In this document: piece by piece, positions 1-36,250 of the stretch
Layout of the letters: every line of letters begins with the position of its first letter
How positions within the stretch are numbered: position 1 is the stretch's first letter
Origin: Patescibacteria group bacterium
Lineage (GTDB): Bacteria > Patescibacteriota > Gracilibacteria > Peribacterales > Peribacteraceae
Length of the DNA: 36,250 nucleotides
Direction: 5' to 3'
Assembly (NCBI GenBank): GCA_018814875.1
Contig: JAHIYH010000018.1
Coordinates: 1 to 36,250 of the forward strand
Notes under the pieces: model-generated
The model's input: only the letters and a program-made list of their open reading frames with translations
Told to the model about the DNA's origin: nothing
Databases searched by the model: none
Made by a program: the position numbers and the translations under genes

Positions 1-110
1 AAATCGGTGTCGGTTTTTGGCATATGTGGATATTGTATGCTATTTGTTGTGTGTGTTTTAGAAAAAAGGTGCCTGCGTCTCGCATCTGACCTCCGCTACG
101 CTACAGTCAT

Positions 111-545
111 ATGCTTGAACGCAGGGTATTTGGTAATGAATATTCTGTCTGTGTCTCACAAGGTATTGGAAATCCAAATTGTACCTCCTGTCTTAGCGGT
201 GCTTGCAACAATAGAACATCCCAAGGAGCAATGGAAATTTGTGCTAATCAGTGTAGTGGTATAGATCGTGAATATGCTGCCTGTGTATTACAAGGAAATG
301 GAAATTCTAATCCACTTTGTACCCCATGTCTTGGCGTTGCCTGTAACAATAAAACATCCCAAGAAGCGATAAGATATTGTGACAGTCAGTGTAGCAATGA
401 AGCATGTGATCCTTCACGGTGGACGTGTAATGGGAATATAGCTACTCCTCCATGTAATGCTCGTGCGCCTTCGGTAGATTGTTCATTAAACGGAAAAACA
501 TGTAATCCAAATACAGGTTTGTGTGAATATATGATATCTTATTAA
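111..545 (+). CDS. Cys-rich hypothetical protein with two internal repeats
   Basis: I do not recognise this protein. The 144-residue frame holds two similar segments of about 44 residues (roughly residues 11-54 and 55-98), each with the pattern C-x(8-9)-C-x2-C-x4-ACNN-(R/K)TSQ-x-A-x4-C-x3-QC. A third Cys-containing stretch follows (CDPSRWTC, CNGNIATPPC, CSLNGKTC), giving a disulfide-rich, probably extracytoplasmic protein. There is no signal peptide, no Shine-Dalgarno and no good -10 before the ATG, and an in-frame stop lies at 87-89, so the 5' part may have been lost. It could be a fragment of a larger surface protein or a true small protein. The repeat conservation makes coding likely; the start is uncertain. 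Confidence 0.45.
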   Translation: MLERRVFGNEYSVCVSQGIGNPNCTSCLSGACNNRTSQGAMEICANQCSGIDREYAACVLQGNGNSNPLCTPCLGVACNNKTSQEAIRYCDSQCSNEACDPSRWTCNGNIATPPCNARAPSVDCSLNGKTCNPNTGLCEYMISY

Positions 546-687
546 ATCAGCGGATCTTTTCGTTACTTAAGACAAAACAAGAGTAGCTTACGGATGTGCT
601 AAATAAGGAACTGATCACACGAAAATTAGTCGGAGAAAATAGATCATATGCCTTTGCCGATTCAGTTGTCTTGGTACGAACCCTATG

Positions 688-744
688 TACCTTCCTTACC
701 TTCCTTACCTTCCTTACCTTCCTTACCTTCCTTACCTTCCTTAC
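688..744. repeat. 9-bp minisatellite
   Basis: Just over six perfect tandem copies of the unit TACCTTCCT. It lies in the 255-bp gap between the Cys-rich ORF and the 3' end of the cupredoxin-like gene. On the minus strand it reads as repeated AAGGAAGGT, downstream of the 801-1733 stop. The rest of 546-800 shows no gene. Confidence 0.95.
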
Positions 745-800
745 ATAACATATAGTGATATCTACAGAATTAGCTCCTAATTCAAAGAACGAAGTTTATG

Positions 801-1733
801 CTAAGCTTTTGCAAATGTACGTCGTGTGATCCACGTGAGTCCTATAATACTCAATGCAAATACAATCCAACTGCTTGCTCCTGTCTCGGGTTGGCTGAAA
901 GGTTTGTGTACAGAATTGATTGGAGGAGGAGATGAAATCTGATTTGATTTACCGATTACATTAGTATTAAGTGATAGATTTCTGTCTATATTTGGATTGG
1001 TGGGGATGTTTGCTTTTGGTACAGGAAGCTGGGTCGGAGGTGTAGTCGGAGGTGTGGTAGTAAATGTTTCTGGTGTGTTACTCAAAATATCAATTGGTTC
1101 ATCAGCAACAGGTGGATCGCTTGTGTCGGAAGGTGGTGTAAGTGGCGCAGTAGGAAGCAGAGGTGGAGTAGGAGGCAACTTATCTGGTGGTAGTTCATCT
1201 GCAGGTTCCTGAGATTCCGAAGTAGGCAGAGTGGCAACACCTTCAGCAACAATAATTTCACCGTTTACAGTTTCTGATATGACGGAAGAGTAAGTGTATG
1301 TACCCGATGCGATGTCATCGGAAATCTCAAAGTTAATTTGTTCTCCTGGGAAGACAGTAGGTGTGTATAAACAATCTCCGTCTGGATTACATAGATCTAA
1401 GGATTCAAGAATATGAGGGATCGCCTGTTCATTGATCCATGTAATAGTTTGTCCTTGATGTACTGTCACGCTTTCTGGATCTACGCCATTTTCAGTAATG
1501 TGAATGATAGGAGAGGAATCGGATACTTGTCCCATTATTATAGAAGATTCGTGGTAGTATGTGAATGCGAGGGAACTTACAATAAGCATCCCAAGAACTG
1601 CTGCAGGTTTCCTAGAGACAGGAATCCCCGAAGATAGTTGTGATTCATTTGATGATTGTTCATTGGTTGAATGTACAGGCACTGTTTGCTCTTCTTTGCT
1701 GGTTTCGTGCCAGTGAGGATGCATATGGCTCAT
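801..1733 (-). CDS. Surface protein: cupredoxin-like domain, Pro-rich stalk, sorting tail
   Basis: 310 residues. The N-terminal cytoplasmic part is His-rich (HMHPHWH at residues 3-9), followed by a membrane/signal segment at about 43-60. Residues ~75-165 look like an EfeO/plastocyanin-type cupredoxin fold (segments VTVHQGQTITWIN, IPHILES, FPGEQINFEI, GTYTYSS, GEIIV). The usual C-x2-H-P-x-M copper loop is replaced by Ser/Val/Thr residues, so a type I copper site is unlikely. Residues ~175-280 form a Pro/Thr-rich stalk. The tail is QPETG (near 281-285), a hydrophobic helix and RR, the layout of a sortase sorting signal. Its ATG overlaps the stop of the upstream cohesin gene (ATGA), implying translational coupling. 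Specific function unknown. Confidence 0.85.
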   Translation of the reverse strand: MSHMHPHWHETSKEEQTVPVHSTNEQSSNESQLSSGIPVSRKPAAVLGMLIVSSLAFTYYHESSIIMGQVSDSSPIIHITENGVDPESVTVHQGQTITWINEQAIPHILESLDLCNPDGDCLYTPTVFPGEQINFEISDDIASGTYTYSSVISETVNGEIIVAEGVATLPTSESQEPADELPPDKLPPTPPLLPTAPLTPPSDTSDPPVADEPIDILSNTPETFTTTPPTTPPTQLPVPKANIPTNPNIDRNLSLNTNVIGKSNQISSPPPINSVHKPFSQPETGASSWIVFALSIIGLTWITRRTFAKA

Positions 1734-3283
1734 AATTTAGGTTTCAAAGTAGTTACAACCAGTTGGCGTCTGGATGCAAAAACAGTTCCAATTACAGCTG
1801 ATACAAATAGAAGAATGACGAGAATGGAAGGAATTCCAGTCTCACCGGGTACAGTTTTTGTATTATGAACTGGATTTGCAGGTGGCGTATTTGTTTGATC
1901 ATCGAATGTGACACTTGTTGATAGAGGAGCGGTAGAACTCGCGGCATTTCCAACTTCGACAGAAATTTCATTACTGAATGCACTCTCTTCGTCGCTGATA
2001 CTTACTGCTCGTATTGCAAAGTAATATCTGGTTCCTACAGGTAGCGATTGGAGAACAAGGCTTTGCATAGCGCCTTCAATGGTTTTGCGTTGGATGTACT
2101 GACCGGTTGTTGTTCCATAGTAAACGTTATAAGCCTTCAAGCGGGATGTCTCCAGAGAATCCCATCCTAGGAATACAGAGTTGCCTTCTGTTGTGACACG
2201 GAAATTCTGTACTTGTAGTAGTGCAAAAGCAGTACTCTGTGGCTCATTATCTGGAGGAGTGTTTGTATCCGGAGAAGATGGCGGTTGAGTGATACGTTCC
2301 TGACAGAGACCATTGATACAGTGTCCGCTTTCGCATTCTCCATTATCACTACATGGGCTTCCATTAGGAAAGAACGTATCCTCATCTTCTTCAGATGTGC
2401 AGACATCATCCGTGCATAGGTTGCTCTCGCATTCACTATCATTACTACAATCACTTCCGTCTGGAAGAGGAGTTGGATCGTTACTTGAACAAATGCCACT
2501 TAAGCAGTTATCACTTTGGCATTGGCTGCCTATTTGGCAGGCTTCGCCGTTTGCGAGTAAGGAATCATAGTTGTTTGTATTCTCACCATCTTCGTTAACA
2601 TCTATAAAAATAACATGAAGACTTCCAGGATCAGATGCAAGAGCCGAAATCCCGTCTGATTCGGTATTACTTTTCTTCATGACTTTTGTGTGTCCTCCCT
2701 GTTGTACGTCATAGAAGTTGATCATGATACCTGAAGAAGGAGTATCGATTACTCTGAATTTGATGCGTGCGACAGCTATCCTTTTAATAGAGGGCTCATC
2801 TCCATCTTCTGCAGATGCATCCACCATTACAAAGCCATCTTCAGTATCAAAATCTTCTTCCCCAGGAGATATAATTCCAAACACTTCATTTACATCAATG
2901 CTGATTCCTTTGAGCACGGTGGTGTCGTAATTGAGCCATGATCGAACATGTTGAATGCCTATTTCATCTTTGTTTTCTACTACGATATCAATATCTAATA
3001 TGTCGCCATTCTTCAGGGGATTTGTACGTAGAGTGCGTGGATTTTCTACAGCGAAACTTAGGCATTCTTCTTTATCCAGATCAATGAGAGTTTCAATATC
3101 AGGAATCGTTCCAAGCATCCAATCATCATTAAGTTCACCAAAAACACAGTGTGGTTGCAAGGTAATCGTAATGTCATCTGATGTTTGTGCATGAGTAATA
3201 TTTATAAAGCTAAGAGTGCACAATGATAGGATGCACATACTTATGATTGCTTTCTGCCGATTTTTAAAGGCACTCATATTCAT
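1730..3283 (-). CDS. Cell-wall-anchored cohesin / Cys-rich / FnIII protein
   Basis: 517 residues. A signal peptide covers ~1-32 (hydrophobic core, ending THAQ). Residues ~85-225 resemble a cohesin domain: GDILDIDIVVEN, a WLNYDTTVLKGI strand, RIAVARIKFRVID and a glycine-containing final strand. Three four-Cys modules follow at ~245-330, each about 26 residues with the pattern G-x2-C-x5-C-x-S-x2-C-x4-C. A fibronectin type III domain lies at ~355-445 (VQNFRVTTEGNSVFLGWD, YNVYYGT, YYFAIRAVS). The C-terminus is VPGETG, a hydrophobic helix and RR, a sorting-signal layout. It starts 11 nt after the dockerin gene, so the three genes probably form one operon in which this protein is the anchored receptor. 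Start choice between the two ATGs (residues 1 and 3) is open; no Shine-Dalgarno is seen. Confidence 0.88.
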   Translation of the reverse strand: MNMSAFKNRQKAIISMCILSLCTLSFINITHAQTSDDITITLQPHCVFGELNDDWMLGTIPDIETLIDLDKEECLSFAVENPRTLRTNPLKNGDILDIDIVVENKDEIGIQHVRSWLNYDTTVLKGISIDVNEVFGIISPGEEDFDTEDGFVMVDASAEDGDEPSIKRIAVARIKFRVIDTPSSGIMINFYDVQQGGHTKVMKKSNTESDGISALASDPGSLHVIFIDVNEDGENTNNYDSLLANGEACQIGSQCQSDNCLSGICSSNDPTPLPDGSDCSNDSECESNLCTDDVCTSEEDEDTFFPNGSPCSDNGECESGHCINGLCQERITQPPSSPDTNTPPDNEPQSTAFALLQVQNFRVTTEGNSVFLGWDSLETSRLKAYNVYYGTTTGQYIQRKTIEGAMQSLVLQSLPVGTRYYFAIRAVSISDEESAFSNEISVEVGNAASSTAPLSTSVTFDDQTNTPPANPVHNTKTVPGETGIPSILVILLFVSAVIGTVFASRRQLVVTTLKPKL

Positions 3284-3294
3284 GATGGGATGGG

Positions 3295-3624
3295 TTAACG
3301 AAGAGAGAGAGACTTTAGAATGCTCAATGCATCAGCGACTGTGAGCTGACCATCCTTATTCGGATCAGCTCGTAGTTGCGCAGGAGTAGCTTCGGCGTAC
3401 CCCTGTGAAATTTCCAGGATGATTATTACATCCTGAAGGTCTCTGCTCCCTGATCCATCCACATCACCTTGTTCTTGAATACTTCCTGCCTCAATTAAGG
3501 TGACAGGTTGTACTTCTCCAACAGATTGGATGCCGATAGCGAAGGAACTGACAACACATGCTGTGCCAAGCATCAGCACACGTGAGTTTCTTCGCGAGAA
3601 GAGGGAAAGGAATTTGGTATACAT
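3295..3624 (-). CDS. Secreted dockerin-domain protein
   Basis: 109 residues. A signal peptide or N-terminal membrane segment occupies ~15-33. Residues ~53-109 form a type I dockerin: two Ca-binding loops, GDVDGSGSRDLQD and ADPNKDGQLTVAD, each followed by a short helix (VIIILEIS and ALSILKSL). Nothing but a short linker is attached, so this is a stand-alone dockerin without any catalytic module. Dockerins bind cohesins in a Ca-dependent way; the next gene encodes the only cohesin-like domain in the window, so the two are probable partners. It is the first gene of the operon. A -10-like TATACT lies 8 nt before the ATG. Confidence 0.88.
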   Translation of the reverse strand: MYTKFLSLFSRRNSRVLMLGTACVVSSFAIGIQSVGEVQPVTLIEAGSIQEQGDVDGSGSRDLQDVIIILEISQGYAEATPAQLRADPNKDGQLTVADALSILKSLSLR

Positions 3625-3626
3625 TT

Positions 3627-3641
3627 CCCTATAGTATAGGG
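3627..3641 (-). promoter_or_regulatory. -10 element inside a perfect palindrome, dockerin operon
   Basis: On the minus strand CCCTATACTATAGGG has 7-bp perfect arms around one base. It contains TATACT (3638-3633), a good -10 placed 8 nt before the dockerin ATG, so transcription would start at or next to the ATG. A repressor site overlapping the promoter would explain the palindrome. No good -35 is visible. Confidence 0.55.
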
Positions 3642-3686
3642 CTAAAGTGATGTTTTGAGTAGGGAGACATGCTTGCTAAAACAGAT

Positions 3687-3750
3687 GGCTTATGGGCTAA
3701 TTGGCTTGTTGGCTATTAGCTAAAAGCCAATAGCCAATAGCCTATAAGCC
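3687..3750. repeat. Word hairpin, GGCTATTGGCT type
   Basis: An imperfect inverted repeat of about 30 nt per arm. The left arm repeats GGCTTAT/GGCTAATTGGCTT/TTGGCTATTA; the right arm is its complement (AGCCAATAGCCAATAGCC). It sits between divergent genes (dockerin operon and holA), so it is not a simple gene-end terminator. Confidence 0.8.
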
Positions 3751-3777
3751 CCAAGAGCTAGTCTTAGTATCAGAAGA

Positions 3778-4764
3778 ATGTACACTACGAATATGTCCCA
3801 AATCTTCATTTTCTCTGGTCCCAACAGATTTACTCTTTATGAGGAAAAAAAGAGGTGGGTGGGTAATTTCATCCAAAAGCACGGTGATGAGAATTTGCTG
3901 ACAGTAGATGCAAAGGGACTTACGATGCGCGATCTTCTGGATGAAGTATCTGTTGCACCTTTTATTGCTAGTAATCGTTTAGTGGTAGTAGACGGGCCAA
4001 TGAAATGTAAAAAAGAAGAGGCACAAAGTCTTTCTAAACAGATTCATCCACAGGTGATTCTTCTCTTTGTTGTTCATTTGGATCCATTACGAAAAGGAAA
4101 GATACCTGCCATTATGAAAGAGATTGAAAAGATTTCTGATCATCGGCAGTTTCCGAAAGTAACTAGATCAAGCCTTATTGGATGGATTGATGAAAAGTGT
4201 AAGCAGAACAGTGGGTCCATTGGAAAAGATGCACGAGATCTACTTCTAGAAATTTCTGGTGAAGATCAGGGCATGCTCTCGCAAGAGATTATTAAGCTCT
4301 GCCTTTATACTAAAGGAAAGGAAATTACCAAGCAGCATGTTTTGGATCTTTCGATCACTGCGGGGGAGAGTGAAGTCTGGCATCTGATGGATTTACTTGG
4401 TGCTGGTAAAGCTGAGGAGGGAATCAAATATGTTAAGGGTTTGTTGGAAAGAGGGGAGAGTCCGTACAGTCTTTGGACAAGACTCTTGTGGGTGATCTCT
4501 CAACTCACTCTTGTTTGGACTGCAGTTGATAGTGGTATCACACATCCTGCTGCGATTGCGAAGGAGGTTGGTGTTCCGCCTATTACAGCGCGGTCATTGT
4601 TACCATGTGCACGCAGACTAGATAAAGCGTCATTAACTCGTATTGTTGACCTTATAGCGACCATGGATCGAGACCTAAAAACAGGAGCATATCGTTCTAC
4701 TGCGGAAGCACCTGAAGAGCTAAGTGCGTTGATTGATAGGTGTATTTTGGCTTTTAGAGAATGA
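3778..4764 (+). CDS. holA: DNA polymerase III delta subunit
   Basis: This is the clamp-loader subunit that opens the beta clamp. The 328-residue length fits the family (about 330-345). Recognisable parts are the N-terminal FIFSGPNRFTLYEEKKRW (degenerate P-loop region), NRLVVVDGP, the helical middle with DQGMLSQEIIKL, and the C-terminal collar domain with MDRDLKTG, a typical delta-subunit signature. Two starts are possible: the ATG at 3778 with TAGTAT 7 nt upstream, or the ATG at 3793 (MSQIFIFSG) with TACACT 6 nt upstream; both would give nearly leaderless mRNA. The stop codon TGA lies in the first AATGAAAA word of the following repeat. Confidence 0.9.
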   Translation: MYTTNMSQIFIFSGPNRFTLYEEKKRWVGNFIQKHGDENLLTVDAKGLTMRDLLDEVSVAPFIASNRLVVVDGPMKCKKEEAQSLSKQIHPQVILLFVVHLDPLRKGKIPAIMKEIEKISDHRQFPKVTRSSLIGWIDEKCKQNSGSIGKDARDLLLEISGEDQGMLSQEIIKLCLYTKGKEITKQHVLDLSITAGESEVWHLMDLLGAGKAEEGIKYVKGLLERGESPYSLWTRLLWVISQLTLVWTAVDSGITHPAAIAKEVGVPPITARSLLPCARRLDKASLTRIVDLIATMDRDLKTGAYRSTAEAPEELSALIDRCILAFRE

Positions 4765-4852
4765 AAAAAAATGAAAAATGAAAAATGAAAAATTAAAACT
4801 CATTACCTATGTTCCTGCATTTTTAATTATTCACTTTTCATTTTTCATTTAA
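4760..4852. repeat. Word hairpin, AATGAAAA type
   Basis: Left arm: tandem AATGAAAA words (4760-4800). Right arm: the complement TTTTCATT words (4818-4852). It lies between the convergent ends of holA and the DMT gene and includes the holA stop codon. The T-rich right arm could end plus-strand transcripts. Confidence 0.8.
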
Positions 4853-4890
4853 TATTACACTTCAATCTGTTTCAAAAAATCCTTGATAAA

Positions 4891-4929
4891 TAAAAAAAGC
4901 AGGAGGGTCCAAATTGGACACCTCCCGCT
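4891..4929 (-). terminator. Intrinsic terminator of the DMT transporter gene
   Basis: Read on the minus strand, a GC-rich stem (GGAGGTGTCC with GGACCCTCC, one bulge and one mismatch near the base) closes an AATTT loop and is followed by seven T. It starts 18 nt after the DMT stop. Confidence 0.85.
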
Positions 4930-4946
4930 AAATATCGGAACTGCGT

Positions 4947-5840
4947 CTATTCCCATGCGAGTAAGCCTATTCCTGCGATACAGATTGCGAATATCAGTAT
5001 CTTAAAGGCCAGCATGTCTGTCTTGGGGAACGTTTTTTCGGAACATCCCAAGAATCGAAGTAGCGGCCCTGCAAGAATGATGATCGCAGGATACGTCGAT
5101 GCAATTGTTGCGACAGCGGCTGGATGGCAATACTGCATTGCATATCCTTCGCAGAGTACGGCCAGTACTCCGCAGAACTCGTTGGCAAAAAGCATCCACC
5201 TGTATTGCCAGAGTAATTCCTTTGTTTCAAGGAAGGCACGGAAGACTGCAGGCTTGCAGATGACGATTGCGCCACTGCAAAGCCCTGCAAGGAACATCGG
5301 ATAGACGTTCCAGTAACTTTCGTACTGGAGCACGTACCCGATTGTAACAGTACTCAGTGCAATGAAGACTGCGTTCAGTATATTGAGCGAACGATATCCC
5401 CATTTGAGTTCTGTAACCTTTTTACCTTTGTGAATCTGCAGGAAGAACATTCCTACACAGACAACTACTACCCCGATCCATTGACTGCCAAGTAGATACA
5501 TCCCAAGAGGGATGCTGAACAGAGCAATAAATACAGGACTACATGCGTCCCACAGAGCTACTTCGCTGGGTTCATCTGTGCATTCCATTGCACAGAAGTA
5601 GAAGCCATACGAAATTGTAAATAGCACGCCAGCTAATCCGGCGAGTATGCCCATCTCTAACGAGGGTTGTTGTCGTTCCACGAATGGAACTAATACAAAT
5701 CCCCATAAAGATAGGATCGAACTTACAACCAGAGCTTGGAGCGGGTGCTTGAATTTGTCTTCAAGCATGTACCTGTCCAAGATCATAATGGTCGCCCATA
5801 GCACACCTGCTATGGCTGGCAACACTAAGTAAATGTTCAC
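4947..5840 (-). CDS. DMT-superfamily (EamA-like) membrane transporter
   Basis: From the GTG start it has 297 residues and about ten hydrophobic helices in two halves, the EamA/DMT layout: first half NIYLVLPAIAGVLWATIMI, second half with YAMQYCHPAAVATIASTYPAIIILAGP, matching the last-helix motif of EamA proteins. The substrate cannot be told. The frame extends upstream to 5903, but AAGGAG at 5852-5847, six nt before the GTG, fixes the start at 5840. The gene is GC-richer than its neighbours by eye, has a long leader, a strong Shine-Dalgarno and its own terminator, unlike most genes here, which suggests acquisition from elsewhere. Confidence 0.85.
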   Translation of the reverse strand: MNIYLVLPAIAGVLWATIMILDRYMLEDKFKHPLQALVVSSILSLWGFVLVPFVERQQPSLEMGILAGLAGVLFTISYGFYFCAMECTDEPSEVALWDACSPVFIALFSIPLGMYLLGSQWIGVVVVCVGMFFLQIHKGKKVTELKWGYRSLNILNAVFIALSTVTIGYVLQYESYWNVYPMFLAGLCSGAIVICKPAVFRAFLETKELLWQYRWMLFANEFCGVLAVLCEGYAMQYCHPAAVATIASTYPAIIILAGPLLRFLGCSEKTFPKTDMLAFKILIFAICIAGIGLLAWE

Positions 5841-5846
5841 AGTAGT

Positions 5847-5852
5847 CTCCTT
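5847..5852 (-). promoter_or_regulatory. Shine-Dalgarno deciding the DMT start
   Basis: AAGGAG on the minus strand, six nt before GTG at 5840. It is one of only two strong Shine-Dalgarno sites in the window. Confidence 0.85.
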
Positions 5853-5888
5853 GTTTATGCGATGGTTTGAATGGGCGGCAGTTCCAAA

Positions 5889-5929
5889 CTTGCTAAATAG
5901 CAAGATTGTTGTAAATTAACCTAATTATA
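5889..5929 (-). promoter_or_regulatory. DMT promoter -10 and leader hairpin
   Basis: TATAAT (5929-5924) is a perfect -10 with no clear -35. About 20 nt further on the transcript, CTTGCTA-TT-TAGCAAG (5904-5889) forms a perfect small hairpin. The leader before the GTG would be about 77 nt. Confidence 0.55.
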
Positions 5930-5949
5930 CTCAAACATCAAGGAAAAAG

Positions 5950-6008
5950 ATGACAGTTAACAATTAACAGTTAACAGTTCGTAGTTCATTGTTAACTGTT
6001 AACTGTTG
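5950..6008. repeat. Word hairpin, GTTAACA type
   Basis: Left arm CAGTTAACAATTAACAGTTA plus another copy; right arm is the complement (TTGTTAACTGTTAACTGTTG). It ends 2 nt before the stop codon of the 6011-6391 gene. Confidence 0.85.
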
Positions 6009-6010
6009 TC

Positions 6011-6391
6011 TCAGCTTTCAATCTGCTTCAGCAGATCATCAGCAACCTCTGTATCTTGTGTTTGTGATTCAGTCTCTTTCTCGCGTCTGCCTAAGCGGCG
6101 TTTTCGTCGTTCAGTTTCAGTTTTTTCTACAAGCTTCTTTGTTCCGATTGTTTCGATCTCTTTTGCATACTTCTTATCGATTGCTGCGAGTTGTTTCTTT
6201 TCTGTATCTAGAATGTCTTTAAGAGAAGAGAGTTGATCAGGTGTCATTACAGGTAGGATGTTGATCCAGTACTGCCGTTCTTCATCGTTCATACTTTCGG
6301 AACTTACAATAAGTTTGATGATGTCTGGAAATTTCTTCTTTGTCTCATCGGGAATAACAAGATTCGTTGATGATGCTTTTGAGTTAGGCAT
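6011..6391 (-). CDS. Small charged hypothetical protein
   Basis: I do not recognise the family. From the ATG at 6391 it has 126 residues: PDETKKKFPDIIKLIVSSES, then MNDEERQYWINILPVMTPDQ and LSSLKDILDTEKKQLAAI, then a long charged helix (KKYAKEIETIGTKKLVEKTE) with RRKRR. It looks soluble and helical. The open frame continues upstream to 6496, but those codons are the AAAGGAG word repeat, so they are probably not translated. TACACT lies 8 nt before the ATG with TTGCAT 18 nt further up, a leaderless promoter. It follows greA on the same strand. Confidence 0.65.
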   Translation of the reverse strand: MPNSKASSTNLVIPDETKKKFPDIIKLIVSSESMNDEERQYWINILPVMTPDQLSSLKDILDTEKKQLAAIDKKYAKEIETIGTKKLVEKTETERRKRRLGRREKETESQTQDTEVADDLLKQIES

Positions 6392-6408
6392 ACGTTGAGA
6401 GTGTATCT

Positions 6409-6490
6409 GAAAAGAGGCAAAGGATGCAAAGGAGTATACACAAACACATTCTTTTGACTCCTTTTTCTCCTTTAACTCTTTTATATCCTT
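6409..6490. repeat. Word hairpin, AAAGGAG type
   Basis: Left arm GAAAAGAGGCAAAGGATGCA plus AAGGAG; right arm ACTCCTTTTTCTCCTTTAAC plus TCTTTT, its imperfect complement. It fills the gap between greA and the next minus-strand gene and supplies part of that gene's promoter. Confidence 0.75.
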
Positions 6491-6492
6491 TA

Positions 6493-7011
6493 TCAAGCAA
6501 CTTTAAGAACCTCATACCTCAACATCCCAGCTGGAGTCTGTACCTCTAGATTATCTCCTTTCTGAGAGCCAAGGAGTGCTTTTCCGATAGGGGACTCGTT
6601 GCTGATCTTGTGCTCCATAGGATCTGCTTCTGTTGAGCCAACAATCGTGTATTGTTCTGGATCATCACGATCTGTCTTATTACGGACAGTTACTGTTGAG
6701 CCAATATTCACAGACTTGCCACTTAGTGAACTTGCCTTCTTTTCTGAGATGATTTCGGCATTCTTAATCTTTTGTTCAAGTTCTAGAACACGTCCCTCTA
6801 CGAAGGCCTGTTCATTCTTTGCTTCCTCGTATTCAGCATTCTCGGAAAGGTCACCATACGAAATGGCTTCTTTAAGCCGTTGAGCGACTTCTTGGCGGCG
6901 AACCTTTTTGAGGTGATCAAGCTCTTCGACGAGCTTTTTTAGGCCCTCTTTTGTTACAAAAATCTTATCACCGCTGAATGTGTCATCATCATCTTTTTTT
7001 ACTGGAACCAT
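6493..7011 (-). CDS. greA: Transcription elongation factor GreA
   Basis: GreA enters the RNA polymerase secondary channel and stimulates cleavage of backtracked RNA. The N-terminal coiled coil carries the conserved tip YGDLSENAEYEEAK with its acidic residues, and the C-terminal FKBP-like domain has the typical ISNESPIGKALLG and GDNLEVQTPAG. At 172 residues it is about 14 longer than usual because of an acidic start (KKDDDDTFSGDKIF). A promoter TTGCGT-16-TAGAAT lies upstream, leaving a short pyrimidine-rich leader without Shine-Dalgarno. Confidence 0.95.
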   Translation of the reverse strand: MVPVKKDDDDTFSGDKIFVTKEGLKKLVEELDHLKKVRRQEVAQRLKEAISYGDLSENAEYEEAKNEQAFVEGRVLELEQKIKNAEIISEKKASSLSGKSVNIGSTVTVRNKTDRDDPEQYTIVGSTEADPMEHKISNESPIGKALLGSQKGDNLEVQTPAGMLRYEVLKVA

Positions 7012-7087
7012 AGAGAAAACGGGAAGAAGTGGAAGAATTCTACTTGATCTTAGACATAACGCAATCTAGTTCTGGGGATTTTTGGGG

Positions 7088-7328
7088 CAACAATCAACAC
7101 GCTCGACCTTCGGCCTCGCTCTCAACAATCAACACGCTCGACCTTCGGCCTCGATCTCAACAATCAACTGTTGATTGTTGAAAGGGCGCGTAGCGTCCGT
7201 GTTGAAAGTTGAAAGCGAAGCGTCCGTGTTGAAAGTTGAAAGCGAAGCGTCCGTGTTGAAAGTTGAAAGCGAAGCGTCCGTGTTGAAAGTTGAAAGCGAA
7301 GCGTGTTGATAGCCCGAAGGGGCGTGTT
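7088..7328. repeat. Compound word-repeat array between greA and carB
   Basis: Two 35-bp direct copies (7088-7122, 7123-7157) each combine CAACAATCAACA with CGACCTTCGGCCTCG. A third CAACAATCAAC forms a perfect 11-bp-arm palindrome with GTTGATTGTTG (7158-7180). Then come three full and one partial 27-bp units (7200-7226, 7227-7253, 7254-7280, 7281-7303) built from TGTTGAAAGTTGAAAG and CGAAGCGTCCG. The right half is roughly the complement of the left. No gene is seen. Confidence 0.9.
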
Positions 7329-7329
7329 G

Positions 7330-10300
7330 TCAGTCGTTAGAATTCAGCAGCCCTGGCCAACTCATAAGTGGCAAATCCTCCGGAACATCGATAGTCGTAA
7401 GTGCTTCTATCATACGTTTAGCTAGCTGAACATTGGTGATGAGTGGAATGCCATGATCTGTTGCAATGCGTCGAATGTAGTATCCGTCTGTCTGTTCAGA
7501 TGTATTAGAGTGTGTGGGAACATTAATCACGAGGTCGATGCGTTTCTTTTCCAGATATTCCTTAATGTTGGGGCTGCGTGGCTCAGATACTTTGTGCAAA
7601 AGTGCGGAAGGAATGTCACGTGATTCAAGGAATCCGTGTGTGTTTTTTGTGGCAAAGAAGGAGAATCCTTTCTTGTGAAGTTCCTTAATTGCAGGTAGCA
7701 GATCAATTTTATCTTCTATTCCTCCAACTGTTACAAGAATATTCTTCTTGGGTAATTTAAAACCAACAGCAATCATCGATTTGATAAGTGCTTCTTCTGC
7801 ATTGCGACCGAAGCAGGCAACTTCCCCAGTACTTGCCATTTCTACGCCCAATCGTGGATCTGCTCCTTTTAAGCGACTAAAACTAAACTGCGCAGCTTTT
7901 ACACCTACATGATCGAGATCGACAGTTTGGTACTGTTTGTCCAGAGGAGCTTTGTGCAGGATCGCTTGAGTAGCAAGCGTGATGAAGTTTACGCCCGTTA
8001 CTTTGCTGGCGAACGGGAAGCTGCGGCTTGCACGCAAATTACATTCAATTACTTTAAGGTGATTACTTCGTGCGAGGTATTGGATGTTGAATGGGCCTGA
8101 GATGTTGAGCCCCTTTGCGATTCCTTTTGCTATAACTTTTACACGTCGCAATGTTTCTAAATTGATTCGCTGTGGAGGTAAAACGATTGTTGCATCACCA
8201 GAGTGCACACCAGCATTTTCCACATGTTCGGAGATTGCGTACAGAAGAACTTTTCCATCTTGAGCAACGCCATCGAACTCAATTTCTTTGGCACCTTGTT
8301 CAAATTTAGAAACGACAATTGGGGCTTCTTTATTAACGAACGCCGCTTGTGTTACGTATGCCTCAAGATCTTCATCAGAATGGACCACAGCCATAGAGGC
8401 TCCAGACAGGACGTAGCTTGGTCGTACGATTACAGGATAGCCCACTTGCTGAGAGAATTTTAGTGCAGACAAAATATCAGAGAACTCTTTCCATTCCGGT
8501 TGATCTATCTCAAGCTTGTCCAGCAGTGAGCTGAACTTATGCCTGTCTTCTGCGCGATCAATGTCATCTGGATTTGTTCCGAGAATCGGAAGATTGACCT
8601 TATGAAGTTTGGGTGCGAGTGAGTTAGGAATTTGTCCTCCCATAGAAACGACGATGCCGTCAGGCTTTAGGAGATCTGCGATATCACGCACCCGTTCTTC
8701 GCTTAGTTCCTCAAAGAAGAGCAGGTCGCATTCATCGTAATCTGTACTCACAGTTTCAGGATTACTGTTTATCATGGCTACCTCGTAGTTCTGTTTCTGG
8801 AGTTCATGAACTGCTTGCACGCAACACCAGTCAAATTCAACGGAAGAGCCAATAGAGTAAGGTCCGCTACCAATTACAATTACGCGAGGTTTGAGTTGAT
8901 TATTTTCATTTTCTTTAGAGTCGGACTTCGGGATTAGGACTTCGGGATTAGGATTATCTGAAGTCCTAAGTCCTATGTCCGAATCCCTAAGTCCTAAATC
9001 AATGTCATGAGTTGTACCATGATAAGTCATATACAAGTAATTAGTCTGTGCAGGGAATTCTCCGGCAAGTGTATCTACTTGTTTTATTACGGGAACAATA
9101 TTTTCTGCAATGCGTTGTCTGCGAATCTTTTCCGGATCTGTATTCATAATAAGTGCAATAGCTCGATCAGAAAAACCACTTCGTTTAGCATCTCTAAGCA
9201 TATCAGGTTCCAACGTCCTCTTTTTTTCAAGTTGATTTACCATAGAAGCACATGCTTGAATACGATTCAGGAACCACATGTCTATGCCGGTGAGCTCATT
9301 AATCTTCTCTGCAGTTAGTGTTCCTTTTAGAGCTTCTACAATTGCGAAGATTCGACGTGGTGTTGGGAGAGTAGATTCTGCTTCAAGATCAGTGAATTCA
9401 AATGGGTTTGGATATAGTCCCTCTGCGCCAATGTTTAGCATGCGGATGGCTTTCTGAAGCGCTTCTTCGAAGGTTCGTCCAAGTGCCATCACTTCTCCAA
9501 CAGATTTCATTTCACTTGTTACTTGGTCAGAAACCATTCGGAATTTCTGCAGATCCCAACGTGGCACTTTTATTGCTACATAATCCAAGGATGGTTCGAA
9601 GTCCGCGCACGTAACTTGTGTGATTGCGTTTTTCAATTCCGGCAACGTGTATCCAAGTGCAAGTTTTGCTGCAACAAAGGCTAGGGGATAGCCGGTTGCT
9701 TTAGATGCGAGTGCAGAACTTCTGCTTAATCGTGCATTAACTTCTATCACACGATAATCGCGCGACTTTGGATCGAGTGCAAATTGAATGTTACATTCTC
9801 CAATGATTCCTAAATGTCTAATAACTTTTAGCGAGATTGATCGCAACATCTGATAGTCGGTGTTATCCAGTGTTTGACTTGGTGCAATAACAATTGATTC
9901 GCCTGTGTGAATGCCGAGTGGATCAACATTTTCCATGTTACAAACTGTGATGCAGTTATCGGCGTAGTCGCGTACTACTTCGTACTCAATTTCTTTCCAG
10001 CCAGTTAAATCTTCCTCAATCAGAATTTGTGAAGATTCTACAAAAGCAACTTTGCAAATATCTTCCAGTTCAGATTCCTTCTTAGCTCTACCGCTTCCTT
10101 TTCCGCCGAGTGAAAATGCTCCGCGTATAATTACCGGAAAACCAATATCTTGTGCGGCTTGCAGCGCTGCCTTTTGGTCTTCTATTGCGTGCGATTTGGG
10201 AACAGATACATCAATGCTTTTTAGTTGGCTATTAAATAATGCGCGATCTTCGGTATTTCGAATACTTTTTACCGGAGTGCCAAGTACTTCTACATTGTGT

Positions 10301-10689
10301 TTTTTTAAGATGCCCGAAGTTTCCAGTTCTACACCACAGTTAAGTGCCGTCTGTCCTCCAAAGCTTAACGAGATGAAATCAGGTTTTTCTTTTTCGATGA
10401 TGCGTTCTACGAATGATGGATTAACCGGCAAGAAGTAGACACAATCTGCAAGGCCCCAACTTGTTTGGTTGGTGGCAATATTCGGATTAACTAGAACAAC
10501 TCGTGCGCCTTCTTCTTTAAAAGCTTTGATAGCTTGGCTACCGGAATAATCAAACTCTCCCGCCTCTCCAATCTTCAATGCACCGGATCCAAGTAGTAGA
10601 ATAGTGCGTTGCTGTTTCCCATTTTTAAAAAAAAGAGCCCCCCGCCCGCTTTGGGGCTCTAAGGAGCCAGAGCCTGTTTGTATACTCAT
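7330..10689 (-). CDS. carB: Carbamoyl-phosphate synthase large subunit
   Basis: CarB makes carbamoyl phosphate from bicarbonate, ATP and ammonia for pyrimidines and arginine. All parts are present in 1119 residues: N-half ATP-grasp (LLLGSGALKIGEAGEFDYSG near 31-50, later FALDPKSRDYRVIEVNARLS), oligomerisation domain, second ATP-grasp half (VIVIGSGPYSIGSSVEFDWC), and a C-terminal MGS-like allosteric domain (ILVTVGGIEDKIDLLPA). Two oddities: about 25 extra N-terminal residues, coded by an intrinsic-terminator hairpin, and an insertion at ~563-590 in the interdomain linker, coded by a palindromic word repeat. The ATG at 10689 is the only in-frame ATG before the core; TTGCAA-16-TAGGCT ends 9 nt before it. 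carA is not in the window. Confidence 0.96.
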   Translation of the reverse strand: MSIQTGSGSLEPQSGRGALFFKNGKQQRTILLLGSGALKIGEAGEFDYSGSQAIKAFKEEGARVVLVNPNIATNQTSWGLADCVYFLPVNPSFVERIIEKEKPDFISLSFGGQTALNCGVELETSGILKKHNVEVLGTPVKSIRNTEDRALFNSQLKSIDVSVPKSHAIEDQKAALQAAQDIGFPVIIRGAFSLGGKGSGRAKKESELEDICKVAFVESSQILIEEDLTGWKEIEYEVVRDYADNCITVCNMENVDPLGIHTGESIVIAPSQTLDNTDYQMLRSISLKVIRHLGIIGECNIQFALDPKSRDYRVIEVNARLSRSSALASKATGYPLAFVAAKLALGYTLPELKNAITQVTCADFEPSLDYVAIKVPRWDLQKFRMVSDQVTSEMKSVGEVMALGRTFEEALQKAIRMLNIGAEGLYPNPFEFTDLEAESTLPTPRRIFAIVEALKGTLTAEKINELTGIDMWFLNRIQACASMVNQLEKKRTLEPDMLRDAKRSGFSDRAIALIMNTDPEKIRRQRIAENIVPVIKQVDTLAGEFPAQTNYLYMTYHGTTHDIDLGLRDSDIGLRTSDNPNPEVLIPKSDSKENENNQLKPRVIVIGSGPYSIGSSVEFDWCCVQAVHELQKQNYEVAMINSNPETVSTDYDECDLLFFEELSEERVRDIADLLKPDGIVVSMGGQIPNSLAPKLHKVNLPILGTNPDDIDRAEDRHKFSSLLDKLEIDQPEWKEFSDILSALKFSQQVGYPVIVRPSYVLSGASMAVVHSDEDLEAYVTQAAFVNKEAPIVVSKFEQGAKEIEFDGVAQDGKVLLYAISEHVENAGVHSGDATIVLPPQRINLETLRRVKVIAKGIAKGLNISGPFNIQYLARSNHLKVIECNLRASRSFPFASKVTGVNFITLATQAILHKAPLDKQYQTVDLDHVGVKAAQFSFSRLKGADPRLGVEMASTGEVACFGRNAEEALIKSMIAVGFKLPKKNILVTVGGIEDKIDLLPAIKELHKKGFSFFATKNTHGFLESRDIPSALLHKVSEPRSPNIKEYLEKKRIDLVINVPTHSNTSEQTDGYYIRRIATDHGIPLITNVQLAKRMIEALTTIDVPEDLPLMSWPGLLNSND
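8920..9000. repeat. Word hairpin inside carB
   Basis: Plus strand: left arm repeats GGACTTCGGGATTA; right arm repeats AAGTCCTAAGTCC and GAATCCCTAAGTCC, the complement. It is read through in frame as a Asp/Ser/Leu/Pro-rich stretch (LGLRDSDIGLRTSD and PNPEVLIPKSDS) in the linker between the two carB halves. Confidence 0.85.
10627..10674 (-). terminator. Intrinsic terminator/antiterminator at the start of carB
   Basis: Minus strand: AGAGCCCC (10660-10653) pairs perfectly with GGGGCTCT (10641-10634) and is followed by a run of seven to eight T (to 10627), a canonical terminator pointing into carB. The 5' arm of this stem can instead pair with upstream copies: GGCTC (10668-10664) with GAGCC (10659-10655), or GGCTCT (10674-10669) with AGAGCC (10660-10655). 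The structures exclude each other. All lie in the first codons of carB. Confidence 0.75.
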
Positions 10690-10742
10690 TTCCGCAAGAG
10701 CCTACTGGATTGGGAGGGGGGTTGCAAGAAAAACCTGTGCGA

Positions 10743-10803
10743 GGTGTCAGGTGTCAGGTATTAAGTTTAAAATATCATACCTGAAACCTAATACCTGACA
10801 CCT
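10743..10803. repeat. Word hairpin, CAGGTAT/CAGGTGT type
   Basis: Left arm AGGTGTCAGGTGTCAGGTAT; right arm ATACCTGAAACCTAATACCT followed by GACACC. It lies between the divergent starts of carB and the SLH gene, so it cannot serve simply as a gene-end terminator. Confidence 0.85.
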
Positions 10804-10814
10804 TCTTCTATGTA

Positions 10815-10843
10815 TTGTGAGTTCTCCGCCTACTTGCTACGAT
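10815..10843 (+). promoter_or_regulatory. Leaderless promoter of the SLH gene
   Basis: TTGTGA (10815-10820), a 17-bp spacer and TACGAT (10838-10843) with an extended TGC in front. The ATG at 10850 follows 6 nt after the -10, so the transcript should begin at the ATG. Confidence 0.6.
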
Positions 10844-10849
10844 GCTGTC

Positions 10850-11692
10850 ATGAAGAATTCACAACTTGTCATCGGTACATTCATCAGCTTGCTAATGGGT
10901 TCTCCAATAACTTTTGCAGCTCTGCCGGAGTCGCTTGAGTTTTTTCAAAAGGATTTAGATTATGCAATTTTACAGGAGATGCAGCAGAATTCTGATCAGG
11001 TAAATGAATTCGATGCTGAGCTCTTTCCCGATCGCAAAGATGATTCCGTTGTAGAAAAAATGAAGAAGTCAGCTAATGAAAATACATCGCACGTTACGGT
11101 GGAAATACGTGGCAAATCTGTAGTGCTCGAGGATGTTCCAAGATATGCGTGGTTCGCAGAGTTTGTAGAGGACATGGCTACTCGCGGAATTATTTCTGGT
11201 TACCAAGATGTAGACGGAAACCCACTTGGTCAGTATGGTCCGGCAGATAACGTGACTATTGAGCAGCTTTCTAAAATTGCGGTGGAAGCAGCTGGGATTG
11301 ATTTGGAATATTGCACAAATTCTATAAAGAATGAGAATGCACAGGGTAGTTGGTCTGAATCATATATCCGTTGTGCAGAGAGTTACGACTGGGCTATCTA
11401 CAGCGATGGCACTGTAGATGTTTCACGCTCTGCAACTCGTAGCGAGGTTGTCACTACAATTCTTCAGGCCTTTGAAGCGAATTTCAAATCATTGGATGGG
11501 ACTGTGTTTAAAGATGTTAATGCAACAACCGAATTTGGTGTTGCAATAGAAACAGCCGCCGCTGATGGTATTGTCTCTGGATTTACAGACGAGGAGGGGA
11601 ATCTGACTGGTTTTTTTGGCCCTTCTGATTTTGTGAATCGTGCAGAGATTGCGAAGATTGTGTCGATGGCTCTTAAAATATATCTTAGATAG
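10850..11692 (+). CDS. Secreted protein with three SLH motifs
   Basis: 280 residues from the ATG at 10850 (the frame is open from GTG 10817). Signal peptide: MKNSQLVIGTFISLLMGSPI, cut after a TFAA-like site. Three S-layer-homology motifs follow at about 95-150 (DMATRGIISGY, YGPADNVTIEQLSKI), 168-210 (CAESYDWAIY, ATRSEVV) and 219-273 (AADGIVSGF, FFGPSDFVNRAEIAKI). SLH domains bind secondary cell-wall polymers. There is no other domain, so this may be a structural surface protein. The promoter shape favours 10850 as start. A strong hairpin terminator follows. Confidence 0.85.
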   Translation: MKNSQLVIGTFISLLMGSPITFAALPESLEFFQKDLDYAILQEMQQNSDQVNEFDAELFPDRKDDSVVEKMKKSANENTSHVTVEIRGKSVVLEDVPRYAWFAEFVEDMATRGIISGYQDVDGNPLGQYGPADNVTIEQLSKIAVEAAGIDLEYCTNSIKNENAQGSWSESYIRCAESYDWAIYSDGTVDVSRSATRSEVVTTILQAFEANFKSLDGTVFKDVNATTEFGVAIETAAADGIVSGFTDEEGNLTGFFGPSDFVNRAEIAKIVSMALKIYLR

Positions 11693-11708
11693 TTTCGTCA
11701 AAATGTCG

Positions 11709-11748
11709 AAAAGTCAAAAGGTCGAAAAGTCGACCTTTTGACTTTTTT
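11709..11748 (+). terminator. Terminator built from GTCGAAAAGTC words
   Basis: A 17-bp perfect stem (11709-11725 with 11730-11746) closes an AAAG loop; the right arm ends in six T. The preceding bases (ATGTCGAAAAGTC) are another copy of the word, so this is a word repeat acting as a terminator for the SLH gene, 16 nt after its stop. Confidence 0.85.
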
Positions 11749-11809
11749 AAAACGTATCTAGCATACAATTTTAAAAATTAACAATTTACCAATGTAGTAC
11801 AAAAGGATT

Positions 11810-13264
11810 ATGTTTCCATTTAAGTTTCCCCCTTTTTCTATGCGTATCCGAATTTTTAGTTATTCAATTGCCTTGGTTACTGCAGGTATCCTTCTAGGTG
11901 TTGGAGGAACTGGCACTGCCGCTATTATTTTTGGATCGGATGTATTTCCTGATGTGCGTACGGGGATGTATTACGATGATGCAATCGGGGAGCTTAGTTC
12001 GGTAGGAATCATAAATGGATATGATAATGGTAATTTTGGTCCAGATGATTTTGTTACACGAGGGCAGGTTGCAGTTTTGATGCAGCGATTGCGTGATGAT
12101 ATGGTCAGTCAGATTGTCGCACAGGAATCATCAGATTCATCGAGTTCTCTTGCGGCTTCACTAACAGGTGGTACAGAAGATGATGAGGACACAGATGTTA
12201 CGACCACTGTTCAAGCCGAGCCAACAGAAGCAGGCGCGATGCGTTTTACTATAGATCATTACAGTGTGGACGAGGAATCTGGAATGGCACGTATTAGTGT
12301 TGTTAGGACAGGAGGACGCAAGGGTGCAGTCACAGTTGATTATACTATTGCAGCGGGGACAGCAACTGCAGGAGAGGATTATGAAGTTGTATCTGGAACA
12401 CTTAGTTTCGCCGATAGCGAGACGAGTATCACTTTTGTAGTTCGAATTCTGGATGACGATCTTGAAGAGGGTGATGAAACAATAACAGTTGCACTTAGCG
12501 AACCAACGGGAGGTGCCACTATCACGACGCCCAGTACTGCGGTACTTACTATTAAAGATGATGAAGTGACAGCTTCTTCCGGTGACAGTAATGGTGAGGC
12601 AGTTATCTCGTTTGGCGCTTTAGGTTACGATGCTGTTGAAGATGGTGAAACTATTGCGATTACGGTGGAGCGTAGTAATGATACAGGCACAGCAAGTGTG
12701 AATTTTGCTACAAGTGATGGCACTGCGTCGAATTCGAATTACACTCCGACCAGTGGGACACTCTCTTTTGCAGCCGGCGAATCCAGAAAGACTTTCACTA
12801 TTGATGTTAAAGACAATAATGATATTAATGGTAACAAAACGGTGAACCTTACATTAAGTGGTCCTATAGGAGTGGTGCTTGGTACCAGTTCTGCCCTTCT
12901 TACTATTGTGGATGATGAATTGGCATCCTTTGGTTCTGGTTCGATAAAATTCGCACGTTCCATGTATGAAGCTACGGAACATTCAGAAAAGGCCGTTATA
13001 GAGGTGACACGTGCTAAAGGTACAAATGGCATTGTCACCGTGGAGTACTCCACAAACGGTGGGACTGCTGTAGCAGGATACGATTATGAGGTCACGTCAG
13101 GAATTCTTACGTTCCAGTCGGGTGAATCTAAGAAGTCGTTTATTGTTCCGCTTATTAAAGATGAGTTGAATGATTCGGGCGAGAGGGTGAACCTCAAGAT
13201 AGAGAATCCAACGAATGGAGCGGTTCTTATGTCGCCTACTACTGCGACGTTGGAGATTCAGTGA
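11810..13264 (+). CDS. Surface protein: one SLH motif and three Calx-beta domains
   Basis: 484 residues. Signal/membrane segment ~12-40. One SLH motif at ~44-95 (DVFPDVRTGMYYDDAI, GIINGYDNGNFGPDDFVTRG). After an acidic Ser/Thr linker come three Calx-beta domains at ~145-245, 260-365 and 370-484, each with the typical A-(G/S)-x-(D/N)Y-x2-(V/T)-SG-x-L-(S/T)-F core and, in the first two, a closing LTI-x-DDE; the repeated acidic loops should bind Ca. The C-terminus ends on the third domain without a sorting tail. Weak AAAAGGA sits just before the ATG. Possibly an adhesin or surface-layer protein that works with the SLH protein upstream. Confidence 0.88.
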   Translation: MFPFKFPPFSMRIRIFSYSIALVTAGILLGVGGTGTAAIIFGSDVFPDVRTGMYYDDAIGELSSVGIINGYDNGNFGPDDFVTRGQVAVLMQRLRDDMVSQIVAQESSDSSSSLAASLTGGTEDDEDTDVTTTVQAEPTEAGAMRFTIDHYSVDEESGMARISVVRTGGRKGAVTVDYTIAAGTATAGEDYEVVSGTLSFADSETSITFVVRILDDDLEEGDETITVALSEPTGGATITTPSTAVLTIKDDEVTASSGDSNGEAVISFGALGYDAVEDGETIAITVERSNDTGTASVNFATSDGTASNSNYTPTSGTLSFAAGESRKTFTIDVKDNNDINGNKTVNLTLSGPIGVVLGTSSALLTIVDDELASFGSGSIKFARSMYEATEHSEKAVIEVTRAKGTNGIVTVEYSTNGGTAVAGYDYEVTSGILTFQSGESKKSFIVPLIKDELNDSGERVNLKIENPTNGAVLMSPTTATLEIQ

Positions 13265-13270
13265 GGATAT

Positions 13271-13358
13271 TGGTGCCGCTGACTGGATTCGAACCAGTAC
13301 GCCCAGGTATGGGCAAGGGATTTTAAGTCCCTCGTGTCTACCATTCCACCACAGCGGC
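13271..13358 (-). tRNA. tRNA-Leu (UAA)
   Basis: Acceptor GCCGCTG pairs with CAGCGGC, encoded CCA is present at 13273-13271, anticodon loop CTTAAAA with anticodon TAA (13325-13323), long variable arm (TTGCCCATACCTGGGCGT) and T-arm GGTTCGAATCC. The 3' end lies 6 bp from the stop of the convergent Calx-beta gene. Confidence 0.97.
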
Positions 13359-13406
13359 AATGTTCGTAAAGATCAGCTTGAGGTCAGTATAGGCTATTTT
13401 GAACAA

Positions 13407-13497
13407 AGGATGAATTCAGAATTTAGAATTAAGAATTCAGAATTCAATTCGCTAATATCGTCTAATTCTTAATTTTGCATTCTAAATTCTAAATTGG
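13407..13497. repeat. Word hairpin, AGAATT type
   Basis: Left arm TTCAGAATTTAGAATTAAGA plus further AATTC words; right arm TCTAATTCTTAATTTTGCAT plus TCTAAATTCTAAATTGG. The right arm contains the sortase stop codon and its last codons (Pro-Ile-stop). Confidence 0.85.
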
Positions 13498-14715
13498 AAG
13501 TGCCTCCGGCCTCGCTTTTGGTAAGGAATCGTGCCCCCGTTCGCCAACTTCCAATGCAATGCCTGTTTGTGGGTCCACTTCCTCGGAAGTAATTATCAAC
13601 CTGCGCAAGGTTGTTCCAATTGGAGTACACGTCATAAGTGTTGCAACGCGCCTGTCTACTGGCTGATCGAGTACTGTCACATCGGATGGTTTTACTTCTT
13701 TCTTGCTACGCACAATGTAGCGGTGTTTATCGCCGCCGTAATAAACCCAGTACTCATCACCCGGTTCCAATTCATGCAATCTTGCGAAAACGTTCTTATA
13801 CTTTCCAGGTGCCCAAGGGTAATAAGAGCTGTGTCCTGTAACAAAGAAGTTTCCGGCTTGGCCGGGTTTTGCAGTTCCCGGATAGTGCACCACTCCCATT
13901 TTTAGTGCATCCTGAATATCTTCTTCAACCTGTCCCCAATCTTCCCGCAGAAGCGCTTCGTAAGAAGGCGTTACCAAAGGAATATTCAGTTCCATCTTTG
14001 GGATAATGATGCGATTTTCCGGTGGTCCTATACTTGGTAGAAATGCGAGAAGATTTCCGTCATTGCTTCCTGCTACAGCCAAAGATGGGCTTCGCAATAG
14101 TTTGTCCTTCAGTGCAGAATCTACAGATGCTGTGAGTGCCTGAACCGAACGTACGTGATCTATTGGATTCAAACGTGTAGTAACAATACTCCAGAAACTT
14201 TGGTAATTAAGCGTGACGAAGAGTGCCACGAAAATTGCAGTAAATGTTCCGCCAAAGCGCACGGTATCCAATACGAAGAGTGTGATACGGCTGTACTCCT
14301 TTGGCTCTTTATTTCTTCGTGGAACCCACACCGGTTGAGTGAGAAATGCCAATGTGTTCCTTCCACCTCTCTTCAAATGTTTTCCTGCAGACTTTAGGGA
14401 ACCTCCTGCACTGCGATAACTAAAGCTATATTGATTTGCACCTTCACGAATAACGCCGCTTGTGGTGCGAACAAGTTGTCCATGCACCGCCTTGCGATAT
14501 TGTTTAACAGCGTCTCCCACATTGGGAATCTTGATATTCTTTAGAGGATTCTTGCGAGCATCTTTTTGAGTGTTCCATTGCGTTTCACCTTTAACCCACG
14601 AGAGCGAGATATCATCTTCATTTCTCTGAGGAATGTTGGAATTGCTTGAAGGAAGAATAATGTTTCCATTTTCATCGTATTCAGCGCGATGTTGGTGGGG
14701 GTTCAAGGGAATCAA
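13489..14715 (-). CDS. Membrane-anchored sortase
   Basis: 408 residues. A long N-terminal cytoplasmic part (~1-150) precedes one membrane helix at ~150-172 (FGGTFTAIFVALFVTLNY). The extracellular sortase domain (~235-395) keeps all catalytic residues: His in TGHSSYYPW, Cys in LMTCTPIG, and Arg in LRRLIITSEE. It cleaves cell-wall sorting signals and transfers the protein; the two PETG/GETG-tailed proteins at 801-3283 are the likely substrates. Start is TTG at 14715 or TTG at 14706; an extended -10 TGCTATAAT (14727-14719) directly upstream favours the latter. No Shine-Dalgarno. The stop lies within a word repeat. Confidence 0.93.
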   Translation of the reverse strand: MIPLNPHQHRAEYDENGNIILPSSNSNIPQRNEDDISLSWVKGETQWNTQKDARKNPLKNIKIPNVGDAVKQYRKAVHGQLVRTTSGVIREGANQYSFSYRSAGGSLKSAGKHLKRGGRNTLAFLTQPVWVPRRNKEPKEYSRITLFVLDTVRFGGTFTAIFVALFVTLNYQSFWSIVTTRLNPIDHVRSVQALTASVDSALKDKLLRSPSLAVAGSNDGNLLAFLPSIGPPENRIIIPKMELNIPLVTPSYEALLREDWGQVEEDIQDALKMGVVHYPGTAKPGQAGNFFVTGHSSYYPWAPGKYKNVFARLHELEPGDEYWVYYGGDKHRYIVRSKKEVKPSDVTVLDQPVDRRVATLMTCTPIGTTLRRLIITSEEVDPQTGIALEVGERGHDSLPKARPEALPI

Positions 14716-14718
14716 GTT

Positions 14719-14727
14719 ATTATAGCA
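14719..14727 (-). promoter_or_regulatory. Extended -10 of the sortase gene
   Basis: TGCTATAAT on the minus strand, perfect -10 with extended TGn. The predicted start of transcription (about 14712) lies between the two candidate TTG starts. No convincing -35. Confidence 0.6.
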
Positions 14728-14815
14728 GAATATTGGTCTGGAGGCACGTTTGAAAAGGGGGATATTGTAGCGCTAGATCGCTGGTTTGCCAGTTTACTTT
14801 CAGGTTCTAATGTAA

Positions 14816-14844
14816 TTGACATATATAAACTTTATTATCATAAT
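14816..14844 (+). promoter_or_regulatory. Near-consensus leaderless promoter
   Basis: TTGACA (14816-14821), 17-bp spacer, CATAAT (14839-14844), then 6 nt to the ATG at 14851. It is the closest match to consensus in the window, and the mRNA should begin at the ATG. Confidence 0.75.
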
Positions 14845-14850
14845 ATTATT

Positions 14851-15840
14851 ATGAATTCAAATGATGATTATAAAAGAAGACTCGAGGAGTTATCCAGGCC
14901 AATCGACGTAATATCCTCAGGGATGCAAGATAACGCATCACAGCCACTAAATCCACAAGCTGCACTTGAGGAAGTGCAAAATAGGTTTGGGCAACAAAAA
15001 TCGGCTGATCATAATCAGAATATTCAGACTCTAAGATTTGTTCAGGAAGTATGCCATAGAATGGGGATTCTATCAGTTTCTGAGGATCTACCTCCAACGA
15101 ACTCATCCAATGGGAAATCCGTACACATCCTTCCATATATACATCCTCAAACAACAGAGGTTTGGGAACAAGAATCTACTTCATATCAATTAATATCGGA
15201 GATAAACGCGGAGTGTTATCAATTTGTTTACTTGCTACTACAGGCGAAATGCATCGATAAAATGTATGTTGAGCAAGGGCAGCAAAAGATACGAGGGGTA
15301 TCGTTTGATATTAATGAATCCGGAAGAACTTTTGATGGCTTCTCAGAAGTAATTCAGAATTTAATGTATCTCGATCCAGATTATATCGAAAGAGTATTAT
15401 TGGAAAATCGCGGAAGGTTTTACAAAATTATGAGTGGAGTGGAATTTCTTCCTGCAAAAAGACCTGACACCGTTACTAAAGAAAATGAATTTGTTAGCAA
15501 TACAGATGGTGATCTTGTCATGTTTGAAAAACTGCTGCAATTAGATGGTGGCAGTACAGTGGAACTAAATAGACGACAAGCAGAGACATTTATAAAAATG
15601 GTTGAACAGTTCCGACAGTGTTTCGAGGGTATAAGCAGTGACTTCTGCAATGTTGCTCGTATATCAAAAAATGAACTTCTTCATATGGCTATGGGTGCGT
15701 CGCATATGAAACCTGTAAGTGATGTTTTGAGGAGTGAGGGATTTAGAGTACTCACTTCACAACCTGCTAGTTTAGGTGAACTTCCGAAACAACCTGACCA
15801 GACTGATATTTACAGACAAATCAAAAGGATAGTTTCTTAA
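14851..15840 (+). CDS. Hypothetical protein, 329 residues
   Basis: I do not recognise it. It starts MNSNDDYKRRLEELSRPIDV; the frame is open from 14689 but that part overlaps the sortase start and the promoter. No signal peptide, membrane helix or known motif is visible; it looks soluble and cytoplasmic, with scattered Cys, an IHPQTTEVWEQESTSY segment and helical C-terminal half (RRQAETFIKMVEQFRQCFEG). The codon content is A/T-richer than the neighbours by eye. A near-consensus promoter suggests strong expression. It is divergent from the sortase gene, with no other gene in its unit. Confidence 0.75.
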   Translation: MNSNDDYKRRLEELSRPIDVISSGMQDNASQPLNPQAALEEVQNRFGQQKSADHNQNIQTLRFVQEVCHRMGILSVSEDLPPTNSSNGKSVHILPYIHPQTTEVWEQESTSYQLISEINAECYQFVYLLLQAKCIDKMYVEQGQQKIRGVSFDINESGRTFDGFSEVIQNLMYLDPDYIERVLLENRGRFYKIMSGVEFLPAKRPDTVTKENEFVSNTDGDLVMFEKLLQLDGGSTVELNRRQAETFIKMVEQFRQCFEGISSDFCNVARISKNELLHMAMGASHMKPVSDVLRSEGFRVLTSQPASLGELPKQPDQTDIYRQIKRIVS

Positions 15841-15904
15841 ACAAAGCCAAAATATATGGAGAGGTTTTCTTTTTCGTTCAAATCTCGTCTTTATTTTACT
15901 TTAT

Positions 15905-15934
15905 GTTCTTCTTTTGAAAGATCAAAAGAAGAAC
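15905..15934. repeat. Perfect 13-bp-arm hairpin in a gene-poor stretch
   Basis: GTTCTTCTTTTGA and its exact complement flank the loop AAGA. It lies in the 330-bp gap 15841-16170. Downstream is GC-rich DNA with repeated GCTCG/CGTC words (15952-16050) and then single-arm words CCCCTAGCCCCTAAC and ACTTTTAACTCTTAAC (16128-16178). I see no credible gene in this gap. Confidence 0.85.
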
Positions 15935-16170
15935 CAAGAAAAATCTTTGGCAAACGCAGACTCGCTCGTCGCATAGCACTTTTCTTGCGGTATAGCTCGA
16001 CAGAGACGAGTCAGCCGCTGCGGCGTCTGCTCGCCATCTGCTCGCGTTTATCATGCACAGAGCATAAGCTCCTTGCTCAAACAAATGCGTTTGCCGCTTC
16101 GTTTATCTTGTATTTATGTTAGTTCAATCTAGCCCCTAGCCCCTAACTATTCACTTTTAACTCTTAACTT

Positions 16171-17262
16171 TTAACTAATAACCCCTCCCCCCACAACCTC
16201 TTCCCCGTGATAAAAAACGAGCGATTGTCCCGGCGAAAGGGGAGCTAGAGAATTTTCAAACTGGAAAGATCCATTATTACCTGAGTATGTTAGCGATCCG
16301 GATTTTCGCTCAGATAGTGAACGAGTGCGTACATCGAATGGAAGCGGCTCATTTTCCGAAGGAGCTAGTGAGATCCAATGCAAATCTTGAACAATAATTT
16401 TGTTCATCTTTTCTTCCTCTGCGTAGGCAACTATCAGCTCATTGCTCTCAGGATTCTTCTCCACAACTTCCAACGGACGTTCCAATCCTCCCACTCCAAT
16501 TCTCCTTTGTCCGATTGTGTAAAGACTAAGTCCTTCGTGAGTGCCAACCACTGTTCCATCACGATGCACAATCTTGCCAGTCTTTAGGAAGTTACCCAAG
16601 TGTCGCTTAAGAAATTCAGTCGGAGTCTTCTCCGGAAAAAAGCAAAGGTTCTGACTTTCGCGATATGTTTCATCATCCAATGGAATTTTGTAATGCTTTG
16701 CGAGTGCGTACACATCATCTTTGAGAAGAGTGCCAAGTGGAAAGAGCGCGCGTGCAAGTTCTTCTTGCTTAAGTCCGTATAAGAAGTAGCTTTGGTCTTT
16801 TGTATAATCAACAGCTTCCAGAAGAAGATGACGCTGAGTCCCGTCTGCAATTTTTTCTAATGCAATGCGAGCATAATGACCTGTTGCAAGTTTTTCGCAT
16901 TCAAAGTCTTCCATCAGATCCAAAAGTGCTTTGAATCTAATATGTTTGTTACATTGAATGCACGGGTTGGGTGTAACTCCACGTTTGCATCCTTCTAAAT
17001 AGTAATCCACGACCTCACGTTTAAAAGTTTCACTCAAATCTATTGTATGAAGAGGAAAGTCCAGATCTTTAGAAATGTATTTGGCCCTAGCACCGGTTTG
17101 TGCATCGCAACATTTGTTCGAGAGTAGCTGTGCTTCGGCTGGTGCTAATGGATCTGTCCACAATGTAAAACGCACGCCTACCAAATCGTGCCCTTGCTCT
17201 TTTAATAGGTAAGCAATCACGCTCGAGTCGATTCCGCCGGACATCGCGAGGAGAACTTTCAT
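16171..17262 (-). CDS. mnmA: tRNA-specific 2-thiouridylase MnmA
   Basis: MnmA thiolates U34 of Lys, Glu and Gln tRNAs. The 363 residues show the PP-loop LLAMSGGIDSSV at ~4-15, the first catalytic Cys in TPNPCIQCNKHIRF, TGHYAR, KDQSYFLYGL, the second Cys in SQNLCFFPE, and the C-terminal barrel with YTIGQRRIGVGG. The gene is divergent from the DUF2157 gene, with only 50 bp between the starts. TAGTAT lies 9 nt before the ATG. Confidence 0.96.
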   Translation of the reverse strand: MKVLLAMSGGIDSSVIAYLLKEQGHDLVGVRFTLWTDPLAPAEAQLLSNKCCDAQTGARAKYISKDLDFPLHTIDLSETFKREVVDYYLEGCKRGVTPNPCIQCNKHIRFKALLDLMEDFECEKLATGHYARIALEKIADGTQRHLLLEAVDYTKDQSYFLYGLKQEELARALFPLGTLLKDDVYALAKHYKIPLDDETYRESQNLCFFPEKTPTEFLKRHLGNFLKTGKIVHRDGTVVGTHEGLSLYTIGQRRIGVGGLERPLEVVEKNPESNELIVAYAEEEKMNKIIVQDLHWISLAPSENEPLPFDVRTRSLSERKSGSLTYSGNNGSFQFENSLAPLSPGQSLVFYHGEEVVGGGVIS

Positions 17263-17312
17263 ATCTCATACATACTAGCTTTCATACGCAGACATCTGCT
17301 AGGATTCTTACC
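17263..17312. promoter_or_regulatory. Divergent promoter region, mnmA and DUF2157 gene
   Basis: Fifty bp hold both promoters. Plus strand: extended -10 TGCTAGGAT (17298-17305, with TAGGAT at 17300) 7 nt before the ATG at 17313. Minus strand: TAGTAT 9 nt before the mnmA ATG. Neither side has room for a leader or shows a Shine-Dalgarno. Confidence 0.5.
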
Positions 17313-18503
17313 ATGAAAGGTATCAGTGCCCTAGAGGCGATCGAAGTTTGGCAGAAAGAAGGAGTGCTTACTCCAGAGCAAGCTAAGCTTCTTAAAGATT
17401 CTCTTCAAAAGAAGAGCGGCGATATTGGTGTTGGGCACGGAATAGTTATCTTCTCAACTATTGGAGCAGTATTAGTAGCGTTAGGAGTTCTGCTGTTTAT
17501 TGGAAGTAATTGGCAGAATATGGGTCCTACACTTCGTATATTAGTTGTTTTTACTGGATACATTGTAGTTGATCTTGGGGCATATGCCACTCAGAAGCGT
17601 GGCTTAGAGAAAGTACCAGAATCACTCTGGTTTCTTCTGTCACTGATGCTTGGAGCTGCAATTTTTCTTTTGGCTCAGATCTTCCATCATTCACTCACAT
17701 TCTGGCAAGGACCTTTACTCTGGATGTTTGGGGTACTGGCGATGGGATTCGCAAGAAAGCTAGAGCCATATGCATTCTTTGCAATTCCTTTGGGTCTTCT
17801 TGCACTAGGATGGTTTGGTGGAGGAGGAGGATGGTTTATGGATGATCAGATGCAGTTTTTGGTTGATGAACGCGGCTTAAGACCTTTGTTACCATTGATA
17901 GGTATTGGTTTGATAGCATTGGGTACGGTCGTTAGAGATAGAGTCACGTGGGCTGAAGATTCACTCTTTAAATGGGGGACACTTCTAATTGCCATACCAC
18001 TCATTGCTACCACAGTTCATCAGGAAATCGCGTCTTGGTTTTTTGAAACTGTGTTCACGTTGAAGCAATTGCTTATTCTTGGAGGTGTGTTCTTTGTGAT
18101 TGCTATTTCCCTTGTAAAAGGGAAAATGCATAGTGACATTTCCAAAATTGCACTTTTAGGAGTTGCTGCATTTTTGGTTCTTCCTACGTTACATGTTGGA
18201 GGTGAGCCGCTAGTTGGTGCAGCTATAAAAGATAATCTGGTTCTATTTTTGATGCATATCTTGGTAGTGTTTGGCATATCTTTGCTCTCTGTTTGGTTTG
18301 GAATTCGTACTGCCAATAGAGGTTTGGTGAATACAGGTATTCTGGCTGCCTCGGTTATTATTTTGATTCAATATTTCTCGTGGTCATTCGAGATGCTCCA
18401 TAGTTCTATTGCGTTTATTCTGGGAGGTATCGTTTTGATTGCACTTTCCATATTCATGGAGCGAACTCGTAAGAAGCTACTTGCTTCCATTCATACATCA
18501 TGA
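17313..18503 (+). CDS. DUF2157 membrane protein
   Basis: 396 residues. A short N-terminal soluble part (ALEAIEVWQKEGVLTPEQAK) is followed by about ten to eleven membrane helices beginning with FSTIGAVLVALGVLLFIGSN, which is the signature start of DUF2157. The family has no firm function. The stop overlaps the start of the next gene (ATGA), and the pairing with a GDYXXLXY protein is typical for this family. Confidence 0.85.
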   Translation: MKGISALEAIEVWQKEGVLTPEQAKLLKDSLQKKSGDIGVGHGIVIFSTIGAVLVALGVLLFIGSNWQNMGPTLRILVVFTGYIVVDLGAYATQKRGLEKVPESLWFLLSLMLGAAIFLLAQIFHHSLTFWQGPLLWMFGVLAMGFARKLEPYAFFAIPLGLLALGWFGGGGGWFMDDQMQFLVDERGLRPLLPLIGIGLIALGTVVRDRVTWAEDSLFKWGTLLIAIPLIATTVHQEIASWFFETVFTLKQLLILGGVFFVIAISLVKGKMHSDISKIALLGVAAFLVLPTLHVGGEPLVGAAIKDNLVLFLMHILVVFGISLLSVWFGIRTANRGLVNTGILAASVIILIQYFSWSFEMLHSSIAFILGGIVLIALSIFMERTRKKLLASIHTS

Positions 18504-19015
18504 AGCGAACATTTATAGCTATCGGGATTCAGGTTGCCATCATGGTGTTGGTTCTCGTGCCACCGCTTATGGTTATTATGACTGGTACAACTGTATATCT
18601 AGAAACAGATAAGATGGATCCGCGCTCACTCTTCCGCGGACACTTTGCGATACTGGGATATCTACCAGCACAGGATATTCTTCCTAAAGAAATGGGAGAT
18701 GAATCTCGTAAAACCGGAAAGCCAATCTATGTAACTTTCACCACTGATCGTCCTGCAAAATTTGTTGGTGTAAGTCTGGAGAAGCCCAAATCAATTTCAG
18801 GACAAGTGTGCATTGTTGGTCGTGCTCGTGGCAGTGGAGGATGGAATGGGAATGAAGAAAATAAGGAATCTGTCGACTTCCCGCAGATTGCTCAATACTT
18901 TGCTCCTAAGAAGGAAGCAAAAGAAATTGAAGGAATGCGTGGTGATAATTTACTTGCTGTTGTTAAGGTAACTGGAGGATGTAATGCGGTGTTGAAAGGT
19001 TTAGAGAGCAGGTAG
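18500..19015 (+). CDS. GDYXXLXY-domain protein
   Basis: 171 residues with an N-terminal membrane anchor (~5-30). The family motif appears as RGHFAILGY after DPRSLF (~41-56), a variant of GDYxxLxY. The rest is a beta-rich extracytoplasmic domain (YVTFTTDRPAKFVGVSLEKP, CIVGRARG). The domain is usually found with DUF2157, as here, where the two genes overlap by 4 nt. Function unknown. Confidence 0.82.
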   Translation: MKRTFIAIGIQVAIMVLVLVPPLMVIMTGTTVYLETDKMDPRSLFRGHFAILGYLPAQDILPKEMGDESRKTGKPIYVTFTTDRPAKFVGVSLEKPKSISGQVCIVGRARGSGGWNGNEENKESVDFPQIAQYFAPKKEAKEIEGMRGDNLLAVVKVTGGCNAVLKGLESR

Positions 19016-19061
19016 CGATTATTTATTGTGTGTAACATAGCCTTTCGCGCTATGATTCCTT

Positions 19062-20120
19062 ATGAATATGATCAAAAAACTACGTGCATTGGCCGAGGAT
19101 TACATAACACTGCAGCAGAAAATACAGGATCCTGAAGTACTTTCGGATCCAAAGCAAATTGCGACTATCGGGAAAAAACTTTCCGATCTAGAGCCTTTGA
19201 TTAGTCTACTCAAAGAATATGATCAATGTCAGGCTGCTATTAAATCTGTAGAAGACGTTAAAGATGATCCAGAGCTTAAAGAGCTTGCCGAGGATGAAGC
19301 CGAAATAGCCAAAAAGCGTGCTTCTGAACTGGAAGGAGATATGAAAGCCTTCCTCATTCCTAAAGATCCTGATGACGAAAAGAACGTTATTCTGGAGGTA
19401 CGTGCAGGTACAGGAGGGGAGGAGGCTGCATTGTTTGGAGCGGAACTATTGCGAATGTATCTGCGCTTTGCAGAAGAACAAGGATGGAAGATGAATATAC
19501 TTAACAAGGCAGATGCAGACGGAGGTGGTATCAAGGAAGCGGTTTGCGAGATAGAGGGACGTGGAGCTTATGGGAAACTCAGATTTGAATCAGGAGTGCA
19601 CAGGGTTCAGCGTGTTCCTGCTACAGAGAGCAAAGGTCGTTTGCATACATCAGCAGCAACTGTTGCAATCTTGCCTGAGGTAGAAGAGGTTGATTTGAAT
19701 ATTAATCCTGAAGATTTAAGAGTAGACGTTTTCCGTGCCAGTGGACCGGGAGGTCAGTCGGTAAATACAACCGATTCAGCAGTGAGAATTACACACGAGC
19801 CGACCGGTATTAAAGTTATCTGTCAGGATGAGAAGAGTCAGCTAAAGAATAAGACAAAGGCTATGGGAATTCTACGTAGTCGTTTGTATTCATTAGAGAA
19901 AGAACGTCTGGCAAAGGAGAGGGGAGATATGCGTTCAGGTCAGGTTGGGTCCGGAGATAGAAGCGAGAAGATCAGGACATACAACTATCCACAGGACAGA
20001 GTGACCGATCACAGGCTTGGGCAGAACTTTCCTAATTTACCCGGAATTATGGAGGGTGATATTGGTCCTATTGTGGATGCTCTTATTCAGAAGAGCCAAG
20101 CGGAGAAATTGGCTTTGTAA
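19062..20120 (+). CDS. prfA: Peptide chain release factor 1
   Basis: RF1 reads UAA and UAG and releases the peptide. The 352 residues show the PCRF domain (EVRAGTGGEEAALFGAELLR), the tripeptide anticodon PAT in RVPATESKGR, and the catalytic GGQ in SGPGGQSVNTTDSAV. The PAT motif separates it from RF2. TATGAT ends 5 nt before the ATG at 19062 and 11 nt before the next ATG at 19068; a leaderless start at either is possible. Confidence 0.97.
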   Translation: MNMIKKLRALAEDYITLQQKIQDPEVLSDPKQIATIGKKLSDLEPLISLLKEYDQCQAAIKSVEDVKDDPELKELAEDEAEIAKKRASELEGDMKAFLIPKDPDDEKNVILEVRAGTGGEEAALFGAELLRMYLRFAEEQGWKMNILNKADADGGGIKEAVCEIEGRGAYGKLRFESGVHRVQRVPATESKGRLHTSAATVAILPEVEEVDLNINPEDLRVDVFRASGPGGQSVNTTDSAVRITHEPTGIKVICQDEKSQLKNKTKAMGILRSRLYSLEKERLAKERGDMRSGQVGSGDRSEKIRTYNYPQDRVTDHRLGQNFPNLPGIMEGDIGPIVDALIQKSQAEKLAL

Positions 20121-20182
20121 TGGGATGAATACTGTATAAAAAATAAGTACACAATGTTAGGAGTAATTTACTTTTACTTTGG

Positions 20183-20188
20183 TATAAT
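20183..20188 (+). promoter_or_regulatory. TATAAT -10 box
   Basis: Perfect -10, 21 nt before the ATG at 20210, giving a leader of about 15 nt without Shine-Dalgarno. No good -35 is seen. Confidence 0.55.
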
Positions 20189-20209
20189 TCTCAGTGTTAA
20201 TTCACTCTT

Positions 20210-20554
20210 ATGGAAAAAGACGATTCTGATTACATCGATGGCGATAAAGAAAGAGGACCTGGGCTACTAAGAAGAATAGTTACACATTATTCCATACGTG
20301 CCCAAAGAAAAATGGTGGAAGGTCAATTGCTAGAAGCACTAACAAGAAATCATCCTAGTGAATTACCTGATGTATTGGCTCGTGCATCTTTTATTAGACA
20401 TCAAATAAAAAACAGATTATTACAAAAGGTTTTAGATGATCCAAGTACGATTCCAGATGTTGTACATCAGCTGCAGGAATCAGATACAAAAAGGAAGGAA
20501 AACGATAAAGAGGTAAGACGAAAAAAAGAAAAAAAGAAGAAAGGAAAAGGCTAG
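20210..20554 (+). CDS. Small Lys-rich hypothetical protein
   Basis: 114 residues, not recognised. It begins acidic (MEKDDSDYIDGDKE), has a helical middle (RIVTHYSIRAQRKMVEGQLL, ARASFIRHQIKNRLLQKVLD) and ends in a very basic tail (RRKKEKKKKGKG), so nucleic-acid binding is possible. A perfect -10 upstream and clean composition support a real gene. It is convergent with purD. Confidence 0.65.
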   Translation: MEKDDSDYIDGDKERGPGLLRRIVTHYSIRAQRKMVEGQLLEALTRNHPSELPDVLARASFIRHQIKNRLLQKVLDDPSTIPDVVHQLQESDTKRKENDKEVRRKKEKKKKGKG

Positions 20555-20631
20555 TACAAGAGGAATAGTTACAGCTATGTATTAATGTATTAACACACTA
20601 ACCCATTTCATTATGCGGTGATTATCCCGCT

Positions 20632-21957
20632 TTATGAGCGAAGTTCAGATAGCATTTGAACACGTTTTTCTATTACTGGAGAGGTGCCAATATCTGAACG
20701 AAATCTCACCGGTCCCTTAACCTGTTCGCAGAGTTTTTGTGCTACTTGCTGAGCCTGAGAAATTGTGTCGCCAATGCCGACGAGCCCTGCTGTTCTGGAT
20801 CCTCCAAGCTTTAACGTTCCATCTTTTTCTTCAGAGATATCTCCGTAGAAGATTCTGGCGTTCTCTGGTACTTCTGGGAAGCTAACCGTCTCACCACGCT
20901 GATCCTTGTTCTCTGGATATCCTTTAGGTGTGATATACATGCAGACGGTAGCCTTGCTATCGAACGAGACCATGCTCTTGGTTAGTTCTCCGTTGAGCAT
21001 ACCCTGACATATCTCTACAAAATCGGAGGATAGGAGAGGGAGGATGTTCAAAGCCTCCGGATCTCCAAAGCGTGCATTGTATTCAATGAGTCTCACTCCA
21101 TCCTTCACAGCTATGAATCCTCCATACAGAATGCCGACGAATGGTGCGCCACATTCTTTGAGTAGAGCTTGGGCGGTTAATTGATTGATCTCACTGGCAC
21201 GATCGATATCAGCTTGAGTTAGAAAAGGAAGAGAATGGTCCGCGGCACTGTATGTCCCCATACCTCCTGTATTAGGGCCTGTGTCACCTTCAAACGCTCT
21301 TTTGTGATCCTGCACAGCGGGCATGTCAATACACTTGGTACCTGTTACGAAGCTCAAGAGACTGAATTCCTGTCCAATCAACTTCTCTTCAATAACAACC
21401 TTCCCACATTCTTCTATGCATTCTTTCGCATACGCGACTCCTTCCTCTGTTGAATGAATATGTTCCCCACTTACCTTTACACCTTTGCCACCTTTGAGTG
21501 CATCGTACTTAATTACAAAGTTGCCCTCTAAATCTTGATCAATAAAAGTGTTCATCAGACGTCCCTCAGTAGAGCTAAAAACCTTGAACTTGGGTGATGC
21601 ATCTATTCCATGTTTTTCCAATAACTCACGTGTGAAGCCTTTGCTTGCTTCTATGCGTGCGAGTTCTTTGCGAGGGGCAACAGTTGGTACTCCTGCCTCT
21701 TCGAGTATATTAGTAAGCCCTGCCCCCATAGGATCTTCTGGACCTATAATTGCAAAGTCAGGTTTAGACTTTTTGGCTATCTCTAGGACTCTATCAAAAT
21801 CCATGATATCTATGACATGCTGCTGGGATGCTAGTTTTATAATTCCAGGATTGTGTGAAGTACTTACAGAGATGATCTCTGGATTATGTTGACTGCGTGC
21901 AAGAGCATCTGCAATAGCATGTCCACGGGCAGAAGAAGTTATGAGGAGAACTTTCAT
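20632..21957 (-). CDS. purD: Phosphoribosylamine-glycine ligase
   Basis: PurD performs the second step of purine synthesis, joining glycine to phosphoribosylamine with ATP. The 441 residues contain the N-terminal domain (LLITSSARGHAIADAL), the ATP-grasp core (FVIKYDALKGGKGVKV, HKRAFEGDTGPNTGGMGTYS) and IEYNARFGDPEALNILPLL. Length is normal. It starts one nt after the purF stop, so the two form an operon. Confidence 0.97.
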   Translation of the reverse strand: MKVLLITSSARGHAIADALARSQHNPEIISVSTSHNPGIIKLASQQHVIDIMDFDRVLEIAKKSKPDFAIIGPEDPMGAGLTNILEEAGVPTVAPRKELARIEASKGFTRELLEKHGIDASPKFKVFSSTEGRLMNTFIDQDLEGNFVIKYDALKGGKGVKVSGEHIHSTEEGVAYAKECIEECGKVVIEEKLIGQEFSLLSFVTGTKCIDMPAVQDHKRAFEGDTGPNTGGMGTYSAADHSLPFLTQADIDRASEINQLTAQALLKECGAPFVGILYGGFIAVKDGVRLIEYNARFGDPEALNILPLLSSDFVEICQGMLNGELTKSMVSFDSKATVCMYITPKGYPENKDQRGETVSFPEVPENARIFYGDISEEKDGTLKLGGSRTAGLVGIGDTISQAQQVAQKLCEQVKGPVRFRSDIGTSPVIEKRVQMLSELRS

Positions 21958-21958
21958 A

Positions 21959-23485
21959 TTAAACGAGGGTCATCATCTTGGTGGACTCTTCGTCATCGGG
22001 CATTTCGTTATGTTCAATAGAGTCACGAGCGTAGGAATCACGAGTTGTTACTCGTCCTTCTCCCAGTGAGCGCAGAAGTTGAGGAGTAACTTCCGGAGTG
22101 GGGTACTTGCCAGTAAAGCATCCATCGCTAAATCTTTTAATATCTTTATTCCCGTATTGGACTGACTTTTGAACATCTTCTATTTTTCCATAGAAAAGAC
22201 CATCAGCTTTGATGTGCTTTCGAATCTCTTCAATTGAGTGATTTGCTGCGATCAATTCTTCCTTTGTTGGCATGTCGATTCCATAAGGATCTGGGCTGAT
22301 AATTGGAGGAGCACCTGCTGCGAAGTACACTTTTTTGGCTCCTGCTTCACGCACTAGTTCAACAATCTTTTTGCTGGTATTACCTCGTACTATCGAATCA
22401 TCTACCAGAAGAACGTTCTTATTTTTAAATTCAAGTACAATGGGGTGAAGCTTAAAGTGAAGAGATCGCTTACGAATTTCTTGGCCCGGCATGATGAAAG
22501 TGCGCGTAATGTAGCGATTCTTAATAAGACCTTCGCGATAGCGCACACCCAATTTTTCAGCAAGACCTGCTGCAATAGGACGTCCTGTATCAGGGACCGG
22601 AATAACAGTGTCGATTTTGATTCCTGATTTTTTTATTTGATCAGCGAGATATTCGCCCATACGTACACGGGCCTTATATACATTCACTTTATCTATCGTT
22701 GAATCTGGAGCTGCTAAATAAACCCATTCAAAAATACATGGATTAAGCTGCCCCTTTCTTAGTTGTTTTGTATGCAAGCGATTCTTGTTGTCTATAAAGA
22801 CCACTTCACCGGGATTGATATCGCGTATAAATTCAAAGTCCAGCGCCCTGAATGCAGTATTTTCTGATGCAATGATGTATTCCTCCTTCATACCAAATTT
22901 GCGCTTTCCAAGCTGTAAAGGGCGAATGCCGTGCGGATCGCGAAATCCTACAATGCCTTGGCCGCCAATAAGTGCAACGGCAGAATATGCTCCTTTGCAC
23001 TTTTTAAAGACATGATTCATAGCTCCAAAGATATCATTGGGATGGAGTTTTCCTTTTGGTCGTTGATTACGTAAAGCAACAGAGAAGACATTAAGTAGAA
23101 CTTCTGAATCGGAGCCGGTATTAAGATGACGGAATTCTTTTTCTTGAAGTTCCTTTTTTAATTCAGCGTAATTCGTCAGATTTCCATTATGTGCCATTGC
23201 AATTCCAAATGGAGTGTTGACGAAGAATGGTTGTGCTTCAAATTCACTTGAACATCCTGCAGTTGGATAGCGCACATGTCCGATTCCAACGGTGCCTTTT
23301 AGGCGTGCAATAGATTTTGCATGAAATACATCACGTACCATGCCGTTTGCTTTCTTCAAATGAAATTGGTCATTGTATGTGATGATACCTGCTGCATCTT
23401 GTCCTCGGTGTTGCAGCATGATCATACCATCATAGAGGTCTTGAATAACATTTCGAAAACCAGAAACGGCAATTACTCCACACAT
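21959..23485 (-). CDS. purF: Amidophosphoribosyltransferase
   Basis: PurF commits PRPP to purine synthesis using glutamine. The 508 residues begin MCGVIAVSG with the catalytic Cys2 and no propeptide; the glutaminase part has MLQHRGQDAAGI and GIGHVRYPTAG, and the PRPP-binding loop is VLLVDDSIVRGNTSKK. The next gene is purD. No Shine-Dalgarno or clear -10 is seen close to the start. Confidence 0.97.
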   Translation of the reverse strand: MCGVIAVSGFRNVIQDLYDGMIMLQHRGQDAAGIITYNDQFHLKKANGMVRDVFHAKSIARLKGTVGIGHVRYPTAGCSSEFEAQPFFVNTPFGIAMAHNGNLTNYAELKKELQEKEFRHLNTGSDSEVLLNVFSVALRNQRPKGKLHPNDIFGAMNHVFKKCKGAYSAVALIGGQGIVGFRDPHGIRPLQLGKRKFGMKEEYIIASENTAFRALDFEFIRDINPGEVVFIDNKNRLHTKQLRKGQLNPCIFEWVYLAAPDSTIDKVNVYKARVRMGEYLADQIKKSGIKIDTVIPVPDTGRPIAAGLAEKLGVRYREGLIKNRYITRTFIMPGQEIRKRSLHFKLHPIVLEFKNKNVLLVDDSIVRGNTSKKIVELVREAGAKKVYFAAGAPPIISPDPYGIDMPTKEELIAANHSIEEIRKHIKADGLFYGKIEDVQKSVQYGNKDIKRFSDGCFTGKYPTPEVTPQLLRSLGEGRVTTRDSYARDSIEHNEMPDDEESTKMMTLV

Positions 23486-23641
23486 TTGTTAGATGAGAAG
23501 AAATTTAAAAAAAGGCCCCAAACTTTGCGCATTAGAAGGCCAAAAATATGTGGACAAGTGTCTTCCACGGAGACATTCTACAGAGAGTTTTTGGAATCGC
23601 AAGAGGCGAAGTGCAAATTATTGCGCTACACTATTGCCATC

Positions 23642-24061
23642 ATGAAACGATTCTTATTCCTTTGCGTTCCACTAGTATTCATTACTGCCTGCAGTGGTTG
23701 GAATGTTCCTGTAGAACCGATAGTAGAGAAGGGAACTGGCAGTGTTATTGATGAACAACAACATCCAGCCGCCTTGGGTCCGATATTCGAAGAAGAAGTA
23801 GATCTCTGCGAAGAGCTTGTTGCAGATGAACAGGATCATTGTTATCAGCAGGAAGCTAGTGATAAGGAGGACTTCGTCATTTGTGAAAATATTCAGGGTG
23901 AACGATTTACGTATATTGCTGGTAATCCACCCAAGGATAAGTGCTTCTCTATGGTTGCACTCAAGATGTGTGATCCTACTATTTGTGATTATATCCAAGG
24001 AGGACAAAGCTACTTTTCTCCCACAGAGTGCAAACAAAGGATTGCGAAGTATTGTCCGTGA
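23642..24061 (+). CDS. Cys-rich lipoprotein
   Basis: 139 residues. A short signal peptide ends in the lipobox FITAC, so Cys17 should be lipidated. The mature part has repeated Cys pairs (DLCEELVADEQDHCYQQ, VICENI, KCFSMVALKMC, TICDYI, ECKQRIAKYC) of a kind common in CPR lipoproteins with C-x3-x-D-x-C-Y units. The frame is open from 23321, but that region is antisense to purF; the lipobox fixes the start at 23642. TACACT lies 9 nt before it. Function unknown. Confidence 0.8.
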   Translation: MKRFLFLCVPLVFITACSGWNVPVEPIVEKGTGSVIDEQQHPAALGPIFEEEVDLCEELVADEQDHCYQQEASDKEDFVICENIQGERFTYIAGNPPKDKCFSMVALKMCDPTICDYIQGGQSYFSPTECKQRIAKYCP

Positions 24062-24126
24062 TAGTATAAAAATGTAGTACGGGAAATAGCCCTAATACAA
24101 AAGGAATTTCAGGAACTTACCATTAG

Positions 24127-24969
24127 TTAAGATTGCCTCTCCTTTGCTCTTACACAGTTACGAATCAGGCTTGTAACGGTCATTGGTCCTACGCCTCCAG
24201 GAACGGGGGTTATAGCAGAAGCAATTTCCGCAATGGCATCAAAATCAACATCTCCTTTTAGTCCGTCATCAGTTCTATTCACGCCTACGTCAATCACCAC
24301 AGCTCCTTCTTTGACCATATCTTTGGTAATGAAGTGAGCTTTACCAACAGCGCAAATAAGGATGTCTGCTTGCCTTGTAATTTCTGCAAGGTTTTTAGTT
24401 TTACTATTACAGACTGTAACTGTAGCTGAGCGGTTGATTAGCATTACTGCGAGTGGCTTTCCTACTATGTTGCTTCGCCCGACTATAACCGCGTGTTTGC
24501 CCTCAACTGGGATATTGTAATATTCAAGCAAAGAGATGATGCCTGATGGTGTGGCAGGCGGTAGATCTTCAAAATCCTTAGATAGGAACATCTTCCCAAG
24601 GTTATATGCGCCAAAGCCATCCACATCTTTCTTGGGATCAATTGCCCGATTAATCTCAGGCTCCTTGTCTGTTAAGTGCTTTGGGAGTGGGAGTTGTACA
24701 ATAAAACCTGTGACATCATCATCATTGTTTAAATCCTCAACAACCTTCATCAGATCTTCATATGATGTTTCTTCAGATAGATGTTTGTGCTCGGAGCGTA
24801 TGCCAACCTTTTCGCAACATTTAAACTTTTGTTTGATGTAACTAGCACTTGCAGGATCTTCACCTACCTGTACTACAACAAGTTTAGGATCAAGTGCTTG
24901 GACTTTTGGTTTTAATTCCTCAAGCAAAGCGGCACTTGCTTCTTTGCCGGAGAGTATTATAGCTGACAT
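24127..24969 (-). CDS. folD: Methylenetetrahydrofolate dehydrogenase/cyclohydrolase
   Basis: FolD interconverts methylene-, methenyl- and formyl-tetrahydrofolate for purine and thymidylate synthesis. The 280 residues show YIKQKFKCCEKVGI with the catalytic Lys, VTGFIVQLPLP, DPKKDVDGFGAYNLG, the NAD(P)-binding VIVGRSNIVGKPLAVMLI and TPVPGGVGPMTVTSL. TATCAT lies 6 nt before the ATG, so the mRNA is probably leaderless. Confidence 0.97.
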   Translation of the reverse strand: MSAIILSGKEASAALLEELKPKVQALDPKLVVVQVGEDPASASYIKQKFKCCEKVGIRSEHKHLSEETSYEDLMKVVEDLNNDDDVTGFIVQLPLPKHLTDKEPEINRAIDPKKDVDGFGAYNLGKMFLSKDFEDLPPATPSGIISLLEYYNIPVEGKHAVIVGRSNIVGKPLAVMLINRSATVTVCNSKTKNLAEITRQADILICAVGKAHFITKDMVKEGAVVIDVGVNRTDDGLKGDVDFDAIAEIASAITPVPGGVGPMTVTSLIRNCVRAKERQS

Positions 24970-25027
24970 GGTTCTATGATAGTAGTTTTATTGTATGTTG
25001 TGCTAGTTATTCTTGAACTTAAGTTAG

Positions 25028-25108
25028 AATGAAAAGTGAAGAATGAAAAATGGAGGTGGTAGCTAAATAAGAAGCATTTTTAATTTTTTCATTTTTCATT
25101 TTTAATTT
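25028..25108. repeat. Word hairpin, AATGAAAA type, overlapping the tmk end
   Basis: Left arm GAATGAAAAGTGAAGAATGA plus AAAATGG (25028-25052); right arm TTTTTCATTTTTCATTTTTA (25085-25108 region), its complement. The right arm codes the last residues of tmk (IKNEK) and the stop. Confidence 0.8.
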
Positions 25109-25697
25109 CCATGCCTTCTTGCACTAAATCAAAAATCCCTGTTGCAACTTCAGCCTTACCCCCCGAGTTATCGATCACATGTCCATCCGGAAATTCTTTC
25201 GTAAGTTCGCGATAAATATCATAGACCTTTCGTTGGAGTGAACTTTCTTCGAGTACGTCATGACTTTTTCGTCGACTCATACGTTTAGCGCATATCTGAT
25301 AAGGAGGGAGAAGGAAAAAGAGCATGTCTGGTTGTATAAAATCTTTGTTCAATTCGTGCAACCAATTCTTATCTAGCCCTAGTGCTTGCCCATAAGCTAG
25401 TGTCGAGTGTAAATATCGATCACTGATTACAATGGTATCTTTATTCAGTGCGGGCAGAATAACTTGCTCCAAATGCCACGCTCTATCTTGGCAGAAAAGC
25501 TCCTGTAACGAAGCAGGGGACAATGGTTCGTTGCTGTGGAGTGTTTCTCGGATCTTGGTTCCTATTGGACCATCAGTTGGTTCGCATGTACTAAGAACGT
25601 TCAAGCCTTCTTTTGATAGCCTTTCTTCCAATAGTTTGGTGTGTAAAGTGGTTCCTGAGCCATCTGGGCCTTCGAAGACAATAAACATACTTGGCAT
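25089..25697 (-). CDS. tmk: Thymidylate kinase
   Basis: Tmk phosphorylates dTMP to dTDP. The 202 residues match the family length: FIVFEGPDGSG at the P-loop, TCEPTDGPIG, DRAWHLEQVI, ISDRYLHSTLAYGQ with the DR motif, and a LID-like RRKSHDVLE. The P-loop reads GPDGSGTTLHTK: the normal Lys after GxDGSG is Thr. Two starts are possible, ATG 25697 (TAAAGT 8 nt before) or ATG 25688 (MFIVFEG, the usual family start). The C-terminal IKNEK is coded by the word repeat. Confidence 0.93.
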   Translation of the reverse strand: MPSMFIVFEGPDGSGTTLHTKLLEERLSKEGLNVLSTCEPTDGPIGTKIRETLHSNEPLSPASLQELFCQDRAWHLEQVILPALNKDTIVISDRYLHSTLAYGQALGLDKNWLHELNKDFIQPDMLFFLLPPYQICAKRMSRRKSHDVLEESSLQRKVYDIYRELTKEFPDGHVIDNSGGKAEVATGIFDLVQEGMEIKNEK

Positions 25698-25758
25698 TGA
25701 CGGGAACTTTACCTGAGGATTGGTAATACATCCACATATTTCAAAGGTTAGTGTTTTC

Positions 25759-25767
25759 TGGTATAAT
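25759..25767 (+). promoter_or_regulatory. Extended -10 of the Clp-like operon
   Basis: TGGTATAAT, a perfect -10 with TGn; TTTCAA 17 bp upstream is a weak -35. Predicted leader about 16 nt to the ATG at 25790, without Shine-Dalgarno. Confidence 0.65.
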
Positions 25768-25789
25768 CAGCTGATACCTATATCAATTC

Positions 25790-26206
25790 ATGAGTCTCTT
25801 TGCAGCCCTTTGGCATCCCGTGTGCAGTACGTCAATACTGCTCGAATTCTTCAAATGGTACTTCTTAGAAATGCCAGTAGCGCTCGTGAAAAGTTGGGTA
25901 GGATACATGCGGACAGTGGGGGAGATCTTCTCATTCCTATTTTTACTCAAAACATTCATAAAACCATGGAAGAGTATCGTAGATAAATATCCAGATAGGG
26001 GATTACATCTTGGGCTTATTGCACAGGCCTTTACACTCAATTGTACATCCAGAATTATTGGAATGATCTTCAGATCTATTGCATTCGTGATAGGACTTGT
26101 AATGGAAGCAGCGGTTATCGTGATATTTTTAGCCATTATAATTGTGTGGATCTTCTTTCCTGTACTAGTTGTTCTAGATATTGTTTATCTTTTTAGTACC
26201 ATCTGA
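25790..26206 (+). CDS. Small membrane protein paired with Clp-like ATPase
   Basis: 138 residues, not recognised by name. Hydrophobic helices lie at ~14-35, 42-60, 85-105 and 105-132 (VIGLVMEAAVIVIFLAIIIV), with the charged KPWKSIVDKYPDRG between. Its stop overlaps the start of the AAA+ gene (TGATG), so translation is coupled and the two proteins probably form one membrane complex. Confidence 0.75.
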   Translation: MSLFAALWHPVCSTSILLEFFKWYFLEMPVALVKSWVGYMRTVGEIFSFLFLLKTFIKPWKSIVDKYPDRGLHLGLIAQAFTLNCTSRIIGMIFRSIAFVIGLVMEAAVIVIFLAIIIVWIFFPVLVVLDIVYLFSTI

Positions 26207-28620
26207 TGTCTACCAAGACACTCAATATATCCGGCACACACGTTGCAATGGGCGCGAGTATCCATCGATTCTTTTTTGGACCGATTGCCGTGTTGGTATA
26301 TGGAACGGTGCTGATCGCAGCGACAATTGGGTTTTGGTTCTCTGGCGGATCATATGAATTTATTGTGGCGCTTGCGATCCTTACATATCCGATATTTATC
26401 TTCCATCTTTTCTTGGAGCAGATATTTATGGAAGAGAAAAAGCCGAGATGGGAAGACTGTGATTCTGGTTTGCTATCATTTGCAATTGTGCGACAGTTTA
26501 AATATCCACGGAAGGTTTCCATGAAGGACCTCTTAGACGCAGTCATCAATACTCAAGCAGGATCCTTTATTGTGCGGGAGATGGGCATAGAACCGGAAAA
26601 GTATCTCATAAGCGTTAATCAGATATTGGAGAAATCTCCGGATATTGATCCTACTGAAGTTTTATCTGATGCAAAGAAGGTAATGGAAGAGTCAGGAAGG
26701 CATAATATTGATGCTGGATCTATCCTCTATTCACTTTGTAAAAAAAATGAAAGCTTTCGGGATTTGTTGCATGAGATGGACTTATCCATAGAAGATCTTC
26801 AGGAGATTTTACTTTGGGAAAGATATTATGCGCATTTTGCTCAGGAAAATCACTTCTTCTCTCAGAGGAAGTTACTAAAGATTTTCGGAGGAGTTGGCAG
26901 GTCGTGGGTGATGGGATACACCAATGAGCTTGATCGTCTTACAGACGATATCAGTGAGCATATTCTCTGGAGAGGGTTAAGGTACGTGCGTATTCACAAG
27001 GAAGAACAGAAACAAGCACTTAGGATTCTAGAAAAATCAGATCTGCATGATTTGCTTATTATTGGTGATGTTGGAGTAGGAAAGAAAACACTTGTGGAAA
27101 ACATAGCCTTCGCTATCCGGAAATATGAACGTGAGAAATTCCGAGCATATACACGCATTCTAATTGTAAAGACTGCTGAGCTTCTTTCGGGTGTTTCCAA
27201 TCCCGATACGTTCCTTCTGCATTCGCTTAAGAAGGCACAGGAATCAGGTAGCTTCATTCTTGTTATAGAAGATCTAGCACTTATGATTTCGTCCGGAGGA
27301 GAGAAGGTGCAGGCAATTCTGATGAAGTTTATTAACGAGAAAAATGTGCAGCTCATTGGTATTATGAATACGCAGGAATATCATCAGTTGGTTAAGGGGA
27401 ATCCTGCACTCGATCATTTCTTTGAAAAACTCATGGTGGATGATGCTAGTCAAGAAGAGACAATGAGTGTGTTGATGGAGCAGACATTTAATCTGGAGAA
27501 GAAAATTTCTGTACGTGTAACATACAAGGCACTTCGTAGTGTTTTGCAACTCTCTGAGCGCTACCTTCCTAATCTATCGTATCCGGGTAAAGCAGTATCT
27601 GTACTTGAGGATGCTATGAGTTTGGCGAAAAGCGCGGGAGATAAGTTTGTAAAAGAGAAGCACATTCGTGAAATTGTTTCTCATAAGGGGCACATAGATG
27701 TAAGTGAACTTACTCAGAATGATAAGGAGAAAGTGTTGCAATTGGGTGAAATTCTTCATAAACGCATTGTGGGGCAGGAAGCTGCTGTAGAAGCACTCGT
27801 CTCAACTCTTAAGCGTGCTGTGTTGGAATTGCATTCAGAGAATAAGCCTCTTGGTACGTTTCTCTTCCTTGGTCCTACAGGAGTGGGGAAGACGCACACT
27901 GCAAAAATCTTGGCAGAGGAATACTTTGGGTCTATCGATAATATGATTCGTCTGGATATGAATGACTTCAGTACCGAGAATTCTGTTACAGGTATTGTCG
28001 GTTCGCAGCAAGGATCAACCTATCTTGCACGTCGTGTTCAAGATCAGCCATTCGCGCTCATTCTCCTAGATGAAATAGAGAAAGCACATCCCAAGGTTGT
28101 GAATCTGTTTCTGCAAATATTGGATGAAGGGCATCTTGTTGATTTTAACGGAGTAAAAACAGACTTCAGAAATACGATCATAATTTCTACATCTAATGCC
28201 GGTGCACTCTTCGTGCGCGAATTCTTAAAGGAAAATGAAGGAATAGATCATGCCACTTTCGAGAAGCGCCTTACCGATCACATCATGAAACAGGGCATCT
28301 TCTCACCGGAGTTCTTGAACCGTTTTGATGATATCGTTTTCTACCATGCTCTTACTAAAGAAGAGGCAACGCGTGTGGCGATCCTCATGCTAGATGACAT
28401 TGTAAAAGAAATGAAAGATAAGAAGGGAATTGATCTTAAGGTAGAAGAAGAAGTTGTTCGTTCAATTGCAGAAAAAGGATACAGCATAGAATTTGGTGCA
28501 CGAGAGATGCGTAGAACAATTGTGGATACGATAGAAAATCGTCTTGCTGATTACATGCTAAAGAATGACGTAAAGAGGGGAGAGGAAGTGGTGATTCACA
28601 AAGAAAATGCAGACTCCTGA
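26206..28620 (+). CDS. Membrane-anchored Clp-like AAA+ ATPase
   Basis: 804 residues. Two membrane helices at ~24-70 replace the usual soluble start, then a Clp-N-like helical region (~105-205). D1 (~265-480) has Walker A GDVGVGKKT, but Walker B is VIEDL instead of hhDE and the Arg-finger segment reads NPALDHFFEKL without Arg. D2 (~530-800) is complete: GPTGVGKTHTAK, LILLDEIEKAHP, STSNAGA, FLNRFDD and sensor 2 GAREMRRT. The IGF/IGL loop that binds ClpP is not visible after STSNAGA, and no clpP lies in the window. Likely an unfoldase or remodelling factor at the membrane. Confidence 0.9.
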   Translation: MSTKTLNISGTHVAMGASIHRFFFGPIAVLVYGTVLIAATIGFWFSGGSYEFIVALAILTYPIFIFHLFLEQIFMEEKKPRWEDCDSGLLSFAIVRQFKYPRKVSMKDLLDAVINTQAGSFIVREMGIEPEKYLISVNQILEKSPDIDPTEVLSDAKKVMEESGRHNIDAGSILYSLCKKNESFRDLLHEMDLSIEDLQEILLWERYYAHFAQENHFFSQRKLLKIFGGVGRSWVMGYTNELDRLTDDISEHILWRGLRYVRIHKEEQKQALRILEKSDLHDLLIIGDVGVGKKTLVENIAFAIRKYEREKFRAYTRILIVKTAELLSGVSNPDTFLLHSLKKAQESGSFILVIEDLALMISSGGEKVQAILMKFINEKNVQLIGIMNTQEYHQLVKGNPALDHFFEKLMVDDASQEETMSVLMEQTFNLEKKISVRVTYKALRSVLQLSERYLPNLSYPGKAVSVLEDAMSLAKSAGDKFVKEKHIREIVSHKGHIDVSELTQNDKEKVLQLGEILHKRIVGQEAAVEALVSTLKRAVLELHSENKPLGTFLFLGPTGVGKTHTAKILAEEYFGSIDNMIRLDMNDFSTENSVTGIVGSQQGSTYLARRVQDQPFALILLDEIEKAHPKVVNLFLQILDEGHLVDFNGVKTDFRNTIIISTSNAGALFVREFLKENEGIDHATFEKRLTDHIMKQGIFSPEFLNRFDDIVFYHALTKEEATRVAILMLDDIVKEMKDKKGIDLKVEEEVVRSIAEKGYSIEFGAREMRRTIVDTIENRLADYMLKNDVKRGEEVVIHKENADS

Positions 28621-28651
28621 ATGGAATCTGCACTCTCTGGGAAATAAATTA

Positions 28652-29710
28652 TTAATTGATTTGTGCAACCTTTTGTATTTCGTCTAATGTCTGTTCCTCC
28701 ATGCTATAGTCATAAGTACCGCGTTGCGCAAGCATGTTGAGCATTCCCTGTCGACTGATTTCATCTTGTGCTCCTTTCTGATCGAACCGTCCATCTTTGA
28801 AGCCTGCCTTATACGTACTTTCGAGAATCGCACGAGAGAATGAGGTTCCAACACGTTCCTTCAGAGCACTTCTAGTTGCAATCTCTCGATACAGAATGCG
28901 TGATGTTGAGGGTGAATGTCCTCCGGATAGAAAGCGGAATAGAATCTCGGGTGGAATATCTTCATTATCAAGTATTCGAGCAAATGCCGCAGCACTTCTT
29001 TTTGTATTAATTGATTCAGTTTCACAACCTTTCCCGGGAGTTGGGAAGCTTGTCTTGACGATGTATGGATGCTTAGGATATGCGCCATCACTAATGCCCC
29101 TACACATTTCTCCAAGAACTTGCCCCATAAGATCTTCGTTTTTAGAAAGAGTACCTGGGTTTGCAATTTCAAACTCCGGTTCCAGAATTGGTATAATCTG
29201 TCCATTTTGTGCACACATTTCGTGAATGCGAACCATCTGTTCAGCTACTGCTGACGTGTGTTCTTCTAGTGTAATTTTTGCAGTAGCGCGAATCTTGACT
29301 GCATTAATTCCAATATTAACTAACATCTGTAGCTCACTTGGTAATGCATCTAGATCTGCTTCTGGAATAAGACCGGTTGCTGGATCCAGTCCGCATTTCT
29401 TTCCTATAGGGATTACACCGCTCTCTCGTAGGTAATCCATAAGTGGTCTGCCATCCGGTCCTTTTAGGGCATATGCATCATCTGCCTGAATGGCACCACC
29501 AAAGTAGCGACCAAGTTCAGGTGTAGTACAAATAGCTGTGCGAATCTGTGCAGCGTTCCTTTTAAAATCTGCATCGTCTTCTATTTCAATTCCGAAATTT
29601 TTAAAATGCTTTCTGTGTGTACCGGCGCTTTGATCCATGGCTAATAAATGTGGTGGACGATTTGGATCTGTTAATGCATCCACTGTTTCTTCAAAATTTA
29701 ATTGTTCCAT
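28652..29710 (-). CDS. Fructose-bisphosphate aldolase class I
   Basis: The enzyme cleaves fructose 1,6-bisphosphate by a Schiff base. The 352 residues from ATG 29710 follow the eukaryotic-type class I family: LLAMDQSAGT, VIPIGKKCGLDP, INAVKIRATAKI, ILEPEFEI, the Schiff-base Lys in YIVKTSFPTPGKG, and FLSGGHS. The frame is open to 29791, but the family begins near MEQLNFEETV. No Shine-Dalgarno is seen. It is convergent with the Clp-like gene, 31 bp away. Confidence 0.93.
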   Translation of the reverse strand: MEQLNFEETVDALTDPNRPPHLLAMDQSAGTHRKHFKNFGIEIEDDADFKRNAAQIRTAICTTPELGRYFGGAIQADDAYALKGPDGRPLMDYLRESGVIPIGKKCGLDPATGLIPEADLDALPSELQMLVNIGINAVKIRATAKITLEEHTSAVAEQMVRIHEMCAQNGQIIPILEPEFEIANPGTLSKNEDLMGQVLGEMCRGISDGAYPKHPYIVKTSFPTPGKGCETESINTKRSAAAFARILDNEDIPPEILFRFLSGGHSPSTSRILYREIATRSALKERVGTSFSRAILESTYKAGFKDGRFDQKGAQDEISRQGMLNMLAQRGTYDYSMEEQTLDEIQKVAQIN

Positions 29711-29859
29711 TGTTTTGGAGGTGAAAAGTAAGTAAAGGTAGGAATAACATGCTACGTAAAGTTTACTAGTTATGTCAAACCTGCATGGCAAGAAGGGCGT
29801 GCGAACTAATCAAAGAAGTGTTGTGTGGCTTTTAGAAGAGCAAAAGGTAAAGCTTGTAA

Positions 29860-30150
29860 TCAAGAATCCATACACACTTGCATGCGAATCTCTTCTACAT
29901 AATGCCAGATTTCGTCACGGTATGACTTTGGTAACATTTTCCATACTCTTCTATACATGCGTTCTTTGAGGTATCTAACTGGTCCATCAATTCCACGGCA
30001 ATCGCTTACATCTTCATATAAAATATCTGAAAGCTTAAGTTTAATTCCATCCGTTATTTGTCTAAAGAAGACGGCATCATAATCTGGAGGCTCATAGTCT
30101 TCGGTTTGTTGCTCAGCAGGAGGTGCCGATTCTAGTGTCACAGATGGCAT
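29860..30150 (-). CDS. Small hypothetical protein
   Basis: 96 residues from the ATG at 30150, not recognised. It starts MPSVTLESAPPAEQQTEDYE, then a helical, charged body (VFFRQITDGIKLKLSDIL, RYLKERMYRRVWKMLPKSYR, IWHYVEEIRMQV). A promoter TTGCAT-16-TACAGT (-10 at 30169-30164) is placed so that transcription starts about 7 nt before this ATG, which argues against the GTG at 30165. It lies between groEL and the aldolase gene on the same strand. Confidence 0.6.
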   Translation of the reverse strand: MPSVTLESAPPAEQQTEDYEPPDYDAVFFRQITDGIKLKLSDILYEDVSDCRGIDGPVRYLKERMYRRVWKMLPKSYRDEIWHYVEEIRMQVCMDS

Positions 30151-30276
30151 AAAAGTTATACGCACTGTACGCTTGCTATATATTGATGCAATAGGAGATT
30201 TTAGCTTTAGTAAGACAAAACAGGTCGTTGGATGTATCTAGAATACTTGTTAATAAATGTGAAATATATACCAAAT

Positions 30277-30294
30277 CCCCGCCTTTCGACGGGG
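30277..30294 (-). terminator. Probable groEL terminator hairpin
   Basis: Minus strand CCCCG-TCGAAAGG-CGGGG, starting 17 nt after the groEL stop. The T tract after it is poor (ATTTGGTATATATTT). Confidence 0.45.
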
Positions 30295-30310
30295 CTTAAT
30301 AATGATATTA

Positions 30311-31945
30311 CTACATCATCCCCATTCCTCCCATTCCACCATCTGGCATTGCTGGCATTGCTGATTCTGGCTTGGGAATTTCTGTGACTGCGACTTCTAG
30401 CGTGAGGAACATAGATGCAACGGATGCTGCATTCTCTAATGCAACACGTGCTACTTTCTTAGGATCAATCACCATTGCTTTCACTAAATCTTCGTAAGTA
30501 TCTGTCAGTGCATTATACCCTTCTGCGCCCTTAGCCTTCTTAACTTTTTCCAACACTACTTCACCGGCTACTCCTGCATTATCTGCAATGGTTCGTAGAG
30601 GGGCAGTGAGTGCATGACGCACAATGTCTACACCAATAGATTCATCTTCATTGCTAAGCTTAAGATCATCCAATGCTACTAGTGCACGGATGTAGGCTGT
30701 TCCACCACCAGGGACAATCCCTTCTTCTGCGGCGGCACGTGTTGCTTGCAGTGCATCTTCCACTCTGTGCTGTTTCTCTTTCTGTTCTACCTCTGTAGCT
30801 GCACCAACTTTGATAACGGCGACACCACCCGAAAGCTTGGCTAAGCGCTCCTGAAGCTTTTCACGGTCGAAGTCTGACTTTGTTGTTTCTAATGCATTCT
30901 TGATTTGGTTGATACGTGAATCAATATCCTTTTTCTTCCCACCACCATCAATGATCAGTGTTGTGTCCTTGTTGGAGACAACGCGGCGAGCGCTTCCCAA
31001 ATCTTCTACAGTTGCATTCTCCAGTTTCAAGCCAACTTCTTCGGATATAACACGTCCACCGGTGAGAGCTGCGATATCCTGAAGCATCTCTTTTCTGCGA
31101 TCACCGAAGGCAGGAGCCTTAACTGCAAGGGCAGAGAAAGTTCCGCGAAGTTTGTTTACAACTAGTGTAGCTAGAGCTTCGCCTTCAATATTTTCTGAAA
31201 TGATAACAATCTCCTTCTTTCCTTTTTGAGCAAGTCCTTCTAGGAGAGGAAGAATTTCCTGAATAGATCCGATCTTCTTATCTGTTATTAGGATGGAAGG
31301 ATTCTCGTACACTGCTTCCATCTTTTGAGTATCTGTGATGAAGTAAGGAGAAATATATCCATTGTCGAACTGCATTCCTTCCACATATTCCTTTTCGAGT
31401 CCAAGTGTTTGGCCAGCTTCTACTGTAACAACACCATCTTTTCCGGCCTGATCGATAACTTCTGCAATAACATCACCAACCTCTTCGTCCTGTGCAGAGA
31501 TGTTAGCAACAGCTGCGTACTCCTCTTTCTTCGAAATATCCTTCTTCATCTTCTCTAGCTTCTCTGTAATTGCAGCGACTGCTTTCTCGATTCCGCGCTT
31601 GATAGCAATAGCGTTAGAGCCACTACTGAGGTGCTTAAGGCCTTCTGCCATGATTGCATGTGCAAGCACGGTTGCAGTTGTAGTTCCGTCTCCTGCTGCA
31701 TCATTGGTTTTGGTTGCAGCTTCGCGCACCAGTTGTGCTCCCATGTTTTCTTCGGGATCTTCAAGCTCGATTTCTTTTGCAACAGATACACCATCTTTGG
31801 TAACTGTAGGACCGCCGAACTTCTTTTCTATAACAGCGTTGCGTCCTTTTGGACCCATTGTTGCACTAACAGCTTTAGTAAGTTTGGTTACACCAGCGAA
31901 GATCTTGTCGCGAGCGTCGTTTCCGAATGAGAGTTTTTTGGCCAT
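30311..31945 (-). CDS. groEL: Chaperonin GroEL
   Basis: The 60-kDa chaperonin that folds proteins with GroES. The 544 residues are full length: [17 protein letters not shown], the ATP site [11 protein letters not shown] and [29 protein letters not shown], and the C-terminal GGMGGMGMM tail. It follows groES after 48 bp filled with single-arm AATGAAAA words, and should be co-transcribed from the CIRCE-controlled promoter. Confidence 0.99.
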
Positions 31946-31953
31946 AAACCTTT

Positions 31954-31989
31954 GGGGAATGAAAAATGAATAATGAAAAATGAAAAATG
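31954..31989. repeat. Single-arm AATGAAAA words between groES and groEL
   Basis: GGAATGAAAAATGAATAATG and further AATGAAAA copies without an opposite arm. It matches the word of the repeats at 4760 and 25028. Confidence 0.7.
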
Positions 31990-31993
31990 TCGT

Positions 31994-32323
31994 TTAAGCG
32001 ACTTTTCCTAGAATGGAATCTAAGTGGAGGATTTTGACTTCTATATCTTTCCCTTTTTTATCTTTAAGTTTTACATCATCGCCTGCGTATTTTCCAAAGA
32101 GTACTTTGTCACCAACTTTCAGGAATTCAGACGGATTTGCACAATCTTTGCCGATTCCTCCTTTTCCAATAGCTATAACAATACCTTCGCTCGGCTTTTC
32201 GCCGGAGGCAGTATCAGGAATCACAATACCAGAAGCTGTTACTTGTTCTTGTTCTAAAGGATGAACCACTACTCGATCACCGAGGGGCTCTACATTTACT
32301 GCTAGCTGAGGTAGGTCTGACAT
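31994..32323 (-). CDS. groES: Co-chaperonin GroES
   Basis: The lid of the GroEL chamber. Core motifs are VEPLGDRVVVHPLE, GIVIPDTASGEKPSEG, GDKVLFGKYAGDDVKL and ILHLDSILGKV. At 109 residues it is about 12 longer than usual, mostly at the N-terminus (MSDLPQLAVN). It is first in the groES-groEL operon. Confidence 0.98.
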   Translation of the reverse strand: MSDLPQLAVNVEPLGDRVVVHPLEQEQVTASGIVIPDTASGEKPSEGIVIAIGKGGIGKDCANPSEFLKVGDKVLFGKYAGDDVKLKDKKGKDIEVKILHLDSILGKVA

Positions 32324-32347
32324 AGGTATAGAAGGAAGTTAAAAATA

Positions 32348-32356
32348 GAGTGCTAA
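32348..32356 (-). promoter_or_regulatory. Orphan CIRCE half-site
   Basis: A perfect TTAGCACTC on the minus strand, about 25 nt before the groES ATG, with no matching second half at 9-bp spacing. Confidence 0.5.
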
Positions 32357-32431
32357 TGCGGCGAAGCGGTATCGTCGCTTTAGTGAGAGGGGAATTGCCA
32401 ATGGCTTTATTCGATTTAACCGCGTAGCCGA

Positions 32432-32471
32432 TTAGCAGTCGGCATTTTAGAGTGCTAATTAGGGTAGTCAA
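32432..32471 (-). promoter_or_regulatory. groES promoter with CIRCE operator
   Basis: CIRCE: TTAGCAGTC-N9-GAGTGCTAA (32432-32458), one mismatch from the consensus inverted repeat bound by HrcA. On the minus strand TTGACT (32471-32466), a 16-bp spacer and TAAAAT (32449-32444) form the promoter; the operator covers the spacer end and the -10. hrcA is not in the window. Confidence 0.85.
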
Positions 32472-32496
32472 GTGTAAATGGCTTCGGAATAATTCA

Positions 32497-32524
32497 TTGA
32501 CACTAGTTGACAAATCAGTAGAAT
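32497..32524 (+). promoter_or_regulatory. Promoter of the 32656 gene
   Basis: TTGACA (32497-32502), 16-bp spacer, TAGAAT (32519-32524). A second TTGACA lies inside the spacer (32507-32512). The transcript would carry a leader of about 125 nt. Confidence 0.65.
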
Positions 32525-32560
32525 ATTTCGGTATTTACGTTCCTTCAAACCATCATTTTG

Positions 32561-32648
32561 CCCCTCATGCGTTGTCTCTTTGTTAGAGGCGATAGCGCTG
32601 TGAGGGGAGGAACCCCTCTAGGCTAAATCATGGTTCCATTGGAAGGAG
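32561..32648 (+). promoter_or_regulatory. Structured leader with competing hairpins
   Basis: CCCCTCA (32561-32567) pairs with TGAGGGG (32601-32607), with GCG/CGC inside. GAGGGG (32602-32607) can instead pair with CCCCTC (32613-32618). GGAACC (32609-32614) can pair with GGTTCC (32632-32637), whose TTCC can pair with the GGAA of the Shine-Dalgarno GGAAGGAG (32641-32648). Each pairing excludes the next, an arrangement typical of translational leader switches. Confidence 0.5.
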
Positions 32649-32655
32649 TAATCCC

Positions 32656-33189
32656 ATGAAACGTTTAGTATTGTTGTTGGTTGTGGTTTTGCAGTCCGTT
32701 GCTTGTGCGCAGAATCGGCAGATCCAGCGTCTTCCGCTGGTGAAAGTCGAGCCGATCGCGCGTCTCGCTTCTCGGCCCCATTCGTATCCGGAGCAGAGTA
32801 TGGAGGAACAACTCATTTTGAGAGTCGAAGCTCTCGAAAAGAAGTTTGAAGAGAGCAACGCTATGGTGTTGGTCCTGGATGGCAGGACTGAGTTTCTTAA
32901 CTTAAAAGTTAAGAACTTGCAGGATGAAATAGATTTCATGCGGGGCATGAAACCTAAACCAAAGACCAAGCCTCAACAACATAGGGAAAGTATGCCGGTG
33001 GCCAGCGGGCCGATTATGTACGCCGCGTGTATCCCATCTTTTCCGTTGGGTAATATTGAGGTGTCGAGTACCAAAAAACCAGTTAAATATTACAAGGCAA
33101 GACTGGTTGTATTTGGGACGTTAGCTCTCGTTGCGATTGCATTTGTGATTTGGAATTCCTACGTTCAGCCAGAAGAGGAGAACGAATGA
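32656..33189 (+). CDS. Exported coiled-coil protein with C-terminal membrane helix
   Basis: 177 residues, not recognised. Signal peptide KRLVLLLVVVLQSVACAQ (SVAC could also be a weak lipobox), a coiled coil at ~50-97 (EEQLILRVEALEKKFEES, NLKVKNLQDEIDFM), a Lys/Pro-rich linker, and one membrane helix at ~150-168 (LVVFGTLALVAIAFVIW) with an acidic end. GGAAGGAG lies 7 nt before the ATG. It has a TTGACA promoter, a structured leader and a strong terminator, and looks GC-richer than neighbours; with the DMT gene it stands apart from the leaderless genes. It may have been acquired next to the tRNA gene. Confidence 0.8.
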   Translation: MKRLVLLLVVVLQSVACAQNRQIQRLPLVKVEPIARLASRPHSYPEQSMEEQLILRVEALEKKFEESNAMVLVLDGRTEFLNLKVKNLQDEIDFMRGMKPKPKTKPQQHRESMPVASGPIMYAACIPSFPLGNIEVSSTKKPVKYYKARLVVFGTLALVAIAFVIWNSYVQPEEENE

Positions 33190-33201
33190 CACAGCGCTTT
33201 G

Positions 33202-33237
33202 CTCCACTTGGACCTTCTGGTCCGAGTGGAGTTTTTT
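33202..33237 (+). terminator. Strong intrinsic terminator
   Basis: A 13-bp stem (CTCCACTTGGACC with GGTCCGAGTGGAG, one G-U pair), TTCT loop, then six T. It begins 13 nt after the stop of the 32656 gene. Confidence 0.93.
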
Positions 33238-33367
33238 GTGGTGCACCAAACTAACTGAAGTTAGAACTAATCTTAAGAGTCAACCTTCGCTCCTGATGGC
33301 CTGCCAGCCGAAGTCGCAGCGACTCTGTTGTTAATTGAGCAATTGAGTTCAGGAGACTACGGTCGAC

Positions 33368-33390
33368 AGCCTACGCTGTGCGTAGGCTGG
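33368..33390 (-). other. Hairpin abutting the tRNA-Leu(CAG) 3' end
   Basis: CAGCCTACG and CGTAGGCTG flank CTGTG as a perfect 9-bp stem. Its first bases on the minus strand are the CA of the encoded CCA. No T tract follows, so it is more likely a processing or stability element than a terminator. The rest of 33241-33367 has nested short complementary segments and no gene. Confidence 0.6.
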
Positions 33391-33474
33391 TGCCGACGGA
33401 GAGACTTGAACTCTCACGGGCCTGAGCCCACACGCTTCTGAAGCGTGCGCGTCTACCAATTCCGCCACATCGGC
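33388..33474 (-). tRNA. tRNA-Leu (CAG)
   Basis: Acceptor GCCGATG pairs with CGTCGGC (one G-U), encoded CCA at 33390-33388, anticodon stem CACGC/GCGTG around TTCAGAA with anticodon CAG, long variable arm (TGGGCTCAGGCCCGT) and T-arm with GTTCAAGTC. Confidence 0.97.
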
Positions 33475-33602
33475 AATATTGAAACAGTGTTTTAGAATGA
33501 ACGATGACAGGGTTATTCACCCCGTATTCGCGGGGCCACCACATCGGCTTGAATGAACAAATCTTAAAGGAAAATACAGTAATTGTGAACAAAATCAGTG
33601 TC

Positions 33603-33631
33603 TTGATAATTTGATACAGCATGTATAGAAT
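33603..33631 (+). promoter_or_regulatory. Leaderless promoter of the heptad-repeat gene
   Basis: TTGATA, 17-bp spacer and TAGAAT, with the ATG 8 nt after the -10. Confidence 0.65.
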
Positions 33632-33639
33632 CGTTGCCT

Positions 33640-33948
33640 ATGCAAAAAAAAGATGAGGATATTACACCGGCTGTATTGCTTGATCACATTCAGTATATGC
33701 AAAGGACTCTTACTGTAGAAATTAAGAAGAATCGTGAAGAAATTAAAAAGAATAGTGAGGAGATCAAGAAAAACCGTGAGGGCATTAGCAAGAATAGCGT
33801 ATCAATTCAGAATAACGGTGAACGAATAGATCGTTTGCGTGTGAACCTCACTGGTCAGCTTGATGGTATAGATAAAAGATTGGATGAAATTGAGATTGAG
33901 CAGATTCCAAAAAGAATAAAAGTCTTGGAAGAAGCAGTCTTGGTTTAA
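33640..33948 (+). CDS. Heptad-repeat coiled-coil protein
   Basis: 102 residues from ATG 33640 (a TTG lies 6 nt upstream). After MQKKDEDITPAVLLDHIQYM the sequence is strict heptads: IKKNREE, IKKNSEE, IKKNREG, ISKNSVS, IQNNGER, IDRLRVN, LTGQLDG, IDKRLDE, with Ile/Leu at the first position. The first three are near-identical at DNA level (21-bp units, about 33721-33783). Promoter TTGATA (33603-33608)-17-TAGAAT (33626-33631), then 8 nt to the ATG, so leaderless. It has no membrane segment. Function unknown. Confidence 0.75.
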   Translation: MQKKDEDITPAVLLDHIQYMQRTLTVEIKKNREEIKKNSEEIKKNREGISKNSVSIQNNGERIDRLRVNLTGQLDGIDKRLDEIEIEQIPKRIKVLEEAVLV

Positions 33949-34002
33949 TACAAAGATATACAGCAGTGCAAACTCCGCTAACTTATGCAATAATATTTAG
34001 GT

Positions 34003-36045
34003 ATGCAGCTTTATCTTAAGCAGAAACTATCAAAGTTTCTTTTCGAAAAAATGCCAAGCTACGACTGGAGAAAGATCTGTGAAAGGAGCGTTCTGACCTT
34101 CTTGGCATTCGCTTTATTTTGGAAAGGAGGAAAGAGCCTTGAGGCGACATGGCTGCTTACGTTCCTTGCATGGATGTGTACGTATGTTTATTGGTGGAGC
34201 TTGCGACACACTGAGCGAGTCGAAGGGTGGGGGAAGCCTAAGAACGATCCAGTTCACTCTATTCTGTGGTTTGGCATGATGATGTTTGTAGGTTTCACGG
34301 TACTCAGTTTCCTCAAATCATCTACAGGAAACTATGGATTAGATGAAGTGCTCAGGACAGGATCACTTGCTTTGATATTTTTTTGGGTGATGCGCAAGAG
34401 TAAAGAAAATGGGAAACAATCATTCTTCGAACGAGTTGTACATCTATTACTTATAGCATTGCTCGTTGCAGGAATCATCGGTCTATTCGTATATTTCTTC
34501 CAACCAGTAAATCGATTCGTGGGCACTTTCTTTGATTATCGTTTCCATACCGATTATTGGCCCAACGCATGGGCGGACTTTATTCTTCTTTCGTGGCCGC
34601 TTGTTGCGTGGTGGGTTATGCGTGAGCGTTACTTCGTTACTTCGTCAGCCCTGAGTTTTGTCGAAGGGTTACTTCGTTATTGTGTTTTAGGTTTAATCAT
34701 TGGATTTCTGTTATTGAGTTATTCACGTGGGGCAATGATTGCATTTGGAGGACAAATTATTTTGTGGATTGTTTTCGTTTCACTCAAACATTGGAAACGT
34801 TCTCCATTCCCATGGAAGAAAATGTTATTAAATGGATCAGTAACGTTTGCAGTTGCGCTCATCCTTTTCTTTTCTTCAAATACTTTGAGATCTTCATTCT
34901 TCCCGATCCAATCCGTTGGAGAGAAAGTTACATTTACTGCTTCCGAGGGAACATCGTCTGTTTCTGAACGGGCACAATTTTGGAATCAGGCGTGGGTGCT
35001 TTCTGTACAAAAACCACTTACCGGTTGGGGTCCGTATAGTTTCCGATTCGTACAACCTCGTTTGCAAAAAGGAGTACTTGCAACATCCGATCATCCGCAT
35101 AATGTGATCTTGAAGTTTGCAGCTGAGCGTGGGTGGATTGCAGCACTTATTTTCCTCACTCTTGTTCTGACTATTCTTATAAAGGCTGTACGTATGGAAC
35201 TTAAGTCTCATCAGCTCTTCCTTGTTTTAGGGCTCACGGGTTTTCTGGCTCATAGCATGATTGATTATAATCTGCAGTTTGTGGCAATTGCACTTTTGTT
35301 TTGGTTGATGCTTGGGATGCTGGCAGTAGATATAGAGTGGAAAAGTACCATCAAGTTGCACAAAAAATTAGTTCGGTTCTTTGAAGTAACTCTAGCCACT
35401 TCTTTACTTGTGGTGGCAGTACTGGAATCCCAAGGAATGGTGCTTTCATCATTCGGAAGACATGCAGAAGCGCGTGGAGAAGTGGAGAAGGCGCTCTATT
35501 GGTACGATAAGGCTAAAGATCAAAATATGAGTAGGGATATGCACCTAAGCCGAGCAAAAATTTTGTACGACCTTCGGCGCTTAGATGAGGCAAAAAATGC
35601 GATTAGTGATTACTTTGAACAGAATAAAGAAGACCCAAGAGCATGGAAGAGGTTGGGAGATATTCTTCGTTCGCAAAGAGAAGTAGAAGAAGCGTTGGAG
35701 GTCTACCAGATTGCGTATGAGTTAGGGGGGAAATATAACGACGCATCTATCATGAATGCACATACCGAGCTGTTGATGGATTCTAATCAGTGGATTAAAT
35801 TGGAGGAGATAAAAAATAAATATACCGCCGTTATGAAGGAATTTGTGGATGCCATAGAGCACAATACGCATTTTGTGGCATTATCTCCTAATGCAGAGGC
35901 AATCATAGAGCTAGCGAATCACTTCTCGGTGATACATAACAGAAAGGAGGCTCCTTTGTATCAGGTTTTGGCTGCACGGGCTGATCATCATTCAAAATTA
36001 GAACGGGAGAAAATCAAGGCGAGACCTCCGGGGTATCTTTGGTAG
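34003..36045 (+). CDS. O-antigen ligase/polymerase-like protein with TPR tail
   Basis: 680 residues. About ten to twelve membrane helices cover ~25-470; the Wzy_C/O-antigen-ligase loop is SVSERAQFWNQAWVLSVQKP, LTGWGPYSFRFVQP and SDHPHNVILKFAAERGW. The C-terminal ~490-680 is tetratricopeptide-like (ARGEVEKALYWYDKAKDQNM, RRLDEAKNAISDYFEQNKED, REVEEALEVYQIAYELGGKY). It probably ligates or polymerises surface glycans. TAATAT lies 6 nt before the ATG. At 34628-34679 the coding sequence contains a 12-bp direct repeat flanking an inverted element. Confidence 0.88.
   Translation: MQLYLKQKLSKFLFEKMPSYDWRKICERSVLTFLAFALFWKGGKSLEATWLLTFLAWMCTYVYWWSLRHTERVEGWGKPKNDPVHSILWFGMMMFVGFTVLSFLKSSTGNYGLDEVLRTGSLALIFFWVMRKSKENGKQSFFERVVHLLLIALLVAGIIGLFVYFFQPVNRFVGTFFDYRFHTDYWPNAWADFILLSWPLVAWWVMRERYFVTSSALSFVEGLLRYCVLGLIIGFLLLSYSRGAMIAFGGQIILWIVFVSLKHWKRSPFPWKKMLLNGSVTFAVALILFFSSNTLRSSFFPIQSVGEKVTFTASEGTSSVSERAQFWNQAWVLSVQKPLTGWGPYSFRFVQPRLQKGVLATSDHPHNVILKFAAERGWIAALIFLTLVLTILIKAVRMELKSHQLFLVLGLTGFLAHSMIDYNLQFVAIALLFWLMLGMLAVDIEWKSTIKLHKKLVRFFEVTLATSLLVVAVLESQGMVLSSFGRHAEARGEVEKALYWYDKAKDQNMSRDMHLSRAKILYDLRRLDEAKNAISDYFEQNKEDPRAWKRLGDILRSQREVEEALEVYQIAYELGGKYNDASIMNAHTELLMDSNQWIKLEEIKNKYTAVMKEFVDAIEHNTHFVALSPNAEAIIELANHFSVIHNRKEAPLYQVLAARADHHSKLEREKIKARPPGYLW
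34649..34668. repeat. Inverted element within the ligase gene
   Basis: CCCTGAGTTTTGTCGAAGGG resembles the CCTGAGC-TTGTCGAAGG sequence known as an intergenic repeat in many bacteria. GTTACTTCGTTA occurs at 34628-34639 and 34668-34679, on both sides. It is read through as SALSFVEG. Confidence 0.6.
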
Positions 36046-36055
36046 AAGTCCTGAA

Positions 36056-36110
36056 AATAAGTTCCAAGTGAAAAAGTTCCAAGTTCCAAATTTCAGTTGG
36101 CACTTGGCAC
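36056..36110. repeat. Word hairpin, AAGTTCCAAGT type
   Basis: Left arm AAGTTCCAAGTGAAAAAGTT plus CCAAGTTCC; right arm AGTTGGCACTTGGCAC, an imperfect complement. It starts 11 nt after the ligase stop. Confidence 0.65.
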
Positions 36111-36160
36111 AGTCTTTTCCGATCCAAGAATGAGCATGAACTAAATCATCTTGGAAACAT

Positions 36161-36250
36161 CTAGAGCATAACATCATGAGGTGGGATTACAATGTTGAGG
36201 AGTTTCTCTTTTGCTTTCTTCATATCTCCTGCTGCCTGATTAGGAGTCTT
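36161..36250 (-). CDS. C-terminal end of a gene running off the window
   Basis: The minus strand is open from the window edge to TAG at 36163-36161, giving 29 residues: TPNQAAGDMKKAKEKLLNIV and IPPHDVML near the end. The composition looks coding, but the family cannot be told from this piece. Confidence 0.45.
   Translation of the reverse strand, partial: KTPNQAAGDMKKAKEKLLNIVIPPHDVML

Follow-up and report, generated by a model that had tools for sequence, protein, structure and literature searches.

A conserved operon of Candidatus Peribacteria encodes one cohesin protein and one cargo-free dockerin

Cohesins and dockerins are known mainly from cellulosomes, and their occurrence in non-cellulolytic organisms is an old question. 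A dockerin (PF00404) is made up of two F-hand repeats, each about 22 residues long, that bind calcium. The pair described here, from Candidatus Peribacteria, an order of very small, uncultured bacteria, shares with the type I cellulosomal complexes (PDB 1ohz and 4uyq) the fold of both partners and the duplicated calcium loops, but it comes without enzymes or a detected carbohydrate-binding module and with one cohesin per genome. A single cohesin beside an FnIII domain is also found in a non-cellulosomal glycoside hydrolase of Clostridium perfringens (PDB 2w1n; Z of 13.1 against our model); there the cohesin sits on the enzyme, whereas neither ORF1 nor ORF2 of the present locus encodes one. Non-cellulosomal modules have been reported from ANME archaea and Archaeoglobus (Peer et al. 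2009, as cited in PMC9012536). These are likewise true cohesins and dockerins without cellulosomes, paired outside cellulose digestion. However, the ANME modules are numerous and variable and include multi-cohesin proteins (PMC9012536), whereas Peribacteria have one pair per genome, in one order-wide operon, with a cargo-free dockerin. In the same phylum, the dockerin-domain envelope protein SEML1_0315 is essential in a cultivated Saccharibacterium, as is a separate FnIII protein, SEML1_0890 (PMC10633639). By its description SEML1_0315 can be set beside ORF1, although no cohesin or operon was reported there. The paper on Peribacteria genomes (PMC4736985) refers to sortase A and to exported proteins rich in Cys, without mention of a cohesin or a dockerin, and we found the operon described nowhere in the literature searched.

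The locus occupies the minus strand of the window, that is, the whole 36,250-nucleotide stretch that was analysed (contig JAHIYH010000018.1 of assembly GCA_018814875.1). It is composed of ORF1 (DOC; 3295..3624, 109 aa), ORF2 (COH; 1730..3283, 517 aa), and ORF3 (CUP; 801..1733, 310 aa). ORF1 and ORF2 are separated by 11 nt, and ORF2 and ORF3 overlap by 4 nt (ATGA); the coordinates and tight spacing given in the original prediction are exact for all three ORFs. The divergent neighbour holA (DNA polymerase III delta; 3778..4764, plus strand) lies outside the system and marks the locus across the order. Related loci were gathered with an alignment of the cohesin protein. Among 74 genomes of Candidatus Peribacteria, 73 encode the cohesin protein and 70 the dockerin; gene order and strand are constant, the gaps are short, and the operon diverges from holA. 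The co-directional operon is thus kept across an order, and the genes of the supposed minimal unit are as described, but the operon is no isolated oddity: it belongs to the core loci of Candidatus Peribacteria. Because it is nearly universal in an order whose genomes are small (about 0.7-2.1 Mb among the genomes searched), its conservation suggests an important role in the envelope, which fits the essential dockerin-domain protein of a cultivated Patescibacterium (PMC10633639). Scans of the locus for Rfam families, promoters, and terminators gave nothing above chance.

Compared with Pfam, the window proteins all scored under the curated cut-offs (in brackets): 14.8 bits for Dockerin_1 (22.9), 18.4 bits for Cohesin (24.1), 24.6 bits for fn3 (25), and 22 bits for Cupredoxin_1 (27). 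The cohesin domain of ORF2 taken alone reached 23.0 bits, still under 24.1. Scores of this size leave room for a chance resemblance to dockerin and cohesin, which other evidence, profiles of 56-61 homologues and two fold predictions, rules out. For the N-terminal domain of ORF2, 55 of 61 homologues matched Cohesin (PF00963; best E 2e-11), and for ORF1, 48 of the 56 homologues from across the order matched Dockerin_1 (best E 6.6e-9); in the sister lineage, the cohesin protein (37.6 bits) and the dockerin protein (31.2 bits) pass the same cut-offs. In a Foldseek search of the PDB with the AlphaFold model of the ORF2 cohesin region (pLDDT 87.3), the 50 best matches were all cohesins (best E 2.6e-8); the best VIA Z of the model was 14.4 (rmsd 2.3, 136 aligned). 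The fold proposed for residues 85-225 is therefore a cohesin according to both AlphaFold and Foldseek. For the ORF1 model, all leading Foldseek matches were dockerins, such as 1ohz_B (TMt 0.83), with modest E-values of 0.05 and above.

ORF1 contains an N-terminal hydrophobic segment (residues 15-36; 3517..3582) with the motif SFxxGIx[TS]AG, in which F28 and G31 are invariant among 58 homologues, a conserved linker [ED]VxPxxLI[EQ]AG (residues 37-52; 3469..3516), and the dockerin (residues 53-107; 3304..3468), with no further domain. The homologue alignment shows two calcium-binding F-hand repeats with the motifs GDxDGxGxxDxxD and ADPNxDGxLTxDD. The predicted calcium-binding loops run from D54 to D65 (3430..3465) and from D87 to D98 (3331..3366); D54 is present in 58/58 homologues and D65, D87, and D98 in 57/58 each. 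The protein had been called a bare secreted dockerin. Bare it is, but its N-terminus may be a membrane anchor, so the label "secreted" is unproven and ORF1 may be held at the membrane and not released.

In ORF2, a signal peptide (residues 1-33; 3185..3283), with Ala32 as the probable -1 residue, precedes a region (residues 38-230; 2594..3172) that combines a PHC..C motif, of which C46 and C74 are invariant, with the cohesin domain. Three lineage-variable Cys-rich units follow (residues about 244-330; 2294..2554), an insert that is found in the window and close relatives and is shortened or missing elsewhere. The FnIII domain (residues 350-445; 1949..2236) is the best-conserved domain of the protein, and the C-terminus carries a sorting-like tail (1760..1852) of PGETG and a hydrophobic stretch with SAxIGTxxAxRRQ. 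The domain order foreseen for ORF2, cohesin, Cys-rich part, FnIII, and tail, is borne out.

Across the order, the tails of ORF2 and ORF3 have an xPxTG-like motif, a transmembrane (TM) segment, and RR, and strict LPXTG is absent. A tail-profile search found such tails in the window's genome on ORF2 and ORF3 only. The probable anchoring enzyme, judging from its sequence, is a sortase of 408 aa (13489..14715, minus strand) with the catalytic motifs TGHSS, TLMTC, and LRR, which is syntenic across the order; the window's genome has three sortases over the cut-off. A sortase is present in 73 of the 74 genomes of the order, and in 41 of these 73 it lies on the same contig at 7-28 kb from the locus (median 10.7 kb). 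The proposal of sortase-type anchoring is thus upheld as far as a nearby sortase is concerned, but the tails are PGETG and QPETG and not the canonical LPXTG. Elsewhere in the genome the tail profile has two further, weak matches, in frames that are apparently non-coding.

The sister families f34, f7, and f8 of the same class, as well as the basal Peribacteria genome G033, have a longer version of the locus, in which a dockerin stands at the end of a surface protein of 560-1300 aa, followed by a giant Ig-like protein and then a lipoprotein-cohesin. The sister loci share with the window a homologous cohesin-FnIII protein, a similar last gene, and the gene order, but three components lost from the window's lineage are still encoded there: the large dockerin-terminated protein, the giant Ig-like protein, and a second cohesin, which is a lipoprotein. 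In G033, whose long form has the same gene order, the dockerin protein of 565 aa matches ORF1 at both ends, and the ORF1 hydrophobic segment is recognisable at its start (E 6.7e-4). From these long forms we read the bare dockerin as the two ends of a large protein whose middle has been lost; the sequence comparison places its origin in a long surface protein that ended in a dockerin. Pfam detected only Ig-like, TIG, and Big domains in the giant sister proteins, which therefore reveal no ligand. Peribacteria offer a clean case: almost all genomes of this small-genome order have one pair, without cargo, in a single conserved operon, and one can see the evolutionary route by which a large dockerin protein became a bare one.

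We suggest, with about even confidence, that the operon encodes a 1:1 non-cellulosomal cohesin-dockerin surface module in which a sortase-processed FnIII protein is joined to a membrane-held dockerin. The conserved hydrophobic segment would keep the ORF1 dockerin at the outer side of the cell membrane, and the single cohesin of ORF2 would bind it, probably in a calcium-dependent manner. ORF2 would be exported and its PGETG tail cut by the nearby sortase, so that the FnIII and Cys-rich parts are displayed, and ORF3, whose tail is similar, would act as a membrane partner. The function of the pair would be to fix the FnIII protein on display to the membrane or envelope, with no loading of enzymes on a scaffold, and the module would have arisen by reduction of an ancestral locus that also encoded the large dockerin-terminated surface protein, the giant Ig-like protein, and the lipoprotein-cohesin. 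A more tentative version is that the order-wide bare dockerin acts as a calcium-switchable clasp that fastens the sortase-processed FnIII protein to the membrane, an envelope fastener of reversed polarity, with the dockerin as anchor and the cohesin as cargo, which came from a hollowed-out ancestral large dockerin protein.

The true cohesin fold, and dockerin-like stretches in other large proteins of a few related genomes, could be taken to mean that ORF2 is a normal cellulosome-like scaffold recruiting dockerin enzymes encoded elsewhere. We consider this highly improbable, since the relatives' extra stretches are mostly internal and two of them lie in proteins resembling planctomycete contamination, and since the search of the window's genome, all but its unassembled 1-2%, found no dockerin other than ORF1. 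Neither a second cohesin nor a multi-cohesin scaffoldin was found in that genome, and across the order the count is one dockerin and one cohesin per genome with few exceptions, which argues against a normal scaffold. An ordinary cellulosome is rejected, as the genome's only dockerin is bare of any enzyme and there is one cohesin; the two proteins more probably belong to the architecture of the cell surface. It is also conceivable, though we think it unlikely, that ORF1 is cleaved and that the dockerin, released in soluble form, serves as a plug, cap, or chaperone of the ORF2 cohesin until the latter reaches the surface or another partner. Such a role would suit a dockerin without cargo, and release is possible because there are two plausible sites for signal peptidase I. 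One is after G36, with T/S and G at positions -3 and -1 ahead of residue 37; the other is after Ala46, a residue shared by 57/58 homologues, and the residue two positions before it is mostly aliphatic or small. However, the ORF1 segment is conserved almost as well as the dockerin domain and far better than the cleavable signal peptide of ORF2 (mean column entropy of 1.79 versus 2.99 bits), two of its residues are invariant, and it recurs at the start of the 565-aa protein of G033, all of which favours a retained segment.

A surface fibre, cap, or host-contact structure, as first proposed for the pair, is a conceivable product. That ORF2 forms a sortase-polymerised or sortase-linked pilus-like fibre, in which the dockerin protein is the base or the tip and ORF3 an accessory in the membrane, appears doubtful. 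The restriction of the tails to ORF2 and ORF3, the syntenic sortase, and the giant Ig-like proteins of the sister loci, typical of surface stalks, would agree with a fibre, but neither a pilin motif nor a class C sortase could be shown, and a single FnIII protein is no direct sign of polymerisation. We give somewhat less credit to the idea that the two partners are not cognate, ORF1 being a vestige and the cohesin binding something else. Genus g21 (G042 and G043) has undergone a clean loss of the dockerin gene and retains ORF2, ORF3, and holA, indicating that ORF2 is able to work without this dockerin, and ORF1 is indeed the reduced remnant of a large protein. Nevertheless, near-invariant calcium-loop residues across the order are not expected of a vestige, and the one-to-one copy number also speaks for a cognate pair. 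In the same direction, the partial distance correlation, corrected for HolA over 47 loci, is 0.32-0.54 between the dockerin and the ORF2 domains compared with 0.11 for the ORF3 domain, a weak test given the number of loci and shared-operon effects; the correlation is higher with FnIII (0.54) than with the cohesin (0.32), so the covariation does not single out the cohesin.

The third protein, ORF3, had been described as cupredoxin-like with a sorting tail, and both the fold and the tail (804..893; QPETG, TM, and RR) are found, the latter after a Pro-rich stretch. Its profile matches plastocyanin/amicyanin (E 2e-10), but the cupredoxin-like fold (residues 76-165; 1239..1508) lacks the conserved Cys/His copper ligands of a type-1 site: in the homologues His107 is present in 30/43, Ser stands at the Cys position in 40/43, and no second His was seen. 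ORF3 as an active blue-copper protein is therefore unsupported. In addition to the features predicted originally, ORF3 has a conserved, probably cytosolic N-terminus with xHPxWxxT...VPV...SRKP (residues 1-43; 1605..1733), followed by an N-terminal TM segment with AAxxGI... (residues 44-63; 1545..1604).

The dockerin gene (ORF1, 3295-3624, 109 aa), the cohesin-FnIII gene (ORF2, 1730-3283, 517 aa), and the gene for a cupredoxin-like protein (ORF3, 801-1733, 310 aa) lie on the minus strand of contig C2, which is the entire 36,250-base window and belongs to a genome of 1.42 Mb that is 98.8% complete. They form an operon with an 11-nt gap between ORF1 and ORF2 and a 4-nt ATGA overlap between ORF2 and ORF3; holA, encoding the DNA polymerase III delta subunit, is divergent from them (3778-4764). 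The arrangement holA / ORF1 > ORF2 > ORF3 is kept across the window's order, Candidatus Peribacteria, where BLAST found ORF1 at 58, ORF2 at 61, ORF3 at 55, and holA at 60 of 61 loci. At these loci the three ORFs are co-directional without exception, the gaps are mostly a few bases, and the 4-nt overlap is the commonest ORF2/ORF3 spacing. Between holA and ORF1, an inverted repeat of 13 nt around a 3-nt loop (3709-3737) is a possible regulatory site. Directly downstream of the operon is a perfect 9-bp tandem repeat, TACCTTCCT x 6.3 (688-744), and close to the contig edge is a small Cys-rich ORF with no Pfam match (111-545). Upstream of greA, a tandem array of 35 bp x 2.3 adjoins another of 27 bp x 4.3 (7088-7304).

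The Pfam scores of the window's own ORF1, ORF2, and ORF3 are under the curated cut-offs, and homologues from the order were therefore gathered and tested. Dockerin_1 matched 48 of 56 ORF1 homologues (best E 6.6e-9) and Cohesin matched 55 of 61 ORF2 N-terminal domains (best E 2e-11), while a dockerin protein (31.2 bits) and a cohesin protein (37.6 bits) from sister lineages were above the cut-offs. Against the PDB, the ORF1 profile had dockerins among its top matches, with EF-hand proteins interspersed, and the profile of the ORF2 N-terminal domain had cohesins among them. In the AlphaFold model of ORF1 the dockerin region has a pLDDT of about 85-93, and the head of the Foldseek list consists of dockerins only, 1ohz_B among them (TMt 0.83), although the E-values are 0.05 and above. 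The model of the ORF2 domain (pLDDT 87.3, pTM 0.81) had only cohesins among its top 50 Foldseek matches and gave a VIA Z of 14.4 with 4uyq_A. ORF1 is a dockerin protein and ORF2 carries a cohesin; the original prediction of a minimal cohesin-dockerin operon was correct in its coordinates and domain list, as judged from ORF positions in the window, homologue profiles, and AlphaFold models. ORF3 has a cupredoxin-like fold by profile, with the copper ligands missing, and its conserved N-terminus, which precedes a transmembrane segment, is probably cytosolic.

A search of the window's genome found one dockerin and one cohesin. Within the order, 70 of 74 genomes match the dockerin profile and 73 the cohesin protein, with one dedicated copy of each per genome and few exceptions. 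Both dockerin calcium loops are retained, D54, D65, D87, and D98 each being present in 57-58 of 58 sequences. We suggest that the two partners belong together because they share an operon, a 1:1 copy number, and these near-invariant loops. Weak support comes from domain distances, which correlate between ORF1 and ORF2 after HolA correction (0.32-0.54) and hardly do so for the ORF3 domain (0.04-0.18); the best correlate of the dockerin distances is FnIII, rather than the cohesin. The dockerin is absent from two incomplete genomes, G035 (75%) and G049 (66%). It is also cleanly gone from two species of the genus g21 (G042 and G043; loci L207 and L208), which keep ORF2, ORF3, and holA. ORF2 can thus persist without the ORF1 dockerin, and the genus is a natural deletion useful for studying the function of the cohesin on its own. 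A search of 279 further genomes of the class, beyond the order, gave no full-length small dockerin protein; outside the order, strong cohesin matches are limited to a few sister families. Genome G020 holds dockerin-like proteins with planctomycete-style N-termini (L205, 868-2910; L206, 1217-2893), which suggests contaminating contigs.

At the same loci, mean column entropy is 1.79 bits for the hydrophobic segment of ORF1, 1.69 bits for the dockerin, and 2.99 bits for the ORF2 signal peptide. Since the ORF1 segment is almost as conserved as the dockerin and the ORF2 signal peptide is unconserved, a retained membrane segment is favored. Cleavage by signal peptidase and release of ORF1 would fit the residues preceding G36 and A46, which also suit signal peptidase I, but this seems less likely for a segment so much more conserved than the ORF2 signal peptide and with F28 and G31 invariant. 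ORF2 and ORF3 have tails in which PGETG or QPETG is followed by a hydrophobic stretch and then by RR; no further convincing protein with such a tail was found in the window's genome. Sortases are present in 73 of the 74 genomes of the order, and 41 genomes have a sortase gene on the operon's contig at a distance of 7-28 kb (median 10.7 kb). The His, Cys, and Arg motifs are all present in the sortase of the window (13489-14715). Next to it, two consecutive SLH-domain genes (10817-13264), the second with three Calx-beta repeats, point to an S-layer or surface-protein neighborhood. The reading we favor, with about an even chance of being right, is that a membrane-held ORF1 dockerin would clasp, probably in a calcium-dependent manner, the cohesin of an ORF2 FnIII protein that sortase may process.

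A cellulosome identity was rejected, as neither of the two defining features examined was found; the locus is a non-cellulosomal cohesin-dockerin system. Scattered examples of such systems have been described (Peer et al. 2009 and ANME archaea, both as cited in PMC9012536), and the literature searched yielded no description of a single pair found throughout an order in which the dockerin lacks cargo. In a cultivated Patescibacterium a dockerin-domain envelope protein is essential (PMC10633639), and a role of the operon in the envelope or in host contact is therefore plausible by analogy.

In the sister families f34, f7, f8, and others, the cohesin-FnIII gene sits in a longer cluster, which encodes a protein of 560-1300 aa with a C-terminal dockerin, a giant protein of 1300-1800 aa with Ig-like/TIG/Big domains, a cohesin of ~200 aa whose signal is of the lipoprotein type (e.g., LSGC), the cohesin-FnIII protein, and a transmembrane protein with an N-terminus and tail of the ORF3 kind. 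The long form is also present in G033, a genome of the window's order, where it occupies the equivalent chromosomal position beside holA and a greA-like gene. The dockerin protein of G033 (565 aa) resembles ORF1 at both the N-terminus (E 6.7e-4) and the dockerin (E 2e-13). The tree of the cohesin-FnIII protein places G033 as the sister of every other order member sampled (support 0.97), and the long-form families fall outside. The operon shares its ancestry with the long locus, and these sequences are most simply explained by an ancestral long locus: a large protein lost its middle, leaving both termini as the bare dockerin, and the giant protein and the lipoprotein-type cohesin were lost as well. 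A YidC-like gene, which perhaps encodes a dedicated insertase, heads the long dockerin clusters of f34 (L118, 14717-15739); it also lies at the ends of L120 and L129, and its 60KD_IMP match in L118 is sub-threshold.
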